Source: Erysipelothrix amsterdamensis
GTDB lineage: Bacteria; Bacillota_I; Bacilli_A; Erysipelotrichales; Erysipelotrichaceae
Assembly (NCBI RefSeq): GCF_940143175.1
Contig: NZ_OW659496.1
Coordinates: forward strand, 1,488,001-1,552,000
Direction of reading: 5' to 3'
DNA: 64,000 nucleotides
A program made the translations under genes and the position numbers. This document shows, piece after piece, positions 1 through 64,000 of the stretch (position 1 is its first letter; each line of letters starts with the position of its first letter). Below the pieces are notes generated by a model. That model made no database searches and was not told where the DNA came from. It saw only the letters and a program-made list of their open reading frames with translations.

Positions 1-948
1 TCCAAGGGCATCTGCCATATAAATACGATTGTTGTTTTCAAATTCTTCTTGTGGAATATGTGGAATTTGTGATGCTGCAGCGGATAATGTTGTTGCAGTT
101 CCAAAGAAGTCTAAAAATAAGAAAGTTAAAACCACAATAATCGCTTGTGGATTCAATAAGTTTGGTAATTCCTTCACCGCCACAAACATGGTCTCATGAA
201 CCATTGTTTGGATCGGTTCAACAGGAAAGACTATAGGGCTCCCTGCTGGTAATTGAGGTAAAGTCGCAACGACATCAGGGGTCATTGATAACACGCCAAG
301 GTTAACCCCTAAACGCATCAACAAGCCACAAATTGCAGCACCAACCATACCTAAGAAAACTGCGTATTGGTTTCCTCGAACCAAGAAAAACGCTGCGGTA
401 ATAATTCCCACAAATGCAATAATAACATTTGGATTATCAAATCCACCAAAGGTAATAAACATCCCTGGATCCGGAACAATAATCCCTGAGTTTTTAAAAC
501 TTACAAAAGCAATAAAAATACCGAGACCCACCGTTCCTGCTTGCTTAATGGTTAATGGAATCGATTTAATAATTTTCGAACGAACCCCCGATGCAGCAAG
601 AATGATAAATAGAATCGACGATGCAAGCACCGACGCCAAAGCCGTTTGCCATGAAATCCCCATTTGCATGACAACACTAAAAGCAAAGAATGCATTCATC
701 GACATACATGGTGCAAGCCCAAGTGGAAACTTCGCATAAAGCCCCATAATTAACATTGCAATTGCCGAGGAAATAATGGTTGCGATGAAGACCGCATCCT
801 TCGGCATCCCTGCTTGTCCTAAAATAATCGGATTAACGAAAATAACATATGACATTGAAAGAAATGCCGTTAACCCTCCTGCAAATTCGCGTTTGATTGT
901 CGAACCTGCTTCTTCAATCCCAAAATACTTATTGAGAATATTTTTCAC
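1..948 (-). CDS. Purine (guanine/hypoxanthine/adenine) permease, AzgA-like NCS2 type, C-terminus cut by window edge
   Basis: Inner-membrane nucleobase:cation symporter, likely importing guanine or hypoxanthine. Reading the minus strand from a GTG at 948 (GGAGG seven bases upstream) gives an open frame to base 1, 316 codons. It begins VKNILNKYFGIEEAGSTIKR and continues with hydrophobic segments including the family-typical stretches FAGGLTAFLSMSYVIFVNP and FPLGLAPCMSMNAFFAFSV. The family is usually about 430-480 residues, so roughly the last quarter is missing. The guanine riboswitch and terminator just upstream support a purine substrate and imply shut-off when guanine is abundant. The GTG start is chosen from the SD position. 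Family assignment is confident; the exact base transported is inferred. Confidence 0.9.
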   Translation of the reverse strand, partial: MKNILNKYFGIEEAGSTIKREFAGGLTAFLSMSYVIFVNPIILGQAGMPKDAVFIATIISSAIAMLIMGLYAKFPLGLAPCMSMNAFFAFSVVMQMGISWQTALASVLASSILFIILAASGVRSKIIKSIPLTIKQAGTVGLGIFIAFVSFKNSGIIVPDPGMFITFGGFDNPNVIIAFVGIITAAFFLVRGNQYAVFLGMVGAAICGLLMRLGVNLGVLSMTPDVVATLPQLPAGSPIVFPVEPIQTMVHETMFVAVKELPNLLNPQAIIVVLTFLFLDFFGTATTLSAAASQIPHIPQEEFENNNRIYMADALG

Positions 949-974
949 GTAATGTCCTCCTCTTCCTCAATATA

Positions 975-1001
975 TAAAAAAACTGCCATTATATGTGGCA
1001 G
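975..1001 (-). terminator. Riboswitch-controlled Rho-independent terminator
   Basis: On the minus strand CTGCCA (1001-996) pairs with TGGCAG (988-983) across a 7-nt loop, followed by a run of Ts. It lies between the purine aptamer and the permease start, the normal place for the expression platform of a guanine OFF switch. The 5' arm can alternatively pair with TGGCA at the 3' edge of aptamer helix P1 (1048-1044), giving an antiterminator. Confidence 0.85.
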
Positions 1002-1043
1002 AAAGAGACGTGAAAATATCCTATCATGAAGATAAGGCTCTTT

Positions 1044-1112
1044 TGCCATAGTTTACATCTTTACGGGATGTAAGTAGAAACTTCCGGACCATATTACCAG
1101 AAATATATGGAG
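1044..1112 (-). ncRNA. Purine riboswitch aptamer, guanine class
   Basis: The minus strand shows the whole purine aptamer. P1 is CCATA/TATGG, P2 is TTCTGG/CCGGAA, and P3 is TTACATC/GATGTAA with the CCGTAAA loop. The joining strands are GTTTCTAC (J2/3) and ACTAT (J3/1). The specificity nucleotide in J3/1 is C (ACTAT rather than ATTAT), which in this family means guanine/hypoxanthine rather than adenine. It precedes an intrinsic terminator and the permease gene, so ligand binding should lower permease expression. Confidence 0.93.
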
Positions 1113-1190
1113 TTTTTTCATACCTTAAGACTAACACGCACCGGTACAACATGCAAGCCTTGATAACTGCTATTTATTGTATAAATTTCA

Positions 1191-1205
1191 ATGAAAACGA
1201 TATCA
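1191..1205. promoter_or_regulatory. Candidate cre (CcpA) site upstream of the purine permease leader
   Basis: ATGAAAACGATATCA matches the cre consensus WTGNAANCGNWNNCW at every fixed position. It lies about 80 bp upstream of the riboswitch. A promoter candidate (TTGCAT, 17 bp, TAGTCT on the minus strand) lies between them. Presence of CcpA in this organism is assumed. Confidence 0.4.
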
Positions 1206-1262
1206 CTTTGGGATTATGAGATTTTATTGTAGCATTTCTTATGTTGGGATGATTATGTCGCA

Positions 1263-1293
1263 CAAAAAAAAACCCACTCTTTCGAGTGAGTTT
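1263..1293 (-). terminator. Terminator of the pgk-tpiA-eno operon
   Basis: Minus strand ACTCAC-tcgaaa-GAGTGGGT followed by nine Ts, starting about 15 bp after the eno stop codon. Confidence 0.85.
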
Positions 1294-1306
1294 TATCAAA
1301 GTTTAA

Positions 1307-2651
<1,345 letters not shown>

Positions 2652-2652
2652 A

Positions 2653-3396
2653 TTATTTAATTGCATCGATGATTGCTTTGAATGAATCCACTTGAAGTGA
2701 AGCTCCACCAATTAATGCACCATCAATGTCTTCTTGTGACATGTATTCTTCAATGTTTTCAGGTTTAACTGAACCACCGTATTGAATACGAACTTTATCT
2801 GAAACTTCTGCTCCAAATAAGTTTTTAACTTCGTCACGAACTAAAGCACATGTGTTTTGAGCAATCTCAACTGTTGCGCTCTTACCCGTTCCAATTGCCC
2901 AAACAGGTTCGTATGCGATCACGATGTTTTGAACATCGTCTGCATTTAAACCACTTAAGCAACCAGCAACTTGTTTACGAACAACTTTTTCAGTTTTATC
3001 TGCTTCAAATTCAAATAATGTTTCCCCAACACAAACGATTGGAGTCATACCATTTTCAATTAATACAGCTGCTTTTTTATTAATGTTTTCATCTGTTTCG
3101 TTGAAGTATTGACGACGTTCTGAGTGTCCGATAACAACCCATTTTGTGCCAATTTCTTTTAACATTTCAACTGAAATTTCCCCTGTATAAGCACCGTTTG
3201 CTGCCCAGTGAACATTTTCAGCTGCAATATGTAAGTTTTTAGCATTTGCAATGGATGCTTGTAATGCTGTGAAAGGCACTGCCACACCAAAGTCTGCTTT
3301 ATCTGTAACAAATGCATCAACACCTTGAACGAATTCAGTTGCTTCTGCAATCGTCTTATTCATTTTCCAGTTACCAAAGATAATCGGTTTTCTCAT
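2653..3396 (-). CDS. tpiA: Triosephosphate isomerase
   Basis: Interconverts dihydroxyacetone phosphate and glyceraldehyde 3-phosphate in glycolysis. The 247 residues match the usual length. Visible catalytic elements are NWKMN at residues 8-12 (active-site Lys), the IGHSERR histidine motif near 93-99, the catalytic-glutamate motif AYEPVWAIGTGK near 162-173, and the phosphate-binding YGGSVKP near 206. It begins 3 nt after the pgk stop, with a weak AGGATAAA SD inside the end of pgk, so the two genes are probably translationally coupled. Confidence 0.98.
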   Translation of the reverse strand: MRKPIIFGNWKMNKTIAEATEFVQGVDAFVTDKADFGVAVPFTALQASIANAKNLHIAAENVHWAANGAYTGEISVEMLKEIGTKWVVIGHSERRQYFNETDENINKKAAVLIENGMTPIVCVGETLFEFEADKTEKVVRKQVAGCLSGLNADDVQNIVIAYEPVWAIGTGKSATVEIAQNTCALVRDEVKNLFGAEVSDKVRIQYGGSVKPENIEEYMSQEDIDGALIGGASLQVDSFKAIIDAIK

Positions 3397-3399
3397 GTT

Positions 3400-4599
3400 T
3401 TATTTATCCTGAATTGCTGCAATACCTGGCAATTCTTTTCCTTCCATAAATTCTAAACTTGCTCCCCCACCTGTTGAGATGTGAGTAATTTGGTCTTTGA
3501 ATCCTAATTGAATTGCTGCGGCTGCGGAATCTCCACCACCGATAACACTCAATACATCAGGAAGTTCTGTAATTGCTTTACAGATTGACAATGTTCCTTG
3601 AGCAAATGCGTCAAATTCAAACACACCCATTGGACCATTCCAAACAACAGTTTTCGCACCCTGTAATTCTTTTTCGAATAATTCGATTGTCTTAGGACCA
3701 ATATCAAGTCCCATCATATCTGCAGGAATTTCATTTGAAGGCACAACAACTGGTGTTGCATCTGGTGCAAATTCCTTAGCAACAACAGTATCAACTGGCA
3801 ATACTAATTTATCGCCTGCTTTTTCCATAATTGCTTTCGCTACATCAATACGGTCCATTTCAACAAGTGAAGTTCCGATTTCGTAACCTTTTGCTTTGTA
3901 GAATGTATAAGCCATTCCACCACCAACAATAACTTTGTCAGCTACGTCTAATAAGTTTTCAATAACATTAATCTTGTCGCTTACCTTAGCACCACCTAAA
4001 ATCGCTACGAATGGTCGTTTTGGTGAATAGATTGCTTCTGTTAAGAACTTAACTTCTTTCTCAACAAGGAATCCAAGTGCTGAAGGAAGATGTTGTGCAA
4101 TCCCTACAGTTGAAGCATGTGCACGGTGAACAGATCCAAATGCATCTGTTACAAATAAGTCTCCCAAACTTGCCCAGTATTGTGATAAGTTGTCGTCGCA
4201 TTTGCTTTCGCCAACTTCATAACGTGTGTTTTGCATTAACACGATGTCACCATCAGCCATAGCTGCAACAGCATCTTCTAACGCACTACCACGTGTAACT
4301 GGAACAAACTTAACATTTGTTTCCGGCATTAATTCCTGTAGTCTTACTGCAACAGGTGCCATATCATTTTTAGCTTTGTCTGCTTCAGTTTTTTCTGAAT
4401 CCTTATGATTTACTTTCCCCAAGTGTGACATAAGAATAACTTTTGCATTGTTTTCTACCAAATATTTGATTGTTGGAAGTGCACCATTGATACGGTTATC
4501 GTCTGTAATAACGCCATCTTTTAATGGAACGTTAAAGTCAACACGTACAATGACTTTCTTACCAGCAACATCCAAATCACTGACAGTTCTTTTTGTCAT
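3400..4599 (-). CDS. pgk: Phosphoglycerate kinase
   Basis: ATP-forming glycolytic kinase acting on 1,3-bisphosphoglycerate. The ATG at 4599 is chosen because AAGGAGG precedes it by 5 nt and the product then starts [21 protein letters not shown], the normal N-terminus, giving 399 residues. An in-frame ATG 63 bp further up lies within the promoter region and has no SD. Motifs seen: [23 protein letters not shown] and the C-terminal GGGDSAAA. It is the first gene of the pgk-tpiA-eno operon. The gap and gpm genes that often accompany it in Firmicutes are absent here. Confidence 0.98.
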
Positions 4600-4624
4600 A
4601 ATTGCCTCCTTATTTACCTTTCCC

Positions 4625-4653
4625 ATTATAACAAATACAAATGGGTTTCTCAA
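4625..4653 (-). promoter_or_regulatory. Promoter of the pgk-tpiA-eno operon
   Basis: Minus strand TTGAGA (4653-4648), 17-bp spacer, TATAAT (4630-4625), ending about 25 bp before the pgk start codon. It is close to the sigma-A consensus. Confidence 0.75.
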
Positions 4654-4669
4654 TGAAATCATGTGCAGT

Positions 4670-4701
4670 AGTTTACGCTTTCACACATGAAAACGGTTTA
4701 A
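4670..4701. promoter_or_regulatory. Two tandem cre-like boxes upstream of the pgk promoter
   Basis: TGAAAGCGTAAACT (minus strand, 4683-4670) fits the cre core. TGAAAACGGTTTAA (plus strand, 4688-4701) misses one conserved base. Both lie upstream of the -35, the position associated with CcpA activation (for example ackA and pta of Bacillus subtilis). Motif match only. Confidence 0.4.
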
Positions 4702-4811
4702 AACCAATATTTTCACACTTATATGATTGTTGCTTGTGCAAATCCGTCTTTGCTTCATATAGTTATTCATGATTTTTTCTACTAAATTGCTTTATTTTTA
4801 CTCGAAAATAA

Positions 4812-4841
4812 GAAAAACAGGCTATTTTACAGAATAGCCTG
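4812..4841 (-). terminator. Terminator of copA-copZ
   Basis: Minus strand CAGGCTATT-ctgtaa-AATAGCCTG followed by TTTTTCTT. The copZ stop codon lies inside the hairpin. Confidence 0.85.
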
Positions 4842-5013
4842 CTGATTGAATTGCTTGTTTTGCTGCATGGACGGTATCGTTTGATCCTTCAACCGTTACG
4901 GATTTATTAGCCAAACTGATCGTATAATCCACACGTGTGTTATCCAATTCTTCTGAAATACGTTTAACGCATCCCTCACACTTCATATTATCGACAAAAA
5001 TTATATGCTTCAT
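4822..5013 (-). CDS. copZ: Copper chaperone CopZ-like, HMA domain
   Basis: Small cytoplasmic Cu(I) carrier handing copper to CopA. It has 63 residues, one heavy-metal-associated domain, with the MKCEGC metal-binding CxxC at residues 10-15. The ATG at 5013 is chosen because AAAGGCGG precedes it and the product then has the exact length of a single HMA domain; the longer upstream reading runs into copA. It follows copA after 16 nt in the same orientation, so it is co-transcribed from the CopY-box promoter. Confidence 0.88.
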   Translation of the reverse strand: MKHIIFVDNMKCEGCVKRISEELDNTRVDYTISLANKSVTVEGSNDTVHAAKQAIQSAGYSVK

Positions 5014-5029
5014 AGCTACCGCCTTTCTC

Positions 5030-7489
5030 TTATATTTTAATCTTAAAGCGACGTAAACGCAATGCATTTGAAACAACACTTACGGAACTTAAAGCCATAG
5101 CAGCACCTGCGATCATTGGATCAAGAAGTGGGCCTTGAAATAAGACTTTAAAAACACCAGCTGCAAATGGAATTCCGACTACATTATACGCAAACGCCCA
5201 GAATAAGTTTTGTTTAATATTACGCATCGTTGCTTTACTGAGAGCTAATGCATTCACAACATCTTTCAAGTTGTCTTTCATAAGCACAATTTTCGCCGAC
5301 TCAATGGCTACATCGGTTCCGGTACCGACTGCAATCCCAACATCGGCTTGAACCAAGGCGACCGCATCATTAATTCCATCTCCGACCATTAAGACATGTT
5401 TACCGTGGCTTTGAAGTTCTTTAATTTTGGCTGCTTTTTCCTCAGGCATCACTTCTGCTAAGACATGGTTGATGCCAATTTGATCAGCAATTGCGTGTGC
5501 CGTATCACGATGATCACCGGTAAGCATAATGACATCATAGTTCATATCTTGTAATGCTTTTACGGTTTCAATCGACTCGGTTTTAACGGTATCCGCTACC
5601 GCTACAATCCCCATTAATGATGTTTGATTTGAAACGTACATGGCTGTTTTCCCTTCTTGAGATAAACGCTTCACATCCGCTTCATAACCATTTGTAGGAA
5701 TGCTTAACGAATTCATTAATGCTTCATTTCCAATAGCAATGATTTTTCCACCAACACTTCCTTGAAGTCCTTTTCCAGAGATCGATTTGAATGATTCAAT
5801 GGGTAAGACTTTAAGATTACGTTGTTCTAGCTCCGAAACAAGTGCATGTGCTAACGGATGTTCAGAAGCATTTTCAAGTGAACCAACATACGTTAAGAAT
5901 TCATCATCAGGTAAGTCTGTGATGATATCGGTGACAACCGGTTTTCCGTGTGTTAAGGTTCCTGTTTTATCGAAAACAACGGTATCAATATGCGCTGCAG
6001 CCTCAAGTGCTTCCGCTGATTTAATAAAAATACCATTTTGTGCACCCACTCCAGTTCCAACCATAATCGCCGTTGGTGTTGCCAGTCCAAGTGCACATGG
6101 ACATGCAATAACCAATACGGTTACGAAAATTGTAAGCGCACGTTCAAGGTCTTTTGTAGCGATAAACCATAAAATTCCAGAAATAAGCGCAATGACCATC
6201 ACAACAGGAACAAACACACCCGCTACTTTATCTGCGATTTTTGAGATTGGTGCTTTTTCATTTTGCGCATCTTCAACTAAACGAATAATTTGCGCAAGTT
6301 TTGTATTTTGATCATCAACGGTCACTTCAATGACAAGACGACCGTTAAGGTTCATCGTACCCATCACAACATCATCATTGCGTGTTTTATCAACCGGAAT
6401 ACTTTCTCCGGTTAACATTGACTCATCGACCGCACTTTCTCCTTCTAAAATTCGTCCATCCATTGGAATGGATGTACCCGGTTTTACCAGCAGATGATCA
6501 CCAATTCGGATTTCATCCGCATCAATTTCCACAACACCGTCATCACGGATCAAAAGTGCCGTTTCTGGTTTAAGATTTAATAACGCTTTAATGGCACTGG
6601 TTGTCTTCGCTTTACTGCGAGACTCCATGGTTTTCCCCAGACGAATCAGCGCTAAAATTACCGCAGCAGACTCAAAGTAGAGATGATGTACGAAATGCGC
6701 TTCGCCATTTAAAATTTTGAAGAATCCGTAGAAACTGTAAAGCATTGCACTTCCAGTTCCAATCGCAACTAAAGAATCCATATTAGGATGTCCTTTGAAT
6801 AATGTTTTGAACCCTCTTCTGAAATAATCACGGTTTAACCAAACAATCGGTACCGTAATGATGATTTGTAAGAGGGCATTGTTTAATGCATTAAGATTTG
6901 GATCGATAAAGGATGGTAATGGGAGTTTATAGGTAAACATTTGTCCCATTGTAATATAAAGCATGGTAGCCGCTAAGATTAAACTAGAGTAAAGCGCACG
7001 ATTCTCTTTTTGATCTTGGTGTTTTTGAGAATCCGTGGATATCGCTTCAACTTCATCCAAACGGCTTGCACCATAGCCTTGATTTTCAATCGCTTGAATC
7101 ATATCCACTAGCTTTAGTTTATGTGGATCATAGGTAACACGAGCACGTTCCGTCATTAGATTGACACTTGCGGACGAAACACCTTCTAGGTGTTGGAGTA
7201 CACCTTCCACATTCGCAACGCAAGATGCACAGGTCATATCAGTAAGTTTGAGATCGACTGTTTTTTCTTGAATTGGATTGGGGATTTCAAGGCCATATCC
7301 CTGATCTTCAACCGCTTGGATTAAATCAGCTTCAGGAATTGTGTTTTGAGACGTAATAACGGCTTGATTGGTAAGGAGATTAACCTCAACATGTTCAACC
7401 CCCTCAACACCTTGTAATGCTTTTTCAACTTGGCTTTGACAGGATGCACACATCATCCCCGTTACGTTATAGGTTTTTTTATCCATCAT
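5030..7489 (-). CDS. copA: Copper-exporting P1B-type ATPase
   Basis: Membrane pump that exports Cu(I) using ATP. It has 819 residues. Two N-terminal HMA domains carry CASC at 14-17 and 87-90. The eight-helix transporter core follows, with the actuator motif LTGES (near 365), the membrane copper site ACPCALGLATP (near 460), the phosphorylation motif DKTGTLT (near 500), and MVGDGINDA in the ATP domain. CPC plus double CxxC indicates monovalent copper or silver rather than zinc or cadmium. The start MMDKK has GGAGG eight bases upstream. It forms an operon with copZ, controlled by two CopY-type boxes. Confidence 0.96.
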   Translation of the reverse strand: MMDKKTYNVTGMMCASCQSQVEKALQGVEGVEHVEVNLLTNQAVITSQNTIPEADLIQAVEDQGYGLEIPNPIQEKTVDLKLTDMTCASCVANVEGVLQHLEGVSSASVNLMTERARVTYDPHKLKLVDMIQAIENQGYGASRLDEVEAISTDSQKHQDQKENRALYSSLILAATMLYITMGQMFTYKLPLPSFIDPNLNALNNALLQIIITVPIVWLNRDYFRRGFKTLFKGHPNMDSLVAIGTGSAMLYSFYGFFKILNGEAHFVHHLYFESAAVILALIRLGKTMESRSKAKTTSAIKALLNLKPETALLIRDDGVVEIDADEIRIGDHLLVKPGTSIPMDGRILEGESAVDESMLTGESIPVDKTRNDDVVMGTMNLNGRLVIEVTVDDQNTKLAQIIRLVEDAQNEKAPISKIADKVAGVFVPVVMVIALISGILWFIATKDLERALTIFVTVLVIACPCALGLATPTAIMVGTGVGAQNGIFIKSAEALEAAAHIDTVVFDKTGTLTHGKPVVTDIITDLPDDEFLTYVGSLENASEHPLAHALVSELEQRNLKVLPIESFKSISGKGLQGSVGGKIIAIGNEALMNSLSIPTNGYEADVKRLSQEGKTAMYVSNQTSLMGIVAVADTVKTESIETVKALQDMNYDVIMLTGDHRDTAHAIADQIGINHVLAEVMPEEKAAKIKELQSHGKHVLMVGDGINDAVALVQADVGIAVGTGTDVAIESAKIVLMKDNLKDVVNALALSKATMRNIKQNLFWAFAYNVVGIPFAAGVFKVLFQGPLLDPMIAGAAMALSSVSVVSNALRLRRFKIKI

Positions 7490-7509
7490 CTTTGTCCTCC
7501 TTTATCGTT

Positions 7510-7519
7510 TACATTTGTA
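7510..7519. promoter_or_regulatory. CopY box (promoter-proximal)
   Basis: TACATTTGTA, a perfect match to the cop-box consensus TACANNTGTA, just downstream of the probable -10 of the copA promoter. Confidence 0.8.
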
Positions 7520-7550
7520 GTTTATCATGACAATTCTTTGATGGCAAGTG
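7520..7550 (-). promoter_or_regulatory. Promoter of copA-copZ
   Basis: Minus strand TTGCCA, 17-bp spacer, TAAACT, lying between the two cop boxes. A repressor on both boxes would cover it, and copper would release it. No copY gene is present in the window. Confidence 0.6.
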
Positions 7551-7557
7551 CGATGAC

Positions 7558-7567
7558 TACAAATGTA
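7558..7567. promoter_or_regulatory. CopY box (promoter-distal)
   Basis: TACAAATGTA, a second perfect TACANNTGTA, 48 bp centre to centre from the first, upstream of the -35. Confidence 0.8.
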
Positions 7568-7581
7568 GTTTGAATAGAAAC

Positions 7582-7609
7582 AAAAAAACTCACCGATTAT
7601 CGATGAGTT
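7582..7609 (-). terminator. Terminator of deoD
   Basis: Minus strand AACTCATCG-ata-A-TCGGTGAGTT followed by TTTTTT, a few bases after the deoD stop. Confidence 0.8.
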
Positions 7610-7615
7610 CCGTTT

Positions 7616-8335
7616 TTAGAATTTTAAAGAAATTGCTGTATCCAACGCAATCTTCATCATATTTGTGAATGAGAGTTGACGTTCCTCAGCTGAAGTCACT
7701 TCTTGTGTTACAAATGAATCTGAAATTGTTAGAAGACATGCTGCATGTTTGTTTAATTTCTTAGCATTTGCGAAGAGTGCAAATGATTCCATCTCAACAC
7801 ATGTAACACCATGATTCTTTGCAAGTTCTTGCCATGTAACACCGGAGTCGCGATAAAAGACATCACTTGAATGAATGCGTCCTTCTTGCATTGGAATTTC
7901 TAATTTTTGAGCAGAAGCACGTAATTGATCATTTAACATCTTACTTGGTTCAAGGACATCTTCTTCATATCCAAATCCAACTTTCGCAAATGAAGATTCA
8001 CTATATGCACTGTCTGAAAGAATCACATCATAAACATCAAGTCCTTCAACATACGATCCTGCTGAACCAATACGAATAATTGCTTCAACATCAAATTGTG
8101 AATAAAGTTCATAAGAATAAATTCCGATACTTGGTTGTCCCATTCCTGAACCCATTACCGATACTTCAACGCCTTCATACGTTCCTGTATATCCAAACAT
8201 ATTACGAACATCGTTAAATTGTTTCACATCTTTCAAAAATGTTTCCGCAATAAACTTTGCACGAAGTGGATCTCCAGGCATTAATACAACCTTAGCGATT
8301 TGCCCTTTTTCAGCATTAATATGTGGTGTAGCCAT
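7616..8335 (-). CDS. deoD: Purine-nucleoside phosphorylase, DeoD type
   Basis: Phosphorolysis of purine (deoxy)nucleosides to base plus (deoxy)ribose 1-phosphate in salvage. Its 239 residues are typical of the hexameric DeoD type. Motifs: MATPHINAEKG start, the phosphate-binding VVLMPGDPLRAKFIAE at about 17-32, GSGMGQPSIGIYSYEL near 63-78, and VEMESFALF near 178-186 that contacts the ribose. SD GGGAGG lies 11 nt before the ATG. It appears monocistronic, with its own terminator and a TATAAT-type -10 about 35 bp upstream. It complements the purine permease and nucleoside hydrolase elsewhere in the window. Confidence 0.96.
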   Translation of the reverse strand: MATPHINAEKGQIAKVVLMPGDPLRAKFIAETFLKDVKQFNDVRNMFGYTGTYEGVEVSVMGSGMGQPSIGIYSYELYSQFDVEAIIRIGSAGSYVEGLDVYDVILSDSAYSESSFAKVGFGYEEDVLEPSKMLNDQLRASAQKLEIPMQEGRIHSSDVFYRDSGVTWQELAKNHGVTCVEMESFALFANAKKLNKHAACLLTISDSFVTQEVTSAEERQLSFTNMMKIALDTAISLKF

Positions 8336-8551
8336 AAATATAAATTCCTCCCATTAATTTATTCAATTATAACATAGCCTTGAAAGAGATTCATTACCTT
8401 TGGTGTAAAGAACGAAAATGCACATAATTCACCAACTTAGCTATAAATACCCTAAATATCGATAAACATTATAAAAAAGCACCAAAAAAACCGGAAACCC
8501 ACTGTGATTTATTTGCATATGTTATATAATTCACATAGTAAGGAGGTTGTC

Positions 8552-9289
8552 ATGACAATGAGCCATAAAAAAATAAAAAAACAACGAACCATGCTCTATT
8601 TTATGCAGGCAGCCAAAGAAATTGTAAATACCGAAGGCATGCAAGCAATTACCATCCGAAAAGTCGCAGACATTGCCGGATACAACAGTGCTACCCTCTA
8701 TAATTACTTTGAAAATCTTGACCAACTTATTGCCTTCGCAATGATCCATACCATCACCGATTACCTGAGTGACCTTGAAACCATAATCAACTTAGAACTG
8801 AATGCACTTGATAAGTATTTATTAATGTGGCGATGTTATTCCGACTGGTCTTTTAAAGATCCTGAAATCTACACGTACGTATTCGATTCTGATAAATCTG
8901 ATGAAATTTTAAGTCATATGGATGCTTACAACGCAACGTTCCCGCTGCATAAAACCAAACCCGCAAAACACATCAGTGATCTTGTCTTAGGGCAAGGAAT
9001 GAAACGGCGTAACCAACTTTCAATAGACCCTTGTGTCGAAGCGGGATATTTTCAAGCCGATGATGTTTCTACAATCGTGAATTTTGCCTATATTATGCAT
9101 CAAGGGATTATCCGTCGTATTCTTAAAGGGTCCTATACCAGTGATAAGAATCACGTTGAAGAATTCCTCGATTATTTTGTTTCCTTTCTTCGAGGGTACG
9201 ATCAAACACAAAGTCTAACTGCTGACACGGTCACTACAATTCTAGCCTTTGATATTCCTAAAAAAACACATCAACCGGAACTGACCTAG
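8552..9289 (+). CDS. TetR/AcrR-family transcriptional regulator
   Basis: The N-terminal helix-turn-helix (about residues 20-55, TIRKVADIAGYNSATLYNYF) is of TetR type. The rest should be the ligand/dimer domain; the ligand is unknown. The ATG at 8552 is used because AAGGAGG precedes it by 5 nt; an upstream in-frame ATG has none. A TATAAT lies at 8524-8529. The 3' end runs into the left terminus of an IS element. With the IS and one copy of its ACC duplication removed, the frame would end HQP-stop; the insertion changes it to HQPELT-stop, so the protein is extended by three residues but essentially intact. Its native terminator is split. Confidence 0.85.
   Translation: MTMSHKKIKKQRTMLYFMQAAKEIVNTEGMQAITIRKVADIAGYNSATLYNYFENLDQLIAFAMIHTITDYLSDLETIINLELNALDKYLLMWRCYSDWSFKDPEIYTYVFDSDKSDEILSHMDAYNATFPLHKTKPAKHISDLVLGQGMKRRNQLSIDPCVEAGYFQADDVSTIVNFAYIMHQGIIRRILKGSYTSDKNHVEEFLDYFVSFLRGYDQTQSLTADTVTTILAFDIPKKTHQPELT
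9261..9276. terminator. Left arm of a bidirectional terminator split by an IS (right arm 10566-10580)
   Basis: AAAAAACACATCAACC here and GGTGATGTGTTTTTT at 10566-10580 are complementary apart from one bulged A. Rejoined, they form a hairpin with A and T runs on both sides, between the convergent tetR and dcuC-like genes. The IS sits in its loop. Confidence 0.75.
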
Positions 9290-9362
9290 TTCCTTGGGAC
9301 TAAAGAAAAAAACCTCTTGTATGAGAATTATTGTAAAATAGTTCAATATAGGAGGTTTTTAT

Positions 9363-9680
9363 ATGGGAACACGAACTATGCATAGCTATGAGACAAAGAT
9401 GAAAGTTATAGAAATGAAATTGGCAGGCTACTCAAGCAGGTTTATTCAGACTGAACTTGGAATAAAAAATGTAACACAAGTCAAAACATGGTGGAGATGG
9501 TATCGAAATGGTGAACACTACCGATTTTCTCAACCTGTAGGCAAGCAATATACTTTTGGAAAAGGGCCTGAAGGAGACACGGTCGAAGAAACACAAAGAC
9601 TTAGAATTAAATCTTTGGAGCAACAAATTGAACTATTAAAAAAGTATTTGGAAAGAGAAAGGATGTGGTTCCTGAAATAA
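9363..9680 (+). CDS. IS3-family transposase OrfA
   Basis: 105-residue DNA-binding subunit with an N-terminal helix-turn-helix (residues 8-45: KMKVIEMKLAGYSSRF onward, with the typical VKTWWRWY) and a C-terminal leucine-heptad helix (LRIKSLEQQIELLKKYL). SD TAGGAGG precedes the ATG. It overlaps orfB by 16 nt in the -1 register. Identical in protein sequence to the orfA of copy 2. Confidence 0.92.
   Translation: MGTRTMHSYETKMKVIEMKLAGYSSRFIQTELGIKNVTQVKTWWRWYRNGEHYRFSQPVGKQYTFGKGPEGDTVEETQRLRIKSLEQQIELLKKYLERERMWFLK
9638..9644 (+). other. Programmed -1 frameshift site in IS copy 1
   Basis: A_AAA_AAG in the orfA register, the classic IS3-family slippery heptamer. The -1 frame is open from here into orfB, so an OrfAB fusion transposase can be made. 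The equivalent site in copy 2 is 25671-25677 on the minus strand. Confidence 0.75.
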
Positions 9681-10516
9681 TCATCAAGCTCGTTGAAGAG
9701 TATCGCAACACTGTATCTATTAAAGATATCTTGAATCTTTTTGGGGTACCTAAGTCAACGTATTACCGTTGGACTAAAAAAGAGCAACTTGAGTCTAATA
9801 ATTATTCTGTCAATGAAGCATTAGTAATTGAACTTTGTAAAGAAAATAAATTTCGTTATGGATATCGAAAAATAACTGCATTAATTCGAAAAGAAAGAAT
9901 TATCAATAAGAACACTGTTCAAAAGATAATGCAGAAACACCAATGTCAATGCCGTGTTAAGGTCAAACGGTATAGAAAAAACAAAAATCCGAAGATCATT
10001 ATGCCCAATATCATTAATCGCGACTTTAAATCACTACGTCCTCTAGAGAAATTGGTGACAGATATCACTTACATCCCTTATGGCCATAAGATGCTCTATT
10101 TATCTACGATCATGGATTTATATAATGGTGAGATTATTGCGTCTACATTGAGTGACAGACAAAACCTAGAATGTGTGGTTGATACATTAAATCAACTTCC
10201 GGATATCGTTCAGCCATGTATTCTTCATTCTGATCAAGGGAGTGTCTATACATCAAAAGAGTATCAACTCAAAGTAAAAAATAAAAGCATTACCATGAGT
10301 ATGTCCCGTAAGGGTACACCCGCTGATAATGCTCCTATCGAATCGTTTCATGCCTCGCTAAAGTGTGAAACATTCGAATTAAACCCAGACCTAAAGGGTT
10401 CTACTGAAATTGTATCACAAACTGTGATAAACTATTTAAAATATTACAATGAAAATCGAATACAAGAAAAGCTAGGATATCAATCTCCCGTAAATTATCG
10501 GTTAACTTCATCCTAA
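9665..10516 (+). CDS. IS3-family transposase OrfB, DDE catalytic domain
   Basis: 283 residues counted from a GTG; normally made as the OrfAB fusion. The integrase core has the DDE signature: LVTDITYIPYG (first D), LHSDQGSVYTS (second D) and APIESFHASLK (E), spaced as in IS3 elements. An N-terminal HTH_21-like region (YRWTKKEQ to KFRYGYRKI) is also present. It differs from the copy 2 OrfB at two visible residues (K versus R, and D versus E), so the copies are recent relatives. Confidence 0.94.
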   Translation: MVPEIIIKLVEEYRNTVSIKDILNLFGVPKSTYYRWTKKEQLESNNYSVNEALVIELCKENKFRYGYRKITALIRKERIINKNTVQKIMQKHQCQCRVKVKRYRKNKNPKIIMPNIINRDFKSLRPLEKLVTDITYIPYGHKMLYLSTIMDLYNGEIIASTLSDRQNLECVVDTLNQLPDIVQPCILHSDQGSVYTSKEYQLKVKNKSITMSMSRKGTPADNAPIESFHASLKCETFELNPDLKGSTEIVSQTVINYLKYYNENRIQEKLGYQSPVNYRLTSS

Positions 10517-10585
10517 CTTGGTTTTTTCTTTAGTCCCAAGGAACTAGGTCAGTTCCACCCTAAGCGGTGATGTGTTTTTTATTTT

Positions 10586-11965
10586 TTAGAATATAATCAT
10601 CGAAAGTACAAACATAAAGACCGTACCAACAATCATTGGAACCGATGTACGTTTAACAATATCAAACGGTTCTTCTTTTGTTGTTCCTGCAACAATCATC
10701 ACAACGGCAGATACCGGTGAGACAGCACGTAGTAAGTTTCCTGCAAGTCCCATTGGCACAGTAACCGCAAATGGACTAATGCCCGCTGCTGCAGCAAGAG
10801 GAACCATAAGTGGTACCATTGCATAGAAGAGTGCCATTCCACTACCACTCAAGAGCACAATCAGTGCTGTAAAGAGAACGAGAATCAATGGTAAGACAAA
10901 GCCAGATGCTTGGGTTGTTTGCATTACCGTTTGAAGTTGGGTAATTAAACCAATTGCTTTAAGACCATTCACAAAGGTTGAAGCAGCAACAAGTAAAACA
11001 ACAATACCCATTGCATTTCCCATCCCTTTAAAGAAAGATTCTGTAGCAGTTAAGACTTTATTACCATCACGATGACGTATGAGTTCGCAAGCAATCGCAA
11101 TGATAAAGGACATCATCGATACCACTTCAACGGATAAGTTCAAGCTTGATCCTGTGATCGCATTAATTGCAAAGACAACAAGTAAGATTAAGATTGGTAA
11201 CAAGGGTAGTAATGTGTAGACAAATTTGTAAAGACCACTACCTTCAATTTGTTTGGGTGCTTCTACATTCAGAACAACCTTTTCTTCACCACTTGCAATA
11301 AGTTTTTTATCACAGTATTTTTGCCAGAATGTATGTGCAAGTGCCATCACAAGAAGTGTTGGTACCGAAACAATTGCATGATGTTGGAAGACATAGTCTG
11401 CAACAGGCATTCCAAGTTCCGCTGCAATCGCAACGTTATCTGCACCTAATGGTGTTGGCATAACTGTTGCCGTTGTCGCAATAATTGCGGCTGCGGTTAA
11501 TGTCGACATACCCGATTCTTTTAAAACTGGATACAAGGTTGCAAGCAAAATAATGGATAAATTGGATGCACTTGGAATCACAAGGGATAACAAGTTCCCA
11601 AGTAAGAATACAATTGGAACCAAAACGTATGCTGATTTAATGCCTTTTAGAGGTTTTGTAAGTGTATTAACCGTTACCTCATTTGCCCCAATCGCATTCA
11701 TATAAGCCGTATAACCACCCAATACAAGAATCACAAACCCCGAACTTGGGAGTGTTTTCTTAAATTGATCGATAATCGCGAGCAATGGATCAACTAAGAT
11801 ATGAACCGGTTCTTCAATAACCGCATTCCCCATCATAATCGCCACCATCATCAGTAAAATACCAACACCAAATAACGTAATCTTAATATCTAGTTTTTTA
11901 AGAAGCATGACAACTACGATTGCGACCGCAATCAATCCTGCTCCATACATAACAAATGGACTCAT
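10586..11965 (-). CDS. DcuC-like anion/C4-dicarboxylate-type carrier, in a nucleoside-use operon
   Basis: Polytopic membrane protein of 459 residues with 11-12 hydrophobic segments and the tandem layout of DcuC-like transporters (for example LVPIVFLLGNLLSLVIPSAS and PTPLGADNVAIAAELG). The ATG at 11965 is preferred because GGAG lies ten bases upstream; an ATG 9 bp earlier is too close to that SD. It is the last gene of the GNAT-ribokinase-nucleoside hydrolase operon under the LacI-type operators. The family usually moves dicarboxylates; the context suggests a nucleoside or related substrate, which is inference. Its terminator has been split by an IS. Confidence 0.8.
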   Translation of the reverse strand: MSPFVMYGAGLIAVAIVVVMLLKKLDIKITLFGVGILLMMVAIMMGNAVIEEPVHILVDPLLAIIDQFKKTLPSSGFVILVLGGYTAYMNAIGANEVTVNTLTKPLKGIKSAYVLVPIVFLLGNLLSLVIPSASNLSIILLATLYPVLKESGMSTLTAAAIIATTATVMPTPLGADNVAIAAELGMPVADYVFQHHAIVSVPTLLVMALAHTFWQKYCDKKLIASGEEKVVLNVEAPKQIEGSGLYKFVYTLLPLLPILILLVVFAINAITGSSLNLSVEVVSMMSFIIAIACELIRHRDGNKVLTATESFFKGMGNAMGIVVLLVAASTFVNGLKAIGLITQLQTVMQTTQASGFVLPLILVLFTALIVLLSGSGMALFYAMVPLMVPLAAAAGISPFAVTVPMGLAGNLLRAVSPVSAVVMIVAGTTKEEPFDIVKRTSVPMIVGTVFMFVLSMIIF

Positions 11966-11985
11966 AACCTTCATTCTCCTTTATA

Positions 11986-12915
11986 TTAGTTTTTCGTTTG
12001 ACACTTTTGAATTGATTCGAGGAACCATGTTTTAAACATATCCGCATCAATATCAGTCGTAACTTTCGCATTTGCGGGCTGACCACAATATCCTTTCAGA
12101 TCTACCACGGTAGCGCCTGATGTATATTCCCCTTGGGTCTCAATACCTACAAATGTCTCCACAACTTCAAACATTTCTGGTTTAAGTAAGTATGCAATCG
12201 CACAACTGTCATACATCTTTAAACCAACCTTAAAACTTCCGCCTCGATAGGTTTTAAATAAGTGATAAAACATATTTCCAACAGGATTCATGTCTTTAAT
12301 CAATGCAGAATCTTCCGGATAAACAAGGGCTTTAAGACCTACATCAAGACCTGCCATCACAATATTTAAACCACTTTCAAAGACAATCTTCGCAGCCTCT
12401 GGGTCTACTTTAATATTAAATTCAGAATAGACACCCGCATTACCACGTCCGACACTACCACCCATTAATACCACTTCATCAATGCGTTCAATGACTTCCG
12501 GATATTCTCGAATTAATAAAGCAATATTGGTTAGTGGACCAATTGGAACAAGTGTAATTTTTTCCGCACTGTTCATAATGACCTCATGCATTGCCTCCAC
12601 CGCATTTTTATCGAGAAGCAAACTTCGATCTTCCTCAGGGAAATCATAGCCATCCATCCCCGTTTTACCGTGAACACCACTGGCATCAATCGGTTCTCTT
12701 AGTAACGGACGAGCTGCACCCATGGCGACTGGAATTTTTTTACCGTAAAAAGGCAACAGCTTTAAGGTGTTTTTCGTAACCTTCTCTATACTTACATTTC
12801 CTGCAACCGTTGTAATCAACTGAACATCCAGTTCTTCTGAAAATAAAGCGATTGCCAATGCAACAGCATCATCAATGCCCGGATCTGTATCAATAATAAT
12901 TTTTCGTCTACTCAT
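11986..12915 (-). CDS. Nucleoside hydrolase (IunH/Rih family)
   Basis: Hydrolyses N-ribosides to free base and ribose. It has 309 residues with the calcium/ribose-binding N-terminus IIIDTDPGIDDAVALAIAL (residues 6-24; Asp 9, 11, 15 and 16) and the family motifs GAARPL, VHGKTGMDG and PIGPLTNIALL. The ATG overlaps the end of rbsK by 8 nt, indicating coupling. Together with ribokinase it would convert imported nucleosides to base plus ribose 5-phosphate. Base preference cannot be read from the sequence. Confidence 0.93.
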   Translation of the reverse strand: MSRRKIIIDTDPGIDDAVALAIALFSEELDVQLITTVAGNVSIEKVTKNTLKLLPFYGKKIPVAMGAARPLLREPIDASGVHGKTGMDGYDFPEEDRSLLLDKNAVEAMHEVIMNSAEKITLVPIGPLTNIALLIREYPEVIERIDEVVLMGGSVGRGNAGVYSEFNIKVDPEAAKIVFESGLNIVMAGLDVGLKALVYPEDSALIKDMNPVGNMFYHLFKTYRGGSFKVGLKMYDSCAIAYLLKPEMFEVVETFVGIETQGEYTSGATVVDLKGYCGQPANAKVTTDIDADMFKTWFLESIQKCQTKN

Positions 12916-13834
12916 GATTTCCTCCTTGGTTCATAAAATCCATTAACGCTTCAAGTGTGGGAAGCGCTTCTTGAGCACCTTGTTTTGTACATGCAAGGGC
13001 ACCTGCAGCACTTGCATAGGTTAATGCTTTTTGAAGATTCCATTGCTTACTAAGACCGTATAAGAACGTTCCGATATAAGCATCGCCTGCTCCTGTTGTA
13101 TCCACCACATCCACGGTATAGGATGGAATGATTTCAGCGTGATCGTTTGAAATACAAATGCTTCCAGAACCACCTAGGGTAAAGACAACCGTCTTAACGC
13201 CCCGTTCACATAAGGTTTTGGCCGCACGCTGACAATCTTCAAGATCATGGGGGAATATCTCAGTCAATATTTCACTCTCTGATTGATTTACCACAAGATA
13301 ATCAATAAGAGGATAGAAATCTTCATTCATCACAATCGCAGGTGCAGGATTCACCACCGTTGTCATTCCCAAGCTCTTTGCTTGTTTGAGACCTTCATAT
13401 ACAGCATAGAGTGGGACTTCAAATTGGGTTAAAAAGAAATCCTGGTCTGATCCCTGTAGGGCTTCGTGAATGCGTGGAACACTAATATTCGCATTAGCAC
13501 CTTGGTTTATAATAATACGATTATCGTGATCTGTTTTTAAGATCATCGCAACGCCTGTGTGTTCATCATCACTGAGAAGAACATGATTTGTATTAACCCC
13601 AAAATTATTTAAAGCATTTAAGGCAAGTTGACCATGATAATCCCGTCCAACACTTCCAATGAGAAATGTAGGGGCGCCCAGATTGGCACATGCCGCTGCT
13701 TGATTACCACCCTTACCCCCAATTGCTTCAAAATAATCATAGCCTGCAATCGTTTCACCTTGCGAAGGCACACGATTCGCGGAAATCATCAAATCCGCAT
13801 TAATACTTCCAAGTACATAAATCTTACTGCTCAT
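12908..13834 (-). CDS. rbsK: Ribokinase
   Basis: ATP-dependent PfkB-family kinase, probably ribose to ribose 5-phosphate. It has 308 residues from the ATG at 13834, giving MSSKIYVLGSINADLMI, the normal N-terminus. Motifs: GGKGGNQAAACANLG (PfkB signature 1, about residues 40-54) and TTGAGDAYIGTF (signature 2 with catalytic Asp, about 250-261). The start overlaps the GNAT gene by 11 nt. The next gene is a nucleoside hydrolase that would supply free ribose. Confidence 0.9.
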   Translation of the reverse strand: MSSKIYVLGSINADLMISANRVPSQGETIAGYDYFEAIGGKGGNQAAACANLGAPTFLIGSVGRDYHGQLALNALNNFGVNTNHVLLSDDEHTGVAMILKTDHDNRIIINQGANANISVPRIHEALQGSDQDFFLTQFEVPLYAVYEGLKQAKSLGMTTVVNPAPAIVMNEDFYPLIDYLVVNQSESEILTEIFPHDLEDCQRAAKTLCERGVKTVVFTLGGSGSICISNDHAEIIPSYTVDVVDTTGAGDAYIGTFLYGLSKQWNLQKALTYASAAGALACTKQGAQEALPTLEALMDFMNQGGNHE

Positions 13835-14249
13835 AAAATAACACCATCCCACTTCCTAATTCTTCAGTCGGTCTTGTGATAAAACCATACTGAGCATAAA
13901 ACGCTTCAACACCTGGCGTCGCCATGAGACCTACATAAGCACCTTGACAGGCAACCCGTGCGAGATACTTAAAGATTGATTGCATCAGTAAATCGCCACA
14001 GCCTTGATGTTGATATTGCGGATGTACGATGACATCCTTGAGAAAGAACACAATCCTTCCATCACCGACCAGTCGGGCAATGGCAACCGCTTGGTCACCA
14101 TCAAACACCACAACATCGTATAAATCATGATCAAGCGCAATTCGAATATCTTCTAAAGCATATGCTTTAAAGTTACAGACTGAATGCATCGCTTGATAAA
14201 GCTCCGGAGTAAGCACGTTCTCTTTAATTTCAAATACTCGTTTCTTCAT
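13824..14249 (-). CDS. GNAT-family N-acetyltransferase
   Basis: 141-residue acetyl-CoA-dependent acetyltransferase. The acetyl-CoA binding motif A is visible as VHPQYQHQGCGDLLMQSIF around residues 76-95, with a C-terminal YAQYGFITRP typical of motif B. The substrate is unknown. It is the first gene after the operator-flanked promoter. One palindromic operator overlaps its ribosome-binding region (SD AGGAGG within the leader), so repressor binding would block both promoter clearance and the start region. Confidence 0.88.
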   Translation of the reverse strand: MKKRVFEIKENVLTPELYQAMHSVCNFKAYALEDIRIALDHDLYDVVVFDGDQAVAIARLVGDGRIVFFLKDVIVHPQYQHQGCGDLLMQSIFKYLARVACQGAYVGLMATPGVEAFYAQYGFITRPTEELGSGMVLFYEQ

Positions 14250-14266
14250 GATTAAGCGCTTAACCT
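14250..14266. promoter_or_regulatory. LacI-type operator O1
   Basis: Contains the perfect palindrome TTAAGCGCTTAA (14252-14263), with the central CG/GC typical of LacI-family operators. It lies between the SD and the start codon of the GNAT gene. Confidence 0.75.
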
Positions 14267-14278
14267 CCTTGTAATTCT

Positions 14279-14307
14279 AGTTTACACCGCTTTGTAACCG
14301 CTGTCAA
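14279..14307 (-). promoter_or_regulatory. Promoter of the nucleoside/ribose operon
   Basis: Minus strand TTGACA (14307-14302), 17-bp spacer, TAAACT (14284-14279). Strong sigma-A form, bracketed by operators O1 and O2. Confidence 0.8.
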
Positions 14308-14315
14308 TAGTTTTA

Positions 14316-14331
14316 GATTAAGCGTTTAACC
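14316..14331. promoter_or_regulatory. LacI-type operator O2
   Basis: GATTAAGCGTTTAACC, nearly identical to O1 with one base breaking the symmetry, directly upstream of the -35. Centre-to-centre distance to O1 is 66 bp, so looping by a dimer-of-dimers is possible. Confidence 0.7.
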
Positions 14332-14341
14332 TAAAATCAAT

Positions 14342-14370
14342 AAAAAAAAACATGAACCCATTGTTCATGC
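14342..14370 (-). terminator. Terminator of the lacI-type regulator gene
   Basis: Minus strand CATGAAC-aatgg-GTTCATG followed by nine Ts, directly after the stop codon, separating the regulator from the operon it probably controls. Confidence 0.85.
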
Positions 14371-15360
14371 TTATTTAACAAGTTCCGGTTTTAATACGGT
14401 ATCTTCTTGATAATTTTGATTTTCAATTTGTTTAAGAAGCTGTTTGCATGCGTGCATCGCTAAAACAGAAAGATCTTGAGAAACAGAAGTTAACGGAATC
14501 CCAAACATCTCTGATTGTTTTAAATTATCATACCCCACAACTTTAAGGGTTTTCTGAGTCAGCCCTGCTTCATCCATCGCCTTAAGCAATCCGTAAGCCA
14601 TGAGATCATTACATGCAAAGACCCCATCAATGTCTTTACGTGCTACAACATCCTTCCCAAAAACATACCCCGTCTCATAACGATAATCTCCTTCATAACG
14701 ATTTTCTTTCGCTATAGAATACCCCGATTCTTTTAAAGCACGTAGATGTCCTTCATAACGTTGTCGTCCCCCATAAGTAAGCAACGATCCGGTAAAACAT
14801 GCAATGTGTTTACAACCCTGTTCAATAAGGTATTGTGTCGCCAGATACCCACCATATTCATTATCGTAAGAAACTTGATTTGTTTGAATGTTTTCAAAAA
14901 TGCGGTCTACCAACACAAACGGAACACCAATCGAATCCAATTCCTGTTGTACATCCGCATTCACACGGTATGCATCCAAAGCAGGACAGAGAATTAACCC
15001 ATCAACTTGTCGATCTTTAAGTTCTTTAATAAGCGTGCGATCATTTTCCACATGATCATCACTGTTGACCATAAAAACGAGATATCCTTCTTTACGGAGT
15101 AAGTCTTCGACATGTTTCGAAAACGATGAAAAATAAGGGTTCTCAATATCTGGAATGATTAAGCCGATCGTTTGCGTTTTATTGGTAGAGAGACTACGAG
15201 CAACATAATTTGGTCGGTAGTTTAACTCTTTCGCGATTCGCTTAATCTCCGTTTTCTTAGCTTCTGAAATCCGTGAGGGCGCGTCATTTAATACTAAAGA
15301 AACGGATGCTTCTGAAACATGCGCTAACTTCGCAATATCTTTAAGTCTAACTTTTTTCAT
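14371..15360 (-). CDS. LacI-family repressor of the nucleoside/ribose operon
   Basis: 329 residues. The N-terminal LacI helix-turn-helix, VRLKDIAKLAHVSEASVSLVL (residues 4-24), is followed by the hinge helix and a periplasmic-binding-protein-like effector domain (IGLIIPDIENPYFS, VFACNDLMAYGLL). SD GGAGGGGG precedes the ATG. It lies just upstream of an operon with ribokinase and nucleoside hydrolase whose promoter has two LacI-type palindromes, so it is the natural candidate repressor, relieved by ribose, a ribose phosphate or a nucleoside. No such palindrome was seen at its own promoter. Confidence 0.9.
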   Translation of the reverse strand: MKKVRLKDIAKLAHVSEASVSLVLNDAPSRISEAKKTEIKRIAKELNYRPNYVARSLSTNKTQTIGLIIPDIENPYFSSFSKHVEDLLRKEGYLVFMVNSDDHVENDRTLIKELKDRQVDGLILCPALDAYRVNADVQQELDSIGVPFVLVDRIFENIQTNQVSYDNEYGGYLATQYLIEQGCKHIACFTGSLLTYGGRQRYEGHLRALKESGYSIAKENRYEGDYRYETGYVFGKDVVARKDIDGVFACNDLMAYGLLKAMDEAGLTQKTLKVVGYDNLKQSEMFGIPLTSVSQDLSVLAMHACKQLLKQIENQNYQEDTVLKPELVK

Positions 15361-15553
15361 ATTCCCCCTCCATTCTTACTTCTATTGTAACTGATATTTT
15401 ATTCATGTGAAGAACCTTTTACACAATTGATTCAGCAGCCACCGTTTTCCATAAGTTTAACAAATATCGGTAATTCAAAAAAAGTATGGATAAAACAATT
15501 GAAGATATTTCTTTTTGTGTTAGCATTGACGTATACATAGAGGAGGAACGATC

Positions 15554-15910
15554 ATGGCACAATATGATGTTAGAGAAATGTATAAAGCTTTTACAGGTGG
15601 TTTAACTGAATTATCACGTACACAACGCGAGGGTGTTGGTGCGTTTATGAATCTTTTAGGAAAAAGTTATGCTCCAGGAGCATTGGATCCTAAAACGAAA
15701 GAATTAATCAGTGTTGGGATTGCGGTATATAACCGTTGCGAATACTGCATTGTTTACCATACACATGAAGCATTAAAACATGGTGCAACACGTCCGGAAA
15801 TTGAAGAAGCTGCACTTGTTTCTGTTGCATTTGGTGGTGGTCCAAGCATGGCTTATACGGTAACACTACTTAAAGAAAGCCTTGATGAATTCGAAAAAGA
15901 TTTTAAATAA
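15554..15910 (+). CDS. AhpD-like carboxymuconolactone decarboxylase family protein
   Basis: 118-residue single CMD domain with the redox CxxC-x3-H motif CEYCIVYHTHEALKHGA at about residues 57-73. Proteins of this type act as AhpD-like alkylhydroperoxidases or thiol oxidoreductases; the substrate is unknown. SD GAGGAGG lies a few bases before the ATG. It has its own upstream promoter region, and a terminator after it that is split by an IS. Confidence 0.85.
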   Translation: MAQYDVREMYKAFTGGLTELSRTQREGVGAFMNLLGKSYAPGALDPKTKELISVGIAVYNRCEYCIVYHTHEALKHGATRPEIEEAALVSVAFGGGPSMAYTVTLLKESLDEFEKDFK

Positions 15911-15916
15911 TTAAAG

Positions 15917-15931
15917 AAAAGCCCACAACTG
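15917..15931. terminator. Left arm of a bidirectional terminator split by an IS3-family element (right arm 17754-17765)
   Basis: AAAAGCCCACA (15917-15927) pairs perfectly with TGTGGGCTTTTT (17754-17765). Rejoined with one copy of the CTG duplication, the loop is only 5 nt. It would terminate both the AhpD-like gene and adhE. Confidence 0.8.
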
Positions 15932-16004
15932 TGATAAGCTCCCCTTAAAGTAGACACCCGAAATAAATAAAATCGGGCACTACAAAAAAGGAGGAGCTTT
16001 TTCT

Positions 16005-16709
16005 ATGGGGAGAAAGAATAAATATCCAGCCGAAATAAAAGAACAAGCAATTAATGAATATTTGAATGGCATAAAAGGTGCACCAGAAATAGCTGAAGAA
16101 TTATCTATTGATTCTAGTACATTACGTAGTTGGGTGAAAAAGTATCAAACTTATGGTATTGAAGTTTTTTCAGATAAAGATCGAAACAAAAGTTATTCGA
16201 AAGAGCTCAAGGAATCCGCAATTAGGGATTATCTTGAAGGCGCAGGTTCTCTTAAAGATATTAGTATTAAATATGGTATAAGTTCCCATGAGGTTTTGCG
16301 CGGATGGATAAAAAAGTATAATAGACTTGAAACTATAAAGGATTACGATCCTAAAGGAGAAGTCTATATGACAAAAGGTAGAAAAACAACAATTGAGGAG
16401 CGTCAGGAAATTGTCGCATATTGTATTGAACATGACTACGATTATAAGGGGACTGCTGAGCGCTATGAACTTTCTTATGCTCAGGTTTATCAGTGGGTGA
16501 AAAAGTATAACGAATTGGGAGATGATGGTCTTCTTGATAAACGTGGCAAGCGAAAACAAGAAGATCAACTTAGTAATGAAGAACGTTTAGAACGTAAAGT
16601 AAAACTACTTGAAAGACAACTCGAACTGAAAGAACGCGAGAACATTCTATTAAAAAAAGTGAAGGAAATCGAAAGGGGGCGATATTCTCCAAAGCAAAAC
16701 AAGAAGTAA
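16005..16709 (+). CDS. IS3-family transposase OrfA with three helix-turn-helix repeats
   Basis: 234 residues. Three successive HTH units are visible (about residues 8-45, 62-105 and 125-165), each ending in a tryptophan-lysine-lysine-tyrosine type helix: RSWVKKYQTYG, RGWIKKYNRLE and YQWVKKYNELG. A charged coiled-coil tail follows (LERKVKLLERQLELKERENILLKK). It is longer than most IS3 OrfA proteins, which have one or two HTH units. An A-rich slippery run (AAAAAAA-G at 16652-16659) allows -1 shift into orfB. Confidence 0.93.
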   Translation: MGRKNKYPAEIKEQAINEYLNGIKGAPEIAEELSIDSSTLRSWVKKYQTYGIEVFSDKDRNKSYSKELKESAIRDYLEGAGSLKDISIKYGISSHEVLRGWIKKYNRLETIKDYDPKGEVYMTKGRKTTIEERQEIVAYCIEHDYDYKGTAERYELSYAQVYQWVKKYNELGDDGLLDKRGKRKQEDQLSNEERLERKVKLLERQLELKERENILLKKVKEIERGRYSPKQNKK

Positions 16710-16720
16710 AGTATCTCGCA

Positions 16721-17668
16721 GTGCAGGAACTACATCATAAACATGGCTGGAGTATTCAGTGGATGTGTAAGGTACTTAAAATCGCAAGAAGTAGTTATTA
16801 TAAATGGACGCATCGTGTTGAAACAAGCAATGAAATTGAAAATCATGAGCTTTGCAATCTCATTCTTGATTATGATGAACTATTTGGACATATCTTAGGC
16901 TATCGACGCATGACGGATTGGATCAATGAGTTGAATAGCGTTCAATATAACTCGAAGAGGATTCATAGACTCATGAAGATGCTAGGGGTGAAATCAGTGA
17001 TTCGTCAAAAGTCTAAAAAATATTCACGAAGCACTCCTGAAATCACAGCTGAAAATATTTTAAATCGAAATTTCTTTGCCGCAAAACCGAATGAAAAATG
17101 GCTGACAGACGTCACAGAATTTAAGATTAAAGGTTCAAGTAAGAAACTATATCTCAGTGCGATTATTGATCTTTATGATTTAAGTGTTGTGGCGTATCAA
17201 ATAAGTGATCGGAACAATAATCAACTTGTGTTTGATACTTATCATAAAGCTATCGCGAGATATCCAGAGGCAAAACCTTTATTTCACAGTGACCGCGGAT
17301 TCCAATACACAAGTAGGGCATTTAGGAAACAGCTAGAAGATCAAGGAGTGATGCAAAGTATGTCTAGAGTGGGACATTGTATTGATAATGGTCCTATGGA
17401 AGGATTTTGGGGAACAATCAAATCAGAAATGTACTACCCTAATGAATTCAGTACAAGAAGCGAATTGAAGAAAGCAATTGAAGTGTATATTGATTTTTAT
17501 AACAACAAGAGACTTCAGAAACGCTTCAAAAACAAAACACCAATGATGGTTCGAACTGAAGCGCTAGGAACAGAGACACCTGTAGTCTACGCGATTCCAA
17601 CTAACAAGAAGATTGAAGCTTACTGGTCAAACATTAGAGAAAAACAAATGCAGTCACTTGTAGCATAA
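16721..17668 (+). CDS. IS3-family transposase OrfB, DDE catalytic domain
   Basis: 315 residues from a GTG; normally synthesised as an OrfAB fusion, since the frame is open from the slippery site. DDE motifs: WLTDVTEFKI, FHSDRGFQYTS and GPMEGFWGTIKSE. An N-terminal HTH_21-like segment includes GYRRMTDWINE. The C-terminal tail after the core (RTEALGTETPVVYAIPTNKK) is typical of the IS150 branch. No disruption is seen, so the element looks intact. Confidence 0.94.
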   Translation: MQELHHKHGWSIQWMCKVLKIARSSYYKWTHRVETSNEIENHELCNLILDYDELFGHILGYRRMTDWINELNSVQYNSKRIHRLMKMLGVKSVIRQKSKKYSRSTPEITAENILNRNFFAAKPNEKWLTDVTEFKIKGSSKKLYLSAIIDLYDLSVVAYQISDRNNNQLVFDTYHKAIARYPEAKPLFHSDRGFQYTSRAFRKQLEDQGVMQSMSRVGHCIDNGPMEGFWGTIKSEMYYPNEFSTRSELKKAIEVYIDFYNNKRLQKRFKNKTPMMVRTEALGTETPVVYAIPTNKKIEAYWSNIREKQMQSLVA

Positions 17669-17769
17669 AAAAGATGATTCATCATAAAGTGATAAATCAT
17701 CTTGGATATTTTATTTATTTCACCTGTCTACTTGACAGGGAGCAGTTCACTGATGTGGGCTTTTTATTT

Positions 17770-17793
17770 GCACCGGTAGAGCGATGCTTTTTT
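17770..17793 (+). terminator. Weak plus-strand terminator candidate
   Basis: GCACCG-gtagag-CGATGC followed by TTTTTT. The 6-bp stem contains a G-U pair. It could act as a backup terminator for transcription from the left now that the main hairpin is split. Confidence 0.4.
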
Positions 17794-17804
17794 AAATCGT
17801 TAAA

Positions 17805-20444
17805 TTATTTTTTTGTTTTTGTAGGAATTTTTCCTGCAGGATAGTAAGCATGTTCAATAATTTCTTTCATATCCTTAACAAGTGGAAGACGTGGGTTACA
17901 TGGTGAACATTGGTCTTCGTATGCAAGATAAGCAATGGTTTCTGTTTCAGCCATAAATGCTTTTTCATTAACACCTTGTTCTTGGAAACTCATCTTAATA
18001 CCACAACGAACGGCTAAGTCATGACATGCTTGGGCATAACTTTCAACACCTTCTTCGGTTGTGCTTGCAGGTAATCCAAGGATACGTGCTAATTCTGCAT
18101 AACGTTCATGAGCACGGTATACATTGTATTTTGGCCATAATGAAGGTTTTTCTGGATGTGTTCCATTATAACGTACAACATAAGGTAAGAGAATTGCATT
18201 AATACGTCCGTGAGGCATTTCGTGGAATTTACCACCAATTTTATGTGCCAATGAGTGACTCATACCTAAGAATGCATTCGCAAATGCCATCCCTGCAAGG
18301 GTTGAAGCATTATGCATTTTTTCACGTGCATCCAAGTCATTTTTACCGTTATGTACCGCACGTTCAAGGTTTGCGAATACCATCTTAATTGCTTGAATTG
18401 CAAGACCGTCTGTATAGTCATTTGCGAAGTTTGAAACATAAGCTTCAGTAGCATGTGTTAATACATCAAGACCTGTATCTGCCGTTACGGATGCAGGAAG
18501 GTTTGTTGTGAAAATTGAATCAACAATCGCAACAGTTGGAACAAGTGAGTAGTCAGCAAGTGGATATTTCTTATTTGCATCTGTATCGGTGATAACTGCA
18601 AATGGTGTAACCTCACTACCGGTACCGGAAGTTGTTGGGATACATACAAGTTGTGCTTTTTCGCCCAAGTCTGGGTAACGGAATGCACGTTTACGGATAT
18701 CCACAAATTTTTGTTTAAGATCATTAAAGTCTACATCTGGATGTTCATAGAAGATCCACATACCTTTAGCGGCATCCATTGGTGAACCACCACCTAAAGC
18801 AATAATTGTATCCGGTTGGAATGATTTCATCATTTCATAACCACGTTTAACTGTGTTTAATGATGGATCAGGTTCAACATCACAGAATAATTGAATTTGA
18901 ACTTTATTACGACGTTTATTAAGTTGTTCAACAATTAAGTTGTAGTAACCTAAATCAACCATAGCACGGTCTGTTACAACGAATACACGTTCAACATCAC
19001 GCATTGATTTTAAATATTGAATTGAGTTTCTTTCGAAATAAATTTTTGATGGTACTTTGAACCATTGCATATTGTTATTACGTCTCCCAATCTTTTTAAT
19101 ATTCAAGAGGTGAACAGCACTTACGTTATCGCCTACTGAGTTATGTCCATATGAACCACAACCAAGTGTTAATGAAGGAATAAAGTCATTATAGATGTTA
19201 CCAATTCCTCCAAAGGTTGATGGTGAGTTCCAGATAATACGGATTGCAGGAACTGTTTCTCCAAATTTTTCGGAAAGTTCTTTTGATTTTGTATGGATTG
19301 CAGCTGAGTGACCCAATCCATCAAATTCAACCATTTGACGTGCTAAGCTAATTCCTTCGTCGCTGTCTTTTGATTTTAAGACTGCAAGAACAGGTGATAG
19401 TTTTTCACGTGTTAGAACTTCATTTGGGCCTACTTCTTTACATTCTGCTGCTAAGATTACTGTATTTGAAGGTACTTTAATCCCTGCTTGTTCAGCAATC
19501 CATGTTGCATCTTTACCTACAACATTTGGATTTAATTTTGCTTCAAGGACATTTGCATCACCACTGGAAACACCAAACATAAATTTCTCAACTTTTTTCT
19601 TATCTGCAGCTGAGAGGAAGTGCATACCGTATTTCTTGAATTTTTCAATGGCTTCATCGTAAACGTCTGCATCAATAATCACTGCTTGTTCTGATGCACA
19701 GATCATACCGTTATCAAATGATTTTGATAGAGCAATATCATTTACAGCTTGGGCAACATCTGCTGATTTTTCAATATATGCAGGAACGTTTCCGGCACCA
19801 ACACCAAGTGCAGGTTTACCGCATGAGTAAGCAGCACGAACCATTGCATTACCACCGGTTGCAAGAATTGTCGCAACACCATCGTGATTCATCAGTTCAT
19901 CTGTTTTTTCTTTTGATCCACGTTCAATCCATTGAACACAGTGTTCAGGAGCCCCTGCAGCAACTGCAGCTTCATAAACAACCTTCGCAGCCGCAATACT
20001 GCATTTTTGTGCAGATGGGTGGAATGAGAAAATAATTGGATTTCTTGTTTTAAGTGAGATTAATGATTTGAAAATTGCAGTTGATGTTGGGTTTGTAACG
20101 GGTGTAATTCCACAAATAACCCCTACTGGATCTGCAATTTCGGTAATTCCTGTGATTTCATCATCACTGATAACGCCAACTGTTTTAAGGTGACGCATAT
20201 GGTTAATAACATGTTCACATGCAAATAAGTTTTTGGTTGCCTTGTCTTCAAAACAGCCTCGTCCTGTTTCTTCAACAGCAAGTTGCGCTAAAACACCGTG
20301 TTGATCGAGTGCAGCAACACTTGCCTTCGCAACAATATAATCGACTTGTTCTTGATTTAAATCCATAAAACTTTTTAACGCTTTTTGAGCATTCGCAACG
20401 AGTTCATTAACTTCGTTGTCCAATTCTACTTTTTTAGTTGTCAT
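17805..20444 (-). CDS. adhE: Bifunctional acetaldehyde-CoA/alcohol dehydrogenase
   Basis: Fermentative enzyme reducing acetyl-CoA to ethanol through acetaldehyde with two NADH; it forms spirosome filaments in characterised members. It has 879 residues. The N-terminal aldehyde dehydrogenase domain (1 to about 440) carries the catalytic cysteine in FDNGMICASEQAV. The linker and C-terminal iron-dependent alcohol dehydrogenase domain (about 455-879) carry ALGGGSPMDAAKGMW and the metal-binding MSHSLAHKIGG. SD GGGAGGTC precedes the ATG. A large imperfect stem-loop lies about 100 bp upstream. Its own terminator is the one split by the IS3-type element. Confidence 0.97.
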   Translation of the reverse strand: MTTKKVELDNEVNELVANAQKALKSFMDLNQEQVDYIVAKASVAALDQHGVLAQLAVEETGRGCFEDKATKNLFACEHVINHMRHLKTVGVISDDEITGITEIADPVGVICGITPVTNPTSTAIFKSLISLKTRNPIIFSFHPSAQKCSIAAAKVVYEAAVAAGAPEHCVQWIERGSKEKTDELMNHDGVATILATGGNAMVRAAYSCGKPALGVGAGNVPAYIEKSADVAQAVNDIALSKSFDNGMICASEQAVIIDADVYDEAIEKFKKYGMHFLSAADKKKVEKFMFGVSSGDANVLEAKLNPNVVGKDATWIAEQAGIKVPSNTVILAAECKEVGPNEVLTREKLSPVLAVLKSKDSDEGISLARQMVEFDGLGHSAAIHTKSKELSEKFGETVPAIRIIWNSPSTFGGIGNIYNDFIPSLTLGCGSYGHNSVGDNVSAVHLLNIKKIGRRNNNMQWFKVPSKIYFERNSIQYLKSMRDVERVFVVTDRAMVDLGYYNLIVEQLNKRRNKVQIQLFCDVEPDPSLNTVKRGYEMMKSFQPDTIIALGGGSPMDAAKGMWIFYEHPDVDFNDLKQKFVDIRKRAFRYPDLGEKAQLVCIPTTSGTGSEVTPFAVITDTDANKKYPLADYSLVPTVAIVDSIFTTNLPASVTADTGLDVLTHATEAYVSNFANDYTDGLAIQAIKMVFANLERAVHNGKNDLDAREKMHNASTLAGMAFANAFLGMSHSLAHKIGGKFHEMPHGRINAILLPYVVRYNGTHPEKPSLWPKYNVYRAHERYAELARILGLPASTTEEGVESYAQACHDLAVRCGIKMSFQEQGVNEKAFMAETETIAYLAYEDQCSPCNPRLPLVKDMKEIIEHAYYPAGKIPTKTKK

Positions 20445-20536
20445 GGTATGTGACCTCCCTTGTTATTTCTTTCACATACATATTGTATGTTGGATTAAGG
20501 GCTGACTCAAACAAATCAACGTAAAAATGCGCAAAT

Positions 20537-20603
20537 AAAAACTAAATTCGTGATGAAGAAACAAGTTAAGCGTTTTCATTGTGAAAACTATCACGAATTT
20601 AGT
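20537..20603 (-). terminator. Large stem-loop after the zinc-ribbon gene, terminator or attenuator upstream of adhE
   Basis: Arms of 14 bp (20541-20554 and 20590-20603, core AAATTCGTGAT/ATCACGAATTT) are perfectly complementary. A second hairpin, GTTTTCA-ttg-TGAAAAC (20572-20588), is nested inside next to the 3'-side arm. On the minus strand the stem is followed by TTTTTATTT. It is 60 nt long, larger than other terminators here. Confidence 0.6.
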
Positions 20604-20608
20604 AAGTT

Positions 20609-20992
20609 TTATGATTTTGCGTCAAATTTTGTTTTACAGTTTGGACACGTAATTTCAATTTTTCCTTTTCGTCGGGGTACACGAAGTCGAGTTTCACACG
20701 TCTTGCATGTGAAATATTTATACTTCGGCCATGACTTAATGCGATCCCATTTTGCTTTTCCCTTACTTAAGAATGTAAGATACGCTTGATTCTCTTGATA
20801 TCGTTTTTGAATCTTACGCGAGAAGGTACGGTAATAGACATAAACTAAAAGTAAAAGCCAAACCCCTTGTAGCCAAACTTGGCGGGTAAAAATCCCAACA
20901 AGAGCCACAACCACACCTAAATAAAGAAGATGTTGATTCAGTTTATCCGTTCCATAACGGCCCTGCATCATTTGAATAAATTTTTGCTTCAT
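20609..20992 (-). CDS. Small membrane protein with C-terminal zinc ribbon
   Basis: 127 residues, function unknown. Two adjacent hydrophobic segments (about residues 22-55) are followed by a basic stretch and a C-terminal zinc ribbon, CKTC-x17-CPNC, at about residues 97-120. This architecture recurs as an uncharacterised membrane protein in Firmicutes. Its start overlaps the end of the aldose epimerase gene by 4 nt (ATGA type), so the two are co-transcribed. It is followed by a large stem-loop. Confidence 0.7.
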   Translation of the reverse strand: MKQKFIQMMQGRYGTDKLNQHLLYLGVVVALVGIFTRQVWLQGVWLLLLVYVYYRTFSRKIQKRYQENQAYLTFLSKGKAKWDRIKSWPKYKYFTCKTCETRLRVPRRKGKIEITCPNCKTKFDAKS

Positions 20993-21834
20993 TGAAACGT
21001 CACCGTATATTGATGGACAATGTCATCACCTTTCTGAAGACGCTTAATTCCAAGCTTTTCACGAATGTCAGGATATCCACCGTATTCATCCGCAATACCA
21101 ACCCAAGGTTCAATACATACAAAAGGTGCCATCACACCCTCCTTACAAGGACGCCATAACGCTAAATAGTCAAAACCTTCATATCCTACCGTAACAGCTT
21201 CTTGGGTGTTCTTATTTATTAATGTTACTTCTGAAGTATGATCATAGATTAAGGTTGTATCCTTGAAGTTTGCTTCATTCACCTCAAGTCGATCTAATTG
21301 AACGGGAGCCTTTCCATTAATAAAGCCTTCTTTAAGTCCGTATTGATGAACGTTTTCAGCTTGTTTAAAAACAAACTCATAATCACCTTCATCATCAAGT
21401 CGAAACGCAGGATGTGCTCCAATTGCATAAAACATTTCATTCTCATCTTTATTAAAGATATGCCACGTTACAGTGATGCGTTTTCCATCTAATTTATAAG
21501 CAATTTGAACTTTATGTTTAAATGGGTAAACATCTAACATTGCATCATCACTGTGATACTCAAATACAAATTCATTTTCAGTATGACGGACCACTTCAAA
21601 TTCTTGATCTCTTAAGAACCCATGTTGGGATAAATGGTAGTCTTGGCCATCGATCGTATATTTTCCATTAAATACTTTTCCTACTATGGGGAAAAGGACT
21701 GGAGAAACACGCCCCCAAAATGCAGCATCACCATCCCACATTAATTCTTTTTGCGTTTCTTTATTTAATGCACGACGAAGTTCTGCACCTTTACAATCAA
21801 ATTCTAAAAGTAACGATTCATTTTCTAATTTCAT
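20989..21834 (-). CDS. Aldose 1-epimerase family protein (LacX-like)
   Basis: 281 residues of the galactose-mutarotase-like beta-sandwich. Recognisable elements are the N-terminal KGAELRRALNKETQKELMWDGD, the catalytic histidine region IGAHPAFR (about residues 138-145) and the C-terminal VCIEPWVGIADE. It probably interconverts sugar anomers; LacX-type members have no firmly assigned substrate. It is first in a two-gene operon with the zinc-ribbon membrane protein. Confidence 0.87.
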   Translation of the reverse strand: MKLENESLLLEFDCKGAELRRALNKETQKELMWDGDAAFWGRVSPVLFPIVGKVFNGKYTIDGQDYHLSQHGFLRDQEFEVVRHTENEFVFEYHSDDAMLDVYPFKHKVQIAYKLDGKRITVTWHIFNKDENEMFYAIGAHPAFRLDDEGDYEFVFKQAENVHQYGLKEGFINGKAPVQLDRLEVNEANFKDTTLIYDHTSEVTLINKNTQEAVTVGYEGFDYLALWRPCKEGVMAPFVCIEPWVGIADEYGGYPDIREKLGIKRLQKGDDIVHQYTVTFQ

Positions 21835-21924
21835 CCTTATACCACCTCATTTTACGTTTTGATTATATCATGTCTTTGTGGAAACGATGCCTCATTCCTC
21901 ATATTTACATCAAATAACATAATA

Positions 21925-21950
21925 CAAAAAAGCAGTCCTTTCGACTGCTT
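21925..21950 (-). terminator. Terminator of the OsmC-family gene
   Basis: Minus strand AAGCAGTC-gaaa-GGACTGCTTTTTT, overlapping the end of the stop codon. Confidence 0.85.
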
Positions 21951-22356
21951 AGTATGCTTCCACAAACACATCAACATGTTCGTTACCATGAATCAGTTTC
22001 GATACAGGGCATCGTTCATGGGCTTGACGTACAAGGCGTTCACTTTCTTCAAGGGAAAGACCCTCTACGGCCAAATATGCATAGGCACTGAAGTAATAAC
22101 CTACTCCATTTGCCTCTTTATGGAGGTCTACCTCAACACGTACTCTTGAATGATGTTCAAGTTTGCGTGCTTTTAAAAGTGCTTGGCTTGTAGCATTAAG
22201 GCATGTTGCCCATGACATAGCAAGAAGTTGTTCTGGATTGGAACCTTCTTGTTCGTCTAAAGGTGGTGTCATTGCAAGTGCCAGACCATCTTCAATTCGA
22301 GTTTGATTGGGCACAGTCGTTTCATTGATTGCCGTTGTTTTATAAATCGATGTCAT
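21949..22356 (-). CDS. OsmC/Ohr-family peroxiredoxin
   Basis: 135 residues from the ATG at 22356, chosen because AAAGGAG lies 10 nt upstream and the protein then starts MTSIYKTTA like other Ohr proteins; upstream in-frame ATGs extend into the promoter. The two catalytic cysteines of the family are visible in SWATCLNATSQALL (about 58-71) and HERCPVSKLI (about 113-122). The role is thiol-dependent reduction of organic hydroperoxides. It is monocistronic. Confidence 0.9.
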   Translation of the reverse strand: MTSIYKTTAINETTVPNQTRIEDGLALAMTPPLDEQEGSNPEQLLAMSWATCLNATSQALLKARKLEHHSRVRVEVDLHKEANGVGYYFSAYAYLAVEGLSLEESERLVRQAHERCPVSKLIHGNEHVDVFVEAY

Positions 22357-22532
22357 GTTTATCATTCTCCTTTGATATTTATTATACAATAGTCTTAATT
22401 CTCTATCCTTGTGAATGCTCATTTTGTTATTTTAATCACGTTATTTTATTCTTTTTTTATGAGTATATTGGGTGAAAATCCTGCGTGAAGACTCTATAAT
22501 AACGGTGGGTTAATGAGCTGGGAGGTTTTATT

Positions 22533-23267
22533 ATTATTGAGTTTAAAAATGTTTCTAAACATTATCAAGGTAAAAACAAAACATTCAAGGCACTCGACAA
22601 CGTTTCCTTTGAGATCAAACAATCTGAAATTTTTGGAATTATTGGTGAAAGCGGAGCCGGTAAATCAACTGCGTTGCGTTTAATCAATGGATTAGAACTA
22701 CCCGATGAAGGTGTCGTTTTCGTTGATAGCACCGATTTAAAATCACTATCAAGTAACGCAATGCGTTCACTTCGTAAAGAGATTGGCGTCGTTTTCCAGA
22801 ATTTCAATTTGTTGGGGAATCGTACAGTGTTTGATAACATTGCCTTGCCACTAAGACTTGCAAAGAATAAAGATTGTAATGCGGTGTCTGAAGCACTTTG
22901 CTTTGTACACTTAGAATCAAAGATCCACCACTATCCTGCACAACTCAGTGGTGGTGAACGTCAGCGTGTAGCCATTGCGCGTGCACTGATTACTAAACCT
23001 AAGATTTTAATTTGTGATGAACCATCATCTGCCTTAGATCCTCATACTACCAAAGAAATCCTTGAGGTTTTAAAACAGATTAATCAACAATTCGGCACAA
23101 CAATTGTGATTGTTACTCATGAATTAGAGGTTGCGAAGACGCTGTGTGATCGGGTTGCGATTTTGGATAATGGAACGCTTCATGAAGTGATTTCAGTAAA
23201 TCGTCACGACGAAGATAATACAACACGCTCTTACGCAATCCATGCAAAGGACTACTTATTACAATGA
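22533..23267 (+). CDS. metN: Methionine ABC transporter ATP-binding protein, apparent ATT start
   Basis: ATPase of a methionine importer. The frame encodes IIEFKNVSKHYQGKNKTFKA, then Walker A GESGAGKST (about residues 40-48), the signature [15 protein letters not shown] and Walker B ILICDEPSSALDP. The first in-frame ATG is at 22674, after Walker A, so it cannot be the real start. No GTG or TTG is in frame upstream of Walker A. A strong SD (GGGAGG, ending at 22525) points to ATT at 22533, or 22536. The product is then 244 residues, somewhat short because the C-terminal ligand-sensing domain of long MetN proteins is absent. It overlaps metI by 4 nt. Confidence 0.88.
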   Translation: MIEFKNVSKHYQGKNKTFKALDNVSFEIKQSEIFGIIGESGAGKSTALRLINGLELPDEGVVFVDSTDLKSLSSNAMRSLRKEIGVVFQNFNLLGNRTVFDNIALPLRLAKNKDCNAVSEALCFVHLESKIHHYPAQLSGGERQRVAIARALITKPKILICDEPSSALDPHTTKEILEVLKQINQQFGTTIVIVTHELEVAKTLCDRVAILDNGTLHEVISVNRHDEDNTTRSYAIHAKDYLLQ

Positions 23268-23926
23268 TATCGATATACGCTGAATTTCATGCTGAGTTGC
23301 TTAAAGCACTGAGCGAAACCTTTATTCTTTTAGGATTTTCAATTCTATCTGCACTTTTAATTGGATTACCACTGGGCACACTTATCTACCTTACCCGCAA
23401 AGACGGGTATTACGAAAACCGATTTGTTTCGTTTATCTTAAATGGATATGTTGATGTGGTGCGTTCGTTTCCGTTTTTATTGTTTATTGTGTTTATGATT
23501 CCAGTGACTCGATTCTTAATTGGGACTTCACTTGGAACTTATGCAGCCTCAGTACCCATGAGTTTTGTTGCAGCGGCATTGTATGCTCGATTTGTTGAAC
23601 AAGCACTCCTCGAGGTTCCTCAGGGAATTATTGATAGTGCCCTCTCACTTGGAGCAACACCGTTTCAACTTGTTTTTAAATTTCTGTTTGTTGAAGCACG
23701 ATCAGGCCTTGTCCTCGGACTTACATCTTCCATTATTAGTTATGTAAACTACTCGACGGTAATGGGTGTTGTTGGTGGAGGTGGTATCGGAGACTTCGCA
23801 ATGCGATATGGTTATCAGCGATTTGAGTGGCAAATCATGTATGCAACCATTCTCATTATGATTGTTCTCGTACTGATGATTCAATTTACAGGAAATAGAA
23901 TCGCTAAACGAATTGATAAGCGATAA
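23264..23926 (+). CDS. metI: Methionine ABC transporter permease
   Basis: 220-residue inner-membrane permease with five or six hydrophobic segments. The EAA-type loop facing the ATPase is visible as GIIDSALSLGATPFQLVFKFLFVEA (around residues 125-149). Its ATG overlaps the metN stop (ATGA), so translation is coupled. Order metN-metI-metQ is that of the D-methionine/methionine uptake family. Confidence 0.93.
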   Translation: MISIYAEFHAELLKALSETFILLGFSILSALLIGLPLGTLIYLTRKDGYYENRFVSFILNGYVDVVRSFPFLLFIVFMIPVTRFLIGTSLGTYAASVPMSFVAAALYARFVEQALLEVPQGIIDSALSLGATPFQLVFKFLFVEARSGLVLGLTSSIISYVNYSTVMGVVGGGGIGDFAMRYGYQRFEWQIMYATILIMIVLVLMIQFTGNRIAKRIDKR

Positions 23927-23935
23927 GGAGAAAAG

Positions 23936-24724
23936 ATGATTAAAAAAGGACTTGTATTACTCACAGCAATGCTCATGCTTACCGCATGTGGCGCCAAAAA
24001 TAATCCAGATGACATGAAGTTAAAGGTTGCATCACATATGATGCCAATGACCGATGTTGTCGAAATTGCTAAAGAGGAATTGAAAAAAGACGGTTATGAA
24101 CTTGAACTTGTATCCGTTTCAGACAATACCCAAGCTAATACTGCTCTTAATAATAAGGAAATCGATGCTAACTTCTTCCAACATGTTCCATTTATGGAAA
24201 TGTTCAACAAGAGTCAAAGTGGAACTCTTGTGGGCATTCAGCCGATCTATGATGCAATTGTAGGTTTCTACTCTAAAGATCTTAAAGATCTTAAAGATTT
24301 AAAAGATGACGCGAAAATTGCTATTCCAAATGATGCAGTCAACCAAGCACGTGCCCTTCTAATCTTGCAAGATGCTGGACTCATCACATTAAAAGATGGC
24401 GTTAAATATGATGCAACGATTAAAGACGTAACAGATCATAAAAACTATCAATTTATCGAAGTTGATCTCTTAACTTTAAATCAAGCATATGAAGAAGTTG
24501 ATCTCGTATTCAACTATCCTACTTACATAAAACAAGTTGGACTAACACCAAGTGATGCACTGATTTTAGAAAAATCAGATGGACACTATGCCATTTCACT
24601 CGTAGCACGTGAAGATAATAAAGAAGATGTGAAAATTCAAGCACTTAAAAAAGCAATGACAAGTGATGCAGTTCGTAAATTCTTAACAGAAGAACACAGT
24701 GCAACACTCTCACCAGCTTTCTAA
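23936..24724 (+). CDS. metQ: Methionine-binding lipoprotein
   Basis: 262 residues. Signal peptide with lipobox LTAC (Cys 18), then the NlpA/MetQ binding-protein fold (LKVASHMMPMTDVVEIA, EIDANFFQHVPFMEMFN, AIPNDAVNQARALLIL). A short in-frame tandem repeat of 9 bp encodes KDL three times around residues 113-122. It begins 10 nt after metI with AAGGAG. The following terminator is split by IS copy 2, so transcription may run on into the IS. Confidence 0.94.
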   Translation: MIKKGLVLLTAMLMLTACGAKNNPDDMKLKVASHMMPMTDVVEIAKEELKKDGYELELVSVSDNTQANTALNNKEIDANFFQHVPFMEMFNKSQSGTLVGIQPIYDAIVGFYSKDLKDLKDLKDDAKIAIPNDAVNQARALLILQDAGLITLKDGVKYDATIKDVTDHKNYQFIEVDLLTLNQAYEEVDLVFNYPTYIKQVGLTPSDALILEKSDGHYAISLVAREDNKEDVKIQALKKAMTSDAVRKFLTEEHSATLSPAF

Positions 24725-24728
24725 ACAT

Positions 24729-24758
24729 AAAAAAACCTCTCGATTTAAGTGGAACTAG
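24729..24758. terminator. Left part of a bidirectional terminator split by IS copy 2 (right part 26039-26068)
   Basis: AAAAAAACCTCTC (24729-24741) and GAGAGGTTTTTTT (26056-26068) are complementary. Inside them TGGAACT and AGTTCCA also pair across the insertion. Rejoined, they form one long hairpin between convergent metQ and asnA. The duplicated CTAG flanks the IS at its apex. Confidence 0.78.
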
Positions 24759-24798
24759 GGAACTGACCTAGTTCCGTGGGACTAAAGAAAAAACCAAG

Positions 24799-25650
24799 TT
24801 AGGATGAAGTTAACCGATAATTTACGGGCGATTGATATCCTAGCTTTTCTTGTATTCGATTTTCATTGTAATATTTTAAATAGTTTATCACAGTTTGTGA
24901 TACAATTTCAGTAGAACCCTTTAGTTCTGGGTTTAATTCGAATGTTTCACACTTTAGAGAGGCATGAAACGATTCGATAGGAGCATTATCAGCGGGTGTC
25001 CCCTTACGGGACATACTCATGGTAATGCTTTTATTTTTTACTCTAAGTTGATACTCTTTTGATGTATAGACACTCCCTTGATCAGAATGAAGAATACATG
25101 GCTGAACGATATCCGGAAGTTGATTTAATGTATCAACCACACATTCTAGGTTTTGTCTGTCACTCAATGTAGACGCAATAATCTCACCATTATATAAATC
25201 CATGATCGTAGATAAATAGAGCATCTTATGGCCATAAGGGATGTAAGTGATATCTGTCACCAATTTCTCTAGAGGACGTAGTGATTTAAAGTCGCGATTA
25301 ATGATATTGGGCATAATGATCTTCGGATTTTTGTTTTTTCTATACCGTTTGACCTTAACACGGCATTGACATTGGTGTTTCTGCATTATCTTTTGAACAG
25401 TGTTCTTATTGATAATTCTTTCTTTTCGAATTAATGCAGTTATTTTTCGATATCCATAACGAAATTTATTTTCTTTACAAAGTTCAATTACTAATGCTTC
25501 ATTGACAGAATAATTATTAGACTCAAGTTGCTCTTTTTTAGTCCAACGGTAATACGTTGACTTAGGTACCCCAAAAAGATTCAAGATATCTTTAATAGAT
25601 ACAGTGTTGCGATACTCTTCAACGAGCTTGATGATTATTTCAGGAACCAC
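24799..25650 (-). CDS. IS3-family transposase OrfB, DDE domain (copy 2)
   Basis: 283 residues, nearly identical to the OrfB at 9665-10516, differing visibly at two positions (R for K in the segment before NKSITMS, and E for D in NPELKG). The catalytic motifs TDITYIPYG, HSDQGSVYTS and PIESFHASLK are intact. Made by -1 frameshift from orfA at 25677-25671. No inactivating change is seen. Confidence 0.94.
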   Translation of the reverse strand: MVPEIIIKLVEEYRNTVSIKDILNLFGVPKSTYYRWTKKEQLESNNYSVNEALVIELCKENKFRYGYRKITALIRKERIINKNTVQKIMQKHQCQCRVKVKRYRKNKNPKIIMPNIINRDFKSLRPLEKLVTDITYIPYGHKMLYLSTIMDLYNGEIIASTLSDRQNLECVVDTLNQLPDIVQPCILHSDQGSVYTSKEYQLRVKNKSITMSMSRKGTPADNAPIESFHASLKCETFELNPELKGSTEIVSQTVINYLKYYNENRIQEKLGYQSPVNYRLTSS

Positions 25651-25952
25651 ATCCTTTCTCTTTCCAAATACTTTTTTAATAGTTCAATTTGTTGCTCCAA
25701 AGATTTAATTCTAAGTCTTTGTGTTTCTTCGACCGTGTCTCCTTCAGGCCCTTTTCCAAAAGTATATTGCTTGCCTACAGGTTGAGAAAATCGATAGTGT
25801 TCACCATTTCGATACCATCTCCACCATGTTTTGACTTGTGTTACATTTTTTATTCCAAGTTCAGTCTGAATAAACCTGCTTGAGTATCCTGCCAATTTCA
25901 TTTCTATAACTTTCATCTTTGTCTCATAGCTATGCATAGTTCGTGTTCCCAT
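25635..25952 (-). CDS. IS3-family transposase OrfA (copy 2)
   Basis: 105 residues, identical in protein sequence to the OrfA at 9363-9680: HTH at 8-45 and a C-terminal coiled-coil segment. SD TAGGAGG precedes the ATG and is complementary to the CCTC in the element leader, as in copy 1. Confidence 0.92.
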   Translation of the reverse strand: MGTRTMHSYETKMKVIEMKLAGYSSRFIQTELGIKNVTQVKTWWRWYRNGEHYRFSQPVGKQYTFGKGPEGDTVEETQRLRIKSLEQQIELLKKYLERERMWFLK

Positions 25953-26076
25953 ATAAAAACCTCCTATATTGAACTATTTTACAATAATTCTCATACAAGA
26001 GGTTTTTTTCTTTAGTCCCACGGAACTAGGTCAGTTCCCTAGTTCAGTTCCAGTTGAGAGGTTTTTTTATGTTTAA

Positions 26077-27081
26077 TTATAAGAGTTCTATTTTTCCCTT
26101 ACATGTGTCTAAAGTCTCATCATCCCAAAGACTCACTTGAACTTCACCAATATGAGCATTTCCTAATAACAACATACACATTCGGCTTTGACCAATTCCA
26201 CCACCAATTGTTAGTGGAAGCTCATCGTCTACAATCATCTTATGGAAATCATATTTTAAGCGATCTTCTTGATTTGCCTCTTTGAGTTGATACAACATCG
26301 CATCACGATCAACACGAATTCCCATACTTGATAATTCAAGTGCAATCCCAAGTGGTTCATGCCAGAACAATAAATCTCCGTTTAAAGACCAATCATCATA
26401 GTCCGGAGCGCGATTATCATGTGGTTTGCCACTCTTGAGTTTATCACCAATCTGAATGATAAACGTTGTGTGATGTTCCTTAACATATGCGTTCTCTCGT
26501 TCTTTAGAGCTTAGGTTTGGATACATGTCTTCCAATTCTTGACTCGTAATAAACGCAACATTAGAATCAATCATAACATCGACATCTTGATACTTTGTAT
26601 GCAAGCGACTTGAAGTCTCCACAATTGCATTCACAATACTTTGAACTGTATCCTTAAGATAATCAATTGTACGTTGTTCACGTGAAATTACACGTTCCCA
26701 ATCCCATTGATCTACATAGATTGAGTGAATGTTATCCAACTCTTCATCACGACGGATTGCATTCATATCCGTATAAAGACCGTTTCCTTCTCTAAAATCA
26801 TATTGATGCAACGCCATGCGTTTCCATTTTGCCAAGGAGTGTACTACTTCACCCTCTGCATCCAGCGAGGGAACGTCAAAACGAACAGGACGCTCCACAC
26901 CATTTAAGTCATCATTTAAACCCGAATTTCGTGCCACAAACAAAGGCGCAGAAACCCGTTTTAATTTTAAACTTCCTGTGAGCGCCTCTTCGAAGCAACG
27001 CTTAATAAAACCAATCGCAGTCTGTGTGTCATAAACACCAAGCCTGGACTGATACCCTTCTGGTACAATAGTTTTTTTCAT
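26077..27081 (-). CDS. asnA: Aspartate-ammonia ligase (asparagine synthetase A)
   Basis: ATP-dependent synthesis of asparagine from aspartate and ammonia. It has 334 residues from the ATG at 27081, where AAGGGGTG lies 5 nt upstream and the protein starts MKKTIVPEGYQSRL. The class II synthetase-like fold is recognised from APLFVARNSGLNDDLNG, YTDMNAIRRDEELDN, VDQWDWERVI and the C-terminal GGGIGQSRMCMLLLG motif 3. It is monocistronic; its terminator is split by IS copy 2. No T-box fits in the short upstream gap. Confidence 0.96.
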   Translation of the reverse strand: MKKTIVPEGYQSRLGVYDTQTAIGFIKRCFEEALTGSLKLKRVSAPLFVARNSGLNDDLNGVERPVRFDVPSLDAEGEVVHSLAKWKRMALHQYDFREGNGLYTDMNAIRRDEELDNIHSIYVDQWDWERVISREQRTIDYLKDTVQSIVNAIVETSSRLHTKYQDVDVMIDSNVAFITSQELEDMYPNLSSKERENAYVKEHHTTFIIQIGDKLKSGKPHDNRAPDYDDWSLNGDLLFWHEPLGIALELSSMGIRVDRDAMLYQLKEANQEDRLKYDFHKMIVDDELPLTIGGGIGQSRMCMLLLGNAHIGEVQVSLWDDETLDTCKGKIELL

Positions 27082-27166
27082 ATAAACACCCCTTATCATC
27101 TATTTGTACTGATGATAATTCTACCACACATAGATACGAAAAACTATGATCTACGACCATTTAGAG

Positions 27167-28306
27167 TCACGTTTTTACGTTCGCTTTTTGATGCGATCTT
27201 TTTTGAATCCAACTCATAAAATATACAGTTAACGGCACTGCAGCCATCATACCAATGGAACCAACAAGTGCTTGGAGTACTTCAACAGAAAACCATAAGC
27301 TATTGAGAATATAGGTACCACTTCGCTGATAGAGATTTAAGAGGATAATTGATGGCAAAGCGCCTCCAGTATACGCAAGGACAAGTGTTGTAACCATGGT
27401 TGAAATCGCATCAATGCCGACATTCATACCTGCTTTCACGAGATCTCGTTTCGGTAATGACGCTTCGATTTCTATCATCTCGCACATTGATGAAGCAATC
27501 GACATGGAAATATCCATCATGGCACCAAGACCTCCGATAATTACGGCACCAAATAGGATTTGATTTACATTGAAAGGCTGTTCGCGATTCATCATCGCTA
27601 TATACGAGTATTCTTCTGACGCTGCACCTCTAATCTTTAAAAAGAAGACTATCAACATTGCTGATAAGATTGCGATCAGAACACCACCTAGTGTTCCTAC
27701 AATCGAGGCCATTGTTTTCTTGGAGAATCCCGACAATGTGATAAATGATAGAAGAGTAATACAGAGCGCAACAACCAATACCAAAAGATACATATTTTGT
27801 TGAGCTAAAATACCTGGTATAAAGACGGTTCCCACTACAAAAACAGTTGACGCAAAAGAAATTAAGGTTTTTAATCCTTGTCTTCGTGCAATCAGTAATA
27901 AGAGGATACTAAATATCCCAATCACGACAAATACACGCATGCTGCGGGTTGGACCGTTGAGGGTGTACTGTACACCCTCATCATTGGTTGTTTGATTCAA
28001 CAGAACGGAGTCCCCTTTTTGTAACGGAAGAAGGGCTTGAGCCGTATTTTCACTCAAGGATTGTTCGATTGAGATTGTTTTATTGAGATAGGGAAAGGAT
28101 TCAGAATATACGTCTAAAAATAATTTTGTCATTTTAGAAGTCTCATCTTTTTCGGTTCGTACTTTAGTCACTGTACCTTGATACAAAGCCTCCTGTTTAC
28201 TCTCCAAAGACTGTGCCATAACGGCATGATTTTGAAAGTAAACACTTAATAACGAACATACGATAATGATTAATAGGATGACTCCGTGGGGTAGATATTT
28301 TCGCAT
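27167..28306 (-). CDS. YibE/F-like multi-pass membrane protein
   Basis: 379 residues. One N-terminal membrane segment, an extracytoplasmic beta-rich region (about 35-125, QGTVTKVRTEKDE onward), then seven or eight hydrophobic segments with YibE/F family features (GGLGAMMDISMSIASSMCEM, VNQILFGAVIIGGLG). Function unknown. The start is ATG at 28306, overlapping the upstream stop as TGATG; a TTG one codon earlier is possible. It is last in an operon after a ZnuA-like lipoprotein and an M23 peptidase. Confidence 0.85.
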   Translation of the reverse strand: MRKYLPHGVILLIIIVCSLLSVYFQNHAVMAQSLESKQEALYQGTVTKVRTEKDETSKMTKLFLDVYSESFPYLNKTISIEQSLSENTAQALLPLQKGDSVLLNQTTNDEGVQYTLNGPTRSMRVFVVIGIFSILLLLIARRQGLKTLISFASTVFVVGTVFIPGILAQQNMYLLVLVVALCITLLSFITLSGFSKKTMASIVGTLGGVLIAILSAMLIVFFLKIRGAASEEYSYIAMMNREQPFNVNQILFGAVIIGGLGAMMDISMSIASSMCEMIEIEASLPKRDLVKAGMNVGIDAISTMVTTLVLAYTGGALPSIILLNLYQRSGTYILNSLWFSVEVLQALVGSIGMMAAVPLTVYFMSWIQKRSHQKANVKT

Positions 28307-29709
28307 CAATATTCACCTCCGAGTGTGTATTGGTAGATCGTCATTGGATTTTCACGACAAGGTATACTTCGTCCATTAGTATCACAACGCATATTCCAGC
28401 CATTCCCCCAATAAGCACCACCAGTACCAAAGGTGACCGAACCATCCCATCGTTGATACACAGCTTCAATTGAATCCTCACCAAGATAGTAAAGTTCATG
28501 ATGTAAGTGCGGACCCATGGACAAACCCGAAGAACCCATTTGAGCTAACACTGTTCCCCCCGAAACGATATCACCAGGGGTTACATTCATACTACCTTCT
28601 TTTAGATGCGCAAACATCGCGCCATAAACAATACCATTGGTCTTAAAAATCATGGTAATATAATTACCAAATCCACCATTACAGGATCCATTTGGATAAG
28701 ATCCATAGGTTGGGCAGCCCCCGTTTACTGCGGTAATAAGTCCCGAGCCCGGTGCCAATATATTGAGACCGATTGATCCTGTAACAGAAGCCAAGTCTAC
28801 CCCCATATGACGGCCTCCCCAGGGATAGGTCCACGTTCCCGCCGATACCCAATACCCACTTTCAACCGGACGAATAAAGCCATTGGTTTCTTCTAAACTT
28901 GAAATACGACTTAACAATCGACTATCAAGGTCAATTTTTTCCTGGAGTTCGTCATATTGAAGTTCGAGCGCCTTATTCTTTTCCATTAAAGATGCAATCG
29001 TCTTTTTGACTTTTTCCATATATGTTTTCTTAATCGTTTCTTGTTCTTCAATGAGTTTATTCTTTTTTTCTAACTCACGTCGTTGATGGTTCAAGTGCTC
29101 TTTTTCTAAATCAAATACCTTCTTTGCTTGAATTAATTTATTAACGGTAATATCATTGCTTTCTTTGATACGTGCAATACCTTCGACACGGCGAATAAGG
29201 GAGACAAAATCTACGGCTGCAAAGACAAACTCTACAAGTGGATCTACATAAAGCTGTGATTGAGACGTCGCAATATTTTTCTTTACTTTTTCATTCAATA
29301 CATCGATTTCTTTTTGATAGACATCAATATTGATTTGCGTTTGTTTAATGTCTTCGTTGATTGCGGTGATTGAAGCCTTTAATTCCCGAGCTGTTGTAGA
29401 GAGCGCGTTAATTTCTTCTTGATACACCCGTATCGTTTCTTGTTGATTTTCAATCGAGGTACTAATATCGTCTTTTTGTTTTTCGATTTCTTTAAGACGC
29501 GTTTGGGAATCACTTATTTTTTGGTTGATATATTCTGTAAATTGACTGCATAAAGTTTCATGGTCACGTGATGCCTGACCTGAGCATAAGTCATGAAAAT
29601 ATGCTTCGTCTTTTTTAAAGTCATTTTCAGATAGTGCATGAATGGTCGAGGTTGAAAAAAAGAGTGCAAGCACTATGAGTATACTTGCACTCTTTCTTTT
29701 ATTAATCAT
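28306..29709 (-). CDS. Secreted M23 peptidase with coiled-coil region (paralogue A)
   Basis: 467 residues: signal peptide (1-25), a long EnvC-like coiled coil (about 50-270), then a C-terminal LytM/M23 zinc endopeptidase domain with HMGVDLA and GPHLHHELYYLG. These include the metal ligands expected of an active enzyme (H-x3-D and H-x-H). It probably cleaves peptidoglycan cross-bridges or regulates cell separation. The ATG overlaps the stop of the znuA-like gene by 1 nt (TAATG). The protein at 30811-32214 has the same length and layout, so these are duplicate genes. Confidence 0.92.
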   Translation of the reverse strand: MINKRKSASILIVLALFFSTSTIHALSENDFKKDEAYFHDLCSGQASRDHETLCSQFTEYINQKISDSQTRLKEIEKQKDDISTSIENQQETIRVYQEEINALSTTARELKASITAINEDIKQTQINIDVYQKEIDVLNEKVKKNIATSQSQLYVDPLVEFVFAAVDFVSLIRRVEGIARIKESNDITVNKLIQAKKVFDLEKEHLNHQRRELEKKNKLIEEQETIKKTYMEKVKKTIASLMEKNKALELQYDELQEKIDLDSRLLSRISSLEETNGFIRPVESGYWVSAGTWTYPWGGRHMGVDLASVTGSIGLNILAPGSGLITAVNGGCPTYGSYPNGSCNGGFGNYITMIFKTNGIVYGAMFAHLKEGSMNVTPGDIVSGGTVLAQMGSSGLSMGPHLHHELYYLGEDSIEAVYQRWDGSVTFGTGGAYWGNGWNMRCDTNGRSIPCRENPMTIYQYTLGGEY

Positions 29710-30632
29710 TAGAGCGACAAGCCCTCAACGAGACTTTCTAAGTTTTCATTCATGACTTTAAAATAATCATTTCCGTTTTCTAAATCTTGCTTTGATAAAC
29801 TCTCAAGTGTATTGAGCTTCAAGATTTTTACACCTGTTTCTTTGGATATCGTTTGGAGTAATTTATCATTACTGAGTGTTTCCATATAAATAGCCTTAAT
29901 GTTTTGACTCTTTATATACTGGATGGATTCATCAACTTGTTTTGCAGTTGGCTCACTACTTAAGAGACTTCCTGCGATTGCAACTTGTTCGATACCATAA
30001 GGTTCAAGCATATATCCATAGGCAGTATGATCCACGACAACTTCTTTATTTTTCACATTTCGTAACTTATTCTCAAAATCATTACTCAATGATTCAAATT
30101 CCGCACCAAAGCGTTTAAAGTTTTCTTCATAATAATCTTTGTTTTCGGGATCTACTTCCACAAATGCATCTTTAATATTTTTCATTTGTTGATAGGCGTT
30201 CATGGGATTCATCCAAATATGTGGATCGTATTCACCGTGATGATGATCGTGATCGTCATGATCATCATGGTCATGATGATCATGGCCTTCATGAAGGGTA
30301 ACCCCTTGGCTTGTATCCACGATCTTCAATTTATCATTTTTTACACTTTGTAATGTTTTAGGAGCCCATGCCTCAAAACCCGCTCCATTCATGATAAAAA
30401 CATCAGATTCTTGAATGCGAATAATGTCATTTGCACTGGGTTCATATCCATGTGCTTCCCCACCTTCAATGATATTTTGAACAGATACTTTGTCCCCTCC
30501 GACTTTTTGCGCAAAATCATAGAGTGGATAAAAACTTGTCATTACCTTTAATTTTCCAGATTCATCTTTTTTCTGTGACTGACACCCTGTAAGCATCATC
30601 AAGACTAATAACATTAAACCTAATTTTTTCAT
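29709..30632 (-). CDS. Zinc/manganese-binding lipoprotein, ZnuA/AdcA type
   Basis: 307 residues. Lipobox LTGC (Cys 17), cluster A-1 metal-binding protein fold (MTSFYPLYDFAQKVGG, PHIWMNPMNAYQQM, VDHTAYGYMLEPYG). A histidine/aspartate-rich loop at about 115-137 (HDHHDHDDHDDHDHHH) is the zinc-capturing feature of ZnuA/AdcA. No ATPase or permease partner lies nearby. It leads an operon with an M23 zinc peptidase and YibE/F. The upstream TGCGAAACGTTTGCA is nearly palindromic, but no clear Zur or AdcR box was recognised. Confidence 0.92.
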   Translation of the reverse strand: MKKLGLMLLVLMMLTGCQSQKKDESGKLKVMTSFYPLYDFAQKVGGDKVSVQNIIEGGEAHGYEPSANDIIRIQESDVFIMNGAGFEAWAPKTLQSVKNDKLKIVDTSQGVTLHEGHDHHDHDDHDDHDHHHGEYDPHIWMNPMNAYQQMKNIKDAFVEVDPENKDYYEENFKRFGAEFESLSNDFENKLRNVKNKEVVVDHTAYGYMLEPYGIEQVAIAGSLLSSEPTAKQVDESIQYIKSQNIKAIYMETLSNDKLLQTISKETGVKILKLNTLESLSKQDLENGNDYFKVMNENLESLVEGLSL

Positions 30633-30776
30633 TATAAATCCTCACCTTCGTGCCCTTGCAATTCCTAAATATGAATGATTTGGGTGTTACCCTAAATTCA
30701 CATTAGTTCGTTTAAATGCGAAACGTTTGCAACAAAAGAATAACTTTGTTCTTCTTTTTTGTCAATGGATATGTTC

Positions 30777-30807
30777 AAAAAAATAAAAAATCGAGATTTT
30801 CACTCGA
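30777..30807 (-). terminator. Terminator of the upstream M23 peptidase gene
   Basis: Minus strand TCGAG-tgaaaat-CTCGA then TTTTTTATTTTTTT, just after the stop codon. Confidence 0.8.
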
Positions 30808-30810
30808 CTT

Positions 30811-32214
30811 TTAATATTCTGCTTCATAGGTGTAATTAAATAGTTTCATGGGGTTTTCGCGACACGGTGCATCATGATTATTCATTTCACATCGTTTCTC
30901 CCAACCGTTACCCCAATTTGCACCACCCGTACCAAACGTGATGTTTCCATCCCATCGATCATATGCAGCCTCAATACTATCAGATCCAAGATAATAAATT
31001 TCAAGATGTAGGTGAGGACCAGAAGATAGTCCTGAAGATCCCATATTCGCAATCACATCACCTGCGCGAACCACAGAACCCGGTGACATCTTGAACGAAT
31101 TTTCTTCAAGATGCGCAAACAGCGCTCCATAAACCTTTCCATTCACACTAAACATCATTGTAAGATAATTACCCCATCCCCCATTACAATTTCCACGAGG
31201 ATAAGAACCATAGGTTGGACAGCCGCCTTGCGTTCCCGTAATTATTCCAGACCCGGGTGCTAAAATCTCCATTCCAACACGGGCATCAATATGCGCCAGA
31301 TCAACCCCCATATGACGACCACCCTTCGCATAATGCCACGTACCCGTTGATACCCAATAGTTCGACTTAAGCGGTCGTACAAATCCATTTTCATTAGGTA
31401 AATTACGCAAGTCTAAGAACAGTTTATTTTCAAAACTCAACTTTTCTTGAACCTCTTTACTTTGATCTTCAAGAACTTGATGTTTTGCCATTAACGATTG
31501 AATTAAATCTCGAACTTCCATCTGATAAACTTTAATGTCATGTTCCTCTTTTTTAACTGATGCTTCCTTCGCTTCCATTTGTTCCTTCTGAGAAAGTAAG
31601 TGTTCTTTCTCTTCATCAAAAGCCTTACGCGCTTCAATCAATTCATTAACGACCCCATCATTACTTTGCTTAATACGAGTTAAGCCTTCCATTCTTCGAA
31701 TCAAATCTACAAAATCTGCAGCACCAAATACAAACTCGATATAATTATTAACATAAAGCGAAGATTGCGAAGCGCGAATATTAAGCTTGACCTTTTCTTC
31801 CAATATTTTAATTTTTTTCTCAAACACTTCAATCTTAGCTTCCGTCTCAACAACATCAGCTTCGATCATTCGAATACTCTCTTGTATTTCTGTAACACGT
31901 TCTTTTAAAACAAGGATTTCTTTTTGATAAACCTCTAACAATTCATTATTATCTTCAATTTCTTCTAAAACAGTATCTTTCTGCTCACGAATACGTCGCA
32001 ATAAGGTTTCTGAGTCGGCAAGTTTTTCATTAATATATTCTGTGAATCCGGTACATTCGTCCTGATGATCACGAGCCTTAGCACCCGAACACAATTCATG
32101 ATAATACCCTTCATCACGCTCATAGTCTTTACGTGAAAAGGCATCGATGGGTTGAATACCAATCAATGCGAACACGAGAATAACATTAATACATTTTTTA
32201 AACCGAGATGCCAT
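30811..32214 (-). CDS. Secreted M23 peptidase with coiled-coil region (paralogue B)
   Basis: 467 residues, same architecture as the product of 28306-29709: signal peptide, coiled coil (about 55-275), C-terminal M23 domain with HMGVDLAH and GPHLHLEIYYLG. The N-terminal mature regions also align (CSG...RDH, FTEYIN). It has its own promoter region and terminator, so it is separately expressed. Likely a peptidoglycan endopeptidase or amidase activator. Confidence 0.92.
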   Translation of the reverse strand: MASRFKKCINVILVFALIGIQPIDAFSRKDYERDEGYYHELCSGAKARDHQDECTGFTEYINEKLADSETLLRRIREQKDTVLEEIEDNNELLEVYQKEILVLKERVTEIQESIRMIEADVVETEAKIEVFEKKIKILEEKVKLNIRASQSSLYVNNYIEFVFGAADFVDLIRRMEGLTRIKQSNDGVVNELIEARKAFDEEKEHLLSQKEQMEAKEASVKKEEHDIKVYQMEVRDLIQSLMAKHQVLEDQSKEVQEKLSFENKLFLDLRNLPNENGFVRPLKSNYWVSTGTWHYAKGGRHMGVDLAHIDARVGMEILAPGSGIITGTQGGCPTYGSYPRGNCNGGWGNYLTMMFSVNGKVYGALFAHLEENSFKMSPGSVVRAGDVIANMGSSGLSSGPHLHLEIYYLGSDSIEAAYDRWDGNITFGTGGANWGNGWEKRCEMNNHDAPCRENPMKLFNYTYEAEY

Positions 32215-32278
32215 GAATCTAAACCCCTCAAATCACTTTGTGAAACTTTCGTGAATATTATACCATAATTTATAATAA

Positions 32279-32301
32279 AACGATTGCCATTGGCAACCGT
32301 T
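32279..32301 (-). terminator. Terminator of the tyrosine phosphatase gene
   Basis: Minus strand AACGGTTGCC-aat-GGCAATCGTT then TTATT, overlapping the stop codon. Confidence 0.75.
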
Positions 32302-33058
32302 AGATTTCAATATAAATTTGTTTAAGTGTTTCCACATCTTCATCTGAAAGTAATAGACCTTTAGATACATAGGTTTCAAAGTCTCCGTAGATTTCTTGAA
32401 TCGCATCCCATGCTTCTTTGAGATAGTTTGTATCAACCGTCATGTATCCCCGAATATTATCTACTTGATCATCCGTTAGATTTTCTTTAACCTTAAATCC
32501 CGCCAATTCTTTTTCAACAAGTTCATGAGTCATCGTATTGGTTTCAAGGTAATCCGCTAAGATTGCTTCATCACTCGCACCCAATATTTTAAGAATTTGA
32601 GCCGCCGCAAAACCTGTTCGGTCCTTACCTGCCGTACAGTGAAAATAGAGAGATCCCTCTTTATTATTAAGGAGATATTTAAAAAATGTACGATACTCAT
32701 CACGAGCGTAGTGACTTTCCACGAACAATCGGTTTAAACCTTTCATGTGTTCCGTAGAAATTTCACGTCGATATTTGAGTGCCATTTTCTCCGGGTCTGC
32801 ATTTTGTTGTGCTTTGGTCATGATATCAAGATGAACATCTTCAACACCATCAATGACCATATTTGGCTTTTCTTCAATTTCACGATCAGATCGCAAATCA
32901 ATAACCGTTTTCAAGTGGTATTCATTGATGAGATGTGCAATTGTAGTCTCATCCAAATTATATAAGGGACCCCCTCTTAGAAGTTTATGGTATTTTACGT
33001 GGCCTCCCTTTACAGGAATCCCTCCTAAATCTCTAAAATTACGAATTTTATGATGCAT
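32300..33058 (-). CDS. Tyrosine/serine protein phosphatase, Tyr_phosphatase3 family
   Basis: 252 residues with the Cys-x5-Arg phosphatase loop HCTAGKDRTG (about 139-148) and the upstream conserved IDLRSDREIEEKP. The first segment, NFRDLGGIPVKGG, is typical of this family, which includes bacterial lipid or protein phosphatases such as LipA of Listeria. The substrate is unknown. An SD (AAGGAGGG) lies upstream. It is monocistronic, with an IS30-type element inserted upstream without touching the gene. Confidence 0.9.
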   Translation of the reverse strand: MHHKIRNFRDLGGIPVKGGHVKYHKLLRGGPLYNLDETTIAHLINEYHLKTVIDLRSDREIEEKPNMVIDGVEDVHLDIMTKAQQNADPEKMALKYRREISTEHMKGLNRLFVESHYARDEYRTFFKYLLNNKEGSLYFHCTAGKDRTGFAAAQILKILGASDEAILADYLETNTMTHELVEKELAGFKVKENLTDDQVDNIRGYMTVDTNYLKEAWDAIQEIYGDFETYVSKGLLLSDEDVETLKQIYIEI

Positions 33059-33141
33059 ATTTAAACCCTCCTTAGCTTTTATTATAAGGGTTTTATGTTT
33101 TCAAAGTAACGTTTGGTATCAATCTCTTTATTTTAGATATA

Positions 33142-33166
33142 AAAAACACCCGATACCGGGTGCTTT
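33142..33166. repeat. Left copy of a 25-bp terminator duplication flanking the IS30-type element
   Basis: Contains CACCCG-atac-CGGGTG with A and T runs. Identical to 34199-34223. Read as the left target duplication of the IS30-type insertion. Confidence 0.85.
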
Positions 33167-34198
33167 CCTAAATTCAAATCTCAACCGCACCACCCAAGGT
33201 GCGGTTGTTTTTGTATAATAAAAGGAGCCCACCCGACTAAAAGGAGCTCCCATATGAAGTATAAACAATTAGATAAAAAAATGAAAGACCAAATTGATAT
33301 TCTATTAAGCATCGGCTATTCTATGCGCAAGGCAGCACGTAAACTCAATATATCTCATTCTACGATTTCTAGATATAAAAATAATGTCTATAAGAAACGA
33401 ACGATTGATATCCGAGACAAATATTCCCACTTAATCGAATATCTGCATTCTCACTATGATCCTAAAGTTCATTCGGTAGAAGTATGTTTGAGTAACTATA
33501 AACGATATCATCCATATAAACCGTGTGTTACATCGCAGCAAGTCTATAACTGGATTAACCAAGGTAAACTTGATATAAAACCAAATAGAATGTGCTATAA
33601 ACGTCGAAAACGCAAAAAAAGAATTAGTGGAATGATGAATCATTTAAGATGGAACTTGGAAGAGAAAACGGTGCTTCCAATTAGCCTTAGACCTAAATAC
33701 ATTGAGGAACGTAACGAGATTGGTCATCTCGAAATCGACTCTATAATCGGTAAGAAACATGAATCTGCAGCAATTATATCCATTGTAGACCGCTGCTCAA
33801 GAATGACCTGGCTTATTAAAGCAGAATATCGATATGACTATTACACATCAAACTTAATTCGAAAATTTATTGAAGAGAATAATATAACAACCAAATCAAT
33901 AACAGTAGATAACGGACTTGAATTTAAAACACTAGGAATTACAGCCAAGCGGTTGGGTGTGAAACTATATAAGTGTGATCCATACTGTTCTTTTCAACGT
34001 GGAACCAATGAACGAGCGAATGCAATCGTTAGAAGGTTTATACCAAAAGGAAAATCAATGTATGATATAGCGCAACAATATCTTGATGATATTTGCTTCA
34101 AAATTAACTCAATGCCGCGAAAAATATTTGACTTCAAAACGGCCTATGAGATAGACTTTAATAAAAGTAAAAGTGGTGCGGTTGAGATTTGATAAAAG
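33167..34198 (+). mobile_element. IS30-family insertion sequence (1032 bp) with terminator duplication
   Basis: Twenty-base inverted repeats TCAAATCTCAACCGCACCAC at 33174-33193 and 34173-34192 enclose one DDE transposase gene. The element lies between two identical 25-bp copies of an intrinsic terminator. IS1630 of Mycoplasma fermentans, an IS30-type element, is known to target and duplicate inverted repeats in this way. Just inside the left end, AACCGCACC-acccaa-GGTGCGGTT-gttttt (33183-33211) could stop transcription entering from outside. A TATAAT follows at 33214-33219. Confidence 0.92.
33254..34192 (+). CDS. IS30-family transposase
   Basis: 312 residues: N-terminal HTH (KKMKDQIDILLSIGYSMRKA to ISHSTISRY, about 8-45), then the DDE integrase core with GHLEIDSIIG (first D), ITVDNGLEFK (second D) and GTNERANAIVRRF (E, then the IS30-typical region). 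SD AAAAGGAG lies 7 nt before the ATG. The stop codon lies in the right terminal repeat. Intact. Confidence 0.95.
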   Translation: MKYKQLDKKMKDQIDILLSIGYSMRKAARKLNISHSTISRYKNNVYKKRTIDIRDKYSHLIEYLHSHYDPKVHSVEVCLSNYKRYHPYKPCVTSQQVYNWINQGKLDIKPNRMCYKRRKRKKRISGMMNHLRWNLEEKTVLPISLRPKYIEERNEIGHLEIDSIIGKKHESAAIISIVDRCSRMTWLIKAEYRYDYYTSNLIRKFIEENNITTKSITVDNGLEFKTLGITAKRLGVKLYKCDPYCSFQRGTNERANAIVRRFIPKGKSMYDIAQQYLDDICFKINSMPRKIFDFKTAYEIDFNKSKSGAVEI

Positions 34199-34223
34199 AA
34201 AAACACCCGATACCGGGTGCTTT
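34199..34223 (-). terminator. Terminator of the downstream lipoprotein gene, right copy of the 25-bp duplication
   Basis: Minus strand CACCCG-gtat-CGGGTG followed by TTTTT, directly after the stop of the gene at 34229-34675. Identical to 33142-33166. Confidence 0.85.
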
Positions 34224-34228
34224 TTATA

Positions 34229-34675
34229 TTATTTTCCTGAACAGCTGAATGAACCTTCTGATTCAAGAACTGCTTTAACAGCATCAACGCTTAAGTCTTC
34301 TTGATCAAGAATAATTTTTTGACCAGACTTGTTTAGGTATGAGAAATATTTTTCTAATTGAGTACCTTTAGCAACTGCAAGATCAACAGTTGTTTTAACT
34401 GTGATTGCGGTATCGGATTTCTCATATTCAAAGGTAACACCATCCGTTACTTTTGATTCAGCGAATTGCTTATACAAGTCATCATAGGTATTCATTTGAG
34501 TTGCTTTATCCATTTGGATTACGGTTTCTTCTTCTAAACCAACAACCTCAGAATTTTTCACATCCAACTTAAGTGTACGTTTAATGCCATCAGCTTCTAC
34601 TGTACAAACGTTCTTATTTGCGGAACATCCAACAAGTACAAGTGAAAATAATACTGCTACAATTATTTTTTTCAT
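34229..34675 (-). CDS. Lipoprotein, YehR/DUF1307-like
   Basis: 148 residues: signal peptide with lipobox LVGC (Cys 17), then a single mixed alpha/beta domain. The pattern VCTVEADGIKRTLKLDV and the C-terminal LDQEDLSVDAVKAVLESEG resemble the YehR (DUF1307) lipoproteins of unknown function. It carries three further cysteines. It is monocistronic with a terminator immediately after the stop codon. The family assignment is from memory of the pattern and is moderate. Confidence 0.7.
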   Translation of the reverse strand: MKKIIVAVLFSLVLVGCSANKNVCTVEADGIKRTLKLDVKNSEVVGLEEETVIQMDKATQMNTYDDLYKQFAESKVTDGVTFEYEKSDTAITVKTTVDLAVAKGTQLEKYFSYLNKSGQKIILDQEDLSVDAVKAVLESEGSFSCSGK

Positions 34676-34844
34676 TTCCTTCTCCTTTTAACCGTATAAA
34701 TCATATCATAGATTTAGTTTTACGGAATGAAATTTTATTAAAAATCAACATAATTTTGAAATGTTTATACACTAATCCACTTCAATTCGTACATAATATA
34801 AATATCTTTTCCTCTTGTGTTATTTTTCTTGCTTTACGGTAATG

Positions 34845-34886
34845 TAAACGCTATTATAAATTCAGGCGTACTATTGCAAGTAGTAC
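34845..34886 (+). promoter_or_regulatory. Promoter and operator candidate for the FtsX-like ABC operon
   Basis: TTGCTT, 17-bp spacer, TATTAT, with TTTAC-ggtaat-GTAAA in the spacer region. Downstream lies the perfect inverted repeat GTACTA-ttgcaag-TAGTAC (34868-34886), just before the SD. The position suits a repressor site. Confidence 0.5.
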
Positions 34887-34899
34887 AGTAGGAGGTATC

Positions 34900-36324
34900 A
34901 TGAATCATTTTAAAAGAGCCTGGTTGAGTGTCTCACGACGCAAAGGGAAATCTTTCATTCTTTTAACCGTTGTATTTATACTCGGTAACTTAATCGCAGG
35001 AACGTTTGCTATTAAACAAGGCACATCACGTGTTGAAACAAATCTTAAGGAGAAGCTGGGTTATAATGCAACCATAGCGCTTGACTACGAAGCCTTTGAT
35101 CGCATTGATTTCGAAACGCTTAAGATTAGCGAATCAACCATTCAAAAATTAGGAAAACTCCCTGAGGTCGCATTTTTTGATTACGCGCTTAAGCATGATA
35201 TTCAATCGCGTTCTCTAAAATCCTATCAAATGCCTCATGCACGAGATCGTGCAGATACTGAAGAGCCGATTCACTATTTCTCATTTCAAGGTGTCGAATA
35301 TCTTGACCTTCTCGATACGAAAACCGGGCGGATTGAACTCACGTCAGGCCGTACCTTTACCGATGATGATTTAAAGTCTGATGTCTATCCAGTCATTCTT
35401 TCGGATATTGTGATGACTGAAAATAACATTCGTCTTGATGAAGTCATCGATCTTAAAACGATGCTTCCTAATTATGGTGTTAATGAGAGTGAAGCAGCTC
35501 AAGACATAAGCTTTAAGATTAAAGTTGTAGGATCGTTTAAACCGGTATCGTTTAGTCAAAAATCCGATAATGAAAACTGGGGTCTTGCCTCCATGTATAA
35601 CCGAATCTACATTCCTAATCATCGTTTACGAACGCTACGCGCTGAAGAAGCGAAGATTGCGGAAGCACAAGGGATTGATATCCTCGGTAATGACTCAATC
35701 TATAATGAAGAAAAATATAACTATAGAGATTCTGTATTTGTGATGGAATCGGAAGCAGATTTAAACGCATTTACACAACAAGCAAAAGAACTTTTGGAGG
35801 ATGGACTCATGGTTCGCACCTCCCAACAATCGTTTGAAATGATTGCAGCGCCCATGGCAATGTTGAATGTGATGGCAGACTATACCTTAAAGGGTGCAGC
35901 CATTACCACAACCATCGTGCTTTCCCTTGTGGTGATTCTCTTTTTAAGAGATCGTAAGCATGAGATGGGTATTTATCTTGCATTAGGAGATCGCCAATGG
36001 GGCGTATTAGGGCAAGTAACCTTGGAAGTCCTCATGATTACACTTATGGGTCTAACCTTGTCGTTTGGAACGGGTTTAATGCTTGCGAATAAGGTCTCAG
36101 ATGTTCTTATTTCGGATTCTTATATGGATGACGTATTTATTGACACGGAAAGTTCTTATCTCCCTTCAATTAATATGATTGAAGTCAATGAAGATTATCG
36201 CATCGAGCTGTCCCCTTCTTATGTCTTGTCTGTCTATCTCTTGGGTGCAGGTGTTGCGGTTGCTTCAAGCATCCTTCCAATGTTTTATGTTACACGCATG
36301 AAACCAAAGAAAATCTTAATGTAG
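34900..36324 (+). CDS. ABC transporter permease, FtsX/MacB type
   Basis: 474 residues. One N-terminal membrane segment (about 18-38), a large extracytoplasmic domain (about 45-325), then three C-terminal membrane segments in the FtsX pattern (LKGAAITTTIVLSLVVILFL; VTLEVLMITLMGLTLSFGTG; LGAGVAVASSILPMFYVTRMKPKKIL). Such permeases pair with LolD/MacB ATPases in peptide export, antibiotic resistance or cell-wall functions; the substrate is unknown. SD AGGAGG is 4 nt before the ATG. It is the first gene of a three-gene operon. Confidence 0.88.
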   Translation: MNHFKRAWLSVSRRKGKSFILLTVVFILGNLIAGTFAIKQGTSRVETNLKEKLGYNATIALDYEAFDRIDFETLKISESTIQKLGKLPEVAFFDYALKHDIQSRSLKSYQMPHARDRADTEEPIHYFSFQGVEYLDLLDTKTGRIELTSGRTFTDDDLKSDVYPVILSDIVMTENNIRLDEVIDLKTMLPNYGVNESEAAQDISFKIKVVGSFKPVSFSQKSDNENWGLASMYNRIYIPNHRLRTLRAEEAKIAEAQGIDILGNDSIYNEEKYNYRDSVFVMESEADLNAFTQQAKELLEDGLMVRTSQQSFEMIAAPMAMLNVMADYTLKGAAITTTIVLSLVVILFLRDRKHEMGIYLALGDRQWGVLGQVTLEVLMITLMGLTLSFGTGLMLANKVSDVLISDSYMDDVFIDTESSYLPSINMIEVNEDYRIELSPSYVLSVYLLGAGVAVASSILPMFYVTRMKPKKILM

Positions 36325-36334
36325 GAGCGCGATC

Positions 36335-37027
36335 ATGAAACTAATAGAAACCAAAAACATTAATTATTTTTATCAAGATGGCGATCAACGTCGCTTCATT
36401 TTGCGAGATGTGAATACCAGTTTTGAAGCCGGTACCTTTTATGCCATTTTGGGCCAATCCGGATCTGGAAAAACGACCTTTTTATCCCTACTGAGTGCAC
36501 TGGATACACCGCGTGAAGGTGCTGTTTACTATAAAGATAAAAACATCTCCGAGATTGGACTTGCCGAGTATCGACGCAACCAAATAGGAATTATCTTTCA
36601 AAGCTATAATCTTATTCCTCATTTAACGGCTGTCGAAAATGTACTTGTAGCCATGAACATCACCACCAATCAAATTCCCGAAGAGACAAAAGAAGTTGCA
36701 TACAATCTTCTTGATTTTATTGGCATTACCCGAAGCAAGGCCGATCGTCTTGTAACCATGCTTTCCGGTGGAGAACAACAACGAGTTGCGATTGCGCGTG
36801 CCTTATCAACCAATGTGGATGTAATTCTAGCGGATGAGCCGACTGGTAACTTGGATGAAGAAATGGAAGCTGAAATTATTAATATCTTCCAACATCTTGC
36901 CCATGATCACCAGAAATGCGTTATTGTTGTGACGCACTCCCAAGAAATCGCTAAACAAGCCGATAAAATTTTATATCTAAAAAAAGGATCATTGGAAGAA
37001 ATTAGTAGAGGTGACTTGAATGAGTAA
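36335..37027 (+). CDS. ABC transporter ATPase, LolD/MacB type
   Basis: 230 residues with Walker [10 protein letters not shown] (about 40-48), the Q-loop, signature [15 protein letters not shown] and Walker [14 protein letters not shown]. It is the partner of the preceding FtsX-type permease (10-nt gap, SD TAGGAG). Its 3' end overlaps the next gene by 8 nt. Confidence 0.94.
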
Positions 37028-38363
37028 TTTTCTTGATCAGTTTAAACCCGGTGTTTATGACCGAAATAAAATACATATAGGAACTGAAAAATCTGAAAAG
37101 AAAGTAATGGAAATGGATGACCTTGAATCCACAAGCACCTATCAGGATGAGGAGCGCTTCTATGTGCGTGAAGAAGAAACGGAACTTGATCCCTCCTATA
37201 AAGCAAAAAAACAAAAAAAGATGGTTTTTATCGCAATCGGTGTGGTCCTATCACTGCTGCTCATCGGTGGAATTTGGAATAAACAATCTCATACAATGAT
37301 GCCTGACTTTACAGACAAACAACGTCAAGAAGTCGAGATATGGGCTAAAAAACACAAAGTCGAAGTAGATTTCAAAGATGAATTCAGTTTGGAATACGAT
37401 GAAAATGTTGTCATCTCACAAGAATTCGAACCCAAAACTAAAATCCGTAAAGGCAGCTTGGTAAGTGTCGTGATTAGTAAGGGACCCGATCTTGAAGAAG
37501 TCATTAAGCTCCCTGATTTTGAAAAACTTAATGGAACCGAAATCAATGCATGGATCGAAGACCAAAAAATGCGTTACATCCAAGTCGAAAATGTATTCTC
37601 CAAAGATGTCGCAAAGGGTAATTTTATCTCATTTGAAATAAAAGATAAAAATGTAACGAAAGATCATTTCCAACGTAAAAACAAAGCACTCATTAAAATT
37701 TCAAAGGGCCCTGAACAATACGAAAAAAACATCATCGTTCCAGACTTTAAAAATCGAACAAAAATGGATCTTGAACTTTGGGCAAAAGAAAAAGAATTTG
37801 TAAGTACCTTTACCTATGAAGAACAATTTGATGACAAAATCGAAGCAGGCGGTGTGATCTCACAAAGCGTGAGTGCAGCAGAGAAAGTTGCGAAAAATGA
37901 TGAACTTACCTTCGTAATTTCAAAAGGGAAAGCCGTACGTGTTCCTGATTATTCCTCTTCTGATCTCAATACTTTCGATACAATCAATTCAATGGGGGCC
38001 CAAGTAATTCAAAAACAAATTTACACAATGAATTACCCCTATGGCGCTTTTGTTGAACAAAACACAGAACCAGGAACTATTCTAAACGATGATCCTGATA
38101 CGATTGTGATTGTTTACTACTCCATTGGCCAACCTTATATTAAAGGTCTTGTAGGCTTGACAGAAGGCGATTTACCAGCTTATTTCTATGAATTTAGTGC
38201 TAAAGGCGCACACATCACCTATGATGTGACTCGCGTTGCGGAATGTGGTGAAAAAGGAACGGTCGTACGTGCTTCCAAAAACAACCAATTTGTATCCACA
38301 ACCGACCATATTAATATCTACATCAGTGATGGTACCAAAGCATGTGCCTCACCCGATGCCTAA
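37020..38363 (+). CDS. Membrane-anchored protein with PASTA-like repeats
   Basis: 447 residues: acidic cytoplasmic N-terminus (1-70), one transmembrane helix (about 72-92, KMVFIAIGVVLSLLLIGGIW), then extracytoplasmic repeats with the PASTA spacing, such as MPDFTDKQRQEVEIWAKK...VISKGPD, LPDFEKLNGTEINAWIED...IKISKGPE and VPDFKNRTKMDLELWAKE...FVISKGKA, plus a weaker fourth. Unlike PASTA kinases it has no kinase domain. It may sense or bind cell-wall fragments together with the ABC transporter, with which it is translationally coupled. Function not assigned. Confidence 0.82.
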   Translation: MSNFLDQFKPGVYDRNKIHIGTEKSEKKVMEMDDLESTSTYQDEERFYVREEETELDPSYKAKKQKKMVFIAIGVVLSLLLIGGIWNKQSHTMMPDFTDKQRQEVEIWAKKHKVEVDFKDEFSLEYDENVVISQEFEPKTKIRKGSLVSVVISKGPDLEEVIKLPDFEKLNGTEINAWIEDQKMRYIQVENVFSKDVAKGNFISFEIKDKNVTKDHFQRKNKALIKISKGPEQYEKNIIVPDFKNRTKMDLELWAKEKEFVSTFTYEEQFDDKIEAGGVISQSVSAAEKVAKNDELTFVISKGKAVRVPDYSSSDLNTFDTINSMGAQVIQKQIYTMNYPYGAFVEQNTEPGTILNDDPDTIVIVYYSIGQPYIKGLVGLTEGDLPAYFYEFSAKGAHITYDVTRVAECGEKGTVVRASKNNQFVSTTDHINIYISDGTKACASPDA

Positions 38364-38369
38364 ACAATA

Positions 38370-38402
38370 CGAAAAACACCTCGTTTAAACGAGGTGTTTT
38401 CT
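38370..38402. terminator. Bidirectional terminator between the PASTA-like gene and ppdK
   Basis: AAAACACCTCGTTTAAACGAGGTGTTTTC, nearly perfect palindrome with A and T runs on both sides, between convergent genes. Confidence 0.88.
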
Positions 38403-38403
38403 T

Positions 38404-40998
38404 TTAGACAGTTTGCGCTGCACTAATGCGTGCAATAGGGACACGATACGGTGAACAGGATACATAATTAAATCCAGCATCTCTGAAGAATTTAACCGAA
38501 CGTGGATCACCGCCATGTTCACCACAAATTCCAATCTTTAAGTCTGGTTTTACGCCGCGTGCTTTTGCTATCGCAATTTTAATTAATTGTCCTACACCCT
38601 CCTGATCTAAAGATGCGAAGGGATCATTTTGATAAATACCTTTATCATAATAATCTTTTAAGAACGTTCCTGCATCATCACGTGAAAACCCATAAGTCAT
38701 CTGAGTTAGATCATTGGTTCCAAACGAGAAGAATTCTGCCTCTTCCGCAATCTTATCAGCGAGCAAGCATGCACGCGGAAGCTCAATCATGGTTCCAATA
38801 CGATAATGAACTTCTACTCCCGACTTCTCAATTAATGCATCCGCAAGGTTTCGAATACGAGTTGCGAGATAATTAAACTCATCGACGTCACCTACAAGTG
38901 GAATCATAATTTCTGGATTCACATGGTTACCATTTTGATTGACATTGATTGCAGCTTCAATCAATGCTTGTGTTTGCATAAGCGCAATTTCAGGATAGGT
39001 GATTGCAAGACGACAACCACGATGTCCCATCATTGGATTATATTCATGTAACGATCTCATGACCGTCTTAATCTCCGCAACGCCCATGTTCATTGATTCT
39101 GCCAATTCCTCAATTTCTTGGGTTGTGGTTGGCATGAACTCGTGTAAGGGTGGATCAAGGTATCGTACGGTAACACTTCGATTTTCCATGACCGTAAAGA
39201 TTGCTTCGAAATCCTTTCGTTGAATGGGTAAGATTTTCGTTAATGCAGCCTCACGTTGTTTAGGCGTTCGACTTAAGATCATCTCACGCATTGCACGAAT
39301 ACGATCACGTTCAAAGAACATATGTTCAGTACGAATTAAGCCAATTCCTTTCGCACCAAACTCAATTGCAGTTTGCGCATCACTTGGCGTATCCGCATTG
39401 GTGTATACATCAATGGGACTCAATGCATCCGCCCATTCAAGGAGGGTTTCAAATTCCTGTGACATGGTTGCTTCTTGTGTTTTAAGTCGACCATGGTAAA
39501 CACAACCGGTTCCTCCATCAATTGAGATTTCGTCACCGAGTTTATAAACCTTACCATCAATTTCACAGGTATTATCTTCATGCACAATCACATCACTACA
39601 TCCTACAATACAGGATTTCCCCATCCCACGCGCTACAACCGCAGCATGTGAGGTCATCCCACCACGACTTGTGAGAATTCCCTCAGCTAGATGCATCCCC
39701 TCAATATCTTCAGGTGATGTCTCTAAACGAACTAATATAACAGGTTTTCCTTTTTGCGTGTATTTGACTGCCGTAAGCGTATCAAAGACGATCATACCAC
39801 TTGATGCACCGGGTGATGCCGGTAATCCTTTCGCAATCGGTTCAATTGTTTTTAGGTTTTCGGTATCAAATTGAGGATGGAGTAATCCATCCAAAATGGA
39901 TACATCAAGATTGTTGATGGCTTCTTGTTTGGTAATAGTTCCTTCATGAACCATATCATAAGCAATTTTCACAGCTGCTTGAGCCGTTCGTTTTCCACTT
40001 CGTGTCTGCAACATAAAGAGTTTTCCTTTCTCAATGGTAAACTCCATATCTTGCATATCATGGTAACGCTTTTCAAGTTTTTCTGCGAGTCGCTCAAATT
40101 CATGATATGCCTCTGGCATCGTTTCTTTGAGTGTTGAGATGGGTAGCGGTGTGTGTGTTCCCGCAACAACATCTTCTCCTTGAGCATTGTATAAAAATTC
40201 ACCGTAAAGTTCATGCTCACCGGTTGCCGGATTTCGTGAAAACGCAACACCTGTAGCACACCCATCACCACGATTTCCAAAAACCATTTCTTGAATATTT
40301 ACCGCAGTTCCCCAATCATCGGGAACATCATGCATTTTACGATAATACTTCGCTCTTGGATTATTCCAACTTCTAAAGACTGCCTCTACAGCATGCACCA
40401 ATTGAACTTGAGGAGAATCCGGGAAGGGTTCACCCACTTCAATACGATACGTTTCTTTAAGACGTTGAATCAATTCCTTCAAAGCGATAACACTCAAATC
40501 ATGATCACTGTCAACACCATATTTATGGACCACTAAAGCAACCTCACGATCCATCTTCATCTTTTCAATCCCCATAACCACATCCGCATACATTTGAATT
40601 AGACGTCGATACGAGTCATAAGCCATCTTTTCATTATCTTTGGCCAGCGCTTCGACCACTTGATCATTCAAACCGAGATTCAAGACGGTATCCATCATCC
40701 CTGGCATAGAAACTCGAGCACCACTTCGAACGGAAACAAGCAATGGTTTCTCTGTTCCCCCAAACGTTTTACCCGTTAACGATTCCAACTTTTTAAGATT
40801 TTCAAAAATCTCATCAAGGATGTTTTGCGCGATCGCATGATCTTTTTCATAGTAATGAAGACACGCATCCGTACTGATTACAAATCCTTGAGGTACCGGT
40901 AACCCCAAATTCGTCATTTCACAGAGGTTTGCACCCTTACCACCTAGGGTTGGACGCATCGCTGCACTTCCTTCAGAAAACATGTAAACATATTGCAT
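38404..40998 (-). CDS. ppdK: Pyruvate, phosphate dikinase
   Basis: Reversible conversion of pyruvate, ATP and phosphate to phosphoenolpyruvate, AMP and PPi; in fermenters it can act glycolytically with PPi. It has 864 residues. The N-terminal ATP-grasp domain includes LGGKGANLCEM and VSVRSGARVSMPGMMDT. The central phosphohistidine motif is GGMTSHAAVVARGMGK (about 452-467). The C-terminal PEP barrel includes GLIRTEHMFF, FSFGTNDLTQMTYG and the catalytic GICGEHGGDP. SD AAGGAGGG precedes the ATG. The bifunctional PPDK regulatory protein is not adjacent. Confidence 0.97.
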   Translation of the reverse strand: MQYVYMFSEGSAAMRPTLGGKGANLCEMTNLGLPVPQGFVISTDACLHYYEKDHAIAQNILDEIFENLKKLESLTGKTFGGTEKPLLVSVRSGARVSMPGMMDTVLNLGLNDQVVEALAKDNEKMAYDSYRRLIQMYADVVMGIEKMKMDREVALVVHKYGVDSDHDLSVIALKELIQRLKETYRIEVGEPFPDSPQVQLVHAVEAVFRSWNNPRAKYYRKMHDVPDDWGTAVNIQEMVFGNRGDGCATGVAFSRNPATGEHELYGEFLYNAQGEDVVAGTHTPLPISTLKETMPEAYHEFERLAEKLEKRYHDMQDMEFTIEKGKLFMLQTRSGKRTAQAAVKIAYDMVHEGTITKQEAINNLDVSILDGLLHPQFDTENLKTIEPIAKGLPASPGASSGMIVFDTLTAVKYTQKGKPVILVRLETSPEDIEGMHLAEGILTSRGGMTSHAAVVARGMGKSCIVGCSDVIVHEDNTCEIDGKVYKLGDEISIDGGTGCVYHGRLKTQEATMSQEFETLLEWADALSPIDVYTNADTPSDAQTAIEFGAKGIGLIRTEHMFFERDRIRAMREMILSRTPKQREAALTKILPIQRKDFEAIFTVMENRSVTVRYLDPPLHEFMPTTTQEIEELAESMNMGVAEIKTVMRSLHEYNPMMGHRGCRLAITYPEIALMQTQALIEAAINVNQNGNHVNPEIMIPLVGDVDEFNYLATRIRNLADALIEKSGVEVHYRIGTMIELPRACLLADKIAEEAEFFSFGTNDLTQMTYGFSRDDAGTFLKDYYDKGIYQNDPFASLDQEGVGQLIKIAIAKARGVKPDLKIGICGEHGGDPRSVKFFRDAGFNYVSCSPYRVPIARISAAQTV

Positions 40999-41107
40999 AT
41001 CGAAAAGCCCTCCTTATACACTTTTCATTATACATTGTCCGTTTTATTTTTTGGGTGCACGCCAACAAGGTAGTACCTACAAATTTTAAATCTCACCGTA
41101 ATTACAC

Positions 41108-41125
41108 AAGGATAGCAATATCCTT
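41108..41125 (+). repeat. Inverted repeat upstream of a lipoprotein gene
   Basis: AAGGATA-gcaa-TATCCTT, a perfect 7-bp stem with a 4-nt loop, upstream of a TACAAT-type -10. It could be an operator or a weak hairpin from the ppdK side. Confidence 0.35.
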
Positions 41126-41177
41126 AAAGTAACTGTTATATCTTAGTGATACAATGACTGTAAAGGGGGGCGTGTTT

Positions 41178-41624
41178 ATGAAGCGTTTCATGGTTTTTGT
41201 AATCTTACTTATTGCACTTACTGGATGTAATGCGAAAAGCGGTGCTGAGTCGATGCATGATGGAATCCGAACTGTAAGTCATACAGATCTTTGTTTATCC
41301 ACCATACAAAACGAACTGTCTACAGTTAACGAAGGGTTTTACTTCATACGCGATACCCAGGACAATGCTTATTTTTATATTTACTCGAAAGCACGTAATT
41401 TTGAACAGATGAGTATTTCCAACCAAATGATTGATAAGGTACCTCACGTTGTTTTTACTGCTACAACCAAAAATCTTGTCGATCATTATGATGAGCCAAA
41501 ACTTGATGGATTTATGGCTGTGAATGTGAATGAGCAAGTGGGCCAATTTAAGTTTATGGTAGACGGAAATGAAATTTATCCACAAATTATTACTTCCCGC
41601 ATTCAACTTGAATCAGCACGTTAA
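41178..41624 (+). CDS. Lipoprotein of unknown function
   Basis: 148 residues from the ATG at 41178 (SD AAGGGGGG upstream); a reading from an upstream ATG would place six extra residues before the signal peptide. Signal peptide with lipobox LTGC (Cys 16). The mature part shows no family I recognise; it looks like a single small beta-rich domain (GFYFIRDTQDNAYFYIYSK, MAVNVNEQVGQFKFMVDG). It is monocistronic, divergent from ppdK, with its own strong terminator. Confidence 0.7.
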   Translation: MKRFMVFVILLIALTGCNAKSGAESMHDGIRTVSHTDLCLSTIQNELSTVNEGFYFIRDTQDNAYFYIYSKARNFEQMSISNQMIDKVPHVVFTATTKNLVDHYDEPKLDGFMAVNVNEQVGQFKFMVDGNEIYPQIITSRIQLESAR

Positions 41625-41652
41625 AAAAGAGATCGCATGCGATCTCTTTTTT
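41623..41652. terminator. Bidirectional terminator between the lipoprotein gene and galE
   Basis: A perfect 30-bp palindrome with core GAGATCGCATGCGATCTC flanked by six As and six Ts. Confidence 0.9.
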
Positions 41653-41656
41653 AAGA

Positions 41657-42670
41657 TTATTGTTCGTATCCGTTAGGATTTGATTTTTGCCAGTTCCATG
41701 AATCTTCACACATTTTATGAAGATCACGTTTTGCTTCCCAACCTAACTCTTCACGAGCTTTTTGTGGATCAGCATAACACTCCGCAATGTCACCCGGACG
41801 ACGTTCTTTAATTTCATAAGGAATTTCATGTCCCACAACATCACTAAATGCTTTTACCATTTCAAGAACCGAATAGCCTTGACCTGTACCAAGATTATAA
41901 ACGCGGTATTCCGGTGTTTCTGTCATTTTCTTAAGGGCTGCCACATGGCCTAAAGCAATATCAACCACATGAATGTAATCGCGAACACCACTACCATCAA
42001 CCGTGTCATAGTCATCTCCAAATACAGATAGATGATCTAATTTTCCAACTGCTACTTGAGTAATGTAAGGTACAAGGTTATTTGGAATACCTTTTGGATC
42101 TTCACCAATCGTTCCCGATTCATGAGCACCAATTGGATTAAAGTAACGTAAAATTACAACATTCCATGAAGGATCCGCAATATTTAAATCACGCAACATA
42201 TCCTCTGCCATGAGTTTTGTACTTCCATATGGACTTGTCGTGGAAAGTGGGAATGTTTCATTGATTGGAACCGTTTTAGGTGCTCCATAAACCGTTGCGG
42301 ATGAACTGAAGATAATATTCTTTACATTATTATCACGCATCACCTCACAAAGTGTAAGTGTACCTGTAATATTATTTTGATAATACTCTAAAGGTTTGGA
42401 TACACTTTCACCAACTGCTTTTAGAGCTGCGAAATGAATGACAGCATCTACGGATTCTTTTTCAAAGATTGCATTTAAGCTTGGTTTATCAAGAACATTG
42501 GTTTCATAAAACGTAACGGTTTTTCCAGTAATTGCTTCAACACGTTTGAGTGCTTCGACACTTGAGTTACTTAAATTATCAACCACAACAACTTCAAATC
42601 CTTGGTTTAATAATTCAACACATGTATGACTCCCAATATAACCAGCACCACCTGTAACTAAAACTTTCAT
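41657..42670 (-). CDS. galE: UDP-glucose 4-epimerase
   Basis: NAD-dependent interconversion of UDP-glucose and UDP-galactose, feeding galactose use or surface polysaccharide. It has 337 residues from the ATG at 42670 (GGGAGG 4 nt upstream), giving [20 protein letters not shown] with the Rossmann GxxGxxG. The catalytic YxxxK is visible as YGSTK (near 148-152) with the preceding SSSATVYG. An in-frame ATG 18 bp up precedes the SD and is rejected. It is monocistronic; no gal genes are adjacent. Confidence 0.96.
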
Positions 42671-42743
42671 ACTACCTCCCAAGGCCAATTCTTGGCTTCT
42701 TCTAAGTTTATTTTATCAGTTTACAAGATTAATGCAATGTAAT

Positions 42744-42771
42744 AAAAAAACAAGAAATGTTATTTTCTTGC
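42744..42771. terminator. Bidirectional terminator downstream of the DUF-type lipoprotein gene
   Basis: CAAGAAA-tgttat-TTTCTTG with seven As before and seven Ts after. It ends the minus-strand operon 45351-42801. Confidence 0.75.
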
Positions 42772-42800
42772 TTTTTTTATTGCGTAAATTTTACTAATGT

Positions 42801-43559
42801 TTACTGGTATAACTGAGTCATGTCGATGAATGTATCAAAGTTTGGGAATGACATTTCTACTGAATCATTTAACCCAACGACTTCAATCGTAATCAATAAT
42901 TCCATCGATTCCATTGAATTTTTTTCGGTGACCATAAAACTCAGGTCGATGTTCTCAATCTCTTCCCCAACCTTCACAATTGCTTGACCTTGCTTGAAAT
43001 CTAAGTCCACATCTTGACCTTGTTCTTCCAACGCATTTTTAAAAGTTTCGGATTGTAAGAAGTCATTTAAGTCAAAGGTATACACCAGTTGATTGTTTTC
43101 CGATACAACAGTTGCTTTTTCAAAATTAATATCTACCGGTTCGGATTGCATATCGTTAAGTGGTAGTTCTAAGAACATACCAACTTGTGGAATTTGTTTA
43201 AGATCAATCTTCATTTTTTGTTCCATAAAGTCCATATAAACATCAGAACCTTTTTTATAGATGTTCATTGATGCATCTTTTTCATCAGGTACGTTGATTT
43301 TGAAAATCAAATCAAAATCAAGGACTGATTCACCTTTCGCATATTGAATTCCCATATTTGCGGATACCGCATCATTAAGCTGTTCGCGTTTTTCTGGTTT
43401 CATTTCAAGGGCGAGGTCAATATCTACGGCATTTGCACTCATCAAACGTTCAGAAGCTTCATTGAGCTTTGCTTTTTGTTCATCAGTTGGTTTGTTTGAT
43501 TTAGAACATCCTGATACCAAAACAAGAACGATCAGTGCAGCAGTAATAATTTTTTTCAT
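42801..43559 (-). CDS. Lipoprotein of unknown function (LppX/DUF6612-like pattern)
   Basis: 252 residues: signal peptide with lipobox VSGC (Cys 18), then a domain of alternating strands (AVDIDLALEMKPEK, VLDFDLIFKINVPDEKDASMNIYKKGSDVYMDF) reminiscent of LolA/LppX-like folds seen in DUF6612 lipoproteins. The resemblance is weak and no function is claimed. It starts 19 nt after the LPQTG surface-protein gene in the same direction, so they are probably one operon. Confidence 0.65.
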   Translation of the reverse strand: MKKIITAALIVLVLVSGCSKSNKPTDEQKAKLNEASERLMSANAVDIDLALEMKPEKREQLNDAVSANMGIQYAKGESVLDFDLIFKINVPDEKDASMNIYKKGSDVYMDFMEQKMKIDLKQIPQVGMFLELPLNDMQSEPVDINFEKATVVSENNQLVYTFDLNDFLQSETFKNALEEQGQDVDLDFKQGQAIVKVGEEIENIDLSFMVTEKNSMESMELLITIEVVGLNDSVEMSFPNFDTFIDMTQLYQ

Positions 43560-43578
43560 AATGAGTTCCCTATTCAGT

Positions 43579-45351
43579 CTAAGACTGACCTTTTCTATTT
43601 TTTTTATTCAATAATGATCCTACACATACTAGGATTCCCGCAATCAGGATCATTGCACCCGTATCATTAGCTTGAACTCCTGTTTGAGGCAATGTTGGGG
43701 TTTCAGGCGTTGGAGTTTCAGGTGTAGGTGTGGGTACTGGTTTTTCTGGTGTTGGCGTAGGTACCGGCTTTTCTGGTGTTGGTGTATTATTTTTTGTATA
43801 AATATAAGTAACTTTTAAGGTTCCATCAATATACAAGCCTTCCACTTCATCACCCTTCATTTCTTTGAATGTGAATCCATCCACTATTTTTTGAATTGTT
43901 TTGTAAGATGTTCCGACATCACCTGTTGTGGTTTCTGAATCCGCAATAACATTACCGTTTTCATCCACATAATGAGCGATAACGGTTCCTTTTTGTGGAA
44001 TCACAATAGGTGCATCTTTTTCATAAACATATACAACGTTAAGAACGCCATCAATGTAGTTTCCCTTAATTGAATCCCCTTGATTTAACTTAAATGTGTA
44101 ACCTGGGAATGAAAGCTTCTCAGTATCATAAGCTGTCCCAACGGGTTCTTTCGTAGTTTTCGTTGGTTCTAATGTATTACCATCGGTATCCACATAAGAA
44201 ACATTAAGCGTTCCTTCAATGATTGGATTTTCAGTTAAGATGGCTTCGCGACCTAAGGCATTTTCGCCTTCGGCTTGTTGGATATCAAAAGGTGTTTTCC
44301 AATTTGTTTTTGAAATTGCGGTATTAAAGTCGGGTTGGTAGCGACTGATATCTGTGATTCGTCCTATCAAGACTTCATTGGACGATGCTTCGGTAACGGC
44401 AGCTCCGTTCACATCCCACAATTTATAACCATCATGATTTATGCGAACTGTAAGTGTATTATGACTGTCCGCAAATGAGTAAGCTGCTCCTTTAGTATTT
44501 GAGAAGATAAACTTACCATTCGCATCGGTTGTGGTTGTCGCAACATCCACATCACCATCTGGGGTGTTTTCCACAAGCGTAATGGATACGCCTTCTTTTA
44601 AGCTTGCATCATTCCATACTGGTGTATCCCCATCATCAATGATTTGATGTTTGACCGTTCCACTAATTTCAGGTTGGATCACATAGATGTTTTGATGGTT
44701 GGGTGTTGCGGGTTGATTTGCACTGCGGCTATCATTCCAACTCTCCAAAGGCTCATATCCCTCAAGTTGTCCTTGCGTCATATTATTATAATTAAGTTCG
44801 ATATTGTGATTAAGTGCAATTGCTACGGTTTTATCCGTTACAGCACCAGGAATCAATTTATCCACGCTGAGTTTATACCCTACAAGGGGTTTTGCGTATG
44901 AGTAAGCATGGGTTTCAGTATTGAAGTCAAGTTCATCTGTTGCTTCCTCAAAATTTACATAGTCAGTAGTAACGTAGAATTTGAAATCAAATCCATTATC
45001 ATGCATTTCTTGGATGGTATGATCGTCATCGTGATAATTATTACTGAGATAAAATTTCAAACTTCCTGTTTCAAAGTATTGGATTCCATCATCGGGTGAG
45101 ACTGTTGTCCACACCATATGATTATCCGCACTTAAAAAATTACGAAGTTGAATGTAATTCTCGCGATACATGCGACGGTTTTCCGCATTGGGATAGATTA
45201 AAACCCCACCGTAATCTGACTGAGACTCAACACCAGAAATAACAGCTTTTTGAGCACTGCCTAATGCGTCTATCGGAGTCGGTTGGTTTGTGATTACGAA
45301 TGTTGTCACGGTTAGAATTAATGCGAGTAAAGATTTATAGATTTTTTTCAT
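43579..45351 (-). CDS. LPxTG cell-wall-anchored surface protein with MucBP domains
   Basis: 590 residues from the ATG at 45351 (GAGGAGG upstream). Signal peptide (about 1-29), a large N-terminal region with an SdrD/Cna-B-like segment (about 240-310, GVSITLVENTPDGDVD...DANGKFIF), two MucBP-type repeats (about 375-440 and 450-515: YVDTDGNTLEPTK, YVDENGNVIADS), a proline/threonine repeat spacer (TPEKPVPTPTPEKPVPTPTP), then LPQTG, a hydrophobic helix and a KKNRKG tail. A sortase should attach it to peptidoglycan; MucBP domains suggest adhesion. It is a candidate surface antigen. Confidence 0.9.
   Translation of the reverse strand: MKKIYKSLLALILTVTTFVITNQPTPIDALGSAQKAVISGVESQSDYGGVLIYPNAENRRMYRENYIQLRNFLSADNHMVWTTVSPDDGIQYFETGSLKFYLSNNYHDDDHTIQEMHDNGFDFKFYVTTDYVNFEEATDELDFNTETHAYSYAKPLVGYKLSVDKLIPGAVTDKTVAIALNHNIELNYNNMTQGQLEGYEPLESWNDSRSANQPATPNHQNIYVIQPEISGTVKHQIIDDGDTPVWNDASLKEGVSITLVENTPDGDVDVATTTTDANGKFIFSNTKGAAYSFADSHNTLTVRINHDGYKLWDVNGAAVTEASSNEVLIGRITDISRYQPDFNTAISKTNWKTPFDIQQAEGENALGREAILTENPIIEGTLNVSYVDTDGNTLEPTKTTKEPVGTAYDTEKLSFPGYTFKLNQGDSIKGNYIDGVLNVVYVYEKDAPIVIPQKGTVIAHYVDENGNVIADSETTTGDVGTSYKTIQKIVDGFTFKEMKGDEVEGLYIDGTLKVTYIYTKNNTPTPEKPVPTPTPEKPVPTPTPETPTPETPTLPQTGVQANDTGAMILIAGILVCVGSLLNKKNRKGQS
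43700..43785. repeat. Proline-rich coding repeat in the LPQTG protein
   Basis: About 2.5 imperfect repeats of a roughly 30-bp unit encoding PTPTPEKPV. Such wall-spanning repeats vary in number between strains. Confidence 0.6.
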
Positions 45352-45686
45352 AAGATTCCTCCTCTTGTAGTCCCATCGTATCATTTTCCGAGATTAAGAG
45401 TGTTTTCATGTTCTTAAAAATTCAATTTCTGTCATAAAATGAACACACTTCACAAAACGTTCATTTTAGAAGCCCAATGGCCGTGGTTTTTGTAGATGGA
45501 GCGTAGTTTTTCACAAGATAACGAAAACCAGTATCATTTAGACCTCGAAAACGTCATTTTTAACCAGAACAAGAGCTGAATATCGAGAGTTTGTGAAAAA
45601 AGAGCCAAACTTAATTAATGTTTTGCTTGTGTGTTTTAAAGCACTTCCATACACTAAAAGGGCAGTAACAGAAAGGAATCGTGAAT
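45352..45686. other. 335-bp divergent intergenic region with an inverted repeat
   Basis: It separates the LPQTG operon (minus) from the siderophore importer (plus). The 10-bp inverted repeat TAAAATGAAC/GTTCATTTTA lies at 45435-45444 and 45459-45468 with a 14-bp centre. I saw no convincing Fur box and no clean promoter. No reading frame or RNA gene was recognised. Confidence 0.5.
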
Positions 45687-46649
45687 ATGTTTGTTCGTTT
45701 TACGCATAAAGATCGACACACCACATGGGCCGTAATGATCTTATTTGTTTTAAGTTTTGGGTCATTATTTGTAGGTGTCTTGCCCTTGTCTTTTAACGCA
45801 TTGATTACAGGGAGTGGTGATGCGTGGTCGATTCTGCTTACAAGCCGTCTTCCCCGTCTTTGTGCCATCATTCTGACAGGTTCTTCACTGGCAATTTCCG
45901 GAATGATCATGCAAAAGGTGACGCGTAACCGATTTGTATCTCCCTCAACTGCTGTAACGATGGATGCAGCCCGGATGGGAATTCTCATCGCGTTGATTGT
46001 CTTTCCAGGGGCATCATTACTGCATAAGACTTTGCTTGCCTATGGTTTTGCGATTTTAGGTACCGCTCTTTTTTTGAGGCTCTTACGTCTAATTCCCTTA
46101 AAGAATGTAGTCTTTATTCCCCTACTTGGGATTATGGTCGGAACTATGATTGAATCGATGACCACCTTTTTGGCCCTTAAGTTTGATTTAATGCAAGCTT
46201 TAGGAGGGATGATGACGGGATCGTTTACCCAAATTATTGCAGGGCGTTATGAGTTGCTTTTTACGTCCGTCCCGCTGTTATTGTGTGCATTATTTGCCGC
46301 CCGTAAATTTGATATTCTATCCCTTGGCGATGATTTTGCGCGTAATCTTGGCTTAAAACCCAAGGCAGTGATGAACCTTGCTTTAGTGCTCGTATCGTTG
46401 CTTACCGCTTCAGTCGTGGTGACGGTAGGAACACTGCCTTTTATAGGCTTGATTGTCCCCAATATGATTGCCCTGCGTTATGGTTCCTCCAACTCATTTT
46501 TACTGTGTGGGCTTTATGGGTCATGCCTTGTCTTAGTATGTGATCTCATTGCACGCATCGTAATCTTCCCCTACGAACTTCCCGTAGGATTTATATTGGG
46601 AATTGTTGGGTCCTTAGGATTTCTAGGGATGATCCGTCATGAATTATAG
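45687..46649 (+). CDS. Siderophore ABC transporter permease, FecCD family (first subunit)
   Basis: 320 residues from the ATG at 45687 (AAAGGA nine bases upstream; a GTG two codons earlier is too close). About nine membrane segments with FecCD features: LLTSRLPRLCAIILTGSSLAISGMIMQ near the N-terminus, GTLPFIGLIVPNMIA and the C-terminal LPVGFILGIVGSLGFLGMI. The gene order permease-permease-ATPase-binding protein matches yclNOPQ of Bacillus and ceuBCDE, which take up petrobactin or other catecholates. It overlaps the second permease by 11 nt. Confidence 0.92.
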   Translation: MFVRFTHKDRHTTWAVMILFVLSFGSLFVGVLPLSFNALITGSGDAWSILLTSRLPRLCAIILTGSSLAISGMIMQKVTRNRFVSPSTAVTMDAARMGILIALIVFPGASLLHKTLLAYGFAILGTALFLRLLRLIPLKNVVFIPLLGIMVGTMIESMTTFLALKFDLMQALGGMMTGSFTQIIAGRYELLFTSVPLLLCALFAARKFDILSLGDDFARNLGLKPKAVMNLALVLVSLLTASVVVTVGTLPFIGLIVPNMIALRYGSSNSFLLCGLYGSCLVLVCDLIARIVIFPYELPVGFILGIVGSLGFLGMIRHEL

Positions 46650-47553
46650 AAAAATCTTAGGATGGATTGCCTTTATCTGTGCTGTTTATTATATAGGAAG
46701 TAGCTTAAACAGTGCGTATATCTTTCAACGGCGATGCGTCCAAATCCTCACCCTATGCATCACTTCTTATTTAGTTAATCTAAGCACAACGTTATTTCAA
46801 AGACTCACCCATAACCGCATTGTCTCTCCGGCTTTATTGGGCTTTGAACGCTTGTACCTTTTGATTCAAATCGGGTGTCTTATGATTCTAAACAATCCGA
46901 TGCTCAATCCTCTCATCGCCTTATTCACCATGTCAATCATTGGCCTCATGATCTACCCCAAAATCTTAAAGCGATGTGGAAATGACATCTATTTGATGCT
47001 TCTAATTGGGACAGTCTTTTCAACCTTAATGGGTGCTCTCTCCACAACCTTACAAATGATGATGGATCCGCTGGAATTCAGTATCCTTCGAAGTCAAAAC
47101 TTTGTATCGTTGAATGCCATCCAACCACAATTTTTAAGTATTTCCGTGGTACTTACGCTTCTCATCATCGGCATCTACAACCACAAACGCCATCAGTTTG
47201 ATGTTTTAGTCCTTGGGGATGATACTGCACAAAGTTTAGGTGTGGATGTCCCTTTGGTCCAAAAGGAAATCTTATTTATTGTCATTCTCGCAAGTTCGCT
47301 TGTCACAAGTCTTGTCGGACCACTAACGTTTCTTGGTCTACTGACCAGCAATTTAGCTCAAGAACTGTGTCCAAATGCGAAGACAAAACCGATTATCATC
47401 ACCGGAACGCTTCTAGCCTTTATACTGCTTCTCGGATCCCAACTTATCTTCGAACGTCTTTTTAATTTCACCGGAACCATCACCGTTTTGATTAATTTGA
47501 TTGGCTCATTGACACTAATTATTTTTATGATTAAGGAGCGTAAACATGATTAA
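46639..47553 (+). CDS. Siderophore ABC transporter permease, FecCD family (second subunit)
   Basis: 304 residues with about eight membrane segments. The C-terminal half has the family regions LGDDTAQSLGVDVPLVQKE and LVGPLTFLGLLTSNLAQEL. It is the heteromeric partner of the preceding permease and overlaps both neighbours (11 and 8 nt), so translation of the operon is tightly coupled. Confidence 0.92.
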   Translation: MNYRKILGWIAFICAVYYIGSSLNSAYIFQRRCVQILTLCITSYLVNLSTTLFQRLTHNRIVSPALLGFERLYLLIQIGCLMILNNPMLNPLIALFTMSIIGLMIYPKILKRCGNDIYLMLLIGTVFSTLMGALSTTLQMMMDPLEFSILRSQNFVSLNAIQPQFLSISVVLTLLIIGIYNHKRHQFDVLVLGDDTAQSLGVDVPLVQKEILFIVILASSLVTSLVGPLTFLGLLTSNLAQELCPNAKTKPIIITGTLLAFILLLGSQLIFERLFNFTGTITVLINLIGSLTLIIFMIKERKHD

Positions 47554-48319
47554 AACAGAAAGACTCACTAAAACCTATGGGAGCCTTAATGCCTTAGAGA
47601 ACTGTGCAATCACAATTCAAAAAGGTGCTATGACCGCCATTCTTGGCGAAAATGGATCGGGTAAATCAACCTTGCTCAATCTAATTGGACGATTATCCCA
47701 TCCCTCATCAGGGAAAACATATCTTAACGACAACGATATCCAAACCTTCAAAGCCATTGATTTTGCGAAACACGTTTCAATTTTAAAACAACGCAATCAC
47801 CATAACTTGAATTTGAGTGTCTACGATCTTGTGTCCTACGGTCGTTACCCCCACAATCCACGTCACCTTACGGACGAAGATCATCAAATTGTGAGGACAT
47901 GCCTTCAAGACATGAAATGTTGGGATTTTAAAGACCAATCCATCCAAACCCTTTCCGGAGGTCAGCTTCAGCGTGTCTACATCGCGATGGTCTTAGCTCA
48001 AGATACCGAAGTAATTCTTTTGGATGAACCGTTAAATAATTTGGACTTAAAACATGCCCATGAATTCATGCAATGCCTGAACCATTTCGTAATCCATCGC
48101 AATAAAACCATCGTCATGATCATGCACGATGTAAATATGGTATATCGATATTGTGATGCGGTTGTTTGCTTAAAAGATGGGAAATGCATTGCGCATGGCG
48201 CCGTTGATTCAACGCTAACACAAGCCATCCTAAAACAGCTTTATGATTTAGACTTTACAATTTTCACCCATAACACAATCAAACAATGTTGTGTAGAAAC
48301 GAGGAACTATGAACTTTAA
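47546..48319 (+). CDS. Siderophore ABC transporter ATPase
   Basis: 257 residues of the FepC/FhuC type: Walker A GENGSGKST (about 34-42), signature LSGGQLQRVYIAMVL, Walker B VILLDEPLNNLDLKH and the H-loop MIMHDVNMVYRYCD. Energises the two FecCD permeases. It overlaps the binding-protein gene by 11 nt. Confidence 0.95.
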   Translation: MIKTERLTKTYGSLNALENCAITIQKGAMTAILGENGSGKSTLLNLIGRLSHPSSGKTYLNDNDIQTFKAIDFAKHVSILKQRNHHNLNLSVYDLVSYGRYPHNPRHLTDEDHQIVRTCLQDMKCWDFKDQSIQTLSGGQLQRVYIAMVLAQDTEVILLDEPLNNLDLKHAHEFMQCLNHFVIHRNKTIVMIMHDVNMVYRYCDAVVCLKDGKCIAHGAVDSTLTQAILKQLYDLDFTIFTHNTIKQCCVETRNYEL

Positions 48320-49223
48320 AACATTAATCGTGTGCTTTGCCCTCATCTTCGTGACGGGATGTACACCTCAAAAAACAAAAGATACCACCCTTTCCATTAC
48401 ACATAAATTAGGAACAACCGAGGTTAGCGAAAACCCACAGAACGTATTTGTCTTTGATATGGGAATCATTGATATGATGGAATCCTATGATTTACCAATT
48501 TCCGGGGTGCCTACTGCTTCCTTAACGACAACGCTTAAGTCAAAGTTGGACCCAAACCTTACCGATATTGGTACGCTTTTTGAACCTAATTATGAACGCA
48601 TAAGCGAAGCACAACCGGATCTTATCGTTATCTCAGGTCGCAGTGCCAAACATTACGAAGCCCTCTCAAAAATTGCCCCTACCATCTATATGGGAAGAGA
48701 CAGTCATCCCGATGGCTTAATCGCATCCATGAAGGCAAATACTGAGGTACTTCATCAACTCTACCCAGGACGTGATCTTGAAGGCTTGATGACTGATTTA
48801 GAAAGTCAGGTAGATGCATTCAAGAATGAAGCACAAAATCAAACGGGCACCTTACTTTTCTTAATGGCCAATGGCAATGAGATTAAAGCCTTCGGACCTG
48901 AAAGCCGATATGATCATGTGTACCGTGATTTCGGATTTACGTCCGTTTCCAAACAATTTGATGTCTCAACCCATGGTTCTACCCTCTCCTTCGAACAAAT
49001 CCAAGACCTTAACCCTGATTATATCCTTGTAATGGATCGCTCCCGGGTAACCGGTGGTGAAGGAAATGCGGAAGTCTTGATGGACAATGCCTTTGTGAAA
49101 GCAACGCGTGCCTACCAAAACGGCCATATCATCTATGTGGATCCTGAAGTTTGGTACCTAACCGAAGGGGGAACAACCGCAGTTTTATCCATGATTGAAT
49201 CATTAAAACCTCTATTACCGTAA
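48309..49223 (+). CDS. Siderophore-binding lipoprotein
   Basis: 304 residues: signal peptide with lipobox VTGC (Cys 18) and the helical-backbone substrate-binding fold of iron siderophore receptors (EVSENPQNVFVFDMGIIDMM, AQPDLIVISGRSAKHYEALSKIAPTIYMG, DHVYRDFGFTSVSKQ). Closest in pattern to FatB/YclQ/CeuE. It is the last gene of the importer operon. A degenerate copy of its last third lies at about 51860-52003, beyond the inserted ABC cassette. Confidence 0.93.
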   Translation: MNFKTLIVCFALIFVTGCTPQKTKDTTLSITHKLGTTEVSENPQNVFVFDMGIIDMMESYDLPISGVPTASLTTTLKSKLDPNLTDIGTLFEPNYERISEAQPDLIVISGRSAKHYEALSKIAPTIYMGRDSHPDGLIASMKANTEVLHQLYPGRDLEGLMTDLESQVDAFKNEAQNQTGTLLFLMANGNEIKAFGPESRYDHVYRDFGFTSVSKQFDVSTHGSTLSFEQIQDLNPDYILVMDRSRVTGGEGNAEVLMDNAFVKATRAYQNGHIIYVDPEVWYLTEGGTTAVLSMIESLKPLLP

Positions 49224-49252
49224 AAAAAACACACTCTAGAAGTGTGTTTTTT
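49222..49252. terminator. Terminator after the siderophore-binding gene
   Basis: AAACACACT-ctaga-AGTGTGTTT with A and T runs on both sides, at the stop codon. A close relative of it is repeated at 52004-52032. Confidence 0.88.
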
Positions 49253-49253
49253 G

Positions 49254-49300
49254 CTTAGAGTTCATGTTTCACAAACAACAACAATGTGTGAACACTGAAC
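49254..49300 (-). pseudogene. Degenerate copy of the 3' end of the ArsR-like regulator gene
   Basis: The segment starting TTAGAGTTC and including CACAAACA and ACAAT aligns, with a few changes and a small gap, to the 3' end of the regulator gene at about 52032-52080. The order terminator then regulator end is the same in both places. It is too short to encode anything. Confidence 0.6.
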
Positions 49301-49344
49301 TAAATCCTTGGTTAATTTTGTAATTACAAATGAATTGATTCCCT

Positions 49345-49821
49345 TTAAATAAGTCTATAGACAATCATCGCTACCAAAGACACCACAAAAGTAATGTGTG
49401 AATTTTTCTTGTTATAAAGAAACATGATTCCAAAAAGACAAAGTAATAAGTAGTATTCTAAATGACTGAAAACACCTAAAGAATCTGCTTGAACAAAATA
49501 AATAAAAAGCGAATTTGTCGTATAAATTGTTATGATTGAGAATATTAATTTTTCAAATATAAAATAATAATACTTCTCTTTTTTTCTGATTTTAATATTT
49601 GTCTCAACATCCAAATATGGAGTCAAGAAATCAAATACATATAGAATATTAAAAATAGAAACTAATAGAGAAGCGCAAAGTTTCATTAATGTGAAATTAC
49701 TCGAAGGAATTTTAAAAATAAGGTGTTCAATCTGACTACTCTCTACGATATTTTTTGTTATACAAGACAATATTAATAATAGGTTAAGTAAGAAAAATCT
49801 ATATTTTTTCCAATTTACCAT
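49345..49821 (-). CDS. Small membrane protein of an AT-rich ABC cassette
   Basis: 158 residues with four hydrophobic segments (about 8-24, 45-65, 88-110 and 120-156). No family recognised. It overlaps the ATPase gene by 23 nt, suggesting it is a subunit or accessory of that transporter. Codon use is strongly A/T at third positions compared with the flanking siderophore genes, in line with horizontal acquisition. Confidence 0.65.
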   Translation of the reverse strand: MVNWKKYRFFLLNLLLILSCITKNIVESSQIEHLIFKIPSSNFTLMKLCASLLVSIFNILYVFDFLTPYLDVETNIKIRKKEKYYYFIFEKLIFSIITIYTTNSLFIYFVQADSLGVFSHLEYYLLLCLFGIMFLYNKKNSHITFVVSLVAMIVYRLI

Positions 49822-50389
49822 TTACGAGCTCTAATTTCTTATCAAAATTTATGTCTTCTATTTCATCATGTGAACAAATTATGATTGTTTTTGCCTTCAT
49901 ATTACTGATTATATTTGTGAAACTTAAAATAGATTCATCATCGAGACCGCGTGTTGGCTCGTCAAGAAGAATAAGATCTTGATCTTCCATGATTGCCTGA
50001 ATTAGACCCGCTTTCTGTCTCATCCCAACACTATAATTTTTCATTTTGATTTTACTATCGATTTCTAAATCAAAAGCGTCTGCTAATTCTTTTACATATT
50101 CATAATTAAAATTTGATTTTATATTAAATAAAAATTTGAGGTTTTTTATTAATGTTTGGTCTTCTATAAAAGAGGGATTTTCAATAAGAGCCCCTATATT
50201 TTTATAATTGGTTTTTATGCTGCCATCATCCGCTTTTAGTATTCCAGATATAATTTTTAGTAAAGTTGATTTACCGCATCCGTTTTTACCTTTTATATAA
50301 ATGATTGAATGATCGTTTAGTTCTAAATTTAGATTTTCTAAAACAGTTAAATCCTTATAGCTTTTTTTTATATTTTCTAATATTAACAT
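49799..50389 (-). CDS. ABC transporter ATPase, short form (bacteriocin/antibiotic-export type)
   Basis: 196 residues, shorter than the usual 230-300. Walker A GKNGCGKST (about 34-42), signature YSVGMRQKAGLIQAI, Walker B LILLDEPTRGLDD and H-loop CSHDE are all present. The signature YSVGMRQ resembles ATPases of multi-gene lantibiotic immunity and ABC-2 exporters. It is flanked by membrane-protein genes, with SD AAAGGAG. The substrate is unknown. Confidence 0.9.
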   Translation of the reverse strand: MLILENIKKSYKDLTVLENLNLELNDHSIIYIKGKNGCGKSTLLKIISGILKADDGSIKTNYKNIGALIENPSFIEDQTLIKNLKFLFNIKSNFNYEYVKELADAFDLEIDSKIKMKNYSVGMRQKAGLIQAIMEDQDLILLDEPTRGLDDESILSFTNIISNMKAKTIIICSHDEIEDINFDKKLELVNGKLEKI

Positions 50390-50402
50390 AGGTTACTCCT
50401 TT

Positions 50403-50918
50403 TTATAAAACTGACATAAACACAACGTGAAATCCAAAAGTTAACAAAAAACTTAAGAGCGAGACAAATAAAAAATAACGGTTATTAAAATAAATTACGA
50501 AGGATAAGAGTAAAGATATACTGTAGTACAGTAAAAGTAGTGACAAGATATAGATAAATAAAATTGTGAGAAATTCAAATTTAACAAAAAATATTACGGG
50601 TATTATATGTGCTAGCGTACCATAGCAAAAAATAAAAAAAATAGTCCTCTGTAACCTTATCGATAATTCGCGATTATTTACACGAGCCAACAGAAAAATT
50701 TTTTTTTTTGAGATTTTATAAACTATAGTAAAACCAATTATTAGACATACAACATTTAAACTCATCCAATAAAAATTATGATTCAACAAAACAGCGATAG
50801 CACGCGCTCCTGAATTATAAATAAGAGCGTATTCAGCTATATTTAGAATTATAAATATAAACAACAAGATATACTGTTTCTTTGAAACACACGAAAGTAT
50901 TTTTCTATTTGGGTTCAT
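50403..50918 (-). CDS. Membrane protein of the AT-rich ABC cassette
   Basis: 171 residues with about five hydrophobic segments and few charged residues. No family recognised. Its start overlaps the preceding gene by 4 nt (ATGA). It is probably a membrane subunit of the ABC system in this cassette. Confidence 0.7.
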   Translation of the reverse strand: MNPNRKILSCVSKKQYILLFIFIILNIAEYALIYNSGARAIAVLLNHNFYWMSLNVVCLIIGFTIVYKISKKKIFLLARVNNRELSIRLQRTIFFIFCYGTLAHIIPVIFFVKFEFLTILFIYILSLLLLYYSISLLLSFVIYFNNRYFLFVSLLSFLLTFGFHVVFMSVL

Positions 50919-51700
50919 CCTTCTGTCTCTCTCTTTTTAACAGTTATAACATAAAAAAGAATCGATATTAAAAGGTACAGAACAATAGAAGCAAGGAATA
51001 TGTTAAGTCTGTTTGCTCCCGATGAGAAGTTGCCAACTGTTGGAAGATTTCCTATAACCAAGCCGTAGAAATACATTGATAAGTTCTTCAATGCACTTAA
51101 TTTATTCGTAAATGGAATGATAAAAACTCCAACTATAAAAATAGTTGTGATAGAAATTAATGGACTTAGTGCAGTATATAAGTATTTATTTTTTATATAA
51201 TAAATTAAACTGCTTAAAAAGACACAATAAACTGTGGTTCCGATAATTGAAAGTAAAAAATAAACAAAGAAATTAATCGGATTATGTGTGCTAAACGGTA
51301 ACATTTGCGTTAATGTCGGATCATTGACTTCAAAGGTCAGTGGAGATTTGATAAATATAATGATTAATAGTAACGAAATTTGTTGTAACAACGAAATAAA
51401 AAGAGTTCGCTTTATTACGTTTTTGATCTTGCTCGAATAATACTTAAAATATCCAGTTCTTAATATTACTAAATCATCAAATTTATTTTGTGTGATGAGA
51501 TATTCGAAATTTAGAGCATATATGCTCTCTAAACTAATTATTATTAAATAATAAACAAAAAAGAATCCTGGATTTGTTATTGTATAATAATAGAAAGAGG
51601 CATCGAAATTAAATATTTCTTGCTTTAAAACAAAAATAACTTGGACTACAATTATTGGTAACATAATTGATAGTAAATTTTTTTTACTTGATTTGTACAT
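50915..51700 (-). CDS. Membrane protein of the AT-rich ABC cassette (putative permease)
   Basis: 261 residues with six hydrophobic segments, an arrangement compatible with an ABC-2-type permease (PFSTHNPINFFVYFLLSIIGTTVYCVFL; IFLASIVLYLLISILFYVITVKKRE). First gene of the four-gene cassette. An imperfect inverted repeat, TAGACAA/TTGTCTA (51733-51764), next to a TATAAT on the minus strand, lies upstream and may be its control site. Confidence 0.72.
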   Translation of the reverse strand: MYKSSKKNLLSIMLPIIVVQVIFVLKQEIFNFDASFYYYTITNPGFFFVYYLIIISLESIYALNFEYLITQNKFDDLVILRTGYFKYYSSKIKNVIKRTLFISLLQQISLLLIIIFIKSPLTFEVNDPTLTQMLPFSTHNPINFFVYFLLSIIGTTVYCVFLSSLIYYIKNKYLYTALSPLISITTIFIVGVFIIPFTNKLSALKNLSMYFYGLVIGNLPTVGNFSSGANRLNIFLASIVLYLLISILFYVITVKKRETEG

Positions 51701-51732
51701 TTTTCCCCCGTATTAATAAAACTTTATCATTA

Positions 51733-51764
51733 TAGACAATGCTGTACAACGCATTATTTGTCTA
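51733..51764. promoter_or_regulatory. Inverted repeat at the promoter of the AT-rich ABC cassette
   Basis: TAGACAATGC and GCATTATTTGTCTA are complementary apart from a 3-nt bulge around a central GTACA; a TATAAT-like -10 overlaps one arm. Candidate operator. Confidence 0.45.
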
Positions 51765-51859
51765 TTTGCTTGATGTTTTTGTAAGTGTTTAGTGTGTGTT
51801 TTTGATACACTACTGGAGTATTCTCATCGAATTATCAACTCAAATCATTTTGTATCTAT

Positions 51860-52003
51860 ACTATGTCTATCGTAATTGTGGATTAACGCCGGTTGTGAAA
51901 GACTTAGCGGTTTCCACACAGAGACTTACCCTTTCCTTTGAAAAATCCAAGACGTTAACCCGGACTATATCCATGGTTGAATTATTAATTCCTCTATTTC
52001 CGT
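51860..52003 (+). pseudogene. Degenerate 3' fragment of the siderophore-binding protein gene
   Basis: In translation it reads VYRNCGLTPVVKD then VSTQRLTLSFEKS, matching VYRDFGFTSVSKQ then VSTHGSTLSFEQI of the intact gene at 48309-49223. It then jumps to VELLIPLFP, matching IESLKPLLP just before the stop. About 45 residues are deleted in between and no start is present. The terminator that follows is also duplicated. Confidence 0.8.
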
Positions 52004-52032
52004 AAAAAAACACACTCTAAGAGTGTGTTTTT
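52004..52032. terminator. Bidirectional terminator (second copy) after the regulator gene
   Basis: AAACACACTC-taa-GAGTGTGTTTT, the diverged twin of 49222-49252, at the end of the ArsR-like regulator gene. Confidence 0.85.
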
Positions 52033-52034
52033 GT

Positions 52035-53015
52035 TTAGAGTTCCAGTTCGTGTTCCACAAACACTAACAATTCTCGAACCCTGTCTTTCGCAATATTATA
52101 ATAAACCCGTTTATTGCTGCTGGGTTCGCATTGAATCAACCCATCATTTAATAATTCTTGGATGTGATAGGAAATGGTTGCGGGTGTTAAATCAAGCAGG
52201 GTCGCGAGTTCCTTTCCGTATTTTTGTCCATGATTCAAGGCTTTTAAAATCGCAAATTTACTTGGATCACCCATACTTTTCATCATCTTACATGCATTTT
52301 TATCGCTGAGTTGATTTCGATTTAAAAATGCTTCTGTCATCGTAATTCCCAAATACGTTACATCCACAAATGAATTATTAGCCATCACACTTGGATAAAT
52401 AATCCCCTCATGATCATCCCAAACAATTCCAAACGTATCACGAAGATATTCAATATAAGTATTTGACTCAAGACGCGCGGTCCACTCTTGGTTTAAGACC
52501 TCAATTTCTTGATCAAACACCGATAACATTTGTTTCAGCGGTTTTGAAAGGTCTGTCACAATACCTTTAAACTCGTGATACAGCACATCAGCGGACTCGA
52601 CCATACTTACTAATGCCCACTTTCCAGAATAACTTAACGATGCATGATTGATTACCTGGAAAATCCCTTCATGACGCGTGGATCCTTCACTAAAAAATGC
52701 TTTTAAAATATCTTCAATGGTTTCGACCAATAAAGCCTCAATCTCGTTTTGATTACGTGTTTGGATTTCAAGAAAACATTTAAAGGGAATATAGTACAGT
52801 TGTGCTTTTTCATTGCCAAGTAATTCAAGAATTTCAGTTGCATGGGGGTAATCTTTTTGAACTTGAATCATCGATGCTTCACACCCTTTATAAATTGAAT
52901 CAATGCGATCATGAATCGCATGAGCATCCTCTGCATAAGGGGCCTCTTGGGTCAAAAAACGTCGAAACATTACATAAGCTTCAAATTCATAATTTAGTTT
53001 TTTCTCAAATTTCAT
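52035..53015 (-). CDS. ArsR-like transcriptional regulator with large N-terminal domain
   Basis: 326 residues. The C-terminal 85 residues form an ArsR-type winged helix (MGDPSKFAILKALNHGQKYGKELATLLDLTPATISYHIQELLNDGLI). The N-terminal 230 residues are an uncharacterised helical sensor-like domain. It lies 11 nt after the second exporter gene in one operon. The operon promoter has two ATCTAA-n7-TTAGA(T/C) palindromes, so this is probably an autoregulating repressor responding to the exported compound. Confidence 0.87.
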   Translation of the reverse strand: MKFEKKLNYEFEAYVMFRRFLTQEAPYAEDAHAIHDRIDSIYKGCEASMIQVQKDYPHATEILELLGNEKAQLYYIPFKCFLEIQTRNQNEIEALLVETIEDILKAFFSEGSTRHEGIFQVINHASLSYSGKWALVSMVESADVLYHEFKGIVTDLSKPLKQMLSVFDQEIEVLNQEWTARLESNTYIEYLRDTFGIVWDDHEGIIYPSVMANNSFVDVTYLGITMTEAFLNRNQLSDKNACKMMKSMGDPSKFAILKALNHGQKYGKELATLLDLTPATISYHIQELLNDGLIQCEPSSNKRVYYNIAKDRVRELLVFVEHELEL

Positions 53016-53026
53016 CGTAAACTCCT

Positions 53027-54760
53027 TTAAATATGTTGGGACTGCACAAAGCGTTCATAGACACCGTGCTCTGTTAACAGCGAATCATGGGTTCCCATTT
53101 CCACAATCACACCGTGATTTAATACAATAATTTTATCAGCATCTCGAATGGTGCTCAATCGATGTGCCGCAATAAGAATTGTTTTTTCGTTTTGGATGTT
53201 TGCGATGGCTTTTTGAATCAGTTGTTCTGACTCACTGTCCAATGCGGATGTTGGTTCATCCATTATGAGAATGGGTGCTTCACTTATTAGTGCACGAGCA
53301 ATCGCGATGCGTTGACGTTGTCCCCCTGAAAGCATTCCACCTTGTTCGCCCACATGTGTATCATACCCTTGGGGAAGCGACACAATAAAATCATGGATTG
53401 CGGCTTTGTGTGCGGCTGCCTCAATCATCGCATCACTGACAATGCCTTTACTGCCTAGACGAATGTTTTCTCGGATGGTGGTGTTGAACAAGGGGGATTC
53501 TTGTTGGACATAACAAATTTGATTTCGGACACTTTGCAGTGAATAATCTTGCACATCCTTTCCATCCAACAAAATCTGCCCCTGATCGGGTTTATAAAAG
53601 CCAAGAAGTAATTGAAAAATGGTTGACTTCCCACTTCCCGATTCTCCCACAAACGCCACCTTAGATTGTGGACTGATCGTAAAATCAACAGACTTTAAAA
53701 TGGTATGATCTGGTTGATATCCAAATTGAACCTGATCAAAGGTAATTAAATCATGACCTTTCCCAAGACTTAGGTCTTGTCTATCAATACGACCCTCTTC
53801 ACATTCCATGTCCAACATCGTTAAGATACGATCCGCAGATGTTTGAACTTCCAAAATATAGTTCCAAGCAACACCAAAGTTTCCAAACATATATCCAATA
53901 GATGCCTGTAATGGTAACAACAACATTACCTTCGCAAATTCAAAATCAGTGGTCCGTGCTAAGTAAAAGCCAATTCCCACAAACAATATTTTACCCAAAG
54001 CCCCAAAACCATCATTCCACATAGTAACTCGATGCTTTTTAACTTCCGCATTTATGAGGGCCTTTGCATGCGCTTGGTTTAATTCACGATAATCATCCAC
54101 CACCGTATTCTGTGCATTATACAAACGCACCATTGTTTCATTTGCGATAATATCGGATACGTGATTGGTTGCTTTGTTTTGGAAGTTTCGTGCTGATACG
54201 TAATCAGTTTGAATTGCGTCTGCATACCGTGTTGCCACCCATACACTCACAATTCCCAACACAACCGCAATCACCCCAAATCGCACATCCACAAAGAATG
54301 TTGTGATTAAGGCTGCAAGACCACCCACTGTAGGATGAATAAACATGTAATTAAATCCTTGGAAATAATAATTATTAATGACATCCGCATCACTGGTTAA
54401 TAAGGTCATCATATCGCCGGTATGTGAAGCACGAATTGTTGCTTCTTTTTGACGTAAGATATGATGAATCATGTGTTCTTTGAGACGTTTCTCTGCGTTT
54501 AATCCCCCCATGAGATTTCCCGTTTGTCCCATTACAAGAAGTGGAAACATAAGGAGAAATAGACCGGTTATTGTGAGGAGGATTTGTAAATCAAAAGTTC
54601 CTGCTGTAGCTTGTTCGATGGAAATCTGCGTCATCTTTCCAAACGTAAAGTTAAGACCGAAATTTGCGAGACTGGCAACACAACCGCCTAGAATTGCGCC
54701 AACAAAAGCCCACGAACCAATTTTGGATATTCGTCGCATGGTTTTAAATACGTTTGTCAT
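53027..54760 (-). CDS. ABC exporter half-transporter (permease-ATPase fusion), second of a pair
   Basis: 577 residues from the ATG at 54760 (GGAGGTG eight bases upstream; the longer reading would start at the A of that SD). Six N-terminal membrane segments, then the nucleotide-binding domain with GESGSGKST, signature LSGGQRQRIAIARAL, Walker B ILIMDEPTSALDS and H-loop AAHRLSTI. Overlapping gene pairs like this usually make heterodimeric multidrug or peptide exporters. It overlaps the upstream exporter gene by 17 nt. Confidence 0.94.
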   Translation of the reverse strand: MTNVFKTMRRISKIGSWAFVGAILGGCVASLANFGLNFTFGKMTQISIEQATAGTFDLQILLTITGLFLLMFPLLVMGQTGNLMGGLNAEKRLKEHMIHHILRQKEATIRASHTGDMMTLLTSDADVINNYYFQGFNYMFIHPTVGGLAALITTFFVDVRFGVIAVVLGIVSVWVATRYADAIQTDYVSARNFQNKATNHVSDIIANETMVRLYNAQNTVVDDYRELNQAHAKALINAEVKKHRVTMWNDGFGALGKILFVGIGFYLARTTDFEFAKVMLLLPLQASIGYMFGNFGVAWNYILEVQTSADRILTMLDMECEEGRIDRQDLSLGKGHDLITFDQVQFGYQPDHTILKSVDFTISPQSKVAFVGESGSGKSTIFQLLLGFYKPDQGQILLDGKDVQDYSLQSVRNQICYVQQESPLFNTTIRENIRLGSKGIVSDAMIEAAAHKAAIHDFIVSLPQGYDTHVGEQGGMLSGGQRQRIAIARALISEAPILIMDEPTSALDSESEQLIQKAIANIQNEKTILIAAHRLSTIRDADKIIVLNHGVIVEMGTHDSLLTEHGVYERFVQSQHI

Positions 54761-56465
54761 GATGATCACCTCCATTTTGAATTGCGATTAAACTTGCATA
54801 GATCCCGTCTTGAGCCATCAGTTCATGATGCGTTCCACTCGCAACAACCGCCCCTTGATCCATCACAATAATGCGATCACAATTGCGTAAGGTTGCAAGA
54901 CGATGCGCAATAATCAGTTGCGTACGTTCTGTCGTATCCATAACATGCTGGATGAGCTGTTCTGTTTCCACATCTAAAGCTGAAGTTGCTTCATCAAACA
55001 ACAAGACATCACTCTCTTTAAGCAGCGCTCGTGCAATCGACAAGCGCTGACGTTGTCCCCCGGACAAACGATTCCCCTTTTCGCCAACGATAAAGTCCAA
55101 GCCGTTTTGATCCACAAAGTCTGAGAGATGAACGTGATCCAGCACCTCATGAAGTTTCTTATCCGATACCATCTGATTGCCATACTGAAGATTTTGACGA
55201 ATGCTTTGATTCATCAATTCACTATTTTGAAATACAACCGCCAAGTCATTACGTAAGGCTTGTTTATCCCAATCTTGAATCGAAATCCCTTTATAATAAA
55301 CCGCACCGGCTTGAGGCGTATACAGTCCTAACAGGAGCTTCATCAGCGTTGATTTCCCTGAACCACTGGTTCCCACAACACCGACGTGTTCCTGATCATA
55401 AATCTCAAGATTGAAGCCCTTTAATACGAGAGTATCCGTATTTGGATATCCAAAAAATACATCTTTAAAAGCAATAACAGGATCGCTATCCTCTGATCCC
55501 ACCGCATTCCCGAATGTTTCTTTCGCAGCATCCCAAATTGGATAAATTCGTTCGGTTGAAACCAATAATTGCGGAATGTTTTGAACCATATTCGCAATAA
55601 CATTAAATTCATTTGAAATCAGTTGAACTAAAAGAAAGGCACTGACAAGTTGACCCAATTCTAGCTCACCGTGTGCGATAAGATAGGTTCCACCAATACC
55701 AATGAGGAAATTGGGAAGCATGGCAAAGACTGAAAATGGAAATTGCAGTAAGTAGAGGGAACGGATTCCATAGATTCCCTTATCCCGTGAATCCACCAGT
55801 GCTTTCTCGACCCATGAAGCAACCGTATCATACAAACCAAAGGTTCTTATGGTCGTTCGGTTATTCATCACATCTTGCGTGAGGGCATTGGTTTTACCCA
55901 TAGCCGTTTTCCATGGAAGGATGAAATCACTGGATTTTTGTGAAGCATAACGTTGAATGATAAAAGCCAATGGAAGGGGAATAAAATACAAGATTAATAA
56001 ACGCACATCAATACGAAGAATCCCAAAGGATAAGATTATTAAAAGTACAACCGCTTTAGATAAGGTGACACTTAAATTTGTTGCGGAAACAATGCTTGAA
56101 ACATCATTTTCAAGCCGTCCAATGAGATCACCTTGTTCCAGTTGTGAACTGACACGATAATCACTTTCCAAAATGCAATCAACTGTTTTTGTTTTAAATT
56201 GACTGCGCATTGTTTCAATCACTTGAGTTTGATATTTTTGAGCCTGATAAGTCATTAATACCGCAAGGAGGGTAAGACAACCAAACCCTATTAAACTGGT
56301 TTGAGTTTGGGTAAAATCACGCAGTAATATCGATTGGGTTAGTGCTCCAAAATATTGCGATGCCATTAATTCCATGGCACCAATTAATACGAAACTACAA
56401 AGGAGTACCACATATCGATTGAAACGATTGCTTTCGCGCCATGCACGCTTTAATTTATGGATCAT
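54744..56465 (-). CDS. ABC exporter half-transporter (permease-ATPase fusion), first of a pair
   Basis: 573 residues: six membrane segments (about 20-300) and an ATPase domain with GTSGSGKST, signature LSGGQRQRLSIARAL, Walker B VLLFDEATSALDV and H-loop IAHRLATL. Both half-transporters have full motifs with Glu after Walker B, so neither site looks degenerate. Transcribed from the operator-flanked promoter at about 56520-56546, followed by the second half-transporter and the ArsR-like regulator. Confidence 0.94.
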   Translation of the reverse strand: MIHKLKRAWRESNRFNRYVVLLCSFVLIGAMELMASQYFGALTQSILLRDFTQTQTSLIGFGCLTLLAVLMTYQAQKYQTQVIETMRSQFKTKTVDCILESDYRVSSQLEQGDLIGRLENDVSSIVSATNLSVTLSKAVVLLIILSFGILRIDVRLLILYFIPLPLAFIIQRYASQKSSDFILPWKTAMGKTNALTQDVMNNRTTIRTFGLYDTVASWVEKALVDSRDKGIYGIRSLYLLQFPFSVFAMLPNFLIGIGGTYLIAHGELELGQLVSAFLLVQLISNEFNVIANMVQNIPQLLVSTERIYPIWDAAKETFGNAVGSEDSDPVIAFKDVFFGYPNTDTLVLKGFNLEIYDQEHVGVVGTSGSGKSTLMKLLLGLYTPQAGAVYYKGISIQDWDKQALRNDLAVVFQNSELMNQSIRQNLQYGNQMVSDKKLHEVLDHVHLSDFVDQNGLDFIVGEKGNRLSGGQRQRLSIARALLKESDVLLFDEATSALDVETEQLIQHVMDTTERTQLIIAHRLATLRNCDRIIVMDQGAVVASGTHHELMAQDGIYASLIAIQNGGDHHDKRI

Positions 56466-56496
56466 AAACCATCCTCCTACGCTTAGTTATACATTC

Positions 56497-56515
56497 ATCT
56501 AATGTTATGTTAGAT
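56497..56515. promoter_or_regulatory. Operator of the ABC exporter operon (downstream of -10)
   Basis: ATCTAA-tgttatg-TTAGAT, perfect 6-bp inverted repeat with a 7-bp centre. ArsR/SmtB-like form. Confidence 0.72.
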
Positions 56516-56517
56516 AA

Positions 56518-56546
56518 AGATTAACACAAGCGGTCTTTTCAGTCAA
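56518..56546 (-). promoter_or_regulatory. Promoter of the ABC exporter-regulator operon
   Basis: Minus strand TTGACT (56546-56541), 17-bp spacer, TAATCT (56523-56518), bracketed by the two operators. Confidence 0.75.
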
Positions 56547-56551
56547 CAAAT

Positions 56552-56570
56552 ATCTAATATCGTGTTAGAC
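56552..56570. promoter_or_regulatory. Operator of the ABC exporter operon (upstream of -35)
   Basis: ATCTAA-tatcgtg-TTAGAC, one base from the same inverted repeat, 55 bp centre to centre from the first. Confidence 0.68.
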
Positions 56571-56583
56571 ATTAATGAGAACC

Positions 56584-56608
56584 ATAAAAAAAGAGTCTTA
56601 CGACTCTT
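56584..56608 (-). terminator. Terminator of the anchored-protein gene
   Basis: Minus strand AAAGAGTC-gta-A-GACTCTTT then TTTTT. The stop codon lies in the loop. Confidence 0.8.
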
Positions 56609-57401
56609 TGACTTGGATACGATCTAGATTAATAACTCCGGCATTTTTTAAGATTTGGTACATCTCTTCGGAAACATTTTCCAGATCCACATAATAGAGA
56701 TAGACTTGATACTGCGTTTCGTTAACACCATCAGAAGCTTCAATTTTAAGCTGTGTCGCCTCTTTCACCGGTGATTTTGAAGAATTGAATTGAATCTCAA
56801 TATCGTGATCAAATCGCGTATCCGTAACACGCAATTCCCCTTCATCATCCCCTGTTTGGACCACAATGCGTGCACCACTATCAACTTCTTTATCATCTAC
56901 ACGATATGTTATTTTAGGCGGAATTGTATCAACGGCTTTAAAGACTTTCTCAAAGCTTGCTTCTTCACCGTTTGAAAATGATGCGATAAAGCGCATTTCT
57001 AAATCACCGACAACAGGAATTTCATCACCGTTATCTAGCAAGTCCATAATTCCCTTATCATCATACCCTTCTGGAAATGGATAGGGAATGTTATGCATCG
57101 TTGTATACAACTGGATTTGTTCTTGTCGGATGGTCTCAGGATCTATAATCTTTCCATCTCTTAAAAATTCAACGTGATACGTTCCAAAATTACTCTTTTC
57201 GAGATCAATCGCATCTTGTAGTGCTGCATTACTTAAGTAAGTGTATTGTTCTAATTGCGCATTATTTTTAAATACGATTGTTGGTTTGGCTGGTTTGGTT
57301 AGTTGATAAACAAAGACAATAATTACCACAATCAAAATAACCGCAACTGAACCAACATATCTGAACTTTTTCACTTTGTCTGAACGTTTTAATGGTTCCA
57401 T
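56598..57401 (-). CDS. Single-pass membrane-anchored extracytoplasmic protein, function unknown
   Basis: 267 residues: basic N-terminus, one transmembrane helix (about 15-33, YVGSVAVILIVVIIVFVYQL), then a soluble outside domain of about 230 residues. The stretch AVDTIPPKITYRVDDKEVDSGARIVV resembles bacterial Ig-like or cadherin-like repeat edges. No family firmly recognised. SD AAAGGAG. It is monocistronic between the exporter operon and the pseudouridine synthase gene. Confidence 0.7.
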   Translation of the reverse strand: MEPLKRSDKVKKFRYVGSVAVILIVVIIVFVYQLTKPAKPTIVFKNNAQLEQYTYLSNAALQDAIDLEKSNFGTYHVEFLRDGKIIDPETIRQEQIQLYTTMHNIPYPFPEGYDDKGIMDLLDNGDEIPVVGDLEMRFIASFSNGEEASFEKVFKAVDTIPPKITYRVDDKEVDSGARIVVQTGDDEGELRVTDTRFDHDIEIQFNSSKSPVKEATQLKIEASDGVNETQYQVYLYYVDLENVSEEMYQILKNAGVINLDRIQVKES

Positions 57402-57502
57402 CTCAATGCTCCTTTCAAGTTTATAAACTCATATTACTTTAATCGTAGTCCCTTTTGATTCAAAATGATACCCACATCACAAAAGACTCATCAGATTACC
57501 AT

Positions 57503-58192
57503 TTATTTGATAAATAAGTTGATTTCTTCCTCTGATAAATCTCGGTACGCACCGGGTTGTAAGCTTGAATCCAGTTCCAACTCACCAATCTTAATGCGTT
57601 TTAAATAGGTAACTTCATTATCGCAGGCATGCATCATGCGTTTCACTTGATGGTATTTCCCTTCACCGATTGTTAAGTGGATGGCGCGTTCCCCTACAAC
57701 TTCAACTTGAGCAGGTTTCAAGAGTTCATCCCCTAACATCATCCCTTTTTCTAATTCTTCACAAAAGCGCAGGTCAAATGGTTTATCCAGTTCAACATAA
57801 TATTGTTTATGAACATTACTTTTACTGTGCGCAACACGATGTGAAAACTGGCCATCATTTGTAATTAAGAGTAACCCTTCCGTATCCGCATCCAAGCGAC
57901 CGACAAAAACCAAATCACGATGATACGATTCGATCAGTTCTAAAACAGAGGGATACATTTCAGGATTATGTTCACAAATATATCCAGCCGGCTTGTTCAT
58001 CATAAAGTAAATATCCTTCTGGTACGATACGCTCTCCCCTTGAACAAAGACTTCATCCTTTTCAAGGTTTAAAACCATACCTGCATCCCGTACCACATCG
58101 TGATTTACCGTAACCATACCCTTTTTCACAAGTATCTTTACATCTTTTCGTGTTCCAAATCCATTATGAGCTAAAAATTTATCCAATCGCAT
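57503..58192 (-). CDS. rsuA: 16S rRNA pseudouridine synthase, RsuA family
   Basis: 229 residues: N-terminal S4 RNA-binding domain (MRLDKFLAHNGFGTRKDVK...GMVTVN) and the RsuA/RluB catalytic domain with the aspartate motif GRLDADTEGLLLITNDG (about 99-115) and the C-terminal GKYHQVKRMMHAC. Its short length and sequence fit RsuA, which modifies U516 of 16S rRNA in E. coli, better than RluB/E/F, though the target is inferred. No terminator was seen after it. Confidence 0.9.
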   Translation of the reverse strand: MRLDKFLAHNGFGTRKDVKILVKKGMVTVNHDVVRDAGMVLNLEKDEVFVQGESVSYQKDIYFMMNKPAGYICEHNPEMYPSVLELIESYHRDLVFVGRLDADTEGLLLITNDGQFSHRVAHSKSNVHKQYYVELDKPFDLRFCEELEKGMMLGDELLKPAQVEVVGERAIHLTIGEGKYHQVKRMMHACDNEVTYLKRIKIGELELDSSLQPGAYRDLSEEEINLFIK

Positions 58193-58272
58193 ATCTCATC
58201 CTCATTTCAATATCTTCTATTATATCGTATTCTGTAGAATTACGGATGAATTTTAAAAAGATTATAAATCAC

Positions 58273-60135
58273 TTAAAGGCTATCATTAAATACATTCCTT
58301 TGGATTAAATACATCAGATTTCCAATGCGTCCGATACCATAACTCATGAGCGTCAACATAACCCACACTAAAACAATGCCTGTTTTTAACGTGACCGGAA
58401 TCGATGTAATGAGGAGGTCTTTCATTGTATTTGAAAAATCTACATTTAAGACCTTGGTAATTTTTAGAATATGCATCGCAATCATTGTGAAACTCATCAT
58501 CATCGAATAAATCAAGAGTGAATATCTATGGATCTTTCGATAGTTTTTCATTCCCATTTTACTTACATGAATAAACCCTTCATTACGGCGATCATAAATA
58601 AGGTGGTATTGCTGATAGCCTAAGAAAAACATTGGGACCAATAATACACCCATAAAGATAAGACGATAGAAGACTTGGTTCTTCATAACGATGAGTGAGG
58701 CACCACGATTATCAATCATGGTATCAACACCCAACATCTGTGCCTGCTTAAGTTCTTCATCAAATCGGAGTGCATTTGAAATTTCATGGGCACGTTTAAA
58801 TACCGCATCATGCTCTACGTAGAGATCATGAGCGCGCTCAGGTTCCCGTTCAATCATTATTTGAATCTTTTCTTTTTCTCTTACAGCTTCTTGAATTATC
58901 TCAAGTGCTTGCTTATGTCTTATGATACTTGAATCATCGATGGGGCCAAGATAATTTTGTTTATAAAATTGATAAGACTGTTCATTTGACGTCGTACTGA
59001 TCGAAAAGGTTTTAATATTATAGATACCAAAAATTAGTACAAAAACAAGAATTATTAACCCATAAGAACTTATCCAAAGTTGATACATGCTATGTACAAT
59101 TCGATGTGTACTTCGAATCGGAATCCCCGCCCCCTTATGCTTACGGATTGGTCCACTCTTTACATAGCACTCATATGAAACAATGCCCAAAATTCCAGTC
59201 AGAACTACACAAAAAAGAAGTAAATTATAAGGGAAATCGCCTTTATCATGGACAACCATATAGTAAATATTATATAACTTGAGGAAGCCATATTTTGAAT
59301 GAATCGGAATCATTGCATATTGCATGCCTTGCACAAAGAGAACACTTAATCCTGCGATTACTGTAAGAAGTGTATTTCGCGTAAGGGTCATAAAAATTAA
59401 AGTTAACAGTAAAAGCATTAGGGTCACTACAAAAATTGAGATATACCTAAACATTGAATAGTGAAACACACTTCCCATAAGCCAAACATGTTTGAAATAG
59501 GGAATGCTGTGAATGGATGCCTTTGAAAACCCCAATCTAAACCCATCAAATAATATTAGAAGACCCGTCACAACGAAAAGTAACCCCGTTAGTACCACCA
59601 TTTTTGAATGAAATAATTTTGAAAGACCTCTTTGTGTCGGCTGATAAATCTCAAGTGTCCCTTCTAAAAGATCTTCTCCAAAAAGTAAGTAGAGTAAATA
59701 AAAACCAAAGAGCAGCATCACAATCTTAGGCGTTGGACTGCGTAAAATTAGTTCATGGCGTTGGATGTTTATAAATTCAACGGGTTCAAGTTTGAGCTGC
59801 TCATAAAAATCATGTTCCTTATTCAATTTATGAACATCTTTGGGATCTTCAAAAAGGCCCGTCTCACGTTTGTCATTGATTTCTTGAAGGTGTTGATCAA
59901 TGTTTTCATGATAACCTGATATGTATTTAATCTGTTCTTCAAAATACATTGTGGCATCATCTACTGAATCATTTGTGAACAAGTCGGTATGTTTAGAATA
60001 TTCCTTATAAAGTGCATCATACGCACCTGTAGATTTCAGATAAACCATATTTAAAGAGACAAAGGCTAAAACAATCACCACGAGCATTCGAAAATTCATG
60101 CGCATTTTTAGATTTTTGAGTTCAAGATGGATCAT
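58273..60135 (-). CDS. ABC-2-type membrane permease (large, duplicated)
   Basis: 620 residues. Two similar halves, each starting with one membrane helix followed by a long charged extracytoplasmic or coiled-coil segment (YFEEQIKYISGYHENID...; YKQNYLGPIDDSSIIRHKQAL...) and then five or six helices. This is the ABC-2 export permease pattern in fused form. The start overlaps the ATPase stop by 4 nt (ATGA). The substrate is unknown; no resistance or bacteriocin gene is recognised next to it. Confidence 0.8.
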   Translation of the reverse strand: MIHLELKNLKMRMNFRMLVVIVLAFVSLNMVYLKSTGAYDALYKEYSKHTDLFTNDSVDDATMYFEEQIKYISGYHENIDQHLQEINDKRETGLFEDPKDVHKLNKEHDFYEQLKLEPVEFINIQRHELILRSPTPKIVMLLFGFYLLYLLFGEDLLEGTLEIYQPTQRGLSKLFHSKMVVLTGLLFVVTGLLILFDGFRLGFSKASIHSIPYFKHVWLMGSVFHYSMFRYISIFVVTLMLLLLTLIFMTLTRNTLLTVIAGLSVLFVQGMQYAMIPIHSKYGFLKLYNIYYMVVHDKGDFPYNLLLFCVVLTGILGIVSYECYVKSGPIRKHKGAGIPIRSTHRIVHSMYQLWISSYGLIILVFVLIFGIYNIKTFSISTTSNEQSYQFYKQNYLGPIDDSSIIRHKQALEIIQEAVREKEKIQIMIEREPERAHDLYVEHDAVFKRAHEISNALRFDEELKQAQMLGVDTMIDNRGASLIVMKNQVFYRLIFMGVLLVPMFFLGYQQYHLIYDRRNEGFIHVSKMGMKNYRKIHRYSLLIYSMMMSFTMIAMHILKITKVLNVDFSNTMKDLLITSIPVTLKTGIVLVWVMLTLMSYGIGRIGNLMYLIQRNVFNDSL

Positions 60136-60986
60136 GATAGTGCGTACAGGTAAAGATCCTCGATTGTTGGATTAACCTTTACCCCTTCAATGTCATCACT
60201 AAAATGGCGAATTCTTACCTGTTCCCCAATGCGAATGCTATTGATAATTTTATGTTCTTGAGCGAAACGTTTATACGCCTCAAAAGATAGCGTGGATTCA
60301 AAGACACGCATCTTTAAAATAAGTTTATCCGGTGTATCAAATTCAATGATATTTCCTTTTTGAAGAAGTATTATTTTATCGGCAATATATTCGATATCGG
60401 ATATAATATGCGTTGCAATCAAAACAATTTTATCACCAGAAAGTTCCATGATTACATTTCTTAGATTGCTCCGTTCAACAGGATCAAGACCTGCGGTTGG
60501 TTCATCCAAGATTAAAACTGCGGGATCATTCAACATCGCTTGCGCAAGCAAGACCCGTTGTTTCATCCCACCGGAAAGAGAACTTAATTTATGATGTTTC
60601 TTTGTTTCCAAATTAAAACGCGTCAAAAGATCTTCAATCCGCAATCTCGCTAAATCATTTGGAATCGCCTTTAGGGATGCGATATAGAAGAGAAAATGCT
60701 CGATAGTCATCTGTGCAGGTAACGATTGATTTTGAGGCATATAACCCAAAAGACTTCGAAATACGGTGTAATCTTTTATCAATTCTCCATTAAAAGATAC
60801 TGTTCCCGAATCTGCTTTCATCAAGGTTGCAAGTATTTTAATTAAAGTGCTCTTCCCTGCACCATTATGCCCAACAAGCCCATAAATCCCGTTCTCCATA
60901 TCAAAGCTAAGATTATTCACAGCTTTCGTAGCGCCATAAGCCTTATTTAAATTCCTTACTTCCAACCTATTTAACAAGATAATCAC
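60132..60986 (-). CDS. ABC transporter ATPase of the lipoprotein/ABC-2 system
   Basis: About 284 residues with Walker A GHNGAGKST, signature LSGGMKQRVLLAQAM, Walker B VLILDEPTAGLDP and H-loop ATHIISDIEY, of the BcrA/NatA-like ABC-2 class. The start is uncertain: GTG at 60986 almost touches the SD (GAAGGAG), while TTG at 60977 has ideal 10-nt spacing. It overlaps the end of the upstream lipoprotein gene by 11-20 nt, so the three genes are one coupled unit. Confidence 0.9.
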   Translation of the reverse strand: MIILLNRLEVRNLNKAYGATKAVNNLSFDMENGIYGLVGHNGAGKSTLIKILATLMKADSGTVSFNGELIKDYTVFRSLLGYMPQNQSLPAQMTIEHFLFYIASLKAIPNDLARLRIEDLLTRFNLETKKHHKLSSLSGGMKQRVLLAQAMLNDPAVLILDEPTAGLDPVERSNLRNVIMELSGDKIVLIATHIISDIEYIADKIILLQKGNIIEFDTPDKLILKMRVFESTLSFEAYKRFAQEHKIINSIRIGEQVRIRHFSDDIEGVKVNPTIEDLYLYALS

Positions 60987-62004
60987 ACTCCTTCATCGCC
61001 AAATCGCACATAAAGTGAGCTTCCTGTGATTTCCCAAAAACATAACGATCATCCACAACGCGTAACATCAGTGAAAAATCACTACGCATGAACATCGCGC
61101 TCTCCGGTCCGCGAGATGTGATTGTCTCAGCGGGTACTACGCGACTGATCAACGTTCCATTATGATCATACTGTTCATATGCTTGTATGCCATCAAGACT
61201 TGAAGTATAGAAATAATCTTTATTTGCATACATAATAATTTTATTATCAAGTCTAATTTCGTGATCACCCTTTGAAAAAACTGCCGTCACGCGAGCATTT
61301 TCTAAAGAAGTGTTTGAATCATCCGTTGTCCGATGGATCTCATAATAAAGTCGCATGGTCTCATCTTCATAAACGGTCAACGGTTCTTCTGGAATTCTCA
61401 ATTGCCCTTTATCAATAAAGAATTGATATGTCTGTATGGATTCAGGATACAGATTACGTTCAATTTGTTTAAAATGATGGTCATATACTTCAATAATGGA
61501 TTCCCCGGTTACTTCATCTTCAAAAAGAACATAGATGAAGCCTGAATCAATTCGAAAACGAAGCGGTAAGGTTTCAAAGCGGAGAACTTCTTCATAAGCT
61601 TCCCCTTTGCGATTCAAGCGTCCAAGCGAATAAGCACTTCCACCATCGGCACTCATTCGCGCGAAAAGTCCATAAAGATAATCCCCATAATAAATTAAGT
61701 CGCTATCTTGCACAAAACTCTCAAAGTAGCGTGTATAGGATATCCGATCATTTTCAACTTCTTGGTCATCCGCAAAGGACATCCCGGTTAATCGTGCTAC
61801 TTTTTGTCGGTTGATATTATAGTAATAAAGCGATGCATTCTCGACAAAATACACATCGTGATCCGTTTTAGCAATGGATGATTCGATTAAAGGCGTTGAT
61901 AAATCAAATGGCTGAATCTGAATTGAATCTGAACCTAATGTTGTCCCACAACCAGATAACGGAAGCAATAATCCCACGCATAAAAGCTTTTTAATATTGA
62001 ACAT
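60967..62004 (-). CDS. Lipoprotein of the ABC-2 system, function unknown
   Basis: 345 residues: signal peptide with lipobox LSGC (Cys 19). The mature part reads as repeated strand-turn-strand units (DVYFVENASLYYYNINRQKVARL, LIYYGDYLYGLFARMSADGGSAY, FRIDSGFIYVLFED), suggesting a beta-propeller like DUF5050. No family confirmed. It is first in a coupled operon with an ATPase and a fused permease, so it may be the extracytoplasmic sensor or partner. A TATTAT -10 overlapping a cre-like site lies upstream. Confidence 0.78.
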   Translation of the reverse strand: MFNIKKLLCVGLLLPLSGCGTTLGSDSIQIQPFDLSTPLIESSIAKTDHDVYFVENASLYYYNINRQKVARLTGMSFADDQEVENDRISYTRYFESFVQDSDLIYYGDYLYGLFARMSADGGSAYSLGRLNRKGEAYEEVLRFETLPLRFRIDSGFIYVLFEDEVTGESIIEVYDHHFKQIERNLYPESIQTYQFFIDKGQLRIPEEPLTVYEDETMRLYYEIHRTTDDSNTSLENARVTAVFSKGDHEIRLDNKIIMYANKDYFYTSSLDGIQAYEQYDHNGTLISRVVPAETITSRGPESAMFMRSDFSLMLRVVDDRYVFGKSQEAHFMCDLAMKECDYLVK

Positions 62005-62034
62005 AGTTCCCCCCCTTGGTACGTTCTTTATAAC

Positions 62035-62073
62035 TCTATAATAGCATTCACAAATAAAATGTAAACGCTATCT
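62035..62073. promoter_or_regulatory. Promoter and candidate cre site for the lipoprotein/ABC-2 operon
   Basis: Minus strand TTTACA, 16-bp spacer, TATTAT. ATGTAAACGCTATCT at 62059-62073 fits the cre consensus WTGNAANCGNWNNCW and covers the -35, where CcpA binding would repress. Confidence 0.45.
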
Positions 62074-62141
62074 AAACATTTTTAACACGAAGTCAAAAAC
62101 AGCGTATTCATCCACCCGATTCACTCTTGATTTATATCCAC

Positions 62142-62176
62142 AAAAAAAATCCCAAGTTCAAATCTCGAGATTTTTT
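62142..62176 (-). terminator. Probable terminator of the bacteriocin-associated ABC genes
   Basis: Minus strand AAAAATCTC and GGGATTTTT pair (one G-U), loop 13 nt, followed by further Ts. It lies about 60 bp after the ATPase stop. Confidence 0.5.
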
Positions 62177-62233
62177 CACGAACACTATTATTAATCACTT
62201 TAAATTGAAGGTCTTATAAGATTCCATGCCACT

Positions 62234-62926
62234 TCAAAATGATATCGTCCCGGATTTTTTAGTGATTGAAAAACCTGGTTCACCATCATTACTTTCTAAG
62301 ACTAAGTGTGTATCTGCCAGTGTCATAAGATAGGAATCATGAGTAACAATCACCACTGTCTTCCCTTCATCCTTCAACATCATCAATAATTCTATGATTT
62401 TATCTCTGTTTCGCTCATCTAAACTCCCTGTTGGCTCGTCACACAAGACAAGTTCACAAGGTTTTAAAAGGATTCGTGCAAGTGCGATACGCTGTTGTTC
62501 TCCCCCGGAACATTGATAAACAATTTTATCTTTAAATCCATCGAGACCTACTTTTTTTAGGACCTCATTCACCTTTTCTTTTTTGTTCTTTAGCTTAACG
62601 TTCTCTAAAGCTAACATTAAATTATACTCGACGGATTTGTTCTCGACGAGCGCAAAATTTTGAAAAAGATAACCGATTTTTGTGCGTAATAATGCCGTTG
62701 CTTCTTTAGAAAACGGTTTAGGATTTGCTTTTCCAAACAAGGTCACTGTGCCTTCGTCTGGCGTATCCAGGAGTCCAATAATATTTAATAATGTACTTTT
62801 ACCACTTCCTGATGGGCCTGAGATTACAATAACTTCATGAGATGGCATTTCTAGATTAATTTCAGTTAAGATTGGTATATCGTTAAACTGTTTAGAAATC
62901 CCTTCTAACTTTATAATTGATTCCAT
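62234..62926 (-). CDS. ABC transporter ATPase, bacteriocin-associated type
   Basis: 230 residues with Walker A GPSGSGKST (about 36-44), signature CSGGEQQRIALARIL, Walker B LVLCDEPTGSLDE and H-loop VTHDSYL; LolD/MacB-like. Its ATG overlaps the stop of the upstream DUF1430-type membrane gene by one base (TAAATG, SD AAAGGAG). ATPases of this kind accompany bacteriocin-associated integral membrane proteins in streptococci and relatives. Confidence 0.92.
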   Translation of the reverse strand: MESIIKLEGISKQFNDIPILTEINLEMPSHEVIVISGPSGSGKSTLLNIIGLLDTPDEGTVTLFGKANPKPFSKEATALLRTKIGYLFQNFALVENKSVEYNLMLALENVKLKNKKEKVNEVLKKVGLDGFKDKIVYQCSGGEQQRIALARILLKPCELVLCDEPTGSLDERNRDKIIELLMMLKDEGKTVVIVTHDSYLMTLADTHLVLESNDGEPGFSITKKSGTISF

Positions 62927-64000
62927 TTAGTCATCTCCTTTTAAAATTGTAGACACTTCCGTCGATTCATATTTTTTTATGCTCGCCTTAATGGTGATCC
63001 ATTCCAAGATTAATGTCACGACAAATATTCCTAATAATACCGCAGCAATTGCTTTGTCTCCTGAAGCCTGGTAGAGAAGATATGTAAAAGCAGCAATTGT
63101 TGAAAAGACTGATCCATTAATGAGCATTGCATAGCGATTGTAATAATTCGTCCCGTTGAGATATCTAATGGCAATTTTTTTGCTATAGCCATCAACATAG
63201 ATTTTAATTGAAGTATAGTTTATTATTAGAAGTATTAAAAAATATAATCCAATCGATTGTAAACAAACTAAATAATCATTTTTGATTTCAAAAATACTTA
63301 ATTCATAGATATCTCGCGATTTCACAACTTTATAGCTCGCATCATATTCTTGATCCATACGTTCCAAGATATTTGTAAGGCTATTGGTTTCTCCGTTGTA
63401 TAACAAGCTCACAGTAAAGTTATCAATCCCTCTTGAGTAAACATTATCTACAAAGTAAATAGGATCATCTATGGTCCCTGCTGGAATGGCTATCGTTCTA
63501 TTGGCGGATACATAAGTTGAATTTGGTTGAATATAAAGAATTTCATAGTTACTCATATATGGCTCTAAGTAATTATAATACGTATTAACTCGTTCCTTAG
63601 AAACCAAGATATAATTTTTATCTTTTGATAACATTTTAGGATTTAACATTCGATTTGTTTCGTCAGTGATGCTGATATAATCTAAATATGCATTATTAAT
63701 GTGAACGGATGGTGGTACATATCCGTCCATTGCTAATTCAATGTTCTTGTATTGATCATGTTTTAGCACGGTGAGGTAGAAATCATATGCATCATGGTTT
63801 GCGTATGCAATATCATTTTGACTTACAAGCTCAAACAAAGCTTTCTCATAGTCCTTATAATCTTTATCCACAGGAGATTTTGATGCATAAGCAATGCGCT
63901 TAGAATTTAAAACCATTGGATTTTCTGTCAATGAATTTATATGCCCCTGTTTGTATTCAATGCTTTGAATTCGAGTAAAAATAGGAATAAGAAGAATAAT
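62927..64000 (-). CDS. Bacteriocin-associated integral membrane protein (DUF1430-like), N-terminus beyond the window
   Basis: Open frame of 358 codons running to the right edge. Reading inward from 64000 gives LLIPIFTRIQSIEYKQGHIN and continues into ENPMVLNSKRIAYAS, so internal TTG or ATG codons are not the start. A large extracytoplasmic domain is followed by three C-terminal membrane helices (LVCLQSIGLYFLILLIINYT; AMLINGSVFSTIAAFTYLLY; AIAAVLLGIFVVTLILEW), with KIAIRYLNGTNYYNRY between them as in DUF1430/FtsX-like permeases. These proteins usually have about 650-700 residues. The role may be export or immunity linked to a bacteriocin, but no bacteriocin gene is in view. Confidence 0.82.
   Translation of the reverse strand: MILLIPIFTRIQSIEYKQGHINSLTENPMVLNSKRIAYASKSPVDKDYKDYEKALFELVSQNDIAYANHDAYDFYLTVLKHDQYKNIELAMDGYVPPSVHINNAYLDYISITDETNRMLNPKMLSKDKNYILVSKERVNTYYNYLEPYMSNYEILYIQPNSTYVSANRTIAIPAGTIDDPIYFVDNVYSRGIDNFTVSLLYNGETNSLTNILERMDQEYDASYKVVKSRDIYELSIFEIKNDYLVCLQSIGLYFLILLIINYTSIKIYVDGYSKKIAIRYLNGTNYYNRYAMLINGSVFSTIAAFTYLLYQASGDKAIAAVLLGIFVVTLILEWITIKASIKKYESTEVSTILKGDD

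Follow-up and report, generated by a model that had tools for sequence, protein, structure and literature searches.

The window analysed here, a 64,000-nt stretch of the Erysipelothrix amsterdamensis genome, carries a three-gene operon on its forward strand: metN (22533..23267, +), encoding an ABC importer ATPase of the MetN group of 244 aa, metI (23264..23926, +), encoding the permease, and metQ (23936..24724, +), encoding a substrate-binding lipoprotein of the MetQ/NlpA family. The ATG of metI overlaps the metN stop codon by 4 nt (ATGA), as in all intact copies of the genus, and metI possesses a weak Shine-Dalgarno sequence (SD) of its own; metQ is preceded by its own SD, AAGGAG. Judged by its sequence, the product of 22533-23267 is a MetN-like ATPase of reduced length, and the operon is of the metNIQ type. 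It scores 259.9 bits against TIGR02314 (MetN), below the curated cut-off of 499.7, the match ending at position 226 of 343, and the C-terminal NIL domain, which mediates trans-inhibition by methionine, is absent from it and from its orthologues in the genus (239-244 aa). As the ATPase lacks this domain and scores below the MetN cut-off, methionine is the presumed substrate, by family similarity. Elsewhere the genome encodes a MetN paralogue of greater length (354 aa, counted from the start of the match). Our literature search for Erysipelothrix metN found no paper.

Read directly from the sequence, the metN frame extends from stop to stop over 22503-23267, and its 5' end is TAA(22500) CGG TGG GTT AAT GAG CTG GGA GGT TTT ATT(22530) ATT(22533) ATT(22536) GAG TTT AAA AAT GTT. 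The earlier note had stated that this frame contains no ATG, GTG or TTG ahead of Walker A, and the direct reading agrees: the first such codon is TTG 22674, located among the final codons of Walker A. This is the sole place where the ORF caller sets the start of metN, and the protein so called is devoid of the P-loop. The GGGAGG motif noted earlier 7 nt ahead of ATT 22533 was likewise found, at 22520..22525 (+), where GGAGGU pairs fully with the anti-SD. Three consecutive ATT codons follow at 22530, 22533 and 22536, at distances of 4, 7 and 10 nt from GGGAGG. In the alignment with E. coli MetN (3dhw), residue 2 falls on the residue of codon 22536, and therefore Met1 corresponds to ATT 22533 (22533..22535, +), which also matches the position of the E. 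tonsillarum ATG. Thus, 22533 is the most likely of the three codons, with 22530 and 22536 as further candidates. The earlier proposal that metN starts at ATT, likeliest at 22533, now appears well supported by the alignment with homologues, the distance to the SD, the retention of the codon in three species and the example of infC in this genome.

The SD:anti-SD duplex available to ATT 22533 has an energy of -11.4 kcal/mol, which falls between the 10% and 25% quantiles of the SDs of the best canonical starts in ORFs sampled from the genome (median -8.7, 10% quantile -11.8 kcal/mol). Upstream, a sigma-70 type promoter was predicted at 22472..22500 (+; GTGAAA, 17-nt spacer, TATAAT; 10/12 matches), whose TATAAT is retained in E. 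tonsillarum and in the more distant G006. With the transcription start deduced from these boxes, the predicted leader ahead of ATT would measure only ~25 nt. A search of the leader for riboswitches, T-boxes and other known RNA elements returned none, and no stable fold was seen in it (z 0.76).

The proposed ATT start is shared by three genomes, each counted as its own species of the genus: that of the window (G000), G005 (95% protein identity) and G004 (94%), all of which carry the ATT triplet and the SD. The longest run invariant across the three within the operon region comprises 113 nt (22494-22606), beginning at the -10 box and ending at metN codon 24/25; metN codons 1-24 are invariant, compared with 34 variable codons among the first 180 (permutation P 0.004), and when the leader and these 180 codons are considered, P for the run length itself is 0.006. 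A second invariant run of 104 nt covers the metN/metI junction. Overlapping promoter, SD and start, and perhaps a further signal, may account for the 113-nt block, which we take as support rather than proof, and the identity may partly reflect the closeness of the three species. The earlier note had also suggested inspecting the codon in other strains and considering a sequencing error; the latter is ruled out as the source of ATT, as three separate genomes carry it within a block free of differences. At the homologous site, metN of E. tonsillarum (protein 80% identical) reads GGGAGGTTATTTT ATG ATT CAA TTC, placing an ATG exactly where ATT 22533 lies, with the same 7-nt SD spacing. In G006, GGGAGG is followed after 7 nt by ATT ATA CAA TTT and an in-frame ATG overlaps the SD; its metN start is uncertain, and AUU is possible there too. 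Elsewhere in the genus the codon is TTG (G003) or ATG (G001, G002 and G012). In the trees, E. tonsillarum adjoins the three ATT species, the window's genome lying in the clade sister to it, and therefore ATT either arose in the ancestor of the three species or dates from further back, E. tonsillarum having exchanged it for ATG.

A precedent for this codon usage lies in infC of the same genome, which reads AAGGAGGTGAATTTT ATT AGT AGA AGA (locus L047, shortly before position 1500). Across the readable infC loci of the genus other than that of G009, ATT or ATC occupies the start position (ATC in G001, G002 and G010), and IF3 is probably made from AUU here, as in E. coli. Given this apparent AUU start, the ribosome of this genome is plausibly able to initiate at AUU. 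We surveyed the window together with 20 spread stretches of 20 kb (400 kb), in total 464 kb with about 357 ORFs, for a strong SD ahead of a non-canonical codon with no canonical start nearby, and metN was the sole convincing case in this sample. Of the two other candidates, one is a 129-aa ORF that we judged unlikely to be coding, and the other possesses a canonical start that itself follows a strong SD. Genes such as infC, where canonical codons occur in frame 5' of the SD, escape this filter; a second filter picked up neither metN nor infC, the latter serving as control, and was uninformative.

From these observations we propose that transcription from the promoter at 22472-22500 would yield a short leader in which the GGGAGG SD directs the ribosome to AUU 22533, 7 nt further on. 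There, fMet-tRNA would start inefficiently, resulting in low MetN, and the strong SD would partly offset the weak codon, as in S. aureus. The SD of metI has an energy of -4.4 in the ATT species, whereas the remaining species all have a stronger one (-7.0 to -11.9). Because of the ATGA overlap and this weak SD, AUU probably limits MetN and, by coupling, MetI, which would be low as well relative to MetQ with its own SD. Importers of this type usually have more binding protein than membrane complex. That AUU 22533 starts metN by way of a strong SD and a short leader, and that MetN and MetI output is thereby held low with respect to MetQ, we regard as very probable; initiation at this codon, its low yield, the coupling to metI and a possible sensitivity to IF3 are the parts of this explanation that we infer.

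As to the last, dependence of importer production on the discrimination by IF3 would be reasonable by analogy with infC, pcnB and sigR. The data fit a simple start of low output just as well. An IF3-dependent control common to the importer and infC, in which MetN and MetI would follow the level of IF3 or the state of the ribosome and MetQ would not, is put forward only tentatively, as a possibility that we consider rather unlikely.

To our knowledge, well-supported AUU starts outside infC are confined to very few genes. The AUU start of infC itself is known from E. coli and others. It resembles that of metN in lying behind a strong SD, and infC of the window's genome apparently uses AUU as well; however, infC is autoregulated by IF3, whereas metN encodes no translation factor and its control by IF3 is putative. 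In E. coli pcnB (Binns and Masters 2002, as cited in PMC13009471), AUU likewise keeps output low, although the protein is unrelated and the host Gram-negative. In S. aureus, AUU and AUA starts behind strong extended SDs give ~10% of the AUG yield in poor medium, and those of cvfC1 (AUU), ccpN and citZ (both AUA) are backed by retapamulin profiling and reporters (PMC13009471). These, too, are Firmicute genes with non-canonical starts and strong SDs, cvfC1 even heading an operon, but they have experimental support, whereas metN is known from its sequence, and there is no transporter among them. Furthermore, the start of Streptomyces sigR governs the stoichiometry of neighbouring gene products, as proposed here, but it is a different codon, GTC, and repression by IF3 has been demonstrated for it (PMC5472188). 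The proposed AUU start of metN would join the known ones of infC, pcnB and S. aureus cvfC1.

Three other readings of the 5' end were weighed. CTG 22518 is the only further codon of the stretch that counts as a usual initiator in table 11; it is in frame and overlaps the front of the SD, and initiation there would place a five-residue N-terminal extension ahead of ATT (MGGFIIIEF). CTG is an accepted initiator, and the site is occupied by ATG in G006 and by TTG in E. tonsillarum; yet it is preceded just by GGTGGG (-6.7 versus -11.4 kcal/mol for ATT 22533), which would sit at or ahead of the predicted 5' end of the transcript, the SD itself would be translated within the extension, and homologues begin at the ATT position, which makes this start quite improbable.

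Could metN instead be decaying, its start codon lost and the gene untranslated? The metN copy of G004 carries a one-base deletion in an A run near codon 183 that breaks the frame (locus L024, around locus position 2050), so that this copy may be broken or misassembled, and the paralogue mentioned above provides a second full-length MetN in the window's genome. Against this, dN/dS over the first 180 codons is about 0.18 with respect to G005 (dN 0.02, dS 0.11) and 0.07 with respect to G004; SD, frame, operon and ATGA overlap are intact in G000 and G005; and ATT has been retained ever since the three species split. Given such purifying selection, the window's metN is no pseudogene, and decay seems very improbable.

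An out-of-frame upstream ORF of 56 aa (22513..22683, +) starts with ATG and overlaps metN; its ATG and stop are retained in the three ATT species, E. tonsillarum has ACG for the ATG, and its function is doubtful. Initiation at ATG 22513 followed by a -1 shift into metN at the heptamer T TTA AAA (22542-22548) is hardly credible. In its favour, the heptamer, read in the upstream frame, follows the pattern X XXY YYZ, an SD-like GGGAGG lies 16 nt 5' of it and the ORF is retained in three species. However, E. tonsillarum lacks ATG 22513 and begins metN directly at ATG, the predicted transcript offers ATG 22513 no proper SD, no stable structure was seen, and the distance between SD and heptamer exceeds that of dnaX.

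With the start of metN placed at AUU 22533, callers restricted to ATG, GTG and TTG miss it and return an ATPase truncated through Walker A. Furthermore, the ATT species and E. tonsillarum with its ATG form a clean natural pair for measuring the effect of AUU on the operon.

Besides the operon, the window contains a purine riboswitch at 1029-1130 (-) and two matches to rli23, an antisense RNA family of Listeria, at 10320-10419 (-) and 24896-24995 (+), the latter lying antisense inside an IS transposase gene (24799-25650).
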